DNA of 64,000 nt from Methylobacterium sp. Its GTDB lineage: Bacteria; Pseudomonadota; Alphaproteobacteria; Rhizobiales; Beijerinckiaceae. The position numbers were made by a program, and so were the translations under genes. The notes below the pieces were generated by a model. That model worked only from the letters and a program-made list of their open reading frames with translations, ran no database searches and had not been told where the DNA came from. Where the stretch lies: positions 124,001 to 188,000 of the forward strand of contig PERO01000003.1 of NCBI GenBank assembly GCA_002928875.1. The letters are read 5' to 3'. How positions within the stretch are numbered: position 1 is the stretch's first letter; each line of letters opens with the position of its first letter. Shown piece after piece: positions 1 through 64,000 of the stretch.

Positions 1-271
<271 letters not shown>

Positions 272-279
272 ACCTTGAT

Positions 280-372
280 GTCATTCCCGACGGCGAAGCC
301 GCGCGGGGATGCATCGTCATCGAAACAGCATTCATGGATTCCCGCTCCTCGCTTCGCTCGGTCGGGAATGAC
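280..372. repeat. Dispersed palindromic intergenic element, family A copy 1
   Basis: Perfect 12-bp terminal inverted repeat GTCATTCCCGAC / GTCGGGAATGAC; similar ends at 3890, 20488, 38133, 52465. Confidence 0.75.
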
Positions 373-381
373 AGGGCAAGC

Positions 382-1728
382 ATGCCGCTTCGGGCCTCCC
401 TTCCGCGTCTTGCCGCGCTGGCGCTTGTTTTCCTCGTCGCGTCCTGCGCCGCCTCGCTCGATGCCGAACAGGGCCGCCTCTGCCGCATGCTGCTGCCGGC
501 TTTGTTTTCGCAGGATGAGGGCATCGCCATCCTCGACAGCGAGGCGGTTTCGGGCCGCGCGGTGCACATCACCTTCCGCGCCGGCGGCCGGAATGCGTCC
601 GAGCGCCTGCTGTCCTGCCGGTTCGGCGGCACGGGCTATTCCGCCGCGAAGCGCGATCTCGTGGCCGTGCAGATCGATGGCGTGGGCCTGGGGGAAACGC
701 AGCTCTGGTTCCTGAAAGAGCGCTGGCTCGAGACGCAGATCGCGATCACTGCCGATCCCGGACCACCGCGGCGGGGCGGGGCTGTGCTCGACCTGCCCTC
801 GCGCGAACTCGCCACCGGCCTGCAATATGCGCTCGGCGGCCTGCCGCGCCTCACGCTTCTGGCGCTGCTCGCGCTGGCGACGGCGCTGATCTACGGGTTG
901 ATCGGCCGGATCAACCTCGCTTTCGGCGAATTCGCAGCCATGGGCGGTATGCTCGCGAGCCTCGCGATCCTGCTGCTCGCGGCGCTGGCGCCCGGCGCGG
1001 GGCTCGGCATCGAACCTGTCGCGCTTGTTCTGGCGCTGGGAACGGTCGCGCTCTGGGGTCTTGTCGTGGGAAAACGCGTGCTGCACCCGCTTGCGACGCG
1101 GGGCGGCCAGCCGATCCTCGTGGCCGGTGTGGGCATGATGGTCGCGGTGCAGGAAGGGTTGCGCCTCGCGCAGGGCGCGCGCAACGCCTGGCTACCGCCG
1201 GTGGGCGAAGGCAGCGTCGTGCTGGCAACAGGCGGCGGCTTCGAGGTGATGGTTGCCCCGCGCACGCTGGGTGTGGTGCTGATGAACACGCTGGTGATCG
1301 CGCTTCTGCTCCTGCTGATGCGCAAGAGCCGCTTCGGCCGGGCCTGGCGCGCCATCGCCGACGACCCCAGGGCGGCCGAACTGATGGGTCTCGATCCGCG
1401 CCGCGTGCTGGTTCTCGCGAGCCTGATCGCGACGGCGCTGGCCGGCCTCGCCGGTGCCTCGGTGACGTTGCTCTATGGCGGCATGACCTTTTCTTCCGGC
1501 ACGATGATGGGCCTTGCCGGGCTGATGGCGGCGATCCTCGGCGGGGTGGGATCGCTCGGCGGCGCGGTGCTCGCGGGCGTCGCGATCGGCGCGCTGCAGA
1601 CCTTGTGGATGGTTTTCCACGCCATCGAGCACTGGGAGCTTGCGGTTTTCACCCTGCTGACGCTGTTTTTGGTGCTGAAACCGGGGGGCTTTTTCGGCTA
1701 TGCGGAAGGGGCCGAAAGACGCTTCTGA
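382..1728 (+). CDS. Branched-chain amino acid/urea-type ABC transporter permease (LivH/UrtB-like) with N-terminal extracytoplasmic extension
   Basis: LIYGLIGRINLAFGEFAAMGGMLASLAIL and multiple TM segments; N-terminal lipoprotein-like signal VFLVASCAAS; ATG at 382 preferred to 334 because 334 lies inside the palindromic element. Confidence 0.8.
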   Translation: MPLRASLPRLAALALVFLVASCAASLDAEQGRLCRMLLPALFSQDEGIAILDSEAVSGRAVHITFRAGGRNASERLLSCRFGGTGYSAAKRDLVAVQIDGVGLGETQLWFLKERWLETQIAITADPGPPRRGGAVLDLPSRELATGLQYALGGLPRLTLLALLALATALIYGLIGRINLAFGEFAAMGGMLASLAILLLAALAPGAGLGIEPVALVLALGTVALWGLVVGKRVLHPLATRGGQPILVAGVGMMVAVQEGLRLAQGARNAWLPPVGEGSVVLATGGGFEVMVAPRTLGVVLMNTLVIALLLLLMRKSRFGRAWRAIADDPRAAELMGLDPRRVLVLASLIATALAGLAGASVTLLYGGMTFSSGTMMGLAGLMAAILGGVGSLGGAVLAGVAIGALQTLWMVFHAIEHWELAVFTLLTLFLVLKPGGFFGYAEGAERRF

Positions 1729-1759
1729 CGATGTCGCCGGCGTGAAGGGACGAAACCGC

Positions 1760-3046
1760 ATGTCGAACTCTCCTCCCCGCTGGCCGGATCTCGCCGCGAT
1801 CGAGGCGGCCGCCGCGCTCCTCAAGGGCCAGATCACCCGCACGCCCTGCCTCGCCGCGCCGCGCCTCTCGGCGCTGACCGGCGCGGATTGCGTGGTGAAG
1901 TTCGAGAACATGCAGGTGACGGGCTCGTTCAAGGAACGGGGCGCCTATGTGAAGATGTCCCGCCTCGATCAGGAGGCGCGCAGGAAGGGCGTCATCGCGA
2001 TGTCCGCCGGCAATCACGCGCAGGCCGTGGCCTACCACGCCCAGCGGCTCGGCATCCCCGCGACGATCGTGATGCCCGAGGCGACCCCGCAGGTGAAGGT
2101 GGAGAACACCGCCCGTTTCGGCGCGGAAGTGATCCTGAAGGGCGAGACGCTCGCCGAGAGCCAGGCCGAGGTGGAGCGCCTCATCGCCGAACGCGGCCTC
2201 GTGCTCGTGCACCCCTATGACGACCCGGACGTGGTTGCGGGACAGGGCACGATCGGCCTCGAAATGCTGGCGGATTTCCCCGATCTCGATTGCATCGTCG
2301 TGCCGATGGGCGGCGGCGGGCTGATTTCCGGTGTGGCTCTGGCCGCGAAGGCGCTGAAGCCGGGCATCGAGATCGTCGGCGTGGAGGTCGCGAGCTACCC
2401 CTCCTTCCACAATGCCATGAGGGGCGCGAGCCTTGCCATCGGTGGCCCCACGCTCGCGGAGGGCATCGCCGTGAAACATGTCGGCAAGCTCACGCTGGAG
2501 ATCGCGAAATCCCTCGTCGCCGGGCCGATTCTCGTGCCGGAAAGCGCGGTGGAGCGCGCGGTCGACGCCTTTGCGAACCACCAGCGCTCCATGGCCGAGG
2601 GCGCGGGCGCGGCGGGGCTCGCCGCTTTGCTGCACGAACCCGCGCGCTTCCGGGGCCGCAAGGTCGGGCTGATCCTCTGCGGCGGGAACATCGACGCGCG
2701 CATCCTCGCCTCGATCATGGTGCGCGAACTCGAACGCAAGCAGCGCATCATCTCCTTCCGCTTGACCTCCGATGATCGCCCCGGCTTCCTCGGCCGCGTC
2801 GCGACCCGGCTGGGCGAACTCGGCGCGAACATCCTCGAGGTCACGCATCGCCGCACCTTCCTCTCGGTGCCGGCGAAGGGTGTCTCGATGGATGTGACAG
2901 TGGAAACGCGCGGCGAACCGCATGCCGCGGCAATCTTCAACGCCTTCGCGGCGGAAGGCTATGCCCCGCAGCGCATCGATCCGAATGGCGTGGTGATGCC
3001 CTGGACGCCGAAGCTGGCGGAGCCCTCGCTGGCCGAGGGCGGTTGA
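1760..3046 (+). CDS. Threonine ammonia-lyase (PLP-dependent, with C-terminal ACT domain)
   Basis: [14 protein letters not shown]-lysine motif, [22 protein letters not shown]-terminal ACT-like region. Confidence 0.9.
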
Positions 3047-3116
3047 GGCAGCGCAAGCGCGACGCCCATGCCGCTTGCGGGACGGGTCGAATCCGTCGCA
3101 TGATCCCGGGACAGCC

Positions 3117-3851
3117 ATGACCCAGCAGCCGCGCGACACGCCGCAATTCTTCCTCACGGCTCCCACGACCTGCCCCTATTTGCCCGGAAGGCAGGAGCGG
3201 AAGGTCTTCACGCATCTCGTGGGCAAGCGGGCGATGCAGCTCAACGAGATCCTCACGCAAGGCGGCTTCCGCCGCAGCCAGTCCATCGCCTATCGCCCGG
3301 CCTGCGAGAATTGTCGCGCCTGCGTCTCCGTCCGGGTGCTGGTGAACGATTTCCGGCCCTCCGAGAGTTTCCGCCGGGTGATGCGCAACAATGCCGACAT
3401 CACCGGGCGGATGCAGCCGGCGAGCCCGACATCCGAGCAATATGCGCTGTTCCGCGGCTATCTCGATGCCCGCCACGCCGATGGCGGCATGGTCGACATG
3501 TCCGTGCTCGATTACGCGATGATGGTGGAAGACAGCCATGTCGAGACGCGGCTCGTGGAATATCGCCGCGCCCCAGCGGGGCAGGCACCAGGCGAACTCG
3601 TCGCGGTTTCGCTGACGGATATCCTCTCGGACGGGCTCTCGATGGTCTATTCCTTCTACGAGCCGGATTACGAGAGCCGCTCGCTCGGCACGATGATGAT
3701 CCTCGATCACATCGCCCGCGCGAAGACGCTCGGCCTGCCCTATCTCTATCTCGGATACTGGGTCGAGGGCTCGAAGAAGATGGCCTACAAGGCCCGCTTC
3801 CTGCCGCAGGAGCGGCTCGGCATGGTCGCCTGGGAGCGGGTGGAGAAGTAA
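3117..3851 (+). CDS. bpt: Aspartate/glutamate leucyltransferase (arginyltransferase family)
   Basis: [61 protein letters not shown]. Confidence 0.93.
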
Positions 3852-3889
3852 ACTCCGGGGTCAGCGGCCAGTATCGTGCCCGGCGCGGG

Positions 3890-3992
3890 TGTCATTCCCG
3901 ACGGCCCGCAGGGCCGAGCGGGAATCCATGGTCAGTGTTTCCCACAATTCTGGTGGATTCCCGTCCGGGGCTGCGCCCCGCCGGGAATGACA
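3890..3992. repeat. Dispersed palindromic intergenic element, family A copy 2
   Basis: Ends TGTCATTCCCG...CGGGAATGACA. Confidence 0.75.
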
Positions 3993-4004
3993 CAGGGGCG
4001 CTTG

Positions 4005-4712
4005 TCACACCTCCGCCGCCAGCCCGGCCTCGATCCGTTCGATCATCTCCTTTTCCGGCGCATAACCCTGCCCGACCATCAGCAGCGCATTGGGGTTCTG
4101 GCCATCCGTGCGGTGGAGGATAAGCGTTGGAAAGCCCTGGATGCCGAACTGCTTCGCCACGCCGAAATCGTTCAGCACCGCCTGCTTGATCGCCTCGGAA
4201 TGGAAGAGTTCCTGGAAACGATCGGTCGTGACGCCGAAAACCGAGGCATAGCCCGCCAGCACATCTTCGCGGGTGATGTCCTCGCCGCGCTCGTAGAACG
4301 CCTTCTGGATGGTGAGATAATACGAGTAATCGTAGCCCGGCTGCGCATGCCGCATCGTCACGATGGCGCGGCTCGCTGGTTCGGTGTCGTAGACGAAATC
4401 CTGATCGAGCATCAATTCGCCGCCGAAGGGCTGGCCGGTCAATTCCTCGATGCGCTTCCAGGTGCCGAGAAGGTAATCGCGCATCTCGTCGCTCACCGTC
4501 TCGCGGTTGAAGGGCCGCAAGCCGCCGGTGAAGATGAGATATTCCATCCGGTTGCCGAAATGGCTCGCGATCTTGTCCATGACCGGTGCGAAGCCGTAGC
4601 ACCACGAGCACATCGCATCGAAGAAGCACAGGAGACGCGGCTGCGGCGAGCCTTCCATGGCTCCTGTCCCCGCCATCCCGGCTTCTGGCATTCCGGCATC
4701 CGACATCGGCAT
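4005..4712 (-). CDS. DsbA family protein (FrnE-like thioredoxin-fold oxidoreductase)
   Basis: CFFDAMCSWCYGFAPVMDKI (CxxC), IQGFPTLIL cis-Pro region. Confidence 0.85.
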   Translation of the reverse strand: MPMSDAGMPEAGMAGTGAMEGSPQPRLLCFFDAMCSWCYGFAPVMDKIASHFGNRMEYLIFTGGLRPFNRETVSDEMRDYLLGTWKRIEELTGQPFGGELMLDQDFVYDTEPASRAIVTMRHAQPGYDYSYYLTIQKAFYERGEDITREDVLAGYASVFGVTTDRFQELFHSEAIKQAVLNDFGVAKQFGIQGFPTLILHRTDGQNPNALLMVGQGYAPEKEMIERIEAGLAAEV

Positions 4713-4794
4713 TCTCCCGAACGAAAACGGCGCGACTCACGTCGCGCCGGCACTCTAGCATTTTTGGCAAGCCTGGCCTGCCGACCGGATGGCC

Positions 4795-5373
4795 TCAGGC
4801 CGAAAGTTTCGCGGCGATCTTCGCGACGCGCTCGCCGAGATGGCGCGCGGTGTCCTTGTCGCCGGACGGGGGGGTCACATCCGGGCCGGCATTGTCGGAC
4901 TGGGTGCCGACACCGATGGAATAGGACAGGCGGTTCATCGCCTCGGGCGCCGCCTTCGAATTGCCTTCCATGTTGCCCGGCATCAGGCCGGTGCCGACCC
5001 AGATCATGCCCTGCTGCATGGCGAGCACGAAGATCGAGCCCAGCGCGTTGTCCTTGTTGCCGGCAGCGGTCAGGCCGTTGGCGAAGCCGGCCGCGACCTT
5101 GCCGGCCCAGCCCTGGGTGTACCAGATCTTCGAGGACGCCTCGAAGAACGCCTTCAGCGCGGCCGAAACGTCGCCCATATAGACCGGCGTGCCGAAGATG
5201 ATGCCATCGGCCTTGCTGGCCTCCTCGAGCAGGGGGGCGAAATCCTGGGCGGCATTCTCGATCTTCAGGAGCTTCGGCGTCGCGCCCGCACGGGTCACGC
5301 CCTCGGCCACGGCCTGGGCGACCACGGCGGTGTGGCCATAGCCGGAGTGATAGACAATCGCGATCGTGGTCAT
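4795..5373 (-). CDS. Flavodoxin/WrbA-type NAD(P)H-dependent oxidoreductase family protein
   Basis: MTTIAIVYHSGYGHTAVVAQAVAEG FMN-binding loop; DGIIFGTPVYMGDVSAALKAF. Confidence 0.85.
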   Translation of the reverse strand: MTTIAIVYHSGYGHTAVVAQAVAEGVTRAGATPKLLKIENAAQDFAPLLEEASKADGIIFGTPVYMGDVSAALKAFFEASSKIWYTQGWAGKVAAGFANGLTAAGNKDNALGSIFVLAMQQGMIWVGTGLMPGNMEGNSKAAPEAMNRLSYSIGVGTQSDNAGPDVTPPSGDKDTARHLGERVAKIAAKLSA

Positions 5374-5489
5374 GGATGATCCTCTATGGCCGCCGGAACT
5401 GGGGCCTGGGCCTCAGAATTAGGTTGCATCGGCGCATTCGGCAATCGGCTGCAAGGCAGCGCGACTTTGCATTGTTGCAAAAAGAAAAA

Positions 5490-7730
5490 TCACCCCGAGA
5501 ACAGGCCCGAGCGCGGAAAACCTTTCGGCACAAGCCGGCCCGATTCAGCACGCGCTCCCGACCAGTCGCGCAATTCCTCGCCCTTCAGCGTGAAGACGCG
5601 GCCGGCGCTGTCCTGCCAGGTCAGGCCCTTGTCGCCCGCGAAGGTTTTGAGGTCCGAAAGCCCGCCATCTTTCATTTTCAGCAGGCGCACGCCCTTGCCG
5701 CGCGCCATTTCCGGCACCTCGGTGAGCGGGAAGACCAGCAGCTTGCGGTTCTCGCCAACGATGGCGATCTGGTCACCCTCGACCGGCGCGATCCGCCAGA
5801 GGCGGGCATCATCCACCACCATCACCTGCCGGCCCTTGCGGGTGGAGGAGAGGAGGTCATCGCCCGGCACGACGAAACCGCGCGCATCCTTCGCAGCGAT
5901 CAGCCATTTCCGGCCCGGCTGGTGCGGGAAGGCCGCCATGATCTCGGCCTCCGCATCGAGATCGACCATCAGCCGGATGGGCTCGCCGAAACCGCGCCCG
6001 CCGGGCAGCTTCGAGGCATCGAGCGTGTAGGCCTTGCCGTCGGTGGTCAGCAGGATGACCTTCGCGGTCGTCTCGGTGGCGAAGGCGAAGGCCAGTGCAT
6101 CGTCGCCCTTGAACGACAGCGTCCCGAGATCGACATTGTGGCCCTTCAGCGCGCGGATCCAGCCCTTCTGCGTGACGACAACCGTGATCGGCTCGCGCTC
6201 GATCAGGGCCTCCGTGACGTCGATCGCGATGTCGCTGGCGGTGCCGAAGGATGAGCGGCGACGCCCGAGCGGGGTTTCCTTCGCGAACTTCTTGCCGACC
6301 TCGCCGATTTCCCAGCGCACGGTCTTCCATTGCTTGGCGTCCGAGCCGAGCAAAGCCTCGATATCGGCCTTCTCCTTCGAGAGTTCCTCGTGCTCCTTGC
6401 GCAGTTCCATTTCCTCGAGCTTGCGCAGCTGGCGCAGGCGCGTATCGAGGATGGCATTCGCCTGGATATCCGTGATCTCGAAGCGCTTCGTCAGCACCGG
6501 CTTCGGCTCGTCCTCCTCGCGGATGATGCGTATCACCTCGTCGAGGTTGAGGAACGCCACAAGCAGGCCGCCGAGGATCTCGAGCCTTGCCTCGATCTGC
6601 CCGAGACGGAAGCGCGAGCGGCGCAAAAGCACGTCGCGTCGATGGTCGAGGAAGGCGCGCAGGGCCTCGGCAAGCCCCACCACCTTCGGCACCTTGCCGT
6701 CGATCAGCACGTTGATGTTGACGGGGAAGCGCGTTTCCAGCTCGGTCAGCTTGAACAGCGCCTCCATCAGCAGTTCCGCCTCCACCGCCCGGCTCTTCGG
6801 CTCGAGCACGATGCGGATATCCTCGGCGCTCTCGTCGCGCACATCGTTCAGCAGCGGCAGCTTCTTCTCGTTCAGCAATTCGGCAATCTTCTCGATCAGC
6901 CGCGATTTCTGCACGAGATAGGGGATTTCGGTGACGACGACGACGTAAGTCCCCCGCCCCGTCTCCTCCTTGTGCCAGCGGGCGCGGCAGCGAATGGAGC
7001 CGCGGCCGGTGCGATAGGTTTCGGCGAGGCTCGCCGGCGTCTCGACGATCACGCCGCCAGTCGGGAAATCCGGCCCCGGCACATGGGCCATCAGGCTTTC
7101 GAGCGAGGCGTTGCGATCGTCGATCAGCGCCATGGCCGCGGCGCAAAGTTCGGCGGCGTTGTGGGGCGGAATCGAGGTCGCCATGCCCACCGCGATGCCC
7201 TGCGCGCCATTGGCGAGCAGGTTCGGGAAGGCGCCGGGCAGCACGATCGGCTCCTCGTTGAGCCCATCGTAATTCGGGCGGAAGGCGACGGCATCCTCGT
7301 CGATGCCGTCGAGCAGCAAGCGCGCGACCTCGGTCATCCGCGCCTCGGTATAGCGATAGGCGGCGGCGCCATCGCCGTCGATATTGCCGAAATTGCCCTG
7401 CCCGTCGACGAGCGGATAGCGCGAGGAGAAATCCTGCGCGAGGCGCACGAGGGCATCGTAGATCGCCTGATCGCCGTGCGGATGGAACGTGCCCATCACG
7501 TCGCCGACGATCTTCGCGCTTTTCTTGAACGGCGCGGCGGGGTTCAGCCGCAGCAGGTGCATGCCGTAGAGAATGCGGCGATGCACCGGCTTGAGGCCGT
7601 CGCGCGCATCCGGCAGCGCGCGATGCATGATGGTCGAGAGCGCATAAGCGAGGTAGCGTTCCTCCAGCGCATCGCGCAGCGAAACGATCTCGGTTGCGTC
7701 TTCAGGCGGCGGTTCGACCGGTTTTCCCAT
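5490..7730 (-). CDS. parC: DNA topoisomerase IV subunit A
   Basis: [43 protein letters not shown] catalytic Tyr region; full-length 746 aa. Confidence 0.95.
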
Positions 7731-7813
7731 CTCTCCGGGCTAGAGGATGGGGTGATTCGCGTAAAGCGCCACCGCCGGGTTTCCCCCAGCCACCGCATCG
7801 CCGCCGCCGGGCC

Positions 7814-9295
7814 TCACATGCCGAGGCGCACGTTCTTGGCGCCGATCGGCCCGAGGCCGGGCGGCACCGGCACGGGCGTGCCGCTGAAATTCGCGTTCAG
7901 CGTCAGGTTCGGGCCGTCATAAAGGTCGAGCTTGTTCACGACGAGCACGGTGAACGGCGACTGGTCCGCCACGGGCCGCCGGCTGTCGATCAGCAGCAGA
8001 CCCTCGCGCAGGTAGATCGTGCCGGTGAGTTCGCGGGCTCTGTCGGAATTGATGTGGTGCTCGTTGGTCTTCTTCGGCAGCGCATTGCCGACGGTGCGGA
8101 CCGTGCAGCCCAGCGCGCCGTTATCGTCGTCGTCATCGTCGCGGTTACCGCCGCATCCGCCATTCTGCCAGGAATTCAAGCCTTTCACGAAGGACTTGGA
8201 TTCCCAGATCAGCATCCCGGCCGTCGCGCCGGAAACCGGGGCGGAGAGCTTCACGAGGCTGTTGTCGAGGAAGCGGAAATACGCCTTGCGCCCCGAAAAC
8301 ATGAGTGTCACGCCCTGGCCGAGGATTTCCGCATTCTGGCGCACCACCAGCGGCCCGCCCCGGAAGATATAGATGCCGGGCAACAGCGTGACCTGCGCGT
8401 TATCCTCGACCGTGAGACCCGAGCAATAGACGCCGGGGCTGAGCGTGCGACGCTCCTGACTGCGCACCTTCAGGTTGTTGAAGAGGCAGGACCCCGAGAT
8501 CGAGGGTTCCGGCTTCTGATCCAGCGGATTGGGGATCGGGGGGCAATCCGTCAGCAAGGTCGTCTGCACCGTGCCGGCGCTGTTGGCGATGCCGCCGCGC
8601 GCGCAGGTCAGGTTGGCCGAAAGCCGCGAACCCTGCTGGATGATGACCGCTTCGCGCACGCGCGAATTCGATTGCAGCATGCATTGGGGCGCGGTGACCG
8701 CCGCCCCGTTATGCATGAAGATGCCGCCATTGGTCCTTTCGCCCAGGGAGAGCACGCAAAGCTTGGTGGGCGTGGAACTGGCGGTCACCCGCGCAGTGGC
8801 GCTCGCCGCGAGATCGCTCACGCCACCCAGCACGGAAAGAACGCCCAGCGGCGGCTCGGCCGGCTTCTGGAGCCGCACCTGCACCGCCATGCCGTTCTCG
8901 ACCAGCGTGCCCGAGGCACGCGCGACATCGGCATTGTTCGCGAGCGCATAGGTTGTGGCCAGATTCTGCACCCGGTCGGGCGTCATCGGACCGATGGTCA
9001 TTTCGCGCGCGATCGCCAGCGCCGTGGCATCGGCTGCGGATTGCAGGCGGTTCTGCTCGCGCATCACGGCGGCATAATCGAGCGCGCCCCCCACGAGCGC
9101 CAGCATCGCCGGCAGGGCCAGCGCGAAGATCGTGACGGCCGAGCCGCTCTCGCCATGCGCCAGGCGACGCATGTGGGCGACCAGGCCCGCCATCTGCCCG
9201 ATCGAAGGAGAGAACGAGGATTTCAACGCGGGTTGACCCCTTCTTGCGCCGGAAACTTCTTTTCCGTGTCGAACATAGCAGCCAAGCGCAAACAT
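7814..9295 (-). CDS. TadE/TadG-like pilus-assembly family protein with C-terminal repetitive (beta-helix-like) region
   Basis: GSAVTIFALALPAMLALVGGALDYAAVMREQNRLQSAADATALAIA; start site approximate. Confidence 0.75.
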   Translation of the reverse strand: MFALGCYVRHGKEVSGARRGQPALKSSFSPSIGQMAGLVAHMRRLAHGESGSAVTIFALALPAMLALVGGALDYAAVMREQNRLQSAADATALAIAREMTIGPMTPDRVQNLATTYALANNADVARASGTLVENGMAVQVRLQKPAEPPLGVLSVLGGVSDLAASATARVTASSTPTKLCVLSLGERTNGGIFMHNGAAVTAPQCMLQSNSRVREAVIIQQGSRLSANLTCARGGIANSAGTVQTTLLTDCPPIPNPLDQKPEPSISGSCLFNNLKVRSQERRTLSPGVYCSGLTVEDNAQVTLLPGIYIFRGGPLVVRQNAEILGQGVTLMFSGRKAYFRFLDNSLVKLSAPVSGATAGMLIWESKSFVKGLNSWQNGGCGGNRDDDDDDNGALGCTVRTVGNALPKKTNEHHINSDRARELTGTIYLREGLLLIDSRRPVADQSPFTVLVVNKLDLYDGPNLTLNANFSGTPVPVPPGLGPIGAKNVRLGM

Positions 9296-9386
9296 CACGT
9301 TTCCAAAGGTGATTAACCGGCTTGTACCGTTTTCGGCGAAAAGCCGCGAAATCCGGCCGAAAATCCCGGCCAACCGCCGGGTTTTT

Positions 9387-10690
9387 TCAATTTGCCAGCC
9401 GGAGATTCTTGAGGCCGATCGGGCCGAGATCCTGCGGCACCGGCACATCGGACCCCGCATAATTCGTGTTCAGCACGAGCGTCGGGCCATCGAAGAGTTC
9501 AAGCCGGCGCGCGAGGATAACCGTGTAATCCGAGACCTGCGCCACAGGCGCATTCGCCCCGATATAGAGCTGCCCTTCCGGCAGGTAGATCGTGCCGGTC
9601 AGGCGGATGGCGCGATTGGCAGTGATGCGGTTGGTCTGCGATGTCGGCAGGCCCGCGGCAATGTCGGCGAGGCTGTTGGAGCGGTCGCGCCAGAGCAGGA
9701 TGCCCGCCATGGGGCCGTCGCGGGGGCCGGTGAGATCGACCAGCGCATTGTCCGCGAACCGGAAATAGGAGGACGTCCCCAGAAAATACAGCCCGACATG
9801 CCGGCCGCGGATCTCGGCATCCGCCCTCACCGAAAGGTCGCCGTTCACGAAGACATAGGTGCCGGGGCTCAATTCGAGGCGCGCCGTGCCCTTCGCTTCG
9901 ATACCCCCGCAATAGGTGCCGGGACTGAGCGTGATGGTCCCGCTGGAATAGACCTTGCGCTCGCTCGTTGGGCAGGGGCCGGCCGGCGGCGGCAGCCTGT
10001 TGCGCAGCGGGTCGGTCACGGGCGGGCAATCGGTCAGGAGCGTGGTGTTCAGTGTGCTGCCGTCGTTCTGGATGCCACCGCGCGAACAGAGAAGGTCGGC
10101 GGTGATCCGCGAGGATTGCCCGAGAACGATGCCCTCGCGGGCGCGCGAATTCGCATGAATTGCGCATTGCTTTCCGGCGAGGCGGGCCTTGTTCTGCAGC
10201 TTCAGCGCCGTGTGCAGTTCATTCGTCAGCAGCAGGCAGAGCTTCGAGCTGTGCGACAGCACGGCCTTCGCCTCCCGCTCGCCGATCCAGGGTTCGGGTG
10301 TAAATCCGAGAAAGGCGTAGAGCTTCGAGAAGGTGGGCGTGATCGGCCGGGATACCCGGACGTGCACGCCGCGGTCGGCATCGAGCACTTGCGCCTTGAC
10401 CGTCCAGTCGATCGCCTTGCCCCTTTCGGAGAGGATGGCATCCACCGTCCGCTTCGCGACGACCTGCACGCGCTCGGTGGTCGGCTCGGCGATGATGAGT
10501 TCGCGGGCGGCGTTGAGGGCTGCGCTGTCGGCCGCGGAGCGCAGGGCCGCCTGCTGGCGGGCGATGGCGGCATAATCGATGGCAAGCCCGATGCCGCCGA
10601 GCATGAACGGCAGCAGAAGGGCAAAAGTGACGGCGACGCCTCCATTTCGGGCCCGCCCGAAAGTTCGCATGGCGGCCGCGGCCAGCATTG
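9387..10690 (-). CDS. TadE/TadG-like pilus-assembly family protein, paralog of the adjacent gene
   Basis: GGVAVTFALLLPFMLGGIGLAIDYAAIARQQAALRSAADSAALNAA; C-terminus GTIYLPEGQLYI...FDGPTLVLNTNYAGSDVPVPQDLGPIGLKNLRLAN matches the C-terminus of the 7814 gene; start approximate. Confidence 0.75.
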
Positions 10691-10788
10691 ATCCTCTCCT
10701 GGGTCGAACGCCACTATGGGGAGAAACGTCAAGAAAACGCTGAAAAAGGCCGCTCAAATTTGACCGCAATAATCACGTTACCGCGAGG

Positions 10789-11532
10789 TCAGACTGGCGC
10801 CGCGATGCCCTCGAAAAGCGCGAGAAAAGCGGCTCGGGCCGCGCTGGGCGGCATGGCGCGGGGCTCGAAGACGTGGCGCGCGAGGAAGTGGCCGCTGAGG
10901 CGAAAACCGGAAAGAAGTTCCAAGATCGACGGCGTCGCGTCGGGATGCGACGGTCCGGCAAGGAGGAACGCGGGAAGCGCCAGCAGCTTGCCGGCATAGG
11001 GTTCGCCCGCCACGCGGGAGACGGCGCGCCCGGATTTCGGCGAGACATAGATCAGATCATCGCGCGCGCCTGTCGCGGCGCATTCGGAAAGATCGACGCC
11101 GAAACCCAGTTCCCGCAGGATCATCAATTCAAAGCGCACCAGCGTTTCCGCCAGCAGGAACGGCTCGCCGAGCAGGCCGCACAGGCCATCCGCCGCCGCA
11201 TAGGCCGCCTCGTGCGGCTCGCGCTCGGGCAGGAGGCGCAGCAGGACGCCGAGATGGTTGACCGCATGCAGCGCCAGCGGCGAGGCCAGCACCTGCCCGG
11301 CGCGGGCTTCCAGCGTCTCGGCCGTGAACTGCCCGAGATGCTCCTCGAGCCTGGCGCGCCAGACCAGCGAGACCCGATTGCCCGGCTGGAGCATCGGCGC
11401 GATGCGGCTCGAACGCCCGCCCCGCACGAGGCCGAGATGCCGGCCATGCGCCTCCGTCATCACCTCGAGGATGGAATCGCGCTCGCCGTGGCGGCGCGTG
11501 GCGAGAACCAGGCCCTCGTCGCGCCATTCCAT
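10789..11532 (-). CDS. recO: DNA repair protein RecO
   Basis: MEWRDEGLVLATRRHGERDSILEVMTEAHGRHLGLVRGG; position downstream of era. Confidence 0.92.
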   Translation of the reverse strand: MEWRDEGLVLATRRHGERDSILEVMTEAHGRHLGLVRGGRSSRIAPMLQPGNRVSLVWRARLEEHLGQFTAETLEARAGQVLASPLALHAVNHLGVLLRLLPEREPHEAAYAAADGLCGLLGEPFLLAETLVRFELMILRELGFGVDLSECAATGARDDLIYVSPKSGRAVSRVAGEPYAGKLLALPAFLLAGPSHPDATPSILELLSGFRLSGHFLARHVFEPRAMPPSAARAAFLALFEGIAAPV

Positions 11533-11538
11533 GGGTTT

Positions 11539-12465
11539 TCAGCCCTTCGGCTCTTTCGGGAATTCGAGGCCCATCTCGCGATAGCGTTCGGGGTCGTCGG
11601 TCCAGTTCTCGCGCACCTTCACGAACAGGAAGAGATGCACCTTGGTCTCCGCCGCTTCGCTGATTTCGGCACGCGCCGCCGAGCCGATGGCCTTGATGGT
11701 CCGGCCCTTCTCGCCGAGCATGATCTTGCGCTGGCTCTCGCGCTCCACATAGATCACCTGCTCGACGCGCACCTCGCCCTTCTTCAAAACCTTCCAGCTC
11801 TCGGTTTCCACCGTGGAGCGGTAGGGCAATTCGTCATGCAGGCGCTCGAAGATCTTCTCGCGGGTGATTTCCGCCGCAAGGAAGCGCAAGGGCGCATCGG
11901 AAATCTCGTCCTCCGGGTAGAGCCAAGGCCCCTTCGGCAGACGGCGGCCGAGATCGGCGAGGATGTCCTTCACGCCCGAGCCCGTGAGCGCGGAGATCAT
12001 GAAGGTCGCCTCGAATTTCGCCCGCTCGTTGAGGCCGGCGGCGATCGCCAGCAATTCCTCGCGGCCCACGAGATCGATCTTGTTCAGGATCAGGATCTTC
12101 GGCTGGCGGATCTCCTCGAGCCGCGCGAGCACCGCTTCCTGCGCCTCGTCCTTGTGGCGCGTCACATCCACCAGCACCGCGACGACATCGGCATCCGCCG
12201 CACCGCCCCAGGCCGAGGTGACCATCGCCGTCTCGAGCCGCCGTTTCGGCCGGAAGATGCCTGGCGTATCGACGAAGACGATCTGCGCGTCGCCCTCGAT
12301 GGCGATGCCGCGCACCTGGGTGCGGGTGGTCTGCACCTTGCGCGAGACAATCGACACCTTCGCGCCCACGAGCGCGTTCATCAGGGTCGATTTTCCGGCA
12401 TTGGGCGCGCCGATCAGCGCGACGAAGCCGCAGCGTGTTTCGGGATTTCCGGCGTCAACCGTCAC
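11539..12465 (-). CDS. era: GTPase Era
   Basis: GFVALIGAPNAGKSTLMNALVG, VDTPGIF, LNKIDLV, C-terminal KH region; GTG start overlaps rnc stop (GTGA). Confidence 0.95.
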   Translation of the reverse strand: MTVDAGNPETRCGFVALIGAPNAGKSTLMNALVGAKVSIVSRKVQTTRTQVRGIAIEGDAQIVFVDTPGIFRPKRRLETAMVTSAWGGAADADVVAVLVDVTRHKDEAQEAVLARLEEIRQPKILILNKIDLVGREELLAIAAGLNERAKFEATFMISALTGSGVKDILADLGRRLPKGPWLYPEDEISDAPLRFLAAEITREKIFERLHDELPYRSTVETESWKVLKKGEVRVEQVIYVERESQRKIMLGEKGRTIKAIGSAARAEISEAAETKVHLFLFVKVRENWTDDPERYREMGLEFPKEPKG

Positions 12466-13211
12466 GATTCCACTCCTTCGCGCGCAAGCCAGGTTTCGGC
12501 GGCCGCGCGCTCCGCCACACGTTTCGAGGGTCCGCGGGCCGAAGCCGGCGCATAGCCATCGACCAGCACCGCCACCTCGAAGACCGGCGCATGGTCCGGG
12601 CCGGAACGCCCGACATCCTGATAACGCGGCACGGCCAACCCCTTCGCCTGCACGAATTCCTGCAGTTTCGTCTTGGGGTCCTTCGGCGCGCTCAGCGGCT
12701 CGTGCATCCGCGCTTCCCAATGGGTGCGGATCACGCGCTTCGCCGCCTCGAAACCGCCATCGCGGAACACCGCGCCGAGCACCGCCTCGCAGGCATCGCC
12801 GAGAATGGCGTCGCGCTTCCTCGCGCCCGAGCGCCGCTCGCCCTCCCCCAGCCGGAGATGATCCCCGAGACCCCAGAGGCGCGCGATCTCGGCGCAGGTT
12901 TCCTTGCGGACCAGATCAGCCAGCCGGCGCGAGAGATCGCCCTCCGGCGCCTTCGGGAAAGCCTCGAACAGCATCTCGGCGATCACCAGGCCGAGGACAC
13001 GATCGCCCAGATATTCGAGCCGCTGGTAGGATTTGCCCCCCGGCAGCGAAACGGAGACATGCGTGAGCGCCTCATCGATCAGATCCGTGTCGCGGAACGC
13101 GTAGCCGATCCGCTCCTCCAGTACCTCGCGCCCCGGCCGCGCCAAGGTCAGCGCACCTTCTGCAACAGGCGGCTCCAGCGCACGTCGGTCGGCCAGCGCC
13201 AGACCTGCCAT
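12462..13211 (-). CDS. rnc: Ribonuclease III
   Basis: YQRLEYLGDRVLGLVIAEML and C-terminal dsRBD; true start may be downstream of 13211, near lepB stop. Confidence 0.95.
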   Translation of the reverse strand: MAGLALADRRALEPPVAEGALTLARPGREVLEERIGYAFRDTDLIDEALTHVSVSLPGGKSYQRLEYLGDRVLGLVIAEMLFEAFPKAPEGDLSRRLADLVRKETCAEIARLWGLGDHLRLGEGERRSGARKRDAILGDACEAVLGAVFRDGGFEAAKRVIRTHWEARMHEPLSAPKDPKTKLQEFVQAKGLAVPRYQDVGRSGPDHAPVFEVAVLVDGYAPASARGPSKRVAERAAAETWLAREGVES

Positions 13212-13915
13212 GCGGGTGTTCCCTCTTCCATCGAGAAGAAGATGACCTGCGCCTTGCCGACAAAATTCTCGAACGGCACATAGCCCACGGATTGCAGGTC
13301 GCGGCTGTCGGTCGAGTTGTCGCGATTGTCGCCCATCATGAAATAATGGCCGGGCGGCACGACATATTCCACCGTATTGTCGAAATAGCCGCGATCGCCC
13401 TCGCGCTCGATCACGTGATAGCTCACGCCATTCGGCAGCGTCTCGCGGAAGCGCGGCACGCGCGCGATGCGACCGAAGGCGTCGCGATCATCCACCGTGC
13501 CATCCGCGACCTTCTGCACGGGCTGGCCGTTGATGCGCAGGCGGCCGTCGATCATCTGCACCCGGTCGCCCGGCAGGCCGATGACGCGCTTGATGTAATC
13601 GGTCTCGTTGTCCTTCGGCAGCTTGAAGACGGCGATGTCACCGCGCTGCGGCTCGCCGGCCCAGACGCGGCCCGAGAAGGGCGCCGCGGAGAACGGGAAG
13701 GAATGCCTCGAATAACCGTAGCTGTATTTCGAGACGAACAGATAATCCCCGATCAGCAAAGTGGGGATGAGCGAGCCCGAGGGAATCGAGAAAGGCTGGA
13801 ACAGCAGCGTGCGGATCACCACGGCGATCAGCAGCGCCTCCACGATCACCCGGATCGTTTCACCCCAGCCGCCGGACTGGGCTTTCGCGGGCTCACCCGG
13901 CGTCAGGTTGGACAT
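13148..13915 (-). CDS. lepB: Signal peptidase I
   Basis: PFSIPSGSLIPTLLIGDYLFVSKYSYGYSRHSFP, GDIAVFKLP, YIKRVIGLPGDRV, MGDNRDNSTDSR. Confidence 0.95.
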   Translation of the reverse strand: MSNLTPGEPAKAQSGGWGETIRVIVEALLIAVVIRTLLFQPFSIPSGSLIPTLLIGDYLFVSKYSYGYSRHSFPFSAAPFSGRVWAGEPQRGDIAVFKLPKDNETDYIKRVIGLPGDRVQMIDGRLRINGQPVQKVADGTVDDRDAFGRIARVPRFRETLPNGVSYHVIEREGDRGYFDNTVEYVVPPGHYFMMGDNRDNSTDSRDLQSVGYVPFENFVGKAQVIFFSMEEGTPAWQVWRWPTDVRWSRLLQKVR

Positions 13916-13997
13916 GCTGCATTTCCTCGGGGAATTCTTTCGTGGAGGGGATATACAGGCGGGCTTCTGCGAGGGCAATGCGGCGACAGGGCGGCGT

Positions 13998-14402
13998 TCA
14001 TCCGCCCTGCGGCAGCGCTTCGATCACCACGACAGCCAGCGCATAGGGGTCGTCATCGGTGATGGTGAGGTGGATGACGGCCTTGTGGCCCGGTGGGGTC
14101 AGCGCGTGGAGCCGCTCGGCGGCCTTGCCCGCGAGCACCATGGTCGGCCGGCCCGAAGGCTCGTTCACCACGCCCATGTCGCGCCAGGCGATGCCCATGC
14201 GAAGCCCGGTGCCGAGCGCCTTCGACATCGCCTCCTTCGCGGCGAAGCGCTTGGCATAGCTCGCGACGCGCCCGGCCCGGCGCTCGGAGCGGTTGCGCTC
14301 GGTTTCCGTGAAGACGCGGGCGATGAAGCGTTCGCCGAAACGGTTGAGCGTCTCCTCGATGCGGTCGATGCGGCAGAGATCGGAGCCGATCCCGATGATC
14401 AT
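13998..14402 (-). CDS. acpS: Holo-[acyl-carrier-protein] synthase
   Basis: [36 protein letters not shown]...[19 protein letters not shown]. Confidence 0.94.
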
Positions 14403-15151
14403 GCGCGCTGCGCCACGCCGCGATCCATCGCGGCCCGCATCTGGCGGATCGCCTCGGGCAGGCCGACGAAGATCGCCTCGCCCATCAGGAAATGCCCGAT
14501 GTTGAATTCCACGAATTCCGGCACGGTCGCGAGCTTCTCGGCCGTCTCGAAATCGAGGCCATGGCCCGCATGCATCTCGAGGCCGAGAGAGTCCCCGAAG
14601 GCCGCACCCGCTTTCAGGCGACGGAATTCCGCCTCGGCCTTCGCGGTGTCGCCCGCTTCCACCGCATGGCACCAGGTGCCGGTATGCAGTTCCACGATAT
14701 CCGCGCCGAGTTCCCTCGCCATGCGGATCGGCGCTTCATCCGGCTCGATGAAGAGCGAGAGGCGCGCGCCCGCCGCTTTCAGCATCGCGATGGCCGGCAC
14801 GAGCGCCGCGCGCTGGCCCACGACGTCGAGCCCGCCTTCGGTCGTGCGCTCCTCGCGCTTTTCCGGCACGAGGCAGCAGGCATTCGGGCGCGTGCGCGCG
14901 GCAATCGCCAGCATCTCGTCGGTCACCGCCATCTCGAAATTCAGCGGTTTCGAGATCGCCGCCTTGAGGCGCGCCATATCGGCGTCACGGATATGCCGGC
15001 GATCCTCGCGCAGATGCGCGGTGATGCCGTCCGCCCCCGCCTCGATCGCGAGCAGGGCCGCACGCACCGGATCGGGCCGCGCCCCGCCGCGCGCGTTGCG
15101 CACGGTCGCGACATGATCGATGTTCACACCCAGACGCAGCACGGCGCTCAT
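14399..15151 (-). CDS. pdxJ: Pyridoxine 5'-phosphate synthase
   Basis: [50 protein letters not shown]. Confidence 0.95.
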
Positions 15152-15744
15152 CCGGCCCTGGACCCCTGGATGCTGCGCGACCCCGGCTTGACCGGCGGCA
15201 GGTTCGCGAGTTCCGGCGGCAAGTCGCGCGGATCGTAATCCGGCACGACATAATCGCAGAGCGCCACGAGTGGCGCACCGACATCCGCCTTGCCGCCGGA
15301 GCGGTCGATAAGGCAGGCGACGCCGACGATCTCGCCCGGCTGGTCGCCCAGCGAGTTCAGGCATTCGCGCACCGAAAGCCCGGTCGTGACGATGTCCTCG
15401 ACCACCACCACGCGCTCGCCCGCGCGGATCTCGAAACCACGGCGGAGCTGGAACACGCCCTCCTCGCGCTCGACGAAGATCGAGCGGGCGCCCAAGGCCC
15501 GCGCGATCTCGTAACCCGGCACGATGCCGCCGATGGCCGGTGCCACCACCACATCGACCGGGCCGAAGGTCGCGGTCAGCTTCTGCGCCAGCGCGCGGCA
15601 GAGCTTCTCGGTGCGTGCGGGGCTCTCGAACACCCGGAACTTCTGGATGAAGACCGGCGAACGCCGCCCGGATGACAGGATGAAATGCCCTTCGAGCAAC
15701 GCGCCGGCAGCGCGGAATTCCGCGAGGATTTCCTCTCTCGTCAT
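15148..15744 (-). CDS. pyrE: Orotate phosphoribosyltransferase
   Basis: [37 protein letters not shown] loop. Confidence 0.93.
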
Positions 15745-16223
15745 GCGGCGGGCCCCTCCTTCGGGAAGATCATGCAGGTTTCCGTGCCGTGGGCGTAGAC
15801 CTTGCCGGCGGAATCGACAAGCCGCGCATCGCTGAGCGCCAGCGTGCGGCCGCGATTGATCACCTGCGCTTCGCAGCGCAAAGGCCCGGTGCGCCCCACG
15901 AGGATGGGCCGCAGGAAGCTCACCTTCATCTCGACCGAGGTGTAGCGCTCACCGATGGCGAGCGTGGAATGCACCGCGCAGGCCAGGGCCGAATCGAGGA
16001 TCGTCGCGGTCCAGCCGCCATGCACGGTGCCTTGCGGGTTCCGGGCGTTTTCCTGCGGATCGCCCGTGAAGACGACGCGGCCGAAATCCGCCTCCGTGAT
16101 CGCGAAATTCAGCGTGTAGGCGATGGGTGGGCCCGGCAAATCGCCCGCGATCATCGCGCGGAGCGTTTCGAGGCCGGTCTGGGCGAGGTGAATATCCGGC
16201 GGAAGGACGGCAATGCGCGACAT
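15741..16223 (-). CDS. PaaI/hotdog-fold thioesterase family protein
   Basis: [27 protein letters not shown] hotdog motif. Confidence 0.85.
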
Positions 16224-18424
16224 CAGCCCACCACCCGTTCGACATTGGCAATCATCGGCTTGGCCTTGAGATCGGTTATCAGCGTGGTCAGGTGTTTGAT
16301 GTTCCACACCTCGATGTCAAACAACATCTCGCGGAAATCCTTGGTCTTCGCGCGCATCTCGATGTTGTCGATATTCGCGTCGGTCTCGGCCATCACGCGC
16401 GCCACCTCGGCGAGGCTGCCCGGCTCGTTGATCACCGAGACGATGAGCCGCGCGGGGTAGCGGCGGCGCTCGCCCTCCTCCACGTCCCAGCGCACGTCGA
16501 GCCAGCGCCAGGGCTCCTCGTCGAAGGCGGAAAGGCTCGGCGACTGGATGGGGTAGATGGTGATCCCCTCCCCTGGCGTGAGGATGCCGACGATGCGCTC
16601 GCCCGGCACCGGCCCGCCGCCCGGCGCGAATCGCACGGGGAGGTCGTCCGACAGGCCGCGGATCGGCAGGGCGCCCACGCCGCCTTCCTTGCCGGGAACC
16701 TTGAACTTCACCTCGTCGGCGCCCTGCACGCCGAACCAGCCCGCACCATTGGGGCCGGCCGGCGTCTTCGGTGTTTCCTCCTTGAAGTCGGGGAAAACCG
16801 CCTTCACGACATCGCCCGAATGCAGTTCGCCCCGCCCCACGGCGGCATAGACATCCTCGAGGCTGGGCCTTGCGAGGCGCGGCACGACGGAAGCGAGCTT
16901 CTCCTCGGTCTGCGGCTTGCCCATGCGTTCGAAGGCGCGCTCGATGATGCGGCGGCCGAGCCCGGCGAATTGCTTGCGCACCGCCTCCCGCGTGGCGCGG
17001 CGGATGGAGGAGCGCGCCTTGCCGGTGACAACGAGGCTCTCCCAGGCCGGTGGCGGCACCTGCGCTTCCGAGGTGAGGATTTCCACCTCGTCGCCGTTGC
17101 GCAATTCGGTCGTCAGCGGCGCATTGCGCCCGTTGATGCGGCAGCCGACCGCGTGATTGCCGACATCGGTATGCACCGCATAGGCAAAATCGATCGGGGT
17201 GGCGCTGCGCGGCAGCGTGATGAGCAGGCCCTTCGGCGTGAAGCAGAAGACCTGATCGTGGAAGAGTTCGAGCTTCGTATGTTCGAGAAATTCTTCCGGG
17301 TTATCGCCCTCGGCCAGGGTCTCGATCGTGCGCCGCAGCCATTTATAGGCGCGCGCCTCCTTGCCCAGCACGGCATCGCGCTCGGCGACGGTCTGGTCCT
17401 TGTAGAGGGCATGCGCGGCAATACCGTATTCGGCGATCTCGTCCATCGCGTGGGTGCGGATCTGCAATTCGACGCGCTGGTGCTTCGGGCCGACGACGGT
17501 GGTGTGGATCGAGCGGTAATCGTTCTGCTTCGGGGTCGAGATGTAATCCTTGAAGCGCCCCGGCACGAAGGGCCAGGCGTTGTGGACGATGCCCAGCACC
17601 CGGTAGCAATCGGGAATGTTGTTCACCATCACCCGGAAGCCGAGAATATCCGGCAATTGCTCGAAGGAGACGCTCTTGCGCTCCATCTTCCGCCAGATGG
17701 AATAGGGCCGCTTCTCGCGCCCCTTCACCTCGCCGGGAATGCCGTTCGCGACGAGCTTCTCGCGCAAATCGTTCTCGATGAAGGTGATGATCGGACCGGA
17801 CCGGGCGCGGAAGGCATCGAGCCGCTGCATCACCATCGCGGCGGCATCGGGCATGAGCACGTGGAAGCAGATATCCTCCAGTTCCTCGCGCATCTCCTGC
17901 ATGCCGATGCGGCCGGCGAGGGGCGCGTAGATCTCGAGCGTTTCCTCCGCGATGCGGGCGCGCTTGTCGGGCGGCACGTAATGCAGGGTGCGCATGTTGT
18001 GCAGGCGATCCGCGAGCTTCACCAGCAGCACGCGCGCATCCTCGGCGACTGCGAGCAGCATCTTGCGCAGGTTTTCGGCCTGCGCGGCCTTCTTGGAGAC
18101 GAGATCAAGCTTCTTGATCTTCGTCAGCCCCTCCACCAGCGTCGCGATATCGGTGCCGAAGCGGCTCTCGATATCGGTGCGGGTGGTCTCGGTATCCTCG
18201 ATCGTGTCGTGCAGCATCGCGGCGGCGATGGTCTCGTCATCGACACGCAACTCGGTGAGAATCGCCGCGACCTCGAGGGGATGCGAGAAATAGGGGTCGC
18301 CCGAAGCGCGCTTCTGCGTGCCGTGCGCCTTCATCGCGTAGACATAGGCCCGGTTCAGCAGGTCCTCATCCGCGCGTGGATTGTACCGCTTGACCCGCTC
18401 GACAAGTTCGTATTGCCGCATCAT
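16223..18424 (-). CDS. rsh: Bifunctional (p)ppGpp synthetase/hydrolase (Rsh, RelA/SpoT family)
   Basis: HPLEVAAILTELRVDDETIAAAMLHDTIEDTETT (HD), synthetase, TGS (VFCFTPKGLLITLP) and C-terminal ACT domains. Confidence 0.96.
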   Translation of the reverse strand: MMRQYELVERVKRYNPRADEDLLNRAYVYAMKAHGTQKRASGDPYFSHPLEVAAILTELRVDDETIAAAMLHDTIEDTETTRTDIESRFGTDIATLVEGLTKIKKLDLVSKKAAQAENLRKMLLAVAEDARVLLVKLADRLHNMRTLHYVPPDKRARIAEETLEIYAPLAGRIGMQEMREELEDICFHVLMPDAAAMVMQRLDAFRARSGPIITFIENDLREKLVANGIPGEVKGREKRPYSIWRKMERKSVSFEQLPDILGFRVMVNNIPDCYRVLGIVHNAWPFVPGRFKDYISTPKQNDYRSIHTTVVGPKHQRVELQIRTHAMDEIAEYGIAAHALYKDQTVAERDAVLGKEARAYKWLRRTIETLAEGDNPEEFLEHTKLELFHDQVFCFTPKGLLITLPRSATPIDFAYAVHTDVGNHAVGCRINGRNAPLTTELRNGDEVEILTSEAQVPPPAWESLVVTGKARSSIRRATREAVRKQFAGLGRRIIERAFERMGKPQTEEKLASVVPRLARPSLEDVYAAVGRGELHSGDVVKAVFPDFKEETPKTPAGPNGAGWFGVQGADEVKFKVPGKEGGVGALPIRGLSDDLPVRFAPGGGPVPGERIVGILTPGEGITIYPIQSPSLSAFDEEPWRWLDVRWDVEEGERRRYPARLIVSVINEPGSLAEVARVMAETDANIDNIEMRAKTKDFREMLFDIEVWNIKHLTTLITDLKAKPMIANVERVVG

Positions 18425-18482
18425 GGCCGGCTGCTTGTCCGTCCTTCATGCCGCGACGGGGCGCGTGGGGCATGCTGAGAAT

Positions 18483-18513
18483 CAAAAAGGGCGGCACGCA
18501 ATGTGCCGCCCTT
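18483..18513 (-). terminator. Rho-independent terminator downstream of rpoZ
   Basis: Perfect 11-bp stem AAGGGCGGCAC-GCAAT-GTGCCGCCCTT followed by T-run on minus strand. Confidence 0.8.
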
Positions 18514-18562
18514 GGAAGTATGGCAACGGGACCAGACCCGCGCAACGGCGAAGTGACGGAAA

Positions 18563-18970
18563 TTACTCGTCGTCGTCCTGCTCGGTGGGGGCGACGAGGC
18601 CATCGAGGCCGCGCAGCAGGTCTTCCTCCGACATCCGGTCGAACTCGACGGCGGAATCGTCGTCCGACGAGGCGGCAGCCGGCTGGAAGCCAGCGGCGGG
18701 CGCCTGCAGGCGCGGCACGGCCTCGGGCTCGGGCTCGTCGACCTCGACATATTTCTGCAGCGAGTGGATGAACTCTTCCTTCAGGTCACCGGGCGAAAGC
18801 CGCTCCTCGGCGATTTCGCGCAGGGCCACGACCGGGTTCTTGTCGCGATCGCGGTTGACCAGCGGGTTCGAGCCGTTGGCGAGCATCCGGGCGCGGTGGC
18901 TCGCGAGCAGCACGAGTTCGAACCGGTTCTCGACCTTGTCCACGCAGTCTTCGACGGTGACGCGAGCCAT
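18563..18970 (-). CDS. rpoZ: DNA-directed RNA polymerase subunit omega
   Basis: [33 protein letters not shown]...[15 protein letters not shown]. Confidence 0.95.
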
Positions 18971-19114
18971 GAAAGACACGCTCCTTGGGGCTTGAATTTC
19001 GAAGGAAGCGCTGCGCATACACTCTAACGCGCAAGCCCGCAAGCCTTCAGGGCGACGAGCCCGGAGAAGCCGGGGCCATCGGCGGGATCGTTACGAAGCA
19101 GTAATCTTTCCGAG

Positions 19115-19142
19115 TTGCATGCATAAAATTGCATACATGCAA
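19115..19142. promoter_or_regulatory. Inverted repeat TTGCATG-N14-CATGCAA upstream of NYN gene; possible operator/promoter element
   Basis: Direct reading TTGCATGCATAAAATTGCATACATGCAA, with a further internal TTGCAT. Confidence 0.45.
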
Positions 19143-19230
19143 TGGACGACTCGGATAAATCACGTCAGAACAAAAATCTTATCCAGGATCGTATTTTCAC
19201 CACGATCATCTTTGATGGAATGCCGTGACC

Positions 19231-19857
19231 ATGGAACGAATCGCACTTTTCATTGATGGCGCAAATCTTTACGCCACGTCGAAGAGCCTCGGCTTCGACA
19301 TCGATTATCGTCAGCTGTTGAAAGAATATGGTTCGCGCGGCTATCTCGTGCGCGCGTTTTATTACACGGCCCTCGTCGAGGATCAGGAATATTCCTCCAT
19401 CCGTCCGCTCATCGATTGGCTGGATTACAACGGCTACACCGTGGTGACGAAGCCGGTGAAGGAGTTCACCGACGCGCAGGGCCGGCGCAAGGTGAAGGGG
19501 AACATGGACATCGAACTGGCCGTCGATGCCATGGAACTCGCCCCCTTCATCACGCATATGGTGCTGTTCTCCGGCGATGGCGATTTCCGCTCGCTCGTGG
19601 AAGCGATGCAGCGCAAGGGCGTGCGCGTCTCGGTGGTCTCGACCATCCAGACCCAGCCGCCGATGATCGCCGACGATCTGCGCCGGCAGGCCGACCAGTT
19701 CGTCGATCTCGCCGAACTGCAATCGAAGATCGGGCGTGATCCGGCGCAGCGTCCGGCGCGCGAGCCGCGCGGACCGGGCCTGGCCGAGGGCCGTTCGGGG
19801 ATGCCCTCGTTCATCGAGCGCCCCACTCGCCCCGCCCGCGACCGCGACGACGAGTGA
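19231..19857 (+). CDS. NYN (PIN-like) domain protein, LabA/DUF88 family
   Basis: MERIALFIDGANLYATSKSLGFDIDYRQLL; VDAMELAPFITHMVLFSGDGDFRSLVEAMQRKGVRVSVVS acidic motifs. Confidence 0.88.
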   Translation: MERIALFIDGANLYATSKSLGFDIDYRQLLKEYGSRGYLVRAFYYTALVEDQEYSSIRPLIDWLDYNGYTVVTKPVKEFTDAQGRRKVKGNMDIELAVDAMELAPFITHMVLFSGDGDFRSLVEAMQRKGVRVSVVSTIQTQPPMIADDLRRQADQFVDLAELQSKIGRDPAQRPAREPRGPGLAEGRSGMPSFIERPTRPARDRDDE

Positions 19858-20483
19858 GCGATCCGTCACACGATTGCCCGCTCTGCCCCCGTCTGGCCGC
19901 CTTCCGTGGCGAATGGCGTGCGCACGAGCCGGGCTGGCACAATGCGCCGGTGCCGAGCTTCGGCCCGGCAGAGGCGCGCCTGCTGATCGTGGGCCTGGCG
20001 CCGGGCTTGCGCGGCGCGAATGCCACGGGACGCCCGTTCACGGGGGATTATGCCGGCGACCTGCTCTATTCGACCTTGATCGCGTTTGGTTTCGCGGCAG
20101 GCGAATATCGCGCGCGGCCCGATGACGGCGTGACCTTGAATGATTGCCGCATCACCAATGCCGTGCGCTGCGTGCCGCCGCAGAACAAGCCTGAACCGGC
20201 GGAAATCACCCGATGCCGGCCGTTTCTGGAAAGCGTCATCGCCGAAATGCCGAGGCTGACGGCCATTCTGGTTCTCGGGCAGATCGCGCATCAGAGCACC
20301 GTGCGCGCTCTGGGCGAGAAGCTGTCGCGCGTGCCCTTCCGGCATGGCGGCGAAGCGTCGCTGGGGCGCGTGACGCTGATCTCGAGCTATCATTGCTCGC
20401 GCTACAACACCAATACCGGCGTGCTGACCGAAGCGATGTTCCGGGATGTGTTCGGGATGATCCGCCAGCGGTTGGGCGGCTGA
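19854..20483 (+). CDS. Uracil-DNA glycosylase superfamily protein (Fe-S, type 4/5 UDG-like)
   Basis: CPLCPRLAAFR, LLIVGLAPGLRGANATGRPFTGDYAGDLLY, ITNAVRCVPPQNKP; GTG start overlaps previous stop. Confidence 0.87.
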   Translation: MSDPSHDCPLCPRLAAFRGEWRAHEPGWHNAPVPSFGPAEARLLIVGLAPGLRGANATGRPFTGDYAGDLLYSTLIAFGFAAGEYRARPDDGVTLNDCRITNAVRCVPPQNKPEPAEITRCRPFLESVIAEMPRLTAILVLGQIAHQSTVRALGEKLSRVPFRHGGEASLGRVTLISSYHCSRYNTNTGVLTEAMFRDVFGMIRQRLGG

Positions 20484-20487
20484 CCAT

Positions 20488-20585
20488 GTCATCTCTGACG
20501 GCCTGAAAGGCCGGGTGGAAATCCCGAGGAACGAAAAATGGTTTCCCGTCCGCCCCGGATTGTCCTCCGGTGTGCCGGGAATGAC
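20488..20585. repeat. Dispersed palindromic intergenic element, family A copy 3 (diverged)
   Basis: TGTCATCTCTGACGGCC...GGCCGGGTGGAAATCCCG...CCGGGAATGAC. Confidence 0.6.
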
Positions 20586-20588
20586 CCG

Positions 20589-21056
20589 TTATCCCCGATC
20601 CCTGAGCAGACGCCCCTGCTCGCGCTTCCAGTCGCGGTCTTTCTCGGTCTCGCGCTTGTCGTGCAGCTTCTTGCCGCGCGCGATGGCGACCTCGATCTTG
20701 GCGCGGCCCTTCTCGTTGAAATAGACCTTCAGCGGAATGAGCGTCATGCCCTCGCGCTCGATGGCTTGCGCGAAACGCGCGATCTGCTTCCTGCTGGCGA
20801 GCAGCTTCCGGGGCCGTTTCGGCTCGTGGTTGAAGCGGTTGGCCTGGAGATATTCGGGAATATAGGAATTCACGAGCATCAATTCGCCGTTCTCGATGGT
20901 CGCGTAGCTCTCGGCGATCGTCGCCTTGCCGCCGCGCAAGGCTTTTACCTCGGTGCCGGTCAGCACGAGCCCGGCCTCGATCGCGTCGACGATCTCGAAA
21001 TTGTAGCGCGCCTTGCGGTTATCGGCCGCGATCTTGTAGCGGGGATTGTCGGTCAT
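20589..21056 (-). CDS. smpB: SsrA-binding protein
   Basis: [59 protein letters not shown]. Confidence 0.96.
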
Positions 21057-21071
21057 CGATCGTATGTGGGC

Positions 21072-21716
21072 TCAAGCGCCCGTGCGCGCAAGATGCGCCG
21101 CGATCAGCGCGCGCATCGCCTCGGCCTGCGCATCGCCTTCGCCCGCGAGGCCTTCGACCACGCCCTGCCTGTCCTCGACCTTGCGGTTCTGGCTCAGCTT
21201 GAACTTGCCGGTGATCTCGCGGATCTCGATTTCCACGCCGACGATGCCGCGCATCTGCGCTTCGACGAAGGGCTCCGGCGCGTCGTTCACCGACCACGGC
21301 TCTGCGCGCTTCGTCTCATGCTGGCGGGTGAGACGGTCGATCTGGCCATGGAGCCAGGCGCGGCTGTCATTCACCCTGGCCCGCCCCCTCACCTGCACCA
21401 CGATGTAGTTCCAGGTCGGCACGACCTTGTGGGTCTCGGCCTTGGTGGCATACCAGCTCGGCGAGATGTAGTGCTCGACGCTCTGGAAGATCACCAGCGG
21501 CTCGGCCCCCGCCTTCAATTCTTGCCATTGCGGGTTAGGCCGCGCGAGATGCGCGCGCAACACCTCCTGGCCCGGCTCGCCCGCGAGCACGAAGGGGATG
21601 GGGTTCGCCATCAGCCCGCCCGGCCCCGCCGTCACCAGCTGAGCCAGCGGATGCGCGCGGATCACCTCGAAAAGCGCCGCCCGATCCTCGACCTTGAAAT
21701 GCGCGGGCTCATACAT
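21072..21716 (-). CDS. FMN-binding negative transcriptional regulator (PaiB family)
   Basis: MYEPAHFKVEDRAALFEVIRAHPLAQLVT; NPQWQELKAGAEPLVIFQSVEHYISPSWYATK. Confidence 0.9.
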   Translation of the reverse strand: MYEPAHFKVEDRAALFEVIRAHPLAQLVTAGPGGLMANPIPFVLAGEPGQEVLRAHLARPNPQWQELKAGAEPLVIFQSVEHYISPSWYATKAETHKVVPTWNYIVVQVRGRARVNDSRAWLHGQIDRLTRQHETKRAEPWSVNDAPEPFVEAQMRGIVGVEIEIREITGKFKLSQNRKVEDRQGVVEGLAGEGDAQAEAMRALIAAHLARTGA

Positions 21717-21786
21717 GACGCTATCCCATTCCCGATCGCACAATCCTCACGCGAAGCGGCGGCCCCTTCGCTGGATCGTGCTTCCA

Positions 21787-22689
21787 TCAGTTCACGAGGC
21801 CGGCGTGCCGGAGCGCCTCGCGCAACGCCTGCTTCGTCGCCTCCTGCTGCACCGGCAGCATGGGCAGGCGGATTTCCTCGTTCATGCGGCCGAGCAGGCC
21901 CAGCGCGTGCTTCGCGCCGGCGAGGCCCGGCTCCCTGAACACCGCATCATGCAGCGGCACGAGGCGATCCTGCACGGAAAGCGCACCGACATAATCACCC
22001 TTGAGGCTCAGCGCCTGCATTTCCGCACAGAGGCGCGGCGCAACGTTCGACACCACCGAGATGCAGCCATGCCCGCCCGCGGCATTATAGGCGAGCGCCG
22101 TCATGTCCTCGCCCGAGAGCTGGATGAAATCCTTGCCCAGGAGATGGCGCTGCTGGGAGACGCGCGCGAGATTGGCGGTCGCATCCTTCACGCCGGCGAT
22201 GTTCTTCAGTTCGAAGAGCCGCGCCATCGTCTCGTTCGACATGTCCACCACCGAGCGCGGCGGAATGTTGTAGATGAAGATCGGGATGCCCACCGCATCG
22301 TTCACGGCCTTGAAATGCTGGTAGAGCCCTTCCTGCGTGGGACGATTGTAATAGGGCGTGACGACGAGCAGCGCATCCGCGCCCGCCTTCTCGCCATGGG
22401 TCGCAAGATCGATCGCCTCGTTCGTGTTGTTCGAACCGGCGCCGGCGATCACCGGCACGCGGCCCCTCGCTTCCGAGACGCACCATTCCACGACGCGCTT
22501 GTGCTCGTCATGGGAGAGCGTCGGGCTCTCGCCAGTAGTGCCCACTGGCACGAGACCGTTCGTGCCCTCGGCGATCTGCCACGAGACATGCGCGCGGAAC
22601 GCCGCCTCATCGAGCGCGCCGCCTTTGAACGGCGTCACCAGAGCCGTGAAAGAGCCGCGGAAACGGTGAGCATTGGCCGGAGCAGTCAT
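21787..22689 (-). CDS. dapA: 4-hydroxy-tetrahydrodipicolinate synthase
   Basis: [62 protein letters not shown]. Confidence 0.95.
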
Positions 22690-22812
22690 CGCAAGGGGTC
22701 CATGTCGGTAGCCGGGCCAATCGCCCGGCCGGGCGATGGTTTCATCGGAAAACGCTTGCCGCGTCAACCGCTGCCGATAAAACCGGGATGAAACAGCGAC
22801 CGCGAGACCTGC

Positions 22813-23742
22813 ATGTCGAAGCCATCTGATACCGAAACGCTGCATCCCGACCTTGCGGGCTGGCGGAGCCTCTATCTCCGCGCGCCGGATGGCCTGAAAC
22901 TGCATATCGCGGAAACCGGAGACCGCAATGGCGCGCGGCTTCCGGTCATCTGCCTGCCTGGGCTCACGCGCAGCGGCCTCGATTTCGAGGTGATCGGCAA
23001 CCGCATCGCGCGCGATCAGGGCCGCCGCGTGCTGGCCATGGATTATCGCGGCCGTGGCCTTTCGGATTACGATTCCGACTGGAAGAACTACGATCTCATG
23101 GTGGAGCTGGAAGACCTGCACGCCGCACTCGCGGCGCTGGGCATCCCGCGCGCGATCTTCCTCGGCACCTCGCGCGGCGGGCTTCTCACCATGCTCACCG
23201 CCATCACCCGGCCGGGCATCCTCGCCGGTGCGATCCTCAACGATATCGGCGCGGTGATCGAAGCGCAGGGCCTCGCGCGCATCCGCTCCTATGTGGGCAA
23301 GATCCCCGTGCCGCGCTCGGAAGATCAGGCCGTGCTGACGCTGAAGCACCTGTTCGGAGGCTCCTTCCCCGAGGAGAGCGATGCGAGCTGGCTCGCCTTC
23401 GCGCGCCGCGTCTGGAAGAGCGAGAACGGCCAGCTGGTGCCGCGCTACGACACGAACCTGATGCGCACCTTGACGGATCTCGATCTCGAAAAGCCCATCC
23501 CCGCCCTCTGGCCGCAATTCGACGCGCTAAAGCCGGTGCCCCTGCTCGTCATTCGCGGCGAATTGTCGGATCTCTTCGCGCAAGCCACGGCTGAAGAGAT
23601 GGTGGCGCGTCACCGGGAGGGTGAATTCGGCCAACCCGCGCGCTTGCACGTCGCGGCGAAGCAGGGACACGCGCCGCTGCTCGAGGACGAGCCGACCATC
23701 GGCGCAATCCTCGACTTTATCGGCGCGGTCGATCCGGCCTGA
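22813..23742 (+). CDS. Alpha/beta hydrolase
   Basis: [49 protein letters not shown] nucleophile elbow, [11 protein letters not shown]. Confidence 0.9.
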
Positions 23743-23748
23743 ACCCGG

Positions 23749-24870
23749 TCAGCTCGGCTTTTTCGGCCCGGGTTTCACGGGTTTCTCGAGCCGCGCGACA
23801 TTGTCCTGGCCCCGGTCACCATCATCGGCGGAGGTCGGCACCAGCCCCTGGTCGACACGGGCGGCGAAAGCCGTGCTGGCCCCGGTCGCCAGCACTTTCG
23901 CCTGCCCCACCCAATCCTCGCGCTCGATGCGGCCGGGAAAGGCGAGATACGCGCCGACCCACCGCACCTCGTCGGCGCTCCAGCCGGCGATCTGGTCGAA
24001 ATGCCAGATGCCGAGCGCATGGAGCCGCCCCTCGTTCTGCGGGCCAATGCCGCGGATGCGCTTCAGGTCGTCGGCTTTCCCGGCGCGCGGCGCCTCAATT
24101 CCACTGGGCTTCACGCCGTCATGCGCCGCCTCGGCCAACGCGACGGGGGCGGGAGCCGGAACACCCGGCGTCTCGGCTGCCATCGTGGCCTCCGCGAGTT
24201 GCCGCGCCTCGCCGGTCCAGCGCCACCACCCGCTGGGGAAACGGCCCTCGAAACCCAGTTGCCGCAAAAGCCAGCGCCGCTGCCCCGGAGAAAGGGCGGC
24301 GATCTGGTCGAAATGATAGAGGCCCAGCGCATGGAGCTTCGCTTCGATGGCGGCATCGATCCCGACGAGGCGCGTCAGCGCATCGGGCTGCCCGTTGCGC
24401 GGTCGGCTGAGACCGGTGATGGCCTGCTCGATCGCGTCATCGGCCACGGGTTCGCCGGGCGAAGTCATGGGCTCGACCGGGACTTCCACGGCCGGACGAA
24501 CGGCCGCTGACGCGCCCGCAGCCGGGGCCGGCTTCGCCTGCGGCATGACGGGCGGGAGGGCGGGCTCGATCCGGACCGTCGCGGGCGCCGATTGCGGGTT
24601 GGCTTGCCGAGCCTTCACGAGATCACCCAGATAGCAGCCGATGAAGTAGCAGCCGGTCATCAGCATGCCGAGTTCGACCCAGAAGGCCGGGCCCTCGCGC
24701 AACAGCCGCGCCGCGACCACCGACGCGCCCACCCCGAGCAGGACCGCCCAGGGGACGAGACCGCGCCAGAACGCGCCGTCGCGCTCCCGGAAGGCGAGCC
24801 AGCCCACCGCGAGCCCGAGCGCGAAGGCCGCGAGCAGCCTGAGCCAGAATTGTCCGATCAGATAGATCAT
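23749..24870 (-). CDS. Membrane protein with two helix-hairpin-helix-like repeats, function unknown
   Basis: N-terminal TM helices; repeats GIDAAIEAKLHALGLYHFDQIAAL and GIGPQNEGRLHALGIWHFDQIAGW. Confidence 0.75.
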   Translation of the reverse strand: MIYLIGQFWLRLLAAFALGLAVGWLAFRERDGAFWRGLVPWAVLLGVGASVVAARLLREGPAFWVELGMLMTGCYFIGCYLGDLVKARQANPQSAPATVRIEPALPPVMPQAKPAPAAGASAAVRPAVEVPVEPMTSPGEPVADDAIEQAITGLSRPRNGQPDALTRLVGIDAAIEAKLHALGLYHFDQIAALSPGQRRWLLRQLGFEGRFPSGWWRWTGEARQLAEATMAAETPGVPAPAPVALAEAAHDGVKPSGIEAPRAGKADDLKRIRGIGPQNEGRLHALGIWHFDQIAGWSADEVRWVGAYLAFPGRIEREDWVGQAKVLATGASTAFAARVDQGLVPTSADDGDRGQDNVARLEKPVKPGPKKPS

Positions 24871-24879
24871 GGCGGCCTC

Positions 24880-26283
24880 TCACTGCACCGAGAATTCGAT
24901 TCTGCGGTTCTGCGCCCGCCCCTCCGGCGTTTCGTTGGAGGCGACCGGCCGGCTCGCACCGTAGCCGCGCGCCTCCACCCGGTCTCCCCCGATTCCCGCC
25001 CGGGCGAGATAGGCGACAACGGAACGCGCCCGCGCTTCGGACAGCGCGAAATTGCTCTCGACCGTGCCGACGGAATCCGTGTGTCCCGACACCTCGATCC
25101 GCGCTCCCTCGCAGCGCCGGACGGCGACGACGAGGCGATCGAGCAGGCCCAGACTCTCGGGCGCGATCGTGGCGGAGCCGGTATCGAACTGGATGCGGGC
25201 GCGCGTCAGGAGATCCTGGAACAGGTAATTGCATTCGCCGGGCACCGTGATCGGCGGCGGCGCGGGGGCGGCGTTGAGGTCTAGCGTCACGCCGTAGCTC
25301 GCCGGCAACCGGCTGCGGAATGCGGCCTGCACCTGGTCGCGGGCCTGCTCGAACAGCGCGAGGCCACGCAACGCGATGGTCCGATCCGACAGCGAAAGCG
25401 ACGCACCCGGCATCAGGCGAGAGAGATCCTGCAACCCGCCCCGGACGGCGGTGACGAAACCTTCCGGCGCACCCAGGCCGACCTGCAGGCTTTCAACCAC
25501 CCGGTCTCCCTCGAAATAGCGGCGCGCGATTTCCAGAATATCCTCCCGCGCGCGCGCATCCGGCACGAAACCGGTCAGCGTGAGATCGCGCGCGCCGCGA
25601 ACGGCGTTGAACAGATAGGGCCGGATCGCGGGCGAGGTGATGTCGTTGGGGCCAAGCCCGGCGCCGAGCGTCAGCCCGGCCGGCAGCGCCTGCAGCTGTG
25701 CACGCACCGCATCGTAGATCTCGACCGTCGCCGCCCGTCCCGTCACCGACAGGGTCTCGTCCACGAGGCGCAGCTGCCCTTGCGCGAGCCGCGAGAGCTG
25801 GCCGATGCCGAATTCGAGACTGCGGGAGAAACCGGGCGGGGCCCCGCGCGCGGGCTGGAGCTGATCCTCGACCGGGAGCCCCGGAAAGGCCCGGCGCGTC
25901 GCCTCCAGCAACGCCTGCCGCGCTGCGCCCGGCGGCACCGCGCCCGCGACGATCACGCGATCGCGCTCGCGGGAAATCGTGGTCGTGAAGGGCTTCTGCT
26001 CGGCCAGAAGACTGGTCCCGTCCCGAGCGAGCCGCATCCCCGCGACGCGCTCGACAGCCTCGCGCGCCAGCGGCGCCGCATCGGTCGCCGGCGCCTCGCC
26101 GCGCACCAGGGCATCCCGGCCAGCGATGGTCACCCCTGCCCATTCGAACCCTTGCGCCTTGAGGCCAGCCTCGGCGCGCGCTCGAAGATCGGCCTCCACG
26201 GTCGGTCGGTTAAGCAGGCCCGCCGCGAGCAGCAGCGCCAGCATGGGCACCAGGCCAAAAAACCACCGGATGGGCGAAGACAT
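24880..26283 (-). CDS. OmpA family protein with N-terminal TM and BON-like repeats
   Basis: C-terminal RIEVSGHTDSVGTVESNFALSEARARSVVAYLARAGI...RAQNRRIEFSVQ; N-terminal FFGLVPMLALLLAAGLL. Confidence 0.85.
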   Translation of the reverse strand: MSSPIRWFFGLVPMLALLLAAGLLNRPTVEADLRARAEAGLKAQGFEWAGVTIAGRDALVRGEAPATDAAPLAREAVERVAGMRLARDGTSLLAEQKPFTTTISRERDRVIVAGAVPPGAARQALLEATRRAFPGLPVEDQLQPARGAPPGFSRSLEFGIGQLSRLAQGQLRLVDETLSVTGRAATVEIYDAVRAQLQALPAGLTLGAGLGPNDITSPAIRPYLFNAVRGARDLTLTGFVPDARAREDILEIARRYFEGDRVVESLQVGLGAPEGFVTAVRGGLQDLSRLMPGASLSLSDRTIALRGLALFEQARDQVQAAFRSRLPASYGVTLDLNAAPAPPPITVPGECNYLFQDLLTRARIQFDTGSATIAPESLGLLDRLVVAVRRCEGARIEVSGHTDSVGTVESNFALSEARARSVVAYLARAGIGGDRVEARGYGASRPVASNETPEGRAQNRRIEFSVQ

Positions 26284-26413
26284 CCCGCTGACCCTCAAAA
26301 AACGGACTTGCTCGCGCGGAAAGCCGGAGCCGACCTCGCGAAACTGGCATGCCGCAGGATTTCGTCAAGATTCTGAATGGGACAGGAACAGGCCGCCCAC
26401 GGCGATCCGCCCG

Positions 26414-26446
26414 GACAAAAAAAGACCCGGAGCTTGCGCCCCGGGT
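26414..26446 (-). terminator. Rho-independent terminator downstream of porin
   Basis: Minus-strand stem GACCCGG-GGCGCAAGCT-CCGGGTC followed by TTTTTTT. Confidence 0.8.
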
Positions 26447-26471
26447 CCAATTCCAAATCTCTCGTGAGAGA

Positions 26472-27728
26472 TTAGAAGTCGCGCTGGAAGCGGACGCGGC
26501 CCACATAGGAGTCCTGCGTGCGCGAGCCGACCGGAGCGGCCGTGAAGCCGTTCACATCCGTACGAGCCTGGATCCAGCCGAATTCGCCACCGATCTGGAA
26601 GCCCGAGACCGGGAGCCAGGCCGCCTGGCCCCACACCGAGTAGGTGTCGGTGGTGTTGGCGGCGCCGAACGGATCGACGCTGGCATAGGTGCCGTACACG
26701 CCGAGGCGGATCCGCGGGGTGGCGAACACTTCGAGACCACCCGACACCGACCAAGCCGTCGTCAGACGGGTCGAAGTACCGACCGCGAGAGCGTCGCTGA
26801 ACGTGTAGGTACGCGAGCCGATCTGAGCCGAGCCGCTGAAGCCGGCATACGACAGAGCACCTTCAGTGTACGTACCGTTCACCCAGAAGTTCGAACCCTG
26901 GGTGATGAAGGGCAGGTTGATCTTCGCGCCACCGGTGATGGCCCAGCCGTACTCGGTGTTGCCGATGGGGCGGATGGCCGCAGCGGCGGGAGTGATGCCG
27001 ACGGCGGTGCTCGACGGACGGACCTGATGGACAGCACCGGCGATGAACGCCTGGCCCCACGAGCCGGTGTAGTCGAGACGACCGACGATGTCCGGCATCG
27101 CCTGGCCAGCGTAGCCCACGCTGCCAGTCACGCCGGCCACGCGACGCTCGTTGGCCGAGTCGAGAGCGATGGTCGCGGAGAAGCCGCCGCCGAACTGGTA
27201 GGTGTAGCCCACCGAGTTCACGTAGGCGATATCCGAGAAGCCGCCGAACGTGCCCGAACCGTTATAGAGGTTCGCCCAGCCATGCTCGAACACCGGGGTG
27301 ATGCGGCCGACGGTGAGGCCGCCGAACTGGATGAAGGCGTACTCGATGACCGGAGCATAACCGTTCGGAGTAGAGGCGGCAGCGCCAGCGTTGTCACGGC
27401 CGATGTAGCCACGGATGTAGGTGCGCAGCAGGCCGTACTCGGTGGCCGTGCGGTGATCGTAGCCGAAGTAGCCACGAGCACGGAACGTGTTCTTGTCGTT
27501 GCCGCGCTGATTGTCGTTGTTGAAGATGTAGTCGGCGCGGACGCGGCCGATGATCTTCAGGCACGACGTGGTGCCGGGAACGACGAAGAAGCCGGCGCCG
27601 TACTGCGGGCAGGTCTTCACATATTCAACAGCCGTCGGCTTCTTCACGCCGAGATCGGCAGCCGAGGCGCCGGCAACGGCAACGAGGCCAGCTGCCGAAC
27701 CGAGGAGAAGGCTCTTCACGAGCTTCAT
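26472..27728 (-). CDS. Porin (Rhizobiales Omp2-type)
   Basis: MKLVKSLLLGSAAGLVAVAGASAADLGVKKPTAVEYVKTCPQYGAGFFVVPGTTSCLKIIGRVRADYIF. Confidence 0.92.
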   Translation of the reverse strand: MKLVKSLLLGSAAGLVAVAGASAADLGVKKPTAVEYVKTCPQYGAGFFVVPGTTSCLKIIGRVRADYIFNNDNQRGNDKNTFRARGYFGYDHRTATEYGLLRTYIRGYIGRDNAGAAASTPNGYAPVIEYAFIQFGGLTVGRITPVFEHGWANLYNGSGTFGGFSDIAYVNSVGYTYQFGGGFSATIALDSANERRVAGVTGSVGYAGQAMPDIVGRLDYTGSWGQAFIAGAVHQVRPSSTAVGITPAAAAIRPIGNTEYGWAITGGAKINLPFITQGSNFWVNGTYTEGALSYAGFSGSAQIGSRTYTFSDALAVGTSTRLTTAWSVSGGLEVFATPRIRLGVYGTYASVDPFGAANTTDTYSVWGQAAWLPVSGFQIGGEFGWIQARTDVNGFTAAPVGSRTQDSYVGRVRFQRDF

Positions 27729-28136
27729 GGTGTACCTCCAAAGAGTTTCGAGACCACGGGAGTTCCAGATTGTCGCCGGTTGCCCAACTTCGCTCTGGTG
27801 TTCCCTTTCGACGCTTTTCGTTTCCGGCCCCCCGGCAATGAAAAGCGACAGCGACAAGAACCTCCCGTCGCAAGCCGCACCATACTCGGCCTTCCCCCCG
27901 GTTCAACCGCGCAGTTGCTGTCAACAGGCCCGGCAGACGGCTTTTCAAACCCATGTTGCACAAACGTCACGCCTGCTTCCGGGCGCGATCCGGCCACTGG
28001 CCCGAAACGAGTCAGATCTTGAGGATTTGTTAGGAAATTTTCCGCTTCCGCCCGGTGGGGATGCGTTTTTCGGCGGCGATGGCCGGCCGGCAAGTCCGCG
28101 ATGCAAACGGGTGATTCCAGCCCGGATTCCGTCGTC

Positions 28137-28952
28137 TCAGGCCGGTTCGGAGGCATGTTCCGCTTCGTCCTGCCGCTTGCGCTTCAGATAGGCGCGCGCG
28201 GAGACGGGCAGGCAGCCCACATAGATGAGCGTCAGGGCCGACACTGTCTCGAACGGGTGAATCACCAGCAGCAGCGCCACGATGCCCGCCACCAGCAGCA
28301 AGGGAATCGCCCATTGGCGCGAAACCGGCGTCTTCAGGCCCTTGCCAGAGAAGGTCGGCAGCCAGCTGACGGCGAGAATGCCGCTCAGGATCGTCCAGAT
28401 CATCACGACGACCGTTTCGCCGACGAATTGCGGCAGGCCGGCGAGGTGCAGGTTGAGCGGCAGAAGCGCCATCATCGCGCCCGAAGGCGCCGGCACGCCA
28501 ACGGCGAAGGCCTTCTGCCATTCCGGCTTCTGCGGGCTGTCGATCATCACGTTGAAGCGCGCAAGCCGCAGGGCCTGCGCGAAGGCCAGAACCAGCCCGG
28601 CGATCCAGCCGGCGGTCTTCAGGTCCTTCATCACCCACATGTAGAGGACGAGCGCCGGTGCGCAACCGAAGCTGACGAAATCCGCGAGCGAATCGAGTTC
28701 GGCACCGAATCGCGAGGTTCCGCCGAGCGCCCGCGCGATGCGGCCGTCGAGCCCGTCCAGCACCGCCGCCACCATGATCGAGATCGAGGCCATGTCGAAC
28801 CGGCCCTCAAGCGCGAACTTCACCGCCGTCAGGCCCGCCGCGAGCGCCAGCAGCGTCACCAGGTTGGGAATGAGCATGCGGATCGGCACGGGCCGGAAAC
28901 GCCGCTGCGGCGGCGTCGGCTCGGGTTCGTAAGGCGGGAAGATCGTTTCCAT
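28137..28952 (-). CDS. pssA: CDP-diacylglycerol--serine O-phosphatidyltransferase
   Basis: DGLDGRIARALGGTSRFGAELDSLADFVSFGCAPALVLY CDP-alcohol phosphotransferase motif; adjacent to psd. Confidence 0.94.
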   Translation of the reverse strand: METIFPPYEPEPTPPQRRFRPVPIRMLIPNLVTLLALAAGLTAVKFALEGRFDMASISIMVAAVLDGLDGRIARALGGTSRFGAELDSLADFVSFGCAPALVLYMWVMKDLKTAGWIAGLVLAFAQALRLARFNVMIDSPQKPEWQKAFAVGVPAPSGAMMALLPLNLHLAGLPQFVGETVVVMIWTILSGILAVSWLPTFSGKGLKTPVSRQWAIPLLLVAGIVALLLVIHPFETVSALTLIYVGCLPVSARAYLKRKRQDEAEHASEPA

Positions 28953-29204
28953 CAAACTCTCGGGTACTGTGCTGCCGCCTTACGATTCTTCACGTTTGAC
29001 GCCACGCCGCAAGCGGCGGGCTGTCGGGCGGGAAGATCGTTTCCATCACACTCTCGGACGCAGCAACTGCCGCCTTACGCTTCGCCTTTATGCCGCCATG
29101 CCGCAAGCGGCGGGCTTTCGGGCAGGAAGATCGTTTCCATCACACTCTCGGACACAGCAAATGCCGCCTTACGCTTCGCCTTTTTGACGCCACGCCGCAA
29201 GCGA
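28934..29204. repeat. 94-bp tandem repeat, about 2.9 copies (28934-29027, 29028-29121, 29122-~29204)
   Basis: Direct reading: GCGGGAAGATCGTTTCCATCAAACTCTCGG..., GCGGGAAGATCGTTTCCATCACACTCTCGG..., GCAGGAAGATCGTTTCCATCACACTCTCGG..., each followed by GCCGCCTTACG...CGCCGCAAGCG. Confidence 0.92.
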
Positions 29205-29219
29205 GCCGCGCGCAGTGCC

Positions 29220-29918
29220 TCAATCGACGCGGAAATTGCGCTGCGGCTCGGCGGAGCGCAGGTCGACCAGCACGGTCTCGCCGCCGATGGCCCGCTGCCC
29301 CTCGGTAACCAGCGCGCGTGCCTCCGCCGCGACATAGATATCCGTGCGCGAGCCAAATCGGATCAGGCCGAAACGCGCGCCGGCGGTGATCTCCTCACCT
29401 TCCTTCACGAAGCAGAGGATGCGCCGCGCGATCAGCCCGGCAATCTGCACGCAGCCGATCGGGCCCGAAGACGATTCGATCACGAGGCTGTTGCGTTCGT
29501 TGTCCTTCGAGGCCTTGTCGAGATCGGCATTCAGGAACAGGCCCGGCGTGTAGACAATCCTGCGGATCTTGCCCGAAACCGGCGCGCGGTTGATGTGCAC
29601 GTCGAACACCGAGAGGAACACCGAGATCATCAGCATCGGCTGGTCGCCGAGGCCCAGTTCCGCCGGCGGCACGGCCTGGCCCACGAAGCTCACGCGGCCA
29701 TCGGCCGGCGAGATCACGAGGCCTTCGCGCAACGGCGTCACGCGCTTCGGATCGCGGAAGAAATACGCCACGAACAAAGGCAGCAGCCAGAACAGCCAGC
29801 CCACGCGCGGCAGCAGCCAGTCCATCAGCAGCGCAAGCACCACCGCTCCCGCCACGAACAGGAATCCCTCCGGATGGATGGGCGTGATCTGCTTGCGAAT
29901 GGAGGCGATGATCGACAT
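29220..29918 (-). CDS. psd: Phosphatidylserine decarboxylase
   Basis: VISPADGRVSFVGQ; FLSVFDVHINRAPVSGKI; RFGLIRFGSRTDIYV (GS processing motif). Confidence 0.94.
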   Translation of the reverse strand: MSIIASIRKQITPIHPEGFLFVAGAVVLALLMDWLLPRVGWLFWLLPLFVAYFFRDPKRVTPLREGLVISPADGRVSFVGQAVPPAELGLGDQPMLMISVFLSVFDVHINRAPVSGKIRRIVYTPGLFLNADLDKASKDNERNSLVIESSSGPIGCVQIAGLIARRILCFVKEGEEITAGARFGLIRFGSRTDIYVAAEARALVTEGQRAIGGETVLVDLRSAEPQRNFRVD

Positions 29919-30255
29919 GGGTGAACTTTCCTGACGTGGCGGCGTTTCCCGCCCGAATGGGCTCCGGCCCTTGCGCAGGGGCGCTCCCTAACACGGGGCG
30001 GCGCGCAGGGGAAAGGGCGGGAACCAGGGCATAAAATCGGCTACAAACCTTTGTGATCGCGACGATTTGCCTAATAGCCAGCATTATTAAGTGTGATACT
30101 TTGTCGCACATGGCAGCGAAACCTGCCTGATTACGAGCGTACGCCCAAAGAAAATTGGTCAAGAATATCAGTTCTTTATATCAGAGTTATCGCAATATGC
30201 CGGGTCGTATCCGGTCCCGAATCGGGGACGAAAACGTCCGGCGGGGGAGGTTGTC

Positions 30256-30513
30256 ATGGATCATTCGCTTGGCATCGCCTGCATTGGTTACGGTTCATTG
30301 CGTATGTTGCGTGCGCATCGCTATCTGCTTGCTCCGGCCCAGACACCGGCGAGGCTCATCCTCGCGGAGCCGGACCCGGTGGCGTTCTGCGTCGAAGCCC
30401 TCGGTCGTGATCACCCGGAATGGGTCGATCGCATCGACCAGGATACCCGTCTGTTCATCCGCAGGCGCTTGCAGCGCGAGGCGGAGAGGACGGGACCCCA
30501 GCATCTCCATTGA
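30256..30513 (+). CDS. Hypothetical protein, 85 aa
   Basis: Strong Shine-Dalgarno GGGGGAGG 5 nt before ATG; own downstream terminator; no family recognised. Confidence 0.6.
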   Translation: MDHSLGIACIGYGSLRMLRAHRYLLAPAQTPARLILAEPDPVAFCVEALGRDHPEWVDRIDQDTRLFIRRRLQREAERTGPQHLH

Positions 30514-30537
30514 CCGTCACGTTTTTGGGGGAACCAG

Positions 30538-30568
30538 AGGCGCCCGGCTCAGCCAGGCGCCTTTTTTG
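30538..30568 (+). terminator. Rho-independent terminator
   Basis: GGCGCCCGGCTCAGCCAGGCGCC nested stem followed by TTTTTT. Confidence 0.82.
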
Positions 30569-30615
30569 TTGTCTGCATGCCAGAGCCGGGGGCGGTCTGG
30601 CCCCTGGCGGCGGGC

Positions 30616-32508
30616 TCAGGTCTGCAGCGAGGTCCGCAGGCTCGGTTCCTCGGTCTCGGCCGCGCGCTTGAGCGTCTCGCGCGCGAGATCCACCTCGCGC
30701 TGGCGGTTCCACATGCCGGCATAGAGCCCGCCCTTCGCGAGCAATTCCTCATGCGTGCCGCTTTCGGCGATCACGCCCTTGTCGAGGACGATGATCTTGT
30801 CGGCATTCACCACCGTGGAAAGCCGATGCGCGATGACGAGCGTGGAGCGGCCGCGCGAGACGCGCTCCAGCGCATCCTGGATTTCCTTCTCGGTGTAGCT
30901 GTCGAGCGCGCTCGTCGCCTCGTCGAGCACGAGGATCGGCGGGCCCTTGAGGATCGTCCGCGCGATGGCGACGCGCTGCTTCTCCCCGCCCGAGAGTTTC
31001 AGGCCCCGCTCGCCCACCTGCGAATCGTAGCCTTCCGGCAGTTGGCGGATGAACGGATCGATCTGCGCGAGCCCCGCTGCCTTCTCGATCGCCGGCTTGT
31101 CGGCGTCGTGGCGGCCATAGCCGATATTGTAGGCGATGGTGTCGTTGAAGAGCACGGTGTCCTGCGGCACGATCCCGATGGAATCGCGCAAGGAGATCTG
31201 CGTCACGTTGCGGATGTCCTGCCCGTCGATGGTGATGCGCCCGTCGATCACGTCGTAGAAGCGGAAGAGCAGGCGCGACAGGGTGGATTTGCCGGCGCCC
31301 GACGGCCCGACGATCGCCACCGTCTGGCCCGGCGGCACCTCGAAGGTCACACCCTTGAGGATCGCGCGCTCGGGCACGTAATGGAACTTCACGTTCTCGA
31401 AGCGGATGCGGCCCTCATTCACCACGAGCGGCTGCGCATCCGGGCGGTCTTCCACCTCGGCATTCTTGTTCAGGATGTCGAACATCTTCTCGATGTCGAC
31501 GATGGCCTGCTTGATCTCGCGATAGACCATGCCCATGAAGTTCAGCGGCTGGTAGAGCTGGATCATCAGCGCGTTGATCATCACGAAATGCCCGACCGAG
31601 TTCTTCCCCGCGACGACATCGGCGGCGGACATGGCCATGCAGAGCGTCAGCGCCAGCGTGAAGATGATGGCCTGCCCCGTGTTGAGCAGCGCGAGCGAGG
31701 TATAGGTCTTGATGGACGCCCGCTCGTATTGCGCAAGTGAGCGATCGTAGCGGCCGCGCTCGCGCGCTTCGGCCCCGAAATATTTCACGGTCTCGAAATT
31801 CAGGAGCGAATCCACCGCCTTGGCATTGGCGTCGGTGTCGCTCTCGTTCATGCGCCGGCGGATTTCCATGCGCCATTGCGTGGCCTTCACCGTGAACCAG
31901 AGATAGATCACGATCATCACCAGCACGGTGACGACATAGCGCCAGTCGAACTCGATCGCGAAGACGCCGATCACCAGCACGAACTCGACGATGGTGGGGA
32001 TGAGCGTCATCAGCGTCATCCGCGTGAGTTCCTCGATGCCGTCCCGCCCGCGCTCGAGCACGCGGGTCAGCCCGCCGGTCTTGCGTTCGAGGTGGAAGCG
32101 CAGCGAGAGCCTGTGCATGTGGGAGAAGGTGCGCAAGGCGAGCTGGCGCACGGCATTCATCGCCACCTTCGCGAACAGCCCCTCGCGGATCTGCGTGAAG
32201 ATCACCATCAGGATGCGCACCGCGCCGTAGAGCACCACCGCGAGGACGGGCGCCGCGATCAGCCAGCCCAGATTGCCGACCTCGTCGATCTTGCCGCCGG
32301 AGGCCGCCACCAGCGCATCCGTGGCCCATTTGAAGGTGTAGGGCATCAGGATCGTGAAGCCCTTCGCCACAAGGATCAGCGCCAGCGAGAACCCGATGGT
32401 GCGCTGCAGGTCAGGCCGGTCCTGCGGCCACAGGAAGGGCCAGAGCCCGCGGATGGTGGTGAACAGCGAAGCTTCGCCCATGCGGGCGGACGGGGACGGG
32501 CTCGACAC
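30616..32508 (-). CDS. ABC transporter ATP-binding/permease protein (Atm1/HMT1-type half transporter)
   Basis: Walker A VGPSGAGKSTLSRLLFRFYD, signature LSGGEKQRVAIARTIL, Walker B PILVLDEATSALD. Confidence 0.93.
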   Translation of the reverse strand: MSSPSPSARMGEASLFTTIRGLWPFLWPQDRPDLQRTIGFSLALILVAKGFTILMPYTFKWATDALVAASGGKIDEVGNLGWLIAAPVLAVVLYGAVRILMVIFTQIREGLFAKVAMNAVRQLALRTFSHMHRLSLRFHLERKTGGLTRVLERGRDGIEELTRMTLMTLIPTIVEFVLVIGVFAIEFDWRYVVTVLVMIVIYLWFTVKATQWRMEIRRRMNESDTDANAKAVDSLLNFETVKYFGAEARERGRYDRSLAQYERASIKTYTSLALLNTGQAIIFTLALTLCMAMSAADVVAGKNSVGHFVMINALMIQLYQPLNFMGMVYREIKQAIVDIEKMFDILNKNAEVEDRPDAQPLVVNEGRIRFENVKFHYVPERAILKGVTFEVPPGQTVAIVGPSGAGKSTLSRLLFRFYDVIDGRITIDGQDIRNVTQISLRDSIGIVPQDTVLFNDTIAYNIGYGRHDADKPAIEKAAGLAQIDPFIRQLPEGYDSQVGERGLKLSGGEKQRVAIARTILKGPPILVLDEATSALDSYTEKEIQDALERVSRGRSTLVIAHRLSTVVNADKIIVLDKGVIAESGTHEELLAKGGLYAGMWNRQREVDLARETLKRAAETEEPSLRTSLQT

Positions 32509-32702
32509 CTGGACGAATTCCTGTTCGAAACGATTGGGCCGCGAGCGGCCGGCAAATCCGGCGCGGCCCGAGAGCGGGAGGCGCGGCGGTTCGCCGCGAC
32601 CCTTGCAAGATAGGCATCGACGACCGGCTTGTCATGCCCCGCACGGGGATTTTCCTCAGCCGGCCTCTTGCGATCCAACGGAAAAGCGGGCGGGATCGCG
32701 CC

Positions 32703-33275
32703 ATGACGATTCGATCCATCTGTGTGTTCTGCGGCTCCGGAAACGGCACGGACCCGCGTTTTCTCGCCGCTGCCGAAACGCTGGGCCGGCTCATGGCCGA
32801 GAACGACCTCCGCCTGGTTTATGGCGGGGGTTCGAGCGGGCTGATGGGCGCGGTCGCGCGCTCGGTCGTCAGCCATGGCGGCCATGTCACCGGCATCATC
32901 CCGGATTTTCTGAAGGCGCGCGAGATGATGCTCGACGGCGCGCAGGAAATGCATGTCACGCGCAACATGCACGAGCGGAAGATGCTGATGTTCGAGAAGG
33001 CGGATGCCTTCGTGGCCCTGCCCGGCGGCATCGGCACGCTGGAGGAGGTGGTCGAACAGCTCACCTGGAGCCAGCTGGGCCAGCACGAGAAGCCGGTCAT
33101 CCTGGCGAATATCGCCGGGTTCTGGAAGCCGCTGATGGTGCTTTTCGCCCATATGCGCGAGACGGCCTTCATCCGCGCCGGGCTCGAGGTGCGCTACCAG
33201 ATCGCCGAGCGGGTGGAGGAAATCATTCCCATGCTGCGCGAAACCGAGAGCCTGCGGGCGAAGCTTGCCGATTAA
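32703..33275 (+). CDS. LOG family protein (TIGR00730; cytokinin riboside 5'-monophosphate phosphoribohydrolase-like)
   Basis: ICVFCGSGNGTD; MHERKMLMFEKADAFVALPGGIGTLEEVVE (PGGxGTxxE). Confidence 0.93.
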   Translation: MTIRSICVFCGSGNGTDPRFLAAAETLGRLMAENDLRLVYGGGSSGLMGAVARSVVSHGGHVTGIIPDFLKAREMMLDGAQEMHVTRNMHERKMLMFEKADAFVALPGGIGTLEEVVEQLTWSQLGQHEKPVILANIAGFWKPLMVLFAHMRETAFIRAGLEVRYQIAERVEEIIPMLRETESLRAKLAD

Positions 33276-33369
33276 GCCCTTCGTCAACAAAACCTTTCGC
33301 GACCGCTCTTGATTTCTCCACAAATCGGGCGAATGTTTCCTGCCGAGTACATCGAGTGGGGATTGACGA

Positions 33370-33711
33370 ATGCGTACCAAGGTTCTGATGGCCCTGCTGG
33401 CCGGTGTTCCGGTGCTGGCCACAAGCAATGCGATGGCGCAGCAGGCGCGGCCAGTGCCGAAAAACGCAAGCGAAGCCATCGTCGTGAATGGCCGCAACGT
33501 CGCCGTGACAGGCCTCGAGATCACCTCGGCGAAGGGCGACAAGGTCGGCACGCTGCAGAAGGCGCTGGAGCCCGGCAAGCGGATGACCTTCCGGTTCCGC
33601 CCGCGCAATGGCTGCGTGTTCACCATCGCCGCGGCCTTCGCGGACGAGGTGGAGTTCGAGCCGACCGAGCAGGATCTCTGCGTCGACAAGGTCATCCGCT
33701 TCGTGGATTGA
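33370..33711 (+). CDS. Hypothetical secreted protein, 113 aa
   Basis: Signal-peptide-like MRTKVLMALLAGVPVLATSNAMAQQ; followed by terminator. Confidence 0.7.
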   Translation: MRTKVLMALLAGVPVLATSNAMAQQARPVPKNASEAIVVNGRNVAVTGLEITSAKGDKVGTLQKALEPGKRMTFRFRPRNGCVFTIAAAFADEVEFEPTEQDLCVDKVIRFVD

Positions 33712-33716
33712 GCCTT

Positions 33717-33739
33717 CGAAGGGGCTTCGGCCCCTTTTT
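33717..33739 (+). terminator. Rho-independent terminator
   Basis: GAAGGGGCTTCGGCCCCTTTTT. Confidence 0.75.
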
Positions 33740-35364
33740 CACTCCGCCGGCAGGTTGCCGGCCATGTGCATCCTCAGCAGCTTGTAGACCACCGAATCCG
33801 TCAGCGCCTGGAACGAGGCGTCGATGATGTTGGCGCTCACGCCCACCGTGGTCCAGCTTTCGCCGGTCTCGTCGGTCGAATCGATTAGCACGCGCGTCAC
33901 GGCATCGGTGCCGCCCTGGAAGATCCGGACCTTGAAATCCGTCAGCTTCAAGCCCTTGATCGAACTCTGGTATCGGCCGAGATCCTTGCGCAGGGCCTTG
34001 TCGAGCGCGTTTACGGGGCCATCGCCCTCCGCCGCCGAGATGCGGCTGGTCTCGCCGATCCTGACCTTCACGATCGCCTCGGAGAAGGTGACGAGATCGC
34101 CCTTGGCGTTGTAGCGGCGCTCCACATTCACCTTGAAGCGCTCGACCTTGAAGAATTCCGGCACACGCCCGAGCAGGCGCTGCGCGAGCACGTAGAAGCT
34201 CGCATCCGCCCCCTCGTAGGAATAGCCGAGCGCCTCGCGCTCCTTCACCTCGTCGAGGATTCGCGTGACGCGGGGGTCATCCTTCGCCACCGCCACGCCC
34301 AGACGCTCCAGTTCCGCCAGCACGTTGGAGCGCCCGGCCTGCGTGGAGACCAGCACAAGCCGGCGATTGCCCAGTTTCTCGGGCTCGACATGCTCGTAGG
34401 TCTTGGGGTCCTTGATGAGCGCGGAGGCATGAATGCCCGCCTTCGTGGCGAAGGCCGAGGCACCGACATAGGGCGCCTGCCGGTTCGGCACGCGGTTCAG
34501 CAACTCGTCGAAGCCGCGCGACACCGCCGAGAGCGTGGCCAAGGCCGCATCCGTGACGCCGATCTCGAATTTCTCCGCGAAATCCGCCTTCAGCTTCAGC
34601 GTGGGGATCAAAGTGCAGAGATTGGCATTGCCGCAGCGCTCGCCGAGGCCGTTCAGCGTGCCCTGGATCTGCCGGGCTCCGGCGCGCACGGCGGCGAGGC
34701 TGTTCGCCACGGCGTGCCCCGTATCGTCATGCGCGTGGATGCCGAGCCGCACGCCCGGCACGGCTTTCACCACCTCGCCCACGATGGCCTCCACTTCATG
34801 GGGCAGCGTGCCGCCATTCGTGTCGCAGAGCACCACCCAGCTCGCGCCCGCCGCATGCGCCGTCCGCACGCAATCCAGCGCATAGGCGCGGTTTGCCTTG
34901 AAGCCATCGAAGAAATGCTCGCAATCGACCATCGCTTCTTTGCCTGCGCCGATGGCGGCCTTCACGCTCTCGCCCAGCCCCGCGAGGTTCTCTTCCAAGG
35001 TCGCGCCGAGCGCGAATTCCACGTGATAATCCCATGACTTGGCAACGAAGCAGATCGCCGTGCCGCCGGCCTGCACCAGGGCCTGCAAGCCGGGATCGTT
35101 GGAGGCGGAAACGCCCGCGCGCTTCGTCATCCCGAAAGCGGTGAAGGTCGCGCGGGTCTGCGGCGGATGCGCGAAGAATTTCGTATCGACCGGATTGGCA
35201 GCGGGATAACCGCCCTCGATGTAATCCACGCCGAGCTTGTCGAGCATCTCGGCGATGCGGCGCTTGTCGGCGAGCGAGAAATCCACGCCCGTGGTCTGCG
35301 CGCCATCGCGCAGGGTGGTGTCGAACAGGAAGAGGCGTTCCCTCGCCGGGGCAAGCTGGGTCAT
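33739..35364 (-). CDS. cimA: Citramalate synthase (2-isopropylmalate synthase family)
   Basis: LFLFDTTLRDGAQTTGVDFSLADKRRIAEMLDKLGVDYIEGGYPAANP; HAHDDTGHAVANSLAAVRAGA; 541 aa. Confidence 0.9.
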   Translation of the reverse strand: MTQLAPARERLFLFDTTLRDGAQTTGVDFSLADKRRIAEMLDKLGVDYIEGGYPAANPVDTKFFAHPPQTRATFTAFGMTKRAGVSASNDPGLQALVQAGGTAICFVAKSWDYHVEFALGATLEENLAGLGESVKAAIGAGKEAMVDCEHFFDGFKANRAYALDCVRTAHAAGASWVVLCDTNGGTLPHEVEAIVGEVVKAVPGVRLGIHAHDDTGHAVANSLAAVRAGARQIQGTLNGLGERCGNANLCTLIPTLKLKADFAEKFEIGVTDAALATLSAVSRGFDELLNRVPNRQAPYVGASAFATKAGIHASALIKDPKTYEHVEPEKLGNRRLVLVSTQAGRSNVLAELERLGVAVAKDDPRVTRILDEVKEREALGYSYEGADASFYVLAQRLLGRVPEFFKVERFKVNVERRYNAKGDLVTFSEAIVKVRIGETSRISAAEGDGPVNALDKALRKDLGRYQSSIKGLKLTDFKVRIFQGGTDAVTRVLIDSTDETGESWTTVGVSANIIDASFQALTDSVVYKLLRMHMAGNLPAE

Positions 35365-35828
35365 GACCGGGGTTTCCAATCGGTCGTGTCGTGATCAGGG
35401 TGCTGGAAGGAGCGGTTTGCAGCCATGATCGGCGCGTATTTCGCCTTCTGCTCGGGTGTGCGCACGGACAGCGTCTCCAGCCCCTCGCACCAGGGAATGC
35501 GCTGCTCCTCGGCGAGCTGCGTCTCCGGCGGGATGGCAGCGGGGTCATCGAAGGCGCAGATCGCGAGGTCGATATATTCCGCCTCGAGATATTCATAGGT
35601 CAGCGGCGTTCCACATTCGCCGCAGAAGCCGCGCCGAACCTTCTCGGAAGAGCGGAAATGCTTCGGCGCACCGCGCGTCCATTCCACTTTTTCCGCGACA
35701 ACCAAGGCGCCGAACGGGGCGGCAAAGGCCTTCTGGCACATGCGGCAATGGCAGATGGAAGGGCGCTTCAGCCCCCCCGCCCTGAAGCGCACGGCGCCAC
35801 ACTGGCAACCACCGGAAAGCGATGTCAT
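35361..35828 (-). CDS. GFA family protein (glutathione-dependent formaldehyde-activating-like, Zn-binding)
   Basis: GGCQCGAVRFRAGG, CHCRMCQKAFAAPFGALV, RGFCGECGTPLTYEYL. Confidence 0.9.
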   Translation of the reverse strand: MTSLSGGCQCGAVRFRAGGLKRPSICHCRMCQKAFAAPFGALVVAEKVEWTRGAPKHFRSSEKVRRGFCGECGTPLTYEYLEAEYIDLAICAFDDPAAIPPETQLAEEQRIPWCEGLETLSVRTPEQKAKYAPIMAANRSFQHPDHDTTDWKPRS

Positions 35829-35845
35829 GGCGTGGACTCTCTCGA

Positions 35846-35938
35846 CGTCCTGCCCCGGCCTGGCCCGGGCTTCCACGACCCGGAGAAAACACACGGATGG
35901 CAAAGACGTGGATGGCCGGAACAAGCCCGGCCATGACG
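35846..35938. repeat. Dispersed palindromic intergenic element, family B copy 1
   Basis: GTCCTGCCCCGGCCTGGCCCGGGCTTCCACGAC...GACGTGGATGGCCGGAACAAGCCCGGCCATGAC. Confidence 0.65.
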
Positions 35939-35955
35939 GTTGGGAAGCGCCGTGC

Positions 35956-37437
35956 TCATCTTTTCACCTCCCATGTCGTCACCGGATTGCCGGCCTCGTC
36001 CTTGCCGTCCTTCAGCTGGATACCCATCGCCGCAAGTTCGTCGCGGATGCGATCGGATTCCGCCCAGTTTTTCGCGGCGCGAGCGGCAAGGCGGAGGGAA
36101 ATGAGGGAATCGATGTGCTGCTTGTCGAAAGCACGTTCAATCGCTCGCCGAACTCCAGATTTGTAGGGCCCTTCCTTTGCGAGGTTGAACCCGAGCAAAT
36201 CAAGTGCGGCCTTCAAACCGGCAAAGTCACTGGCCCGCGCCGTCTTGTGCAGTTCTGCAATCATCGCGGGAGTGTTGAGGTCGTCAGCCAAAGCGGAAAG
36301 CACGCCGGTCGGAACCTCACCGACCGGTTTGCCCTCAATGAGCTGAGACCAGTTATCGAGATGCATCTCCGCTTCTTTCGAGGCCTCAATGGTCCAATCA
36401 ATCGGTTGCGTATAGTGCGTCCGAAGCATTGCGAGACGCAGGACCTGTCCGTCCCACTTCCGCCCGCCGAATTTCTCCGTCGCCAGCAACTCGTTGATCG
36501 TCACGAAATTCCCGAGGCTCTTGGACATCTTCTGCCCTTCCACCTGCAGGAAGCCATTGTGCATCCAGATCGACGCCATCTTCTCGCTGCCGAAGGCGCA
36601 GCAGGATTGCGCAATCTCGTTCTCGTGATGCGGAAACACGAGGTCGACGCCGCCGCCATGGATGTCGAAGGTGTTCTTCGTGGGATCGTCGCAGGCGAGG
36701 CCGCCGCCGAACGGCTCCAGCAGCGTCGCCATCGACATGGCCGAGCACTCGATATGCCAGCCCGGACGGCCGAAGATCGAAACCGTGCCGCCGGATGCGC
36801 TGAAGCTCGCCTCCCAGCCGGGCTGGCCGGCCGAGGATTGCTTCCAGAGCACGAAATCGCCCGGATTGCGCTTGTGCGCCTCCACCGCGACGCGCGCGCC
36901 GGCCTCCTGCTCCTCGAGCTTGCGGTTCGAGAGCTGGCCGTAGCGCGGCATGGCCGTGACGGCGAACAGCACTTCCTTCCCCTCCGCGCCTTCCGCGACA
37001 TAGGCGAAGCCCTTGTCGAGCAGGCGCTGGGTAACCTCCAGCATGCCACGGATATGTTCTGTCGCGCGCGGCTGATGCGTGGGCTCAAGGCACCCCAGCG
37101 CCTTCACGTCCGCCTGGAACTGCGCGTTCGTGCCTTCCGTCACCTTGCGGATGGCCTCGTTCAGCGGCAGATCGGGGTAATCGCGCGCGGCGCGATCGTT
37201 GATCTTGTCGTCCACATCCGTGATGTTCCGGGTGTAGATGACGTGTTCCGCGCCATAGAGGTGCCGCAGCAGGCGGAACAGCACATCGAACACGATGACC
37301 GGTCGCGCATTGCCGATATGGGCGAAATCATAGACCGTGGGGCCGCAGACATACATGCGCACGCGCGCCGGATCGAGCGGCGCGAAGACTTCCTTCTTCC
37401 GCGTCAGCGTGTTGTAGAGCCGCAACTGGTTCGTCAT
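35956..37437 (-). CDS. cysS: Cysteinyl-tRNA synthetase
   Basis: [61 protein letters not shown]. Confidence 0.96.
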
Positions 37438-37805
37438 GTCCCCTCACCCGGCCGGCCACAAGCCAGCCCGAAGCAGGCGCCGCCGGCGCTGGCTTTCTGT
37501 TCGTGAACCTTTCGGGTGAAGGAGGTAAACGAGAAGAGGCCAGCGCCGAAGGCTACTGGCCACAAATAATCGCGAAGATGGCGATCGATCCGCGTTTCAT
37601 GTCGCAAGTGATGCCTGAAACGCCGTTTCCGGTCAAGCTGGCGGATGGCTGGTGCCTTCTTTTGCTGTCCTTGCGCCGCGCGCAGGGCTCCCATGAGTCC
37701 GCGCGCCTTTCCTGCGGCGTGTTCCATCCGTTAACGGAACCTCAACATCTTCGGAATCAATCTGTCTATCCCAGGTTGCATTGCTTTTCCGGGAAGGGAC
37801 AGATC

Positions 37806-38123
37806 ATGCGCAAACGTCTGAGCGTTTTCGCCTGCCTCGGCATGGCGCTGGTGGCGGTCGCCATCGCGGCAGGCTCGGGCAGCGAGAGCGAGGCCCGCCC
37901 CAAACCGCGCGATTTCGTGGTGGCCGGCTCGGACGGCTACGGCACGCAGGATTGCCTGCTGACGGGCGGCGATTGCGGTCGCATCGTCGCGGATGCGTGG
38001 TGCGAATCGAAGGGGTTCAAATCCGCCCTCGCCTATCGCAAGCTCGCATCCGACGAGATCACCGGCACGACGGCCGTGGCGAACAAGCCGGTCGACAGCT
38101 TCCTGATCTCCTGCCGGGAGTAA
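37806..38123 (+). CDS. Hypothetical secreted cysteine-containing protein, 105 aa
   Basis: Signal-like MRKRLSVFACLGMALVAVAIAAGS; DCLLTGGDCGRIVADAWCESKGF. Confidence 0.7.
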   Translation: MRKRLSVFACLGMALVAVAIAAGSGSESEARPKPRDFVVAGSDGYGTQDCLLTGGDCGRIVADAWCESKGFKSALAYRKLASDEITGTTAVANKPVDSFLISCRE

Positions 38124-38132
38124 TCGGCTCCG

Positions 38133-38229
38133 TGTCATCCCCGACGCCGAAGGCGAGCGGGGATCCATTCTATCCTCTGGGGCTCGCGCCTGAATTCCGC
38201 TCGAGGCTGACGCCTCGCCGGGCATGACA
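38133..38229. repeat. Dispersed palindromic intergenic element, family A copy 4
   Basis: TGTCATCCCCGACGCCGAAGGCGAGCGGGGATCC...GGCTGACGCCTCGCCGGGCATGACA. Confidence 0.7.
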
Positions 38230-38242
38230 CCGATGCGCGAGG

Positions 38243-38746
38243 TCAATCCTTGATCCAGTCGCCGCAGCGCGGTGCCTCGGCCTGCCCCCAGGGCATGATC
38301 GGCACGGTCGAGGTGGAATTCTTCGGGCTGCCGTCGATCAGCCGATCGGAATAAACCAGATAGACCAGCACGTTGCGCTTGGCATCGCAGCCGCGCACGA
38401 TCTGCATGCGCTTGAAGAGCAGCGAGCGCGACTGGCGGAACATCACCTCGCCCTGCTCGCTCTTCACCTTGAACTTGATCGGCCCGACCTGCCGGCAGGC
38501 GAGCGAGATGTCCGACACCTCCTCCGCGAGGCCGAGCCCGCCGGCGACGCCGCCCTTTTCCGGCACGGTGTAATGGCAGGCGACGCCCTCGATATCGGGA
38601 TCATCGATCGCATAGGTCGCGAGCTTGTCGTCCCAGGTCAGCAGCCGGAAGACGGTGGATTTCTTGAAGATGAGATCGGGCGATTGCGCGAAGGCCGGTG
38701 TCAGCGAGAGGCCGGCCAACACGGCGGCGACGAGAAGGCGGATCAT
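38243..38746 (-). CDS. CreA family protein
   Basis: KSTVFRLLTWDDKLATYAIDDPDIEGVACHYTVPEKGGVAGGLGLAEEVSDISLACRQVGPI. Confidence 0.88.
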   Translation of the reverse strand: MIRLLVAAVLAGLSLTPAFAQSPDLIFKKSTVFRLLTWDDKLATYAIDDPDIEGVACHYTVPEKGGVAGGLGLAEEVSDISLACRQVGPIKFKVKSEQGEVMFRQSRSLLFKRMQIVRGCDAKRNVLVYLVYSDRLIDGSPKNSTSTVPIMPWGQAEAPRCGDWIKD

Positions 38747-38813
38747 GCGGCATCTCCCGGAACAATTCTGGCCGATCTGGCCGTCCATGAGATGCGCATG
38801 CGATCACGGCTTT

Positions 38814-39020
38814 TCAATCCGCTTTCGGCACGGCCCTTGCGGCGGCGATCGCCTGTTCGAGCACGGCGTGGTCGCCGATATGGTTCGCGAGCAGCAGCAC
38901 CAGCCGCGCATCGAGCGCCGCAGCCTCCTCCGGCGAGAGCCCGCGCCTCGCCTCGATCAACTGGCGAAAGGCGCGATCAGGATCGGCAAAGCGGTTGTCG
39001 GTGACGAGATCCGCCATCAC
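38814..39020 (-). CDS. DUF2783-like small protein
   Basis: LVTDNRFADPDRAFRQLIEARRGLSPEEAAALDARLVLLLANHIGD; overlaps neighbouring FAD monooxygenase start/stop by 4 nt. Confidence 0.7.
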   Translation of the reverse strand: MMADLVTDNRFADPDRAFRQLIEARRGLSPEEAAALDARLVLLLANHIGDHAVLEQAIAAARAVPKAD

Positions 39021-40585
39021 GCGGCCTCCCCGCTTTTTCCCCGCGCCCGGCGCAGGGCGGCCCGGATCGCGCCTTTCTCGGCATGCCGGAAGCGCGCCGC
39101 GACATGCCCGTCCGGCCGGATCAGATAGGCGCCGCCGGGCGAAAGCCCGAAGCGCTCGGACACGGCCGCATTGGTCCCGAGAACCGCCACGCCCGGCGGC
39201 GCGAGCCGGGCTGTTGCCTCATCCGCCACCAGAATCGTGAAATCGCGACCGAGACATTCGCTGAGATAGCCCTCGCCATAGGGCGCATCCGGGATGGGCG
39301 CGCCGGGCGCGGGACCGCATTCCCATTCGGCGTCATCGGCGGTGGAAAGCGGGCTCGTGGCATAGGCCGTGGGCATGGAAAGGCGGCCGGAATTCACCAT
39401 GCGCTTCGCAAATCCGTGGTTTGCGGCCAAGGCGAGCGCGGCATCGCGCAAGACGCGTTCCGCCTCGCTCTGCGGCGCGATGAAATCGGTCGAGCGGGTG
39501 GAATGCGCGATGTTCTCATTGGCCGCTTCGCCGCGTTCGAGATCATACGTATCGAGCAGGCTTTCCGGGCTGTCGCCATCAAGCACGGCCGCGAGTTTCC
39601 AGGCGAGGTTCTCGGCATCCTGCACGCCGGAATTCGCGCCGCGTGCGCCGAAGGGCGAGACCTGATGCGCGGCATCGCCCGCGAAGATCACCCTGTTATG
39701 CCGGAAACGCTCCAGCCGGAGGCAGCGGAAGCGGTAGATCGACACCCATTCCAGCGAAAAATCGGAGTGCCCGAGCATGGCTTCGATGCGCGGCCGCACG
39801 CGCTCCGGCTGCTTCTCGAGATGGGCATCGGCGCTGGCCGGGAGTTGCAGGTCGATCCGCCAGATGTTGTTGGGCTGGCGATGCAAAAGCGCCGATCCGC
39901 CGGGATGGAAGGGCGGATCGAACCAGAACCAGCGCTCTGTGGGGAAATCACCCATCATCTTCACATCGGCGATGAGGAATTGCTCCTCGAAGACCTCGCC
40001 GGGAAAATCGAGCCCGAGCATGGCGCGCGTCGGCGACCGCGCGCCATCGCAGGCGACGACATGGTCGGCGTTGAGGCGATAGGCGCCATCGGGCGTCTCG
40101 ATGGTGAGGCGCACGCCATCGTTCTGCGGTTCGATGCCCGAAACGCGGTTCTTCCATCTGAGATCGACGCCAACCTCCAGCGCGCGATCCACCAGAGCCT
40201 TCTCCACCACGAATTGCTGGATGTTGATGAAGGCCGGCATCTTGTGCCCGTCCTCGGGCAAGAGGTCGAAGCTGTAGAGCAGCTTATCCCGCTGGAAGAC
40301 CTTGCCTTTCTTCCAGGAGACACCTTCGGCCACCAGCGGCCCGGCGACACCCAGGCGATCGAAGATCTCCAGCGTCTTCTTCGCAAAGCAGATCGCGCGG
40401 CTCCCCTCGCCGATGCGGTCGGAATCGTCGAGCAGCACCGGCGCATGGCCGCGCAAGGCGAGGTCGATCGCCAGGCTCAACCCAACCGGCCCCGCACCAA
40501 TGATAACCACGCGATGCCGCGCCGGGGTGGCGCGGGCCTGGTCCGGCGAGGGCGTGTAAGCGAAGGTGGCGTAGGGCTGTTGCAT
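39017..40585 (-). CDS. FAD-dependent aromatic hydroxylase (MhpA/3-hydroxybenzoate hydroxylase-like)
   Basis: HRVVIIGAGPVGLSLAIDLALRGHAPVLLDD Rossmann, HVVACDGARSPTR, RVIFAGDAAHQVSPFGARGANSGVQDAENLAWKLA. Confidence 0.9.
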   Translation of the reverse strand: MQQPYATFAYTPSPDQARATPARHRVVIIGAGPVGLSLAIDLALRGHAPVLLDDSDRIGEGSRAICFAKKTLEIFDRLGVAGPLVAEGVSWKKGKVFQRDKLLYSFDLLPEDGHKMPAFINIQQFVVEKALVDRALEVGVDLRWKNRVSGIEPQNDGVRLTIETPDGAYRLNADHVVACDGARSPTRAMLGLDFPGEVFEEQFLIADVKMMGDFPTERWFWFDPPFHPGGSALLHRQPNNIWRIDLQLPASADAHLEKQPERVRPRIEAMLGHSDFSLEWVSIYRFRCLRLERFRHNRVIFAGDAAHQVSPFGARGANSGVQDAENLAWKLAAVLDGDSPESLLDTYDLERGEAANENIAHSTRSTDFIAPQSEAERVLRDAALALAANHGFAKRMVNSGRLSMPTAYATSPLSTADDAEWECGPAPGAPIPDAPYGEGYLSECLGRDFTILVADEATARLAPPGVAVLGTNAAVSERFGLSPGGAYLIRPDGHVAARFRHAEKGAIRAALRRARGKSGEAA

Positions 40586-40590
40586 AATCC

Positions 40591-41514
40591 TCACCCCTGC
40601 AAGGCCGCCCACATCGCGCGGTCGCGCTCGGCGGTCCAGATCACGGGATGGGCGATGCCGCGCGCCTCGTCATAGGCGCGCGAGACGTTGAAGGGCAGGC
40701 AATGCTCGTAGATGGCGTAGGAACCGAAGGGACCGTCCATCGCTGCGCGCACCGCCTTGAAGGCGGTTTTCAAGTCGTCGCCGCGCGCCACGGAGGCTTT
40801 TACCGTGCCATAGAGCGTTTCGAGGAAATCCGTCGTGCCGGAGATCGCGGCCTTCACCTTGTCGCGACCCGTGAGCGCATCGCCGCGCCCCGGCACCAGC
40901 GCGATCGGGTCATAGGCCGCGAGGCGCTGAAGCGTCTCCGGCCAGTCGGTGAAATGCGCGTCGCCGCAATAGCAGGCGGATTTGTATTCCACGAGATCGC
41001 CCGAGAACATCACGCCGGCATCCGGCACCCAGGCTATCGTATCGCCCGCTGTGTGCCCGCGGCCGAGATGGCGGATGCGCACCTCGCGGCTCCCCAGCCA
41101 CACGCTCATTTCCGTGGCGAAGGTCACGTCAGGCCAGGTGAGGCCGGGAATGGTCTCCTGCCCGCGAAAGAGGCGCGGAAACCGGCCGATTTCGCTCGCC
41201 ATATCCTCGGCGCCACGCTCCACGATGAGATCGCGCGTCGCGTCGGATGCGAGGATCATCTTCGCGTCGCGATAGGCCGAGGCGCCGAGCACGCGCACCG
41301 CATGATAATGCGAGAGCAGCACATGGGTGATCGGCTTGTCGGTGACCGAACGCACGCGATCGATCACGGCCTGCGCCATGGCCGGGGTCGCCTGCGCATC
41401 GACGATCAGCACGCCGTCGTCGCCGATGATGACGCCCGTATTGGGGTCGCCCTCGGCGGTAAACGCGTAAAGACCCTCGCCGATCTTGGCGAAGGTGATG
41501 GTCTTCTCCGCCAT
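40591..41514 (-). CDS. MBL-fold metallo-hydrolase
   Basis: GVIIGDDGVLIVDAQATPAMAQAVIDRV; HVLLSHYHAVRVLGASAY; GRGHTAGDTIAWVPDAGVMFSGDLVE. Confidence 0.88.
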   Translation of the reverse strand: MAEKTITFAKIGEGLYAFTAEGDPNTGVIIGDDGVLIVDAQATPAMAQAVIDRVRSVTDKPITHVLLSHYHAVRVLGASAYRDAKMILASDATRDLIVERGAEDMASEIGRFPRLFRGQETIPGLTWPDVTFATEMSVWLGSREVRIRHLGRGHTAGDTIAWVPDAGVMFSGDLVEYKSACYCGDAHFTDWPETLQRLAAYDPIALVPGRGDALTGRDKVKAAISGTTDFLETLYGTVKASVARGDDLKTAFKAVRAAMDGPFGSYAIYEHCLPFNVSRAYDEARGIAHPVIWTAERDRAMWAALQG

Positions 41515-41576
41515 GTCGTTGACGGAGGCGAAACCGGATGTGCTCAAGACAATCACGCTCCTCGTTATGGTCCGCG

Positions 41577-42587
41577 TCAGGCGACGGGTTCGATGCGGTT
41601 CTCGATGGCGCCGAAGATCGAATGGCCCTTCTGGTCGCGCATCTCGATCCGCACGGTGTCACCGAAGGCCAGGAATGGCGTTTTCGGCGCACCGTCGCGG
41701 ATGGTTTCGACCATGCGCAACTCGGCGATGCAGGAATAGCCGCGCCCGCCGCTTTTGATCGGGCGGCCGGGCGAGCCATCGGGATCGCGGTTCGACACGG
41801 TGCCGGAACCGACGATCGTGCCGGCCGAGAGCGGTCGCGTCTTGGCCGCATGGGCGATCAGCGTGCCGAAATCGAAGGTCATCTCCTCGCCCGCTTCCGG
41901 CTTGCCGAAGGGCTGGCCATTGATGCCGGTGAGGAGCGGCAGATGGAGCTTGCCGTCCTTCCAGGCGCTGCCCAATTCGTCGGGCGTGACCGCGACCGGC
42001 GAGAACGCGCTCGGCGGCTTCGATTGCAGGAAGCCGAACCCCTTCGCGAGTTCGGCCGGGATGAGGTTGCGCAGCGAGACGTCATTCACGAGCATCACGA
42101 GGCGGATCGCCGCGAGGCCCTGCTCGCGCGTCGCGCCCGCCGGCACGTCGCCGGTGATGACGGCGATCTCGGCCTCGCAATCGATGCCGTAATCCTCCGA
42201 GGCGACCCGCACGGGGTCACGCGGGCCGATATTGGCATCCGACGTGCCCTGATACATCAGCGGATCGGTCCAGAAGCTTTCGGGCAGCTCGGCGCCGCGC
42301 GCCTTCCGGACCAATTCGACATGGTTCACATAGGCCGAGCCATCCACCCACTGGTAGGCGCGCGGCAGCGGGCTCGCGCAATCATGCTCGTGGAAGCGGA
42401 AAGCCGGCACCGAGCCATGCTCCAGCCCTTCCGCGAGATCGGCCAGCGCAGCGGCGAACAGGTCCCAACGGTCGAGCGCGGCCTGCAGGGTCGGCGCGAT
42501 GTGAGTCGCATCCGTCGCGCGGGTCAGGTCGTTCGAGACGACGACCAGACGGCCGTCGCGGCCGGTTTTCAACGAGGCGAGCTTCAT
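41577..42587 (-). CDS. Fumarylacetoacetate hydrolase family protein
   Basis: DYGIDCEAEIAVITGDVPAGAT; LVMLVNDVSLRNLIPAELAKGFGFLQSKP. Confidence 0.9.
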   Translation of the reverse strand: MKLASLKTGRDGRLVVVSNDLTRATDATHIAPTLQAALDRWDLFAAALADLAEGLEHGSVPAFRFHEHDCASPLPRAYQWVDGSAYVNHVELVRKARGAELPESFWTDPLMYQGTSDANIGPRDPVRVASEDYGIDCEAEIAVITGDVPAGATREQGLAAIRLVMLVNDVSLRNLIPAELAKGFGFLQSKPPSAFSPVAVTPDELGSAWKDGKLHLPLLTGINGQPFGKPEAGEEMTFDFGTLIAHAAKTRPLSAGTIVGSGTVSNRDPDGSPGRPIKSGGRGYSCIAELRMVETIRDGAPKTPFLAFGDTVRIEMRDQKGHSIFGAIENRIEPVA

Positions 42588-42833
42588 GCGGCGTTCCTTC
42601 CCTGCGGCGGCATCCGAACGGCCGCTCTGGCGCGATCATGGCCTCCGGCGAGACGGGCGGGAAGGGTGAAGCCGAATTTTCTCATGCAAAAGAACCTGCA
42701 AAAATGCCCGTGCCGGGCGCGAAGGACGTGACGCGGCGGAAGCCCTGTGCAATCCTGCGCGTGCGGCACCATAAAGCGGATTGAACGCCAGACAAGTTTC
42801 GTCCGCAACTATTTTTCGAGAAGGCGGGACACC

Positions 42834-43940
42834 ATGGAGCGGAAGACCATGCGGCGCAGGGAGATGCTGCTTTCGGGCCTGGCGGGAGGCGCCGCGGCGA
42901 CCACCCTCGCCAAACCGGCCATCGCACAGAGCCTTCCGGAGGTGAAGTGGCGCCTCACCTCGAGCTTCCCCAGGCAGCTCGACACCATTTTCGGTACCGC
43001 GCAGCAACTCGCGAAACTCGTGAGCGAGGCGACCGACGGCAAGTTCCAGATCCAGGCCTTCTCGGCCGGCGAGATCGTGCCGGGCTTGCAGGCGCTCGAC
43101 GCCGTGACCTCCGGCGCGATCGAGTGCTGCCACACGCCGACCTATTTCTACGTGGGCAAGGAGCCCGCGCTCGGCCTCGGCACTGGCCTGCCCTTCGGCC
43201 CCAACGCCCGCCAGCAGCACAGCTGGTGGCATTTCGGCGGCGGCGAGAAGATCGTCAACGAGGCGCTCGCGAAGTTCAACGCCATCTCCTTCCCCGCCGG
43301 CAATTCCGGCACGCAGATGGGCGGCTGGTTCCGCAAGGAAATCACCTCGCTGGAAGACCTGAAGGGGCTGAAATTCCGCATCGGCGGCACGGGCGGCGCG
43401 ATTCTCGCCCGCCTCGGAGTCGTGCCGCAGCAGATCGCGCCGGGCGACATCTACCCCGCGCTCGAGAAGGGCACGCTCGACGCGGTGGAATTCGTCGGTC
43501 CCTACGACGACGAGAAGCTCGGCTTCAACAAGGTCGCGAAATACTACTACTATCCCGGCTTCTGGGAGGGCGGCGCCATGCTGCACCTCTGCGTGAACCT
43601 CGAGCAGTGGAACCGCCTGCCGAAATTCTACCAGTCGGTGGTGATGCAGGCCTGCGAGAGCGCCAACAACTGGATGCTCGCGAAATACGATTCCGTGAAC
43701 GCGCCCGCGCTGAAGCGCCTCTTGTCGCGCGGCACGGAATTGCGCGCCTTCCCGCTGCCGGTGATGGATGCGGCCTACGACGCCGCGAAGCAGGTCTATG
43801 CCGATTTCGCCGCCCAGAGCCCGCTCTTCGCGAAGGGGCTCGAAAGCGTCAACGCCTATCTCGGCGAGGTCCTGCCCTGGTGGAAGATCGGCGAATATTC
43901 CTACGACACCATCAACATCCGCCAACGGGAGCGCGGCTGA
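42834..43940 (+). CDS. TRAP transporter substrate-binding protein (DctP family) with Tat-like signal
   Basis: RRREMLLSGLAGGAAATTLAKPAIAQ; VEFVGPYDDEKLGFNKVAKYYYYPGFWEGGAMLHL. Confidence 0.9.
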   Translation: MERKTMRRREMLLSGLAGGAAATTLAKPAIAQSLPEVKWRLTSSFPRQLDTIFGTAQQLAKLVSEATDGKFQIQAFSAGEIVPGLQALDAVTSGAIECCHTPTYFYVGKEPALGLGTGLPFGPNARQQHSWWHFGGGEKIVNEALAKFNAISFPAGNSGTQMGGWFRKEITSLEDLKGLKFRIGGTGGAILARLGVVPQQIAPGDIYPALEKGTLDAVEFVGPYDDEKLGFNKVAKYYYYPGFWEGGAMLHLCVNLEQWNRLPKFYQSVVMQACESANNWMLAKYDSVNAPALKRLLSRGTELRAFPLPVMDAAYDAAKQVYADFAAQSPLFAKGLESVNAYLGEVLPWWKIGEYSYDTINIRQRERG

Positions 43941-43979
43941 ACCCGCGCCCCTGCCGCAACATCCGCCAACGGGAGCGCG
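43913..43979. repeat. 23-bp direct repeat CAACATCCGCCAACGGGAGCGCG, copies at 43913-43935 and 43957-43979
   Basis: Direct reading; first copy spans the dctP-like stop region. Confidence 0.9.
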
Positions 43980-44161
43980 ATAACAGCCCCGGTGACGAGG
44001 GGCTTCTGGCGGCATCTGCGCGGCCGGCAGGCGCGCGGCAACCATAATCCCTTGCGGCCCAAGGGGTTAATGCCTTTCATGTTGCATTGCACACAAGAAA
44101 GTGAGACGATGCGGGTTGGCGAGGCATGCCCCATGCCCGGCCGTTCACAAAGGCGTCAGCG

Positions 44162-44665
44162 ATGGATTCCCTGTCGGAGAACCGCAATCCGGCGACCACG
44201 GAGGGTGAAGTGCTGGAACTCGAGGGGTTCCTGCCTTACCGGCTCAACGTGCTGGCGACGCTCGTGAGCCAGAGCCTCGCGCGCGTCTATGGCGAGCGTT
44301 TCGGCATTTCCATTCCGGAATGGCGCATTCTCGCGACGCTCGGCCAGTTCCCGGAAATGACCGCGCGCGAGATCGGTCAGCATTCGCGCATGCACAAGAC
44401 GACCGTGAGCCGCGCGGTCTCGGCGCTGGAAAAGCGCGAGCTTGTCGCGCGCCGCCCCAACCGGCAGGACATGCGCGAGGCCTTCCTGGCGATGACCCCG
44501 CAGGGCCAGGCGATCTATGCCGAAATCGTGCCGCTGGCGCGCAGTTTCGCGCAGGATCTCACGCGGAACATCAGGCCGGAGGATCTCGCGGTGCTCGACC
44601 GCGTGCTGTCGCAGCTGATGGGCTGTCTGAAGAACGCGTCGATCGACCCGTCGGACGAACTCTGA
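44162..44665 (+). CDS. MarR family transcriptional regulator
   Basis: YGERFGISIPEWRILATLGQFPEMTAREIGQHSRMHKTTVSRAVSALEKRELVARRPNRQDMREAFLAMTPQG. Confidence 0.93.
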   Translation: MDSLSENRNPATTEGEVLELEGFLPYRLNVLATLVSQSLARVYGERFGISIPEWRILATLGQFPEMTAREIGQHSRMHKTTVSRAVSALEKRELVARRPNRQDMREAFLAMTPQGQAIYAEIVPLARSFAQDLTRNIRPEDLAVLDRVLSQLMGCLKNASIDPSDEL

Positions 44666-44803
44666 AGCGCTGCTTCGCTCGCGCATCGGCCCACCCGGGC
44701 GTGATTTGCATTTGGCGTGGGGAAACGCTACCCCCGCCTTGCTCGCTTCACAATCGGGCCGTAACGCTGTTCTTCCTACCAGAATCAACCGGTTTCGCCG
44801 GTT

Positions 44804-46069
44804 TTGAAGGCCAAAGGCTTGATGGGCGCAGGCAAATTTCTCTCCCGGGCGATGAGCATCGTGGTTGCGGGCCTGCTGGCGTCACAGCTTGTGGCCGAGG
44901 TTCAGGCCCAGCCGGCGATCTGCAACACGATCCGCGTCGAACTCGCGAACCTGCCGCGCAACGTGACGGGCGGCAATCCGCGGGAGGCGGCGCGGCTGCG
45001 CGGCGAACTCGCGGGCGTGCGCAACGCGATCCGCGCCAACAATTGCGACCAGCGCGGCTTTTTCGGCTTTGGTGGCCCGCCCCCGGTTTGTGCCCCGCTG
45101 CGCGCCCAGGCGCAGCAGATGGAAGCCCGCTTGCAGCAGGCCGAGCCGATCGACGCCAATGCCCCGCGTCGCGCCCAGCTTCTGGGGGCGTTTCAGCGCT
45201 ATGGCTGCGATGGCAACCAGCCGCAGCAGCGTGGCGTCATCTATGCCCAGCCGCAGGGCGGTGGCCTGCTCGACCGGCTGTTCGGCACGGGCAGCGCCGT
45301 CGAGCAGCGGCGCGACAGTTTCGTCGAGATCGATTCCGAACTCGATGACGAACTGAAGGAAAAGGCGAAGCTCGGCGGCCGCACGCCGATTTGCGTGCGC
45401 ACCTGCGACGGCTTCTTCTTCCCGGTGAATTTCGAAGGCCTGACCGCGCGGGACGAACACAGCAAGGTCTGCCAGGCGCTCTGCCCCGCGGCCGAGACGG
45501 TCGTCATGTATATGCGCCTCGGCGCGGATATCGAGACCGCCGCGACCCGCGAAGGCCAGGCCTACACCGCCTTTCCCTTCGCCCTGAAATACCGCACCAA
45601 CCGCGACAGCGCCTGCTTCTGCCGGCCGCAGGGCTATACGGTGGCGCAGCTCGCGAAGGACCAGGAAGATTATGTCGAGGCCCGCAAGGGCGACCTCGTC
45701 GTCACGCGCGAGCAGGCCGAGGCTTTGTCCCGCCCGAAGGAAGTGCGCAACCCGGCGCAGGCCCGCACCCCGGCCAATGCGCGCAATGCCCGCAATGCAC
45801 CGGCCCCCGCGCCTCAGCCGGAGGAACCCGCGGCCGTGCCGGAATCAGCCATCCCCACGGCCGGCACCGCCTCGGCCGGCATCGGGCCACGGCTCGGCAC
45901 CGAGCGCGTGCTCGGCGGCACGCAAGGCCAGACTCAGGACGTGGTCGGTGCCGATGGCGTCAGGCGGCAGGTCAGGATCGTCGCGCCGGCACCAAACGCG
46001 CCAGAGCCTCAGCCCGGCCTAAGAGGGGCAGCACGGCCTTCAACTCAGGACCCTGCTCGCGTCCCGTGA
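44804..46069 (+). CDS. DUF2865-like secreted protein
   Basis: Signal-like region; RTPICVRTCDGFFFPVNFEGLTARDEHSKVCQALCPAAETVVMYMRLGADIE; start may be ATG 44804, 44822 or 44852. Confidence 0.8.
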   Translation: MKAKGLMGAGKFLSRAMSIVVAGLLASQLVAEVQAQPAICNTIRVELANLPRNVTGGNPREAARLRGELAGVRNAIRANNCDQRGFFGFGGPPPVCAPLRAQAQQMEARLQQAEPIDANAPRRAQLLGAFQRYGCDGNQPQQRGVIYAQPQGGGLLDRLFGTGSAVEQRRDSFVEIDSELDDELKEKAKLGGRTPICVRTCDGFFFPVNFEGLTARDEHSKVCQALCPAAETVVMYMRLGADIETAATREGQAYTAFPFALKYRTNRDSACFCRPQGYTVAQLAKDQEDYVEARKGDLVVTREQAEALSRPKEVRNPAQARTPANARNARNAPAPAPQPEEPAAVPESAIPTAGTASAGIGPRLGTERVLGGTQGQTQDVVGADGVRRQVRIVAPAPNAPEPQPGLRGAARPSTQDPARVP

Positions 46070-47372
46070 GCGCGAGCCGCAGCGGCATGAACAGCGCCTT
46101 GCCCTTGCGTCCGGTCTTCGCCTGAATCGCGGCGATCCACTGGCTCCAGGTCTCGCTGCCGAACGGCTCCGGAGGCAGGAGTTCCGCGCATTCCGCAAGG
46201 AAATCCGTCTCGGCGACGGCGAAATTCTGCGGCGACATCAGCAGCGCCCACCAATCCCGCGCTTCCTCGAGACGGCTGACATTGCCGTGGATCGCGACCC
46301 AGAAGGCTTCGGCCCTTTCGCCCGCGATCCCCAGAGCGGCCAGCGGTTCCTTCAGGAGCCCGAACGGCTTGGCGTGCAGCAGCTTCACCGAGAGATCGGT
46401 GATTTCCGCCGGATCGAATTTCGTGAGCGCGCGGGAGAATTTCGACAGATCGAGCAGCGCGCCCAGCGCCTCCAGCCCCGCCAGCGGGCGGATCGCCTCT
46501 GATGTGCCGGTCAGCGTCGCGACGATGGCGACCGCCAGCGGATCGACGCCCTCGGCCCTGAACGAGCGCAGCGACAGCGCGCCGGTGCGCTTCGACATCT
46601 CCTCCCCCGTGGCCGAGGCGATGAGATTGTGGTGGGCAAACTGCGGAAGGTTCGCGCCCAGCGCATGGAACAATTCGATCTGGACGGCCGTGTTCGCGAC
46701 GTGATCCTCGCCGCGCAGCACATGGGTGATGCCGAAATCCGCGTCGTCGATCACGCTGGCGAAGGTGTAGAGCACCTGCCCGCCGGTCATTGCCTTCTGC
46801 GCCAGTTCAGATGGAAAACCGGTTTCCACTTTTCCTGAGCCTGCGCGCGCGAGAATGGGATCGGAGAGCGAGGCCGTCTCGATATGGCATTCGCCGCGCA
46901 CGCCATCCTGCCAGCGCACGGTGTTGCCGGAGAGCTTGAAGCGCCAGTGGGGTTGGCGCCCCTCGGCCTCGAATCGGGCGCGATCGGCATCGGTGAGCGC
47001 GAGCGCCGCGCGATCATAGACCGGCGGAAGCCCCCTCGCCTGCTGGCGCTTGCGCTTCCGATCCAGCTCTTCGGCGGTTTCATAGGCCGGATAGACGAGC
47101 CCCCGCGCCTGGAAATCCGCGAGCACCGCCGCATAGCGTGCCGCGCGATCCGATTGCCGCTCGATCCGGTCCGGCGGAATGCCGAGCCAGGCGAGATCCT
47201 CGAGGATGCCCTCGGCATATTCCGGCTTCGAGCGCTCGGTATCGGTGTCGTCGAAGCGCAGTAGGAACGTGCCGCCCGTTTTCCGCGCCATCAGCGCGTT
47301 CCACAGGGCGGTGCGGGCATTGCCGATATGCAGGTAGCCCGTGGGCGAGGGCGCGAAACGGAAGACAGGCAT
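45972..47372 (-). CDS. gltX: Glutamyl-tRNA synthetase
   Basis: FRFAPSPTGYLHIGNARTALWNALMARKTGGTFLLRFDDTDTERS; MSKRTGALSL. Confidence 0.94.
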   Translation of the reverse strand: MPVFRFAPSPTGYLHIGNARTALWNALMARKTGGTFLLRFDDTDTERSKPEYAEGILEDLAWLGIPPDRIERQSDRAARYAAVLADFQARGLVYPAYETAEELDRKRKRQQARGLPPVYDRAALALTDADRARFEAEGRQPHWRFKLSGNTVRWQDGVRGECHIETASLSDPILARAGSGKVETGFPSELAQKAMTGGQVLYTFASVIDDADFGITHVLRGEDHVANTAVQIELFHALGANLPQFAHHNLIASATGEEMSKRTGALSLRSFRAEGVDPLAVAIVATLTGTSEAIRPLAGLEALGALLDLSKFSRALTKFDPAEITDLSVKLLHAKPFGLLKEPLAALGIAGERAEAFWVAIHGNVSRLEEARDWWALLMSPQNFAVAETDFLAECAELLPPEPFGSETWSQWIAAIQAKTGRKGKALFMPLRLALTGREQGPELKAVLPLLGRAEALARLVPARRS

Positions 47373-47409
47373 GGCCTTTCAGTGCAAGCCACCCCGGCAG
47401 GCGTCAAGC

Positions 47410-48444
47410 TCAATAACGAACGAGCAGTCCCGGTCTCCAGCCATTCTCGGCAAAAAGGGGCACGTATTCCTCGGGAATGAAGAGCCGATTCTCGGGATGG
47501 GCAATCAGGGGATAGGCCTCGGGAGGATAAAGGGTGGGATCGTCATCCGCAGCGGCGAGATCGATGACCCAGCGGCTGGGCAGCTTGCGATCGCCCAGCA
47601 TGCGGATTTCGAAAGCCAGAAGGCGAAGCGAATCCGCGGCGGCATAGAGGCCGAGCCTCTGGTTGCGTGCGGCCTCGGCCATGGCGCGCGTGGCGCCAAG
47701 CTTGCCCTTGCGCGCCAGCGTCCTCAGCGCGGCGGGCGGCAAGGCCGCATCTTTCACCGAGCGCTTGCCCCTGAAGGGATCGGTGTTCGGCCAGATGAAG
47801 AACGGCGAGGCCACGCCTTTCTCGATCAGGCGCTCATTGTAGGTCAGGCGCGGGCGCGTCGCTTCATCCTTGGACGAGGCGTTGAGATAGACCAGCGGAC
47901 GACCATAGCCATCCACCATCTCATGCGCGAAGGCGAGGAAGAACCGGAACCCTTCCGGGCCGACCCCGATCGTCGCCTGATCGGCCTTGATGAGATCGAC
48001 CAGAGTCTGCCGGGCGATGACCGCGTGGCGGGCGTGATTGGCGGCGGCATCCGGTCCGCTCGCCGCAGCAACGCGGGCGGCGACCAGCGGGTGCAGGCCT
48101 TTTCCGGGAAAGGCCGGCCATTGTCCGGGTGCCAGCGGATCGGTCAGATAGGCGGCCCATTCCGGGCTTCCGAGCTTGGCGCGCCTGTCCGAGGGGCTCG
48201 AAGTGGATTGCGTTGGCGAGATCGGCACCTTGTAGGCCATTTCCGGTGCATCGCAGCCCAGAAATCGCAAGCCCTGCGATCCATCGAAAAAGACCCGGGC
48301 GCCATCGCCGTCATAGATGATGCCATCGGCGTCGTCGCTGGCCTTGCCACCGACCGCGCCGCTCAGTTCTGCGTAGATGAAGGCATTGGGCCTGCCGCGT
48401 GCTGCGACATTGAAAATTGGCATGATCAATCTCCATTCCCGCAA
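47410..48444 (-). CDS. Predicted SNase (thermonuclease)-like domain protein
   Basis: YDGDGARVFFDGSQGLRFLGCDAPEM and DGYGRPLVYLNASS...YNERLIEKGVASPFFIWPN resemble SNase motifs; start likely 48423. Confidence 0.65.
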   Translation of the reverse strand: MREWRLIMPIFNVAARGRPNAFIYAELSGAVGGKASDDADGIIYDGDGARVFFDGSQGLRFLGCDAPEMAYKVPISPTQSTSSPSDRRAKLGSPEWAAYLTDPLAPGQWPAFPGKGLHPLVAARVAAASGPDAAANHARHAVIARQTLVDLIKADQATIGVGPEGFRFFLAFAHEMVDGYGRPLVYLNASSKDEATRPRLTYNERLIEKGVASPFFIWPNTDPFRGKRSVKDAALPPAALRTLARKGKLGATRAMAEAARNQRLGLYAAADSLRLLAFEIRMLGDRKLPSRWVIDLAAADDDPTLYPPEAYPLIAHPENRLFIPEEYVPLFAENGWRPGLLVRY

Positions 48445-48537
48445 GGCGGGTATGGAAGCGCAGTTTCATGACAACCGCAAGTCGTGCCATCCGCTCGCTT
48501 CGCGCGGGCGGGGCGCACGCCCTACCCTCGCGAGGGC

Positions 48538-50280
48538 TCACCCATCATAGGCCTCGCTGAGGCTCTTCATCGGCTCGGGTTGGATGCCGGAATCAGGCGC
48601 GTAGGCTCCCTCCGAGCGATCGCGGAAGCGGTTGACGATCGGATACCGCCGGTCGCGGCCGAAATTCCGCCGCGTCACCTTCACGCCGGGCGCGGATTGC
48701 CGGCGCTTGTATTCGGCGATGGCAAGGAGGTGTTCGATGCGCTCGACGGTCGCGCGCTCATGCCCGCGCGCGACGATATCCGCCACGCGCATCTCCTTCT
48801 CGACGAGGCATTCGAGAATGTCGTCGAGCACGGGGTAAGGCGGCAGCGAATCCTGGTCCTTCTGGTTCTCGCGCAACTCCGCGGTCGGCGCCTTCACCAG
48901 GATGTTCTCGGGGATCACCGTGCCATCCGGCCCAAGCGCGCCCCAGGGCTTCCAGTAGTTGCGCAGGGCCGAGAGGCGATAGACCTCCATCTTGTAGAGG
49001 TCCTTGATGGGGTTGAAGCCGCCATTCATGTCGCCATAGAGCGTCGCGTAACCCACGCTCATCTCGCTCTTGTTCCCGGTGGTGACGACCATCGGCCCGA
49101 ACTTGTTCGAGATCGACATGAGAATCGTGCCGCGCGCGCGGCTCTGCACATTCTCTTCGGTGATGTCGCGCTTCGTGCCCGCGAAAAGCGGCTGAACCGC
49201 CAGTTCCAGCCCCTCCACCGCGCTGGCGATGGGGAGAATGTCGTAGCGGATGGAGAGCGCGTCCGCGCAATCCTTCGCGTCCTTGAGGCTGTCTTCCGAG
49301 GTGTAGCGATAGGGCAGCATCACCGCGTGCACGCGCTCCGGCCCGAGGGCATCGGCCGCGAGCGCGGCGCAGATCGCCGAATCGATGCCGCCGGAAAGGC
49401 CGAGCACCACGCCCGGAAAGCGGTTCTTCTCGACATAATCGCGCAGGCCCAGCATGCAGGCGGCATAATCCGCCTTGTCCTGTTCCTCGATCAGCGCCTT
49501 CGGCCCCTCCTCGATGCGCCAGCCGGCATGGCCCCGCGCCAGCGTGACGATCGGCATGTCCTCGCGGAAAGCGGGCATCTGGAAGGCCAGCGCGCCGCCG
49601 GGATTGAGTCCGAAACTCGCGCCGTCGAAAACGAGTTCGTCCTGTCCGCCGACCTGATTGACATAGACCAGCGGCAAGGCGCTCTCCGCCACGCGCGCCA
49701 CCGCGACATTCATGCGCTCGTCCATCACGCCACGCCGGTAGGGCGAGCCATTCGGCACGAGCAGGATTTCCGCCCCGGTCTCGGAGAGGCATTCGACGAC
49801 TTCCGGCGTCCAGATATCCTCGCAGACGGGCAAGCCAAGACGCACGCCGCGCAAGGGCAGCGGGCCGGGCATAGGGCCGGAATCGAAGACGCGTTTCTCG
49901 TCGAACACGCCGTAATTCGGCAGATCCACCTTGAAGCGCACGCCGGTGATGCGACCCGCATCGAGTGCGGCGATGGCATTGTAGAGCTTGTCGCCTTCCT
50001 TCCACGGCAGGCCGATCAGCACCGCCGGGCCGCCATCCGCCGTGTCGCGGGCGAGATCGTCGAGCGCCTGCCGGCAGGCGTCCTGCACGGCGGGTTTCAG
50101 CACGAGATCCTCCGGCGGATAGCCGATGAGAAACAGCTCGGGAAACAGGATGAGATCGGCGCCGGCCCTGGCCGCCTCTGTCCGCGCGGCACGGGCGCGG
50201 GCGAGATTGCCGGCGATGTCGCCGAGCACCGGGTTCAACTGGGCGAGCGCAAGCGCGAGACGTTGGGGAGCAGCGTTCAT
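48538..50280 (-). CDS. nadE: Glutamine-dependent NAD+ synthetase
   Basis: N-terminal nitrilase domain LALAQLNPVLGDIAGNLARA; C-terminal GVVLGLSGGIDSAICAALAADALGPERVHAVMLP. Confidence 0.95.
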   Translation of the reverse strand: MNAAPQRLALALAQLNPVLGDIAGNLARARAARTEAARAGADLILFPELFLIGYPPEDLVLKPAVQDACRQALDDLARDTADGGPAVLIGLPWKEGDKLYNAIAALDAGRITGVRFKVDLPNYGVFDEKRVFDSGPMPGPLPLRGVRLGLPVCEDIWTPEVVECLSETGAEILLVPNGSPYRRGVMDERMNVAVARVAESALPLVYVNQVGGQDELVFDGASFGLNPGGALAFQMPAFREDMPIVTLARGHAGWRIEEGPKALIEEQDKADYAACMLGLRDYVEKNRFPGVVLGLSGGIDSAICAALAADALGPERVHAVMLPYRYTSEDSLKDAKDCADALSIRYDILPIASAVEGLELAVQPLFAGTKRDITEENVQSRARGTILMSISNKFGPMVVTTGNKSEMSVGYATLYGDMNGGFNPIKDLYKMEVYRLSALRNYWKPWGALGPDGTVIPENILVKAPTAELRENQKDQDSLPPYPVLDDILECLVEKEMRVADIVARGHERATVERIEHLLAIAEYKRRQSAPGVKVTRRNFGRDRRYPIVNRFRDRSEGAYAPDSGIQPEPMKSLSEAYDG

Positions 50281-50483
50281 GGTTCCGCATGTAGTCCGCT
50301 CCGCCTCCCCTGACAATCGCGGGCTTCGCGACGGGCGGGAAAGCGTCCCAATTCGGGGCGACGATGTCCGGCACGATTTAACCCAAGGGTAAGGTTACTT
50401 TTTTACTCTTCCGGCGATGGTGCCCCGTGCTTCGTGCCGGTTTGCGGGCTCATCGCATGGTTGCCGGTTACGGGAGTTCACAC

Positions 50484-51338
50484 ATGTCGGTTCATCGCCT
50501 GCGCGGGAGGAAAGGTCTCCAGCATCTCGGGAGCCTGACGATTGCCGCATTCGTCGGCACGGCGACGGCCGAGGCGGCGGATTACCTGCGCGGCGCCTAT
50601 GCGCCCGATGCGGTGACCAAAAGCGAGGGCATCGACTGGGCCGGTGTCTATGTCGGCGGTTATGTCGGCTATACCGGCGCCCAGGTGGACCCGTCGCGTC
50701 TCCGGAGCCGCCTCGCGCAGGAAGGCCTGCCCAATTCCACATTCACGAGCCTGCTGCAGAGCACCATCAACCTGCGCAAGATCGACAAGGATCGCACGAG
50801 CTTCGGCGGCTTCGCCGGCGTCAACTATCTCTGGGATGACGTGGTGCTCGGCATCGAGGTCGACTACACCCGCTCCGCGCTGGATGGCTCAACCACCGCC
50901 GGCCCCTATGGGCTCTCCCAGACCGCGGGAACCGAGGAAAACGGCGTCAGCAGCACCACCACCGCCCGCGCCCGGGTTCACGAATGGGGCACCATCCGTG
51001 GCCGCGTGGGTTATGCGGCGGGATGGTTCATGCCCTACATCACGGCCGGCCTGGCGCTCGGCAATATCGATGGCCGCGCGACGGTCAGCGGCACCTGGGA
51101 GCGGATCGACGTGAGCTCGCCGCCGGCACGACCGGTGATCGCGAGCGGCAGCTTCAACGCGACGATCGGCCGTCGCGGCATTGCCTATGGCGGCGCGGTG
51201 GGCGCGGGCGTGGATATGGCGCTGTTCTCGAACGTCTTCCTGCGCGCGGAATGGCAATACATCCAGTTCGGTTCCAGCGGCCTGCGCCCCGAGGTTTCCC
51301 TCCACACCGCGCGCGTCGGCGGCGGCGTGAAGTTCTGA
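50484..51338 (+). CDS. Outer membrane beta-barrel protein (Omp31/porin family)
   Basis: DWAGVYVGGYVGYTGAQ...WGTIRGRVGYAAGWFMPYITAGLALG...EWQYIQFGSSG...HTARVGGGVKF. Confidence 0.87.
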   Translation: MSVHRLRGRKGLQHLGSLTIAAFVGTATAEAADYLRGAYAPDAVTKSEGIDWAGVYVGGYVGYTGAQVDPSRLRSRLAQEGLPNSTFTSLLQSTINLRKIDKDRTSFGGFAGVNYLWDDVVLGIEVDYTRSALDGSTTAGPYGLSQTAGTEENGVSSTTTARARVHEWGTIRGRVGYAAGWFMPYITAGLALGNIDGRATVSGTWERIDVSSPPARPVIASGSFNATIGRRGIAYGGAVGAGVDMALFSNVFLRAEWQYIQFGSSGLRPEVSLHTARVGGGVKF

Positions 51339-51372
51339 CGACGGGCCGGGCCCCCATGGCCCAGCAAGAAAG

Positions 51373-51397
51373 AAGCCCGGCTTTCGAGCCGGGCTTT
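51373..51397. terminator. Strong hairpin terminator between convergent genes
   Basis: AAGCCCGGCT-TTCG-AGCCGGGCTT perfect stem. Confidence 0.75.
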
Positions 51398-51426
51398 CCG
51401 TTTCGCGATCGCGCCATCGGCTGCGA

Positions 51427-51870
51427 TCAGCGGCACACCTCGACGCGCTGGAAGGTCCAGCCATAGCCGTCCCACACGCGCTGCTTCCGGATCTTGCAGA
51501 CCGGGCCGCGATACGCGAAACCGGTTTCCGAATAGCCGTGATAGTGACGCGGGTGGCGCGGGCCGTAGCCATAGCCGCCATAGTGACGGTAGCCCGGACC
51601 ATACTGCACCGGCTGATGGTAGGTCGGAACATAGCCGCCCGGACCCACATAACCGTCATCCGAGACATAACCGCCGTGATGACGCTCGTTCGCCTGCGCG
51701 GCGATGGCACCCACGGCAAGCGCACCGAGAACGCCGGCGGCGATCAGCGCTCCCTTGCGGCCGTTGCGGGCCTCGGCCTCGCCGGCCGTCATCGTCAGGC
51801 CAGCGCCCATGGTGAGGGCGGCAAGCGCGACAACGGCAATCTTCTTCACCAGGGGAATCGATGTCGTCAT
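51427..51870 (-). CDS. Hypothetical secreted Gly/Tyr/His-rich protein with C-terminal CxxxxxxVWDGYGWTFQRVEVC motif
   Basis: Signal-like MTTSIPLVKKIAVVALAALTMGAGLTMTAGEAEA; low-complexity YGPGYRHYGGYGYGPRHPRHYHGY. Confidence 0.7.
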   Translation of the reverse strand: MTTSIPLVKKIAVVALAALTMGAGLTMTAGEAEARNGRKGALIAAGVLGALAVGAIAAQANERHHGGYVSDDGYVGPGGYVPTYHQPVQYGPGYRHYGGYGYGPRHPRHYHGYSETGFAYRGPVCKIRKQRVWDGYGWTFQRVEVCR

Positions 51871-52004
51871 GGCTCCATCTCCGAACCGGAAGACCTGGCG
51901 AGCGCGATCCGCTCGCATCCGGTCTTCATGGGGGGAAGATAGAGCCTCGACCTTGGCCCTGACATGAACGGGATTGTTGTCTCCCGTTCATCCTGGCCAC
52001 GCGC

Positions 52005-52307
52005 TTATTCGCAGACCTCGACGCGCCGATAGGTGTAGGTCTCCTCGTCGAGCCAGACCTTCTTGCGCTCGAGATGGCAGGTCGGGACGTAGCGCGGGCG
52101 GCGACGCTCGACGAGCACTTCCTCTTCTTCCACCACCGGCTGGGCCTGCGAGCGCCCCTGAAGCAGCAGATAGGCCCCGGCGGCTCCCACGGCGAGACCT
52201 GCGGCAGCGGCGGCATTGCGGCCCTGCGCGGCCTGGGAAGGCGTGTGGAACAGGATGGCGAGCGCTGCGGCAAGGCCGGCGGCCACGGCGGAGAGATGAT
52301 AACGCAT
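52005..52307 (-). CDS. Hypothetical secreted protein, C-terminal paralog of upstream neighbour
   Basis: MRYHLSAVAAGLAAALAILFHTPSQA...TCHLERKKVWLDEETYTYRRVEVCE. Confidence 0.68.
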   Translation of the reverse strand: MRYHLSAVAAGLAAALAILFHTPSQAAQGRNAAAAAGLAVGAAGAYLLLQGRSQAQPVVEEEEVLVERRRPRYVPTCHLERKKVWLDEETYTYRRVEVCE

Positions 52308-52464
52308 GACAGGTCTCCGTGCTGGGAGACCCACATTTCCTATCGAATTCTTAACAAAATCTCTCGAAATCGCGGCTTTCCCGTGGCGCCCCGCGCCCGG
52401 CTGGCCTGCCCGGAAAACATGGAAAACAGGGCCTTAAAAAACGCGGCCCCACAGACGCGCAAAG

Positions 52465-52557
52465 TGTCATCCCCCACGGCGAAGCCGGGCGGGGATCCGG
52501 AGGACAAGCCGAGCGGAATGGATTCTCGCGCCTCGCGGCGCTCGGTCGGGAATGACA
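52465..52557. repeat. Dispersed palindromic intergenic element, family A copy 5
   Basis: TGTCATCCCCCACGGCGAAGCCGGGCGGGGATCC...CTCGGTCGGGAATGACA. Confidence 0.7.
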
Positions 52558-52606
52558 CCAGGGGCGACCGTGCCCGGCGGCGGCGAGGCCCGAACGAAGG
52601 CGGCGG

Positions 52607-54019
52607 TTATTCCGCCGCCGCCGGCACCAGCGTGCCAAGCTCGTTCTTTTCCTTCTTGATCAGGTCCGCGACCATGAAGGCGAGTTCGATCGCCTGCTCC
52701 GCATTGAGGCGCGGATCGCAGAACGTGTCGTAGCGGTCGGCGATCATCTCGTTGGTCACGGTTTTCGCGCCACCGGTGCATTCCGTGACGTTCTTGCCGG
52801 TCATTTCGAGATGGATGCCGCCGGCATAGGTGCCTTCGGACTGGTGAATCTGGAAGAAGCTCTTCACTTCCTGCGTGATGCGCTCGAAGGGCCGCGTCTT
52901 GTAGGCACCGAGCGCAACAGTGTTGCCGTGCATCGGATCGCAGGACCACACGACATTCCGGCCCTCGCGCTTCACCGCGCGGATCAGATCCGGCAGGTGG
53001 TTGCCCACCTTGTCCGAGCCGAAGCGGCAGATCAGCGTGAGGCGGCCGGCCTCGTTGTCCGGGTTCAGGATGTCGATCAGTTCCAGCAGGCCATCCGGCG
53101 TCAGCGACGGGCCGCATTTCAGGCCGATCGGATTGAGGATGCCGCGAAAGAACTCGACATGCGCATGGTCCGGCTGGCGCGTGCGATCGCCGATCCACAG
53201 CATGTGGCCGGACGTGGCCACGTATTCGCCCGGATGGGTCGAATCCTCGCGCGTCATCGCCTCTTCATAGCCAAGCAGCAGCGCCTCGTGGCTCGTGTAG
53301 AACTCGGTGAGGCGCATTTCCGGATGCGTATCCGAATTGATGCCGATGGCGCGCATGAACTGCAGCGCCTCGGTGATGCGCCCGATGAGATCGAGATAGC
53401 GATGCGAGGCCGGGCTGTTCTGCACGAAATCGAGCACCCATTTCTGGGCATTGTCGAGGCTGGCATAACCGCCGGTCGCGAAGGCGCGGATCAGGTTCAG
53501 CGTCGCGGCGGACTGGCGATAGGCCTCGACCTGCCGGCGCGGATCAGGGATGCGCGCCTCAGGCGTGAACTCGATGCCGTTGATGATGTCGCCGCGATAG
53601 CTCGGCAATTCCACCCCGTCATGCTTCTCGACCGGCGAGGAACGCGGCTTCGCGAACTGGCCCGCCACGCGGCCCACCTTCACCACCGGCGAGGAGCCGG
53701 CATAGGTGAGCACCACCGCCATCTGCAGGAAAACACGGAAGAAATCGCGGATGTGGTTCGCGGAATGCTCCGCAAAGCTCTCGGCGCAATCCCCGCCCTG
53801 AAGCAGGAAAGCCTCGCCCGCCGCGACCTTGCTCAACGCCCGCTTGAGCTTGCGCGCCTCGCCCGCAAAAACCAGCGGCGGAAAGCTCTGGAGCTGCTTC
53901 TCGGTCGCGTCCAGAACGGCGGAATCCGGGTAGCTCGGAACCTGCGCGACCGGAAAAGAACGCCAGGACGTCGGGGTCCAGGGCTTCTTTGCAACGGAAT
54001 CGAGCGGACGCGAGGTCAT
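52607..54019 (-). CDS. Class II 3-deoxy-7-phosphoheptulonate synthase (plant-type DAHP synthase)
   Basis: [66 protein letters not shown]. Confidence 0.95.
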
Positions 54020-54167
54020 GACAGCACCTTGTATCGAAAAAACGCCCTCCCCCGAGGGCGGAGAGGCTCTTTACCCGCAAATGCCGGTTCTGGCGAGTGG
54101 AAATGCCTTCGGGGGAGGTTCACCCGTGCTTGAAGCACAGCATGCGCGAGAGTCCAGGCGCCCGGCC

Positions 54168-54257
54168 GTCATGCCCGGCATTGGGCCGGGCATCCACGAC
54201 TTCATCCCGAAAGCAGCCTGCAAGACGTGGATGGCCGGGCCAAGCCCGGCCATGACG
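54168..54257. repeat. Dispersed palindromic intergenic element, family B copy 2
   Basis: CGTCATGCCCGGCATTGGGCCGGGCATCCACGAC...GACGTGGATGGCCGGGCCAAGCCCGGCCATGACG. Confidence 0.8.
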
Positions 54258-54308
54258 CGCGAAGGCCATCACATTCAAACTGTCCTTCGTCCAAACCGCG
54301 CGGGTCTC

Positions 54309-55697
54309 TCAGCTTGCGCGCTCGAATCTTGCCGTGCGCGTGCGCATCGTGACAAGCTCTTCCGCCGCGCTGGGGTGTAGCGCCATGGTCTGGTCGAAAT
54401 CGCGCTTCGTCGCGCCCATCTTCACCGCGATGCCCACGAGCTGGATCATCTCGGCCGCGCCGTCACCCAGGATGTGGCAACCGAGGATGCGATCGGTCTC
54501 GGCATTCACCAGCAGCTTCATCATCACCCGGTCCTCGGAGCCCGAAAGCGTGGCTTTCATGCCGCGGAACGAGGTCTTGTAGAGGTCGACCACCGGGAAG
54601 CCGGTGCGCGCATCGGCTTCCGTCAGCCCCACCGTGCCGAGTTCGGGCGTGGTGAACACCGCCGTGGGGATGATCGTGTGGTCGACCTGCCAGGGCGCGA
54701 TGCCTTTCGCGGCGCCGAACAGCGTATCGGCCACGGCATGCCCCTCGCGGATGGCGACCGGCGTGAGGTTCACGCGGTTCGTGACGTCTCCAACCGCGAA
54801 GATATGCGGCACATTGGTGCGCGAGGCCGCATCGACCGCAATCGCGCCGTCCTTGGCCAGAGCCACGCCGGCCTTTTCGAGCCCCAGCCCCTCGACATTC
54901 GGCGAGCGGCCGATGGCGAAGAGGATCTGGTCCGCCGCGAGCTGTTCGCCACCCTTCGTGTGGCCGACAAGGCCCTCGGCCGTTTTCTCGATCGACGCGA
55001 AGGTATCGTTCAGCACGAAGCGGATGCCGGCCTTGCGATAGGCCTCCATCAGCCCGTCGCGCAGGTCCTCGTCGAAGCCGCGCAAAGGCTTGTCGCCCCG
55101 GTAGATCACCGTCACGTCGGCGCCGAGATCGCGGAAGATGCCGGCGAATTCGAGCGCGATATAGCCGCCGCCGGCGATCACCAGCCGCCTCGGGAATGCC
55201 TTCAGGTCGAACACCTCGTTGGAGGTCACGACATGCTCGATGCCCGGCAGCTTGGAATCGAGATTGGGTCGGCCGCCCGTGGCGATCAGGATGTGCTTCG
55301 CGCGTACCACACGGTTGTCATCGAGGATGCGCACCGTGTGCGGCCCTTCGAGCACCGCGCGGGATTTCACCACCGTCACGCCGGCACTGGTCTGCCCCTT
55401 GGCATAGAGCCCCTCGAGGCGGGTGATCTCGGCTTCCTTGGCGGCGACGAGGGCGTGCCAGTCGTGGGATGTCTCTCCCACCTGCCAGCCGAAGCCCCTG
55501 GCCTCGCGGAAATCCCGCGCGAAACGGCCGGCGAGCACATAGAGCTTCTTCGGCACGCAGCCCCGGATGACGCAGGTTCCGCCCATGCGGAACTCCTCCG
55601 CCAGCATCACGGTCGCGCCGTGGCCGGCCGCGATGCGCGCCGCGCGGACCCCGCCGGAGCCACCCCCGATGACGAAGAGATCGACGTCGAATTCCAT
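54309..55697 (-). CDS. gor: Glutathione-disulfide reductase
   Basis: DLFVIGGGSGGVRAARIAAGHGATVMLAEEFRMGGTCVIRGCVPKKLYVLAG; C-terminal MALHPSAAEELVTMR. Confidence 0.95.
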   Translation of the reverse strand: MEFDVDLFVIGGGSGGVRAARIAAGHGATVMLAEEFRMGGTCVIRGCVPKKLYVLAGRFARDFREARGFGWQVGETSHDWHALVAAKEAEITRLEGLYAKGQTSAGVTVVKSRAVLEGPHTVRILDDNRVVRAKHILIATGGRPNLDSKLPGIEHVVTSNEVFDLKAFPRRLVIAGGGYIALEFAGIFRDLGADVTVIYRGDKPLRGFDEDLRDGLMEAYRKAGIRFVLNDTFASIEKTAEGLVGHTKGGEQLAADQILFAIGRSPNVEGLGLEKAGVALAKDGAIAVDAASRTNVPHIFAVGDVTNRVNLTPVAIREGHAVADTLFGAAKGIAPWQVDHTIIPTAVFTTPELGTVGLTEADARTGFPVVDLYKTSFRGMKATLSGSEDRVMMKLLVNAETDRILGCHILGDGAAEMIQLVGIAVKMGATKRDFDQTMALHPSAAEELVTMRTRTARFERAS

Positions 55698-55817
55698 ATC
55701 CGCCCCCCGGCCCGTCGCCGCGCGGCCCATTTGCCGCAGCGATCGACATAGAAACGGCGCGGATGGTTTTCACCCGCGCCGTAAAGCACATTCGCGTGAA
55801 AACGGCCGATCCGTCGA

Positions 55818-56363
55818 TCAGAGCGGCGCGCCGCGCTTCGCCATCTCCGAGCGGAACAGCACCATGGCCTCCTGGCCCACAACCTGCGTCCACTGCTCGA
55901 GATAGGGCAGCATGTCTTCCATGAAGTTGGGCAGCGTCTCGACATATTTCTTGCCGATCGGGCTCGTGAGGAAGGTGTTGACTTCCTTCAGTTCCGCCTC
56001 GGTCATGCGGCTTGCGAGATAGCCTGCCGCACCCTTCAGGCCCTCGGCGGTCATGTCGCCCATCCGGTCCTGCACGACCTTGAGGGATTCCTCGATCTGC
56101 CGCACCAGTTCGGGGCGTGTGCGCGTCACGTTGGTGCGGATCAGCTGCACCACATTCGGGGTGCTCGCCTCGAACGTGCGCATCAGGCCCGAGGTCTTGA
56201 GCACCTCCGCCGCGATCGCGAGATGGCTCGGCGCGAAATTCGTCGGCGGCGGCTGCGGCGCGCGCGGCGCATTGGCCTGCTGCGCGAAGGCTGCGCCAGC
56301 GATCGCCAGCGCGCCGGCCAGCGCAAGGGCGCGAAGGGAAAAGGCGCGAGGGAAACCGATCAT
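55818..56363 (-). CDS. DUF2059-type secreted protein
   Basis: Signal-like RALALAGALAIAGAAFAQQ; LVRQIEESLKVVQDRMGDMTAEGLKGAAGYLASRMTEAELKEVNTFLTSPIGKKYVETLP. Confidence 0.85.
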   Translation of the reverse strand: MIGFPRAFSLRALALAGALAIAGAAFAQQANAPRAPQPPPTNFAPSHLAIAAEVLKTSGLMRTFEASTPNVVQLIRTNVTRTRPELVRQIEESLKVVQDRMGDMTAEGLKGAAGYLASRMTEAELKEVNTFLTSPIGKKYVETLPNFMEDMLPYLEQWTQVVGQEAMVLFRSEMAKRGAPL

Positions 56364-56448
56364 GGAGCACCCGTCTCTTGCAGGCCCGGATATCGGCGGG
56401 CCGGGGAATTGGCGGGGCGACGCGGCCCCGAAGCTTCGAACGTCGCCC

Positions 56449-57150
56449 TTACGGCCTTCCGGCGAGGACGACAACCCCCTGATCGGAGGCGAGATATGCG
56501 GCGGAACAAAGACCGATGAACAACCCGTGCTCCACGACACCGGGAATCGCCGCCAGCATCCCGGCCGCCTTTTCGGGCTCGGGGAAGCCGGCGGAGAGGC
56601 AATCATAGATCAGGTTGCCGTTATCGGTGACGAGCGGATCGCCATCTTTCGCAAGCCGCAGGCGGGTCGTCACGGCAACGCCCAGTTGCGCAAAACCGGC
56701 CTCGATCCAGCGCGCCGTGGCGGGATGGGCGAAGGGCACCACCTCCACCGGCAGCGGAAAGGCACCGAGCATCCGCACATGCTTCGACTGATCCGCGATG
56801 ACGATCATCCGTTTCGAGGCGAAGGCCACCATCTTCTCGCGGAGATGCGCGGCACCGCCGCCCTTGATGAGCCGGAGCGCGTCATCGAGTTCATCCGCGC
56901 CATCGACCGTCAGATCGAGTTCGCCGATGGCTTCGAGCGTGGTCAGTGGGATGCCGAGGCCCTCGGCCTGCCGGCGCGTGGCCTCGGATGTCGGCACGCA
57001 GAGAAAGGTCTCGCCGCCCCGCATCCGCTCGCCGACGATATCGACGAAATGCTTCGCCGTGGACCCCGTGCCGAGTCCCACGCGCATGCCGGATTTCAGC
57101 TCGGCCTCCGCCGCCGCCTCGGCCGCGCGCCGCTTCAAGTGATCGCTCAT
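56449..57150 (-). CDS. rpiA: Ribose-5-phosphate isomerase A
   Basis: MRVGLGTGSTAKHFVDIVGER; DLTVDGADELDDALRLIKGGGAAHLREKMVA. Confidence 0.95.
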   Translation of the reverse strand: MSDHLKRRAAEAAAEAELKSGMRVGLGTGSTAKHFVDIVGERMRGGETFLCVPTSEATRRQAEGLGIPLTTLEAIGELDLTVDGADELDDALRLIKGGGAAHLREKMVAFASKRMIVIADQSKHVRMLGAFPLPVEVVPFAHPATARWIEAGFAQLGVAVTTRLRLAKDGDPLVTDNGNLIYDCLSAGFPEPEKAAGMLAAIPGVVEHGLFIGLCSAAYLASDQGVVVLAGRP

Positions 57151-57171
57151 GATGCTCCCTGTGCTCGGCCG

Positions 57172-57582
57172 CTAGCGCGCCGGCGGCGTGCAGACGACTT
57201 CCTGGTCCCCGCGCACGAAGCAGACGCTCACCTCTCCCGTGCGGCGGTTGACGCGATAGATGCCGGCTTCCGCCCGATGGTTCGACGGCACGAGCGCGTA
57301 ATCGCCGGGCTCGCCGCCCTTCGCGCCCTCCCCGGCGGGATAGCACAGGGTGAGGCCGACGGAATTCTCGTCCTTGATCGCGTAGTTGCAAGCGCCCATC
57401 TCACCCGTCACGCGATCGACCCGGAAGATGCGGTTCAGTTCCTGGTGCGGGGCGGGCATGAACATGAAATTCTCGGCCCGTACCGGCCCCGCCATCGCGA
57501 GAAGCACACAGGCCAGCCCCGCACGGAACAAACCCGCGCGAGCAGGCAGGAGCGTCGGTGGCAGGAATATCGGCTGATGCAT
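57172..57582 (-). CDS. Hypothetical secreted protein
   Basis: Signal-like LFRAGLACVLLAMAGPVRAEN; duplicated FRVDRVTGEMGACNY / YRVNRRTGEVSVCFV motif. Confidence 0.7.
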   Translation of the reverse strand: MHQPIFLPPTLLPARAGLFRAGLACVLLAMAGPVRAENFMFMPAPHQELNRIFRVDRVTGEMGACNYAIKDENSVGLTLCYPAGEGAKGGEPGDYALVPSNHRAEAGIYRVNRRTGEVSVCFVRGDQEVVCTPPAR

Positions 57583-57712
57583 GGTCCCTCCCCGGATGGC
57601 GAACCATCCCTTGAAGCGAATCGCGTCTTTCCGCTACGGAAAGGCTAGCCGATCACGGGCGGAAAATCCGCCCCGCCCCGTCCGGCTTTTCCACGAGGGA
57701 AGGGTTCGCCCG

Positions 57713-58378
57713 ATGCGCGGCACGCTGGTCTTCGATCTCGACGGCACGCTGGCCGAAACCGCGCCGGACATCATGGCGACCCTGAACATCCTGCTCACGC
57801 GGGAGGGCTTGCCGCCGCTGCCGGTCGCGAAGGCCCGCGAACTGGTGGGTGCCGGCGCGCGCGCGCTGATCGAGCGGGGCTTTCAGGCCTCGGGCGTGCC
57901 ATTGCCGCCGGAGAAGCTGGAAATGCTCTTCGCCGAATTCCTGCCAATTTATCTGGAGCGGATCGCCGAGGCGAGCCACCTGTTCGACGGCGTGGAAGCC
58001 GCGCTCGACCGGATGGTGCAGGCCGGGTTCATGCTCGCGGTCTGCACCAACAAGCCTGAGCCGCATTCGCTGGCGCTTCTGGAAGCGCTGGGCGTGAAAG
58101 GCCATTTCCGCGCCATCGTGGGGCGCGAAACCTTCCCATTCTTCAAGCCCGATCCGCGCGTGCTCGCCGAAACGATCCGCCTGTGCGGTGGCCTGCCCGA
58201 GCGCGCCATCATGATCGGCGACAGCCTCACGGATCTCGACACCGCGCGCCGCCTCGGCATCCCCTGCATCGGTGTCAGCTTCGGCTATACGAACGTCCCC
58301 ATGGCCGAACTTGGCCCCGACCGGCTGATCCACCATTTCGACCGGCTCGACGACGCGGTTTTCAGCCTGCTGCCCTGA
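57713..58378 (+). CDS. gph: Phosphoglycolate phosphatase (HAD family)
   Basis: MRGTLVFDLDGTLAETAPDIMATLNILLTREGLPPL; MIGDSLTDLDTARRLGIPCIGVSFGY. Confidence 0.93.
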   Translation: MRGTLVFDLDGTLAETAPDIMATLNILLTREGLPPLPVAKARELVGAGARALIERGFQASGVPLPPEKLEMLFAEFLPIYLERIAEASHLFDGVEAALDRMVQAGFMLAVCTNKPEPHSLALLEALGVKGHFRAIVGRETFPFFKPDPRVLAETIRLCGGLPERAIMIGDSLTDLDTARRLGIPCIGVSFGYTNVPMAELGPDRLIHHFDRLDDAVFSLLP

Positions 58379-58390
58379 GGGCCGCTTGGC

Positions 58391-59755
58391 TCATGGGCCG
58401 CAGATAAGGCTCACCACGGCGCGCCCCGCCTCTGCCGCAACCGCACTCATCGGACGCGGCGCAGCGGAGGCGACGGGCGTGAGGCCGGCGAACTCGCCCA
58501 GCGTCTTCGCGTCCGCGATCCGGTAGCGCGTGGCGGGCACCACGCCCGCGACCTGCGTGACAAGCCGCGGCTCCTCGATCACGAGCGCCACCAGCCCGCC
58601 GGCACGATCCACCAGTGCGGCGCCGCCACCCCCGGCCTGAAGCGGCATTTCCGCCCGCCCGTCGGCGATCAGCGCCTGCGCGGTCTGCAGCGCGCCGCCG
58701 CGATCGCGCTGGAGCAGGATGGCATCGCTCCCGGCTTGTGCCGCCAGCGGCAGCGGTTTTCCACCCTCGCGCGCGAGACTGAACAGCAGAAGCCCGTCGC
58801 CACGTTTCTCGATCGTCGCCGTCGCTTGGCCGAGGGTGAGAATTCCGCAATTCGAGGCACTGGCCAAGGTCACGAACCGGCCCGGCGCGATCTCGACCGC
58901 GCTCACGCGTTTCGGCTCGGCCGAGGCCGGGCGTGCGGGCGTGGGGGCGGCCGGTGCAGTCGGGTTAGTCGAGGCGACGCTGGCAGGAGCGGCGCCGGGA
59001 ATGGCCTCGAAGGTCGAGGCCATGGCGATGACCAGCCGGTCGAATTCCGGCGAGAGGCGCTTGTCGAAACCGATGGAAAAGCCCCGGAGCATGCCATCCG
59101 GGCCCTTTTCGAGCCGGCGATAGAACTTGCCTGTCGCCGTCTCGCCGGAAATCACGAAGAAATCCGGCCGGAGCAGCTTGTAGGTGATCTTCCGGCCCGG
59201 CACGTTCGCGCTCGTGCCACGCTCGAACAGGCCCTCCAGCGTATCCTCGGGCTTGCCGAGACTGAGATCGAGCGTTGCCGCCTCCCCCTCATCCTGCCAG
59301 CGCGAGAGGCCGGCCGGGCCATTCGACCGGTTCTTGAGGATCCGCCGCGGCACCCCGATGCGCATGCGCGAGGTGGCATCCGTCTCGATGACGAAACCGA
59401 ACGCCTTGCGGCCAAACTCGGCCTGCTGCGCGAGGAGGCGGCGTTCCTCGGGCGTGAGAACGCCATCCTGCGGGCGCTTCAGCTCCGCCTCCAGCCGCTT
59501 CACCGCCGCGAAGGTCAGCGGGCCGAATTCACCCGTGGCCGCACCGGCGAAATTCGCGGCCCAGACGAGATCGCGCTGGATGGCGCGGCGCTCGGCGGCG
59601 TCGAACGCCTCGAAGGCCTTCGCGGCCGCGACCTGTGCCGGATCGACCTTCGGCGCGCTGGCGGGCGCATTCTGGGGATAAGCCGGGCCGCCGAACCCGA
59701 TGCCGAAAGCGATCGCTCCTCCCGCGATCCAGGCCGATGCCGCGCGCCAGTCCAT
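58391..59755 (-). CDS. Hypothetical secreted protein; peptidoglycan-binding-like N-terminus and possible degenerate trypsin-like C-terminal domain
   Basis: LVWAANFAGAATGEFGPLTFAAVKRLEAELKRPQDGVLTPEER; GRFVTLASASNCGILTLGQATATIEKRGDGLLLFSL...GGGGAALVDRAGGLVALVI. Confidence 0.65.
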   Translation of the reverse strand: MDWRAASAWIAGGAIAFGIGFGGPAYPQNAPASAPKVDPAQVAAAKAFEAFDAAERRAIQRDLVWAANFAGAATGEFGPLTFAAVKRLEAELKRPQDGVLTPEERRLLAQQAEFGRKAFGFVIETDATSRMRIGVPRRILKNRSNGPAGLSRWQDEGEAATLDLSLGKPEDTLEGLFERGTSANVPGRKITYKLLRPDFFVISGETATGKFYRRLEKGPDGMLRGFSIGFDKRLSPEFDRLVIAMASTFEAIPGAAPASVASTNPTAPAAPTPARPASAEPKRVSAVEIAPGRFVTLASASNCGILTLGQATATIEKRGDGLLLFSLAREGGKPLPLAAQAGSDAILLQRDRGGALQTAQALIADGRAEMPLQAGGGGAALVDRAGGLVALVIEEPRLVTQVAGVVPATRYRIADAKTLGEFAGLTPVASAAPRPMSAVAAEAGRAVVSLICGP

Positions 59756-59880
59756 GTTTCGCCCTCCCCATGGCTTGAAGGCAGCATGATCCGGCGCGGA
59801 TCGGCTCGCAAGCCTTGGATTGCGCCGCCCGCCCCCGGTGATAGGGTGATGGACCGCAAAAATCCTCGGGGGAGGTTTCC

Positions 59881-62800
59881 ATGGGCACGCAGACCTGGGT
59901 CGCGAAAGCTGCAATCCGCTGGCCCGTGCTGGCGGCTGTTCTGGCGCTGCTGGCCTTGCCGGCCTTGGCCCAGACGCCGCAGAAGGCCTTCACCCGCGAT
60001 GATCTCGCCCAGCAGGCCGCCCAGGTGGAGGAGCGCATCCGCCGCGAGGTGAGCCCGCCCGCCAATGCCGACATCGCCCGCATCCTGCGCGAGGGCAACG
60101 CCGCGCTCGAACGTGACAATGCCCGTGCCGCGCTGCCCCTCGCCAATCAGGCGGTCGTCGTCGCGCCACGTGACCCCAATGCCTGGCGGCTTCTCGCACG
60201 CGCCGCGAAGGCGCTGAACCCGCGTGACTGGCGCGAACGCTACGAGATGCAGGAACGCGCGGTTTCCGCCGCCTATCTCGCCTATCAGCGCAGCCGCAAC
60301 CGCTCGGAAGATGCCGCCGCCCTGTTCCTTCTCGGCGAAGTGTTCGAATGGCGCGAGATGTGGCGCCCGGCGCTCACCGCCTATCGCCTCAGCAACGAGA
60401 CCGAGGCGAAGGCCGAAGTGCGCGACGCCTATGAAACCCTGCGGGAATCGCGCGGCTTCCGCCTGACCAACAACGAGGTGGATGCCGATTCCGCCAATCC
60501 CCGCGCCTGCTTCATCTTCTCCGAGCCGCTCGCGCGGGGGCGCGTGGACTTCGCGCCCTTCGTCGCCATCACCGGGCGCGGCGATTTCGCGGTGGAGGCC
60601 GAGGACAGCCAGATCTGCGTGCAGGGCCTGAGGCATGGCGAGCGCTACGGCATCGTGCTGCGCGCCGGAATCCCCTCCACCATTCCCGGCGAGACGCTGC
60701 TGAAGAACGCCGATTACGATATCTACGTGCGCGACCGGAAACCCTCGGCGCGCGGCTCCGGCCGGGCCTATGTGCTGCCGAAAACCGGCCAGCAGGGCAT
60801 TCCCGTCGTCTCGGTCAACACGAACCAGCTGGGCGTGAAGATCCTGCGCATCGGCGATCGCAACCTCATCAACACCGTGCGCGAGGGCGGGTTCCTCGAG
60901 GCCATCGAGCCCTACAAGATGCGCGAGATCATCGAGCGGACCGGCCAGCAGGTCTGGACCGGCACGATGGCGGTGCAAAGCGAACTCAACAAGGATGTCA
61001 CCACCGCCTTCCCCGTGCAGGAGGCCGTGGGTGAACTGAAGCCGGGTGTTTATCTGCTCGTCGCGAAACCCGGCGAATTCCGCGAGGCCGTCTCGCCCGA
61101 TGGCGACGGCGAGGATTACGAGACGCTCGCGACGCAATGGTTCGTGGTGTCGGATCTCGGCCTCACCGCCTTTTCCGGCGGCGATGGGCTGACCGTGCTG
61201 ATGCGCTCGCTGGCCGATGCCGCGCCGGTCGCCAATGCCGAAGTGAAGCTGATCGCGAAGAACAACGAAATCCTCGGCACGGCGCGCACCAATGCGCAGG
61301 GTGTCGCGACATTCGAGGCCGGCCTCTCGCGCGGCACCGGCGGGTTGCAGCCCGGCCTCGTGACGGCGGAACTGGCCGGCGATTACGGCTTCCTCGATCT
61401 CGGCCAGACCGCCTTCGACCTCACGGATCGCGGCGTGAAGGGCCGCATCGCGCCCGTCGGCCTCGATGCCATGACCTATGCCGAGCGCGGGGTCTACCGG
61501 CCGGGCGAGACGGTGTTCCTCACGACTCTCCTGCGCGATGCGCGCGGCGCCAGCGTCTCCGGGCTGCCACTGACCGTGGTCATCAAGCGGCCGGACGGCG
61601 TGGAGTATCGCCGGGTGCTGGTCGAGGATCAGGGCGCGGGCGGCCGGGCGCTTTCCGTGCCGCTCCTCTCGAATGCGGCGGTGGGCACCTGGCGCGCGCA
61701 GGTCTTCTCGGACCCGAAGCGCCCGGCGATCGGCGAGACGACCTTCCTGGTGGAAGATTATGTGCCCGAGCGGCTCGAACTCACGCTGAAGGCGGCTGCC
61801 CCGGCGCTACAATCCGGGCAGGATGCCGAGATTGAGGCGGATATCCGCTATCTCTATGGTGCGCCGGGCGCCGATCTCGCGGTGACGGGCGAGACGCTCG
61901 TGCGCGTCGCGAAGGAGAGCGCCATCCCCGGCTTCGCAGGCTTCCGGGTGGGCCTTGCGGATGAGCCGGTGGAACCCTTGCGCACACCCATCGAGGAAAC
62001 CGCCCGCTCCGATGCGCGCGGCAAGGCGAAGCTCGTCATCCCCGTGACGGAGCCGGAAACCAGCCTGCCGCTGGAGGCCGAATTCATCCTCACCGCCAAC
62101 GAGAATGGCGGGCGCGGCGTCACGCGCATGCTGGTGCTGCCCATCGTGCCGAAGGGCGTGGCCATCGGCGTGAAGCCGCTTTTCGCGGCCGATCAGCTTC
62201 AGGCCGGCGGCACGGCGAAATTCGGCGTCATCCTCGCAACGGGCCAGGGCAAGCGCCTCGCGCGCTCGGGGCTCAAATGGCAGCTCTCGCGCATCACCAA
62301 GACCTATCAATGGTTCTTCAAGGAGGGCCGCTGGACCTACGAGGCCATCACCACCACCCGCCGCGTCGCGGATGGCGATCTGGCCACCAGCGAAACCGCG
62401 ATGGCTGAAATCTCGGCGCAGGTCGGCTGGGGCCATCACCGCATCGAGGTGCGAAGCGTGGGGTCGGAGACGGCGGAAACCGCCTTCGATTTCACCATCG
62501 GCTATGTGGCGGAGGCCAAGGCGGACACGCCCGACGTGCTCGACGTCGTGCTCGATAAAGCCGCTTACGCCGATGGCGACACGATGAATATCCGCCTCAC
62601 CCCGCGCGCCGCCGGCAGGGCGACGATCGCGGTGATCTCGGATCGCGTGGCGCATCTCGAGACGGTCGATCTCCCGGCGGAGGGCGCGAATATTCGCCTG
62701 AAAGTCTCGGCGGAATGGGGTCCCGGCGCCTATCTCGTGGCGCTCGCCCATCGTCCGCTCGATGCCCGGCAGAAGCGCATGCCCGGCCGCGCGCTCGGGC

Positions 62801-64000
62801 TCTCGTGGTTCTCCATCGGCGCGGACCAGCGCAAGCTTGCGCTCGATCTTGGCGCGCCGCAACTCATCCGCCCGCGCGGCACACTGAGCCTGCCGATCAA
62901 GGTGGGGAGTATCCCGGCGGGCGAGGAAGCCTTCGTCACGGTTGCGGCGGTGGATAACGGCATCCTCAACCTCACGCGCTACCAGCCGCCGAACGCCACC
63001 GCGCATTTCTTCGGCCAGCGCCAGCTCGCGGGCGAATTCCGCGATCTCTACGGCGCGCTGATCGACGGCATGCAGGGCACGCGCGGCGCGATCCGCTCGG
63101 GCGGCGACGGCGCAGCCCCCCTCGTGGGCGAGAAGCCGACGCAGGAGCCGCTCGCGCGCTTCTCGGGCGTGGTGAAGGTGGGTGCGGATGGCACGGCGAA
63201 CGTGACCTTCGACATCCCCGCCTTCAACGGCTCGGTGAAGGTGATGGCGGTGGTCTGGTCGAAGACCCGCACCGGCGAAGCCTCCGCCGATGTCACGATC
63301 CGCGACCCAGTCGTGGTGCAGGCGACGACGCCGCGCTTCCTCGCTTTGGGGGATCGCTCGCAGCTTCATATCGAGATCAACCCGGTCGAGGCCGAAACCG
63401 GCACCTACCGGCTCGAGGTCAATCTCAAGGGCCCGGTCACCGCCGCGCTCGACCCGGCCTGGCAGAATATCCGCATCGAGAAGGGCCGGAAGACCGATCT
63501 TGTCTTGCCCTTGACCGGCGCGGGTCTCGGCATGGCCGAGATCGAACTCACCTTCGCCGGCGGCGGGCACAACCTGGCGCAGACCCTGCGCCTGCCGGTG
63601 AAATCCTCCGCGCCGAGCGTGGTGAACCGCATCGCCCGGCCCATTCCCAATGGCCAGACGCTGGAAATCTCGCGGGATCTCTTGAGCGAGATGGTTCCCG
63701 GTTCGGGTTCGGTGGGCGTTTCCGCCTCGCCCTACACCGCGCTCGACGCGGCGGGCCTGCTCGCGAGCCTCGATCGCTACCCCTATGGCTGCACCGAGCA
63801 GATCACCTCGCGCGCGATGCCGCTGCTTTACGTGAACCGCGTGGCGACGCAGGAAAATCTCGCGCTGGATGGTTCCGTGGATGGCCGCATCAACGATGCG
63901 GTCGAGCGCGTGCTGTCGCGGCAATCCGGCTCCGGGTCCTTCGGACTCTGGAGCGTCGGCGGGAACGATCTCTGGCTCGATGCCTTCGTCGCGGATTTCC
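59881..64000 (+). CDS. Alpha-2-macroglobulin family protein (YfhM-like), truncated by window end
   Basis: Open frame from ATG 59881 with signal-like AVLALLALPALAQ; MG-domain text (MTYAERGVYRPGETVFLTTLLRDARG); thioester-type motif YPYGCTEQ with TGC at 63790. Not in the supplied ORF track because no stop occurs in the window. Confidence 0.9.
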   Translation, partial: MGTQTWVAKAAIRWPVLAAVLALLALPALAQTPQKAFTRDDLAQQAAQVEERIRREVSPPANADIARILREGNAALERDNARAALPLANQAVVVAPRDPNAWRLLARAAKALNPRDWRERYEMQERAVSAAYLAYQRSRNRSEDAAALFLLGEVFEWREMWRPALTAYRLSNETEAKAEVRDAYETLRESRGFRLTNNEVDADSANPRACFIFSEPLARGRVDFAPFVAITGRGDFAVEAEDSQICVQGLRHGERYGIVLRAGIPSTIPGETLLKNADYDIYVRDRKPSARGSGRAYVLPKTGQQGIPVVSVNTNQLGVKILRIGDRNLINTVREGGFLEAIEPYKMREIIERTGQQVWTGTMAVQSELNKDVTTAFPVQEAVGELKPGVYLLVAKPGEFREAVSPDGDGEDYETLATQWFVVSDLGLTAFSGGDGLTVLMRSLADAAPVANAEVKLIAKNNEILGTARTNAQGVATFEAGLSRGTGGLQPGLVTAELAGDYGFLDLGQTAFDLTDRGVKGRIAPVGLDAMTYAERGVYRPGETVFLTTLLRDARGASVSGLPLTVVIKRPDGVEYRRVLVEDQGAGGRALSVPLLSNAAVGTWRAQVFSDPKRPAIGETTFLVEDYVPERLELTLKAAAPALQSGQDAEIEADIRYLYGAPGADLAVTGETLVRVAKESAIPGFAGFRVGLADEPVEPLRTPIEETARSDARGKAKLVIPVTEPETSLPLEAEFILTANENGGRGVTRMLVLPIVPKGVAIGVKPLFAADQLQAGGTAKFGVILATGQGKRLARSGLKWQLSRITKTYQWFFKEGRWTYEAITTTRRVADGDLATSETAMAEISAQVGWGHHRIEVRSVGSETAETAFDFTIGYVAEAKADTPDVLDVVLDKAAYADGDTMNIRLTPRAAGRATIAVISDRVAHLETVDLPAEGANIRLKVSAEWGPGAYLVALAHRPLDARQKRMPGRALGLSWFSIGADQRKLALDLGAPQLIRPRGTLSLPIKVGSIPAGEEAFVTVAAVDNGILNLTRYQPPNATAHFFGQRQLAGEFRDLYGALIDGMQGTRGAIRSGGDGAAPLVGEKPTQEPLARFSGVVKVGADGTANVTFDIPAFNGSVKVMAVVWSKTRTGEASADVTIRDPVVVQATTPRFLALGDRSQLHIEINPVEAETGTYRLEVNLKGPVTAALDPAWQNIRIEKGRKTDLVLPLTGAGLGMAEIELTFAGGGHNLAQTLRLPVKSSAPSVVNRIARPIPNGQTLEISRDLLSEMVPGSGSVGVSASPYTALDAAGLLASLDRYPYGCTEQITSRAMPLLYVNRVATQENLALDGSVDGRINDAVERVLSRQSGSGSFGLWSVGGNDLWLDAFVADF

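Follow-up and report, generated by a model that had tools for sequence, protein, structure and literature searches.

The repeat array at the psd-pssA junction

On the minus strand of the window, the 64-kb stretch of Methylobacterium DNA analysed here (genome G000), the genes psd and pssA are joined by a tandem array that extends from 28933 to 29203. Tandem Repeats Finder assigns it a period of 94 bp, 2.9 copies, 86% matches and a score of 394, which makes it the top-scoring tandem array of the window by a wide margin. An ungapped repeat search recovered two 94-nt copies with 93% identity (28997-29090 and 29091-29184), and a 31-nt start-containing block that is present three times at a spacing of exactly 94 nt. 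The sequence ATGGAAACGATCTTC is read on the minus strand at 28952, 29046 and 29140; the ATGs of the upstream array units lie at 29140 and 29046, while the one at 28952 belongs to pssA itself, whose first 20 nt make up the third start-block copy. Along the minus strand, the psd stop codon (ending at 29220) is followed by a partial unit, full unit 1, full unit 2 and the pssA ATG (Table 1). The hairpin remnant of the partial unit is without most of its left arm.

An earlier note, made from the sequence of this DNA, had described a 94-bp period, three successive units (two full and one partial), a start block repeated upstream of pssA and a hairpin in each full unit, and all of these features are confirmed, the hairpin being perfect in unit 2 and having one mismatch in unit 1. 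The note's placement of the pssA start at 28952 also agrees with most orthologues, which open with METIFPP, MEPIFPP or MDPIFPP at the equivalent place. The note had raised the possibility of an assembly artefact; the array is not one, because the units of G000 are non-identical and arrays of this kind occupy the same place in five other genomes, two of which have it on contigs 0.9 and 1.4 Mb in length. Consisting of units tens of base pairs long that follow one another head to tail, the array is a minisatellite (VNTR), specific to a clade of six species and situated at the psd-pssA junction.

Table 1. Features of the psd-pssA junction in the window.
Feature	Position	Strand	Evidence or remark
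psd, phosphatidylserine decarboxylase, 232 aa, upstream gene	29220..29918	-	NCBIfam NF003677, 338.8 bits, cut-off 315 exceeded
Partial unit adjoining psd: hairpin remnant and spacer, without ATG block	29141..29203	-	Repeat families D3 and D4; alignment
Full unit 1, 94 bp, opens with ATGGAAACGATCTTC	29047..29140	-	Tandem Repeats Finder and repeat search
Mini-ORF 1, METIFLPESPPLAAWRHKGEA then stop, 28 nt ahead of next ATG	29075..29140	-	Coordinate arithmetic
Unit 1 hairpin, single stem mismatch (GCCCGCCGCTTGCGGCATGGC)	29095..29115	-	
Full unit 2, 94 bp, next to pssA	28953..29046	-	Tandem Repeats Finder and repeat search
Mini-ORF 2, METIFPPDSPPLAAWRQT then stop, shortened by 1-nt insertion, stop 37 nt ahead of pssA ATG	28990..29046	-	Alignment
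Unit 2 hairpin, intact, GCC CGCCG CUUG CGGCG U GGC	29001..29021	-	Divergence test
pssA, CDP-diacylglycerol-serine O-phosphatidyltransferase, 271 aa	28137..28952	-	TIGR00473, 100.8 bits, slightly below cut-off 107; orthologous starts
Palindrome CGCCGC-CGCA-GCGGCG within pssA codons 13-18 (TPPQRR)	28900..28915	-	Possible ancestor of unit hairpin; homology test borderline

Distribution and origin

The array is found in 6 of the 17 genomes of the genus, and in these only at the psd-pssA site. The six carriers form one clade in the psd protein tree (support 100/99), corresponding to a single gain; where labelled, they are MAGs entered as Beijerinckiaceae, Methylobacterium sp. and Hyphomicrobiales. 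Nine other members of the genus have no array, and the distance from the psd stop to the pssA ATG, as read from their sequences, is 9-15 nt. A 92-nt psd-pssA gap without a repeat of the pssA start is encountered in G016. In G008 the contig stops within pssA, at about codon 30, and the gap counts do not include this genome. No real match to the unit was detected in 281 further genomes of the family (298 family genomes were searched, including the 17 of the genus), and a weak match in another genus (G256) was set aside as background.

The array appears to have a single origin by local duplication: one tandem duplication spanning the pssA start, in the ancestor of the clade, would have founded it. 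Insertion of a mobile repeat (REP- or MIRU-like) at the pssA start is extremely unlikely: a hairpin-bearing unit beside a start codon does recall MIRU elements, but each genome has a single site, matches to the hairpin pattern at other sites are about as frequent as those to a reversed control, and the unit includes the opening 20 nt of the pssA gene. On the first two of these observations a dispersed or mobile element was rejected. An origin by recombination between the similar ends of psd (EPQRNFR) and pssA (PPQRRFR) was also considered and is unsupported, as the unit spacer aligns with the psd tail no better than shuffled sequences do in most species (p 0.03-0.48). Homology of the unit hairpin with the TPPQRR codons of pssA is borderline when compared with shuffles (p 0.04-0.35).

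Copy number and likeness of the units

Complete upstream units number one in G003, one in G006 (with its ATG lost), one plus a partial unit in G007, and two plus a partial unit in G000. G004 has at least three, together with two unit halves that flank an inserted short-chain dehydrogenase gene, and G010 has at least a partial unit and the start of one unit; the counts for G004 and G010 are lower bounds because their contigs end inside the array. A range from one to at least three complete upstream units between species is in keeping with a minisatellite, and the copy-number variability suggested in the earlier note is borne out at this level, with one genome per species compared. In G004 the units show 99-100% identity and in G007 the copies are nearly identical, whereas identity between G000, G004 and G007 is 82-89%, below the within-genome values. 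Within the G000 array, unit 2 lacks spacer changes that the partial unit and unit 1 have in common. Slippage or unequal recombination would give such likeness within a genome, and copy number would be expected to change by the same routes.

Gain and loss of units might be supposed to tune pssA expression, as in phase-variable VNTR leaders. The number of units does differ between species, and at the senX3-regX3 locus of Mycobacterium tuberculosis the MIRU units differ between strains (PMC4213456); an imperfect 94-bp repeat is, however, expected to change slowly, and such a rheostat would be very unlikely. It is also very unlikely that the number of self-copied units, each with a start and a hairpin, serves as an evolvable dial for the balance between phosphatidylserine synthase and decarboxylase.

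Mini-ORFs and the duplicated start

The duplicated starts open short reading frames, and it had been proposed in the earlier note that the array is a duplicated translation-initiation region with a regulatory role. The array, the start copies and the variation in copy number between species all stand, but a role exerted through the duplicated starts is unsupported, since G006 has no upstream ATG, the upstream mini-peptide is frameshifted in G003, and mini-ORF 2 of G000 is shortened by a 1-nt insertion and ends early. Leader-peptide (uORF) regulation was rejected on the same grounds, as neither start, peptide nor frame is conserved. Judged from these comparisons, it is probably not the duplicated translation start that has been kept, and the mini-ORFs are best read as passive copies of the pssA start.

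Where a mini-ORF is intact, its stop lies 26-37 nt from the next start (from coordinates), which is at the edge of what termination-reinitiation tolerates, the reported limit for such coupling being 30-40 nt (PMC12548453). Intact mini-ORFs may help to hand ribosomes on to pssA, and a contribution of this type is possible; it would be dispensable, because G006 is without the upstream ATG. A more demanding proposal is that the mini-ORFs bridge the widened psd-pssA gap by termination-reinitiation, and so restore the coupling that relatives obtain from a gap of 9-15 nt. The stop-to-start distances and the short gaps of relatives without the array are what this ribosome relay would predict, yet the relay is unlikely, given that G006 has a gap of 103 nt and no upstream ATG, that 77-79 nt separate the psd stop from the first mini-ORF in G007 and G000, and that peptide and frame are not kept.

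Conservation and structure of the hairpin

The hairpin segment (alignment columns 21-50 in five species, a small sample) diverges by 8% on average over ten species pairs, compared with 21-45% for the fourfold sites in psd and pssA, and it lies below fourfold-site divergence in all ten pairs. Between G000 and G006 there is one difference in 29 within the segment versus 0.38 at fourfold sites (p 5e-5). Two species pairs on disjoint tree paths give a combined p of 6e-4 for constraint on the hairpin, a value that is somewhat optimistic because the limits of the segment were chosen after viewing the alignment, though the hairpin itself had already been named in the earlier note. Divergence in the remainder of the spacer matches that of the fourfold sites (p 0.74-0.84).

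The 21-nt hairpin has a folding energy of -13.2 kcal/mol in four species, and its loop is CCAG in G003. It is intact in G006 despite the loss of the ATG, and in G003 despite the frameshift; two of the stem changes observed, in G007 and in unit 1 of G000, weaken the pairing without compensation. Judged by its low divergence the hairpin sequence looks constrained. Taken as a whole, the 280-nt leader has no better fold than shuffled sequences (z +1.5). No hairpin-then-U-run site typical of an intrinsic terminator and no sigma-70-type promoter match were found in the array, and no Rfam family scored above its gathering score, the best being a 12-bit chance match outside the array.

A purely neutral minisatellite, that is, a harmless chance duplication in which the hairpin has been kept by an accident of few substitutions, is a possible but less probable explanation. 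It accommodates the decay of the mini-ORFs, the fourfold divergence rate of most of the spacer, the drift in copy number and the unexceptional fold of the leader, but it sits poorly with a hairpin segment that is less diverged than fourfold sites in every species pair. The best explanation, with a probability of about one half, is that the locus is a clade-specific minisatellite with a putative intercistronic RNA hairpin in each unit, the mini-ORFs being passive copies. Going by its conservation, the 21-nt G+C hairpin would most likely be the part that matters, as an element of the psd-pssA mRNA (that the two genes are transcribed together is assumed from their order), where it may slow decay of the message or separate the two cistrons. 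Since the founding event, selection would have held mainly this hairpin. Equal conservation would be expected if the segment were bound, as DNA, by a protein. The array is real, confined to the clade and present in different copy numbers from species to species; it is mostly ordinary, with a modest regulatory question, and the emphasis moves from the start copies to the hairpin. Its interest is that a tandem repeat arose once, out of the start of a gene within a membrane-lipid gene pair, and that several species show it at different stages, so that one can look for the part retained by selection (apparently the hairpin) and the parts given up (the mini-ORFs).

Comparison with known systems

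Intercistronic stem-loops and REP-type elements stabilise segments of operon mRNA. The psd-pssA array resembles them in having a G+C-rich hairpin between cistrons, and differs from REP-type elements in that it belongs to no dispersed family. The earlier note knew of no described regulator of this form for pssA; none was found for this gene as far as the literature search went, but a close analogue, and the closest known, is provided by the MIRUs of senX3-regX3 (PMC12548453, PMC4213456). These are described as 77-bp units with small ORFs in the senX3-regX3 intergenic region of M. tuberculosis (Supply et al. 1997, as cited in PMC12548453; PMC4213456). At both loci two co-directional genes are separated by short units in repeated copies, of 77 bp in the MIRU case and 94 bp at psd-pssA, the units vary between strains there and between species here, and in both each unit can hold a small ORF that leads to a downstream start. 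In contrast, MIRUs are dispersed and apparently mobile whereas the psd-pssA unit is confined to one locus per genome, MIRU ORFs overlap the downstream start and are coupled at -4 nt whereas the mini-ORFs stop 26-37 nt short of it, and the psd-pssA unit carries the downstream gene's own start. By analogy the array may work somewhat like the MIRU locus, yet it is not one. Translational coupling driven by short ORFs (PMC12548453) is similar in that the mini-ORF stops lie close to the next start, and different in that the mini-ORFs are unconserved, with the ATG lost in G006.

Gene insertion and assembly breaks

In G004 (contig C10, L066:2290-3500) a repeat unit located between psd and the array is interrupted by a short-chain dehydrogenase/reductase gene and lies in two parts; the array seems to have provided the site at which this gene inserted. 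The array also breaks some assemblies, which is a practical caution. Two contigs of G004 share a 45-nt end that lies within the array.
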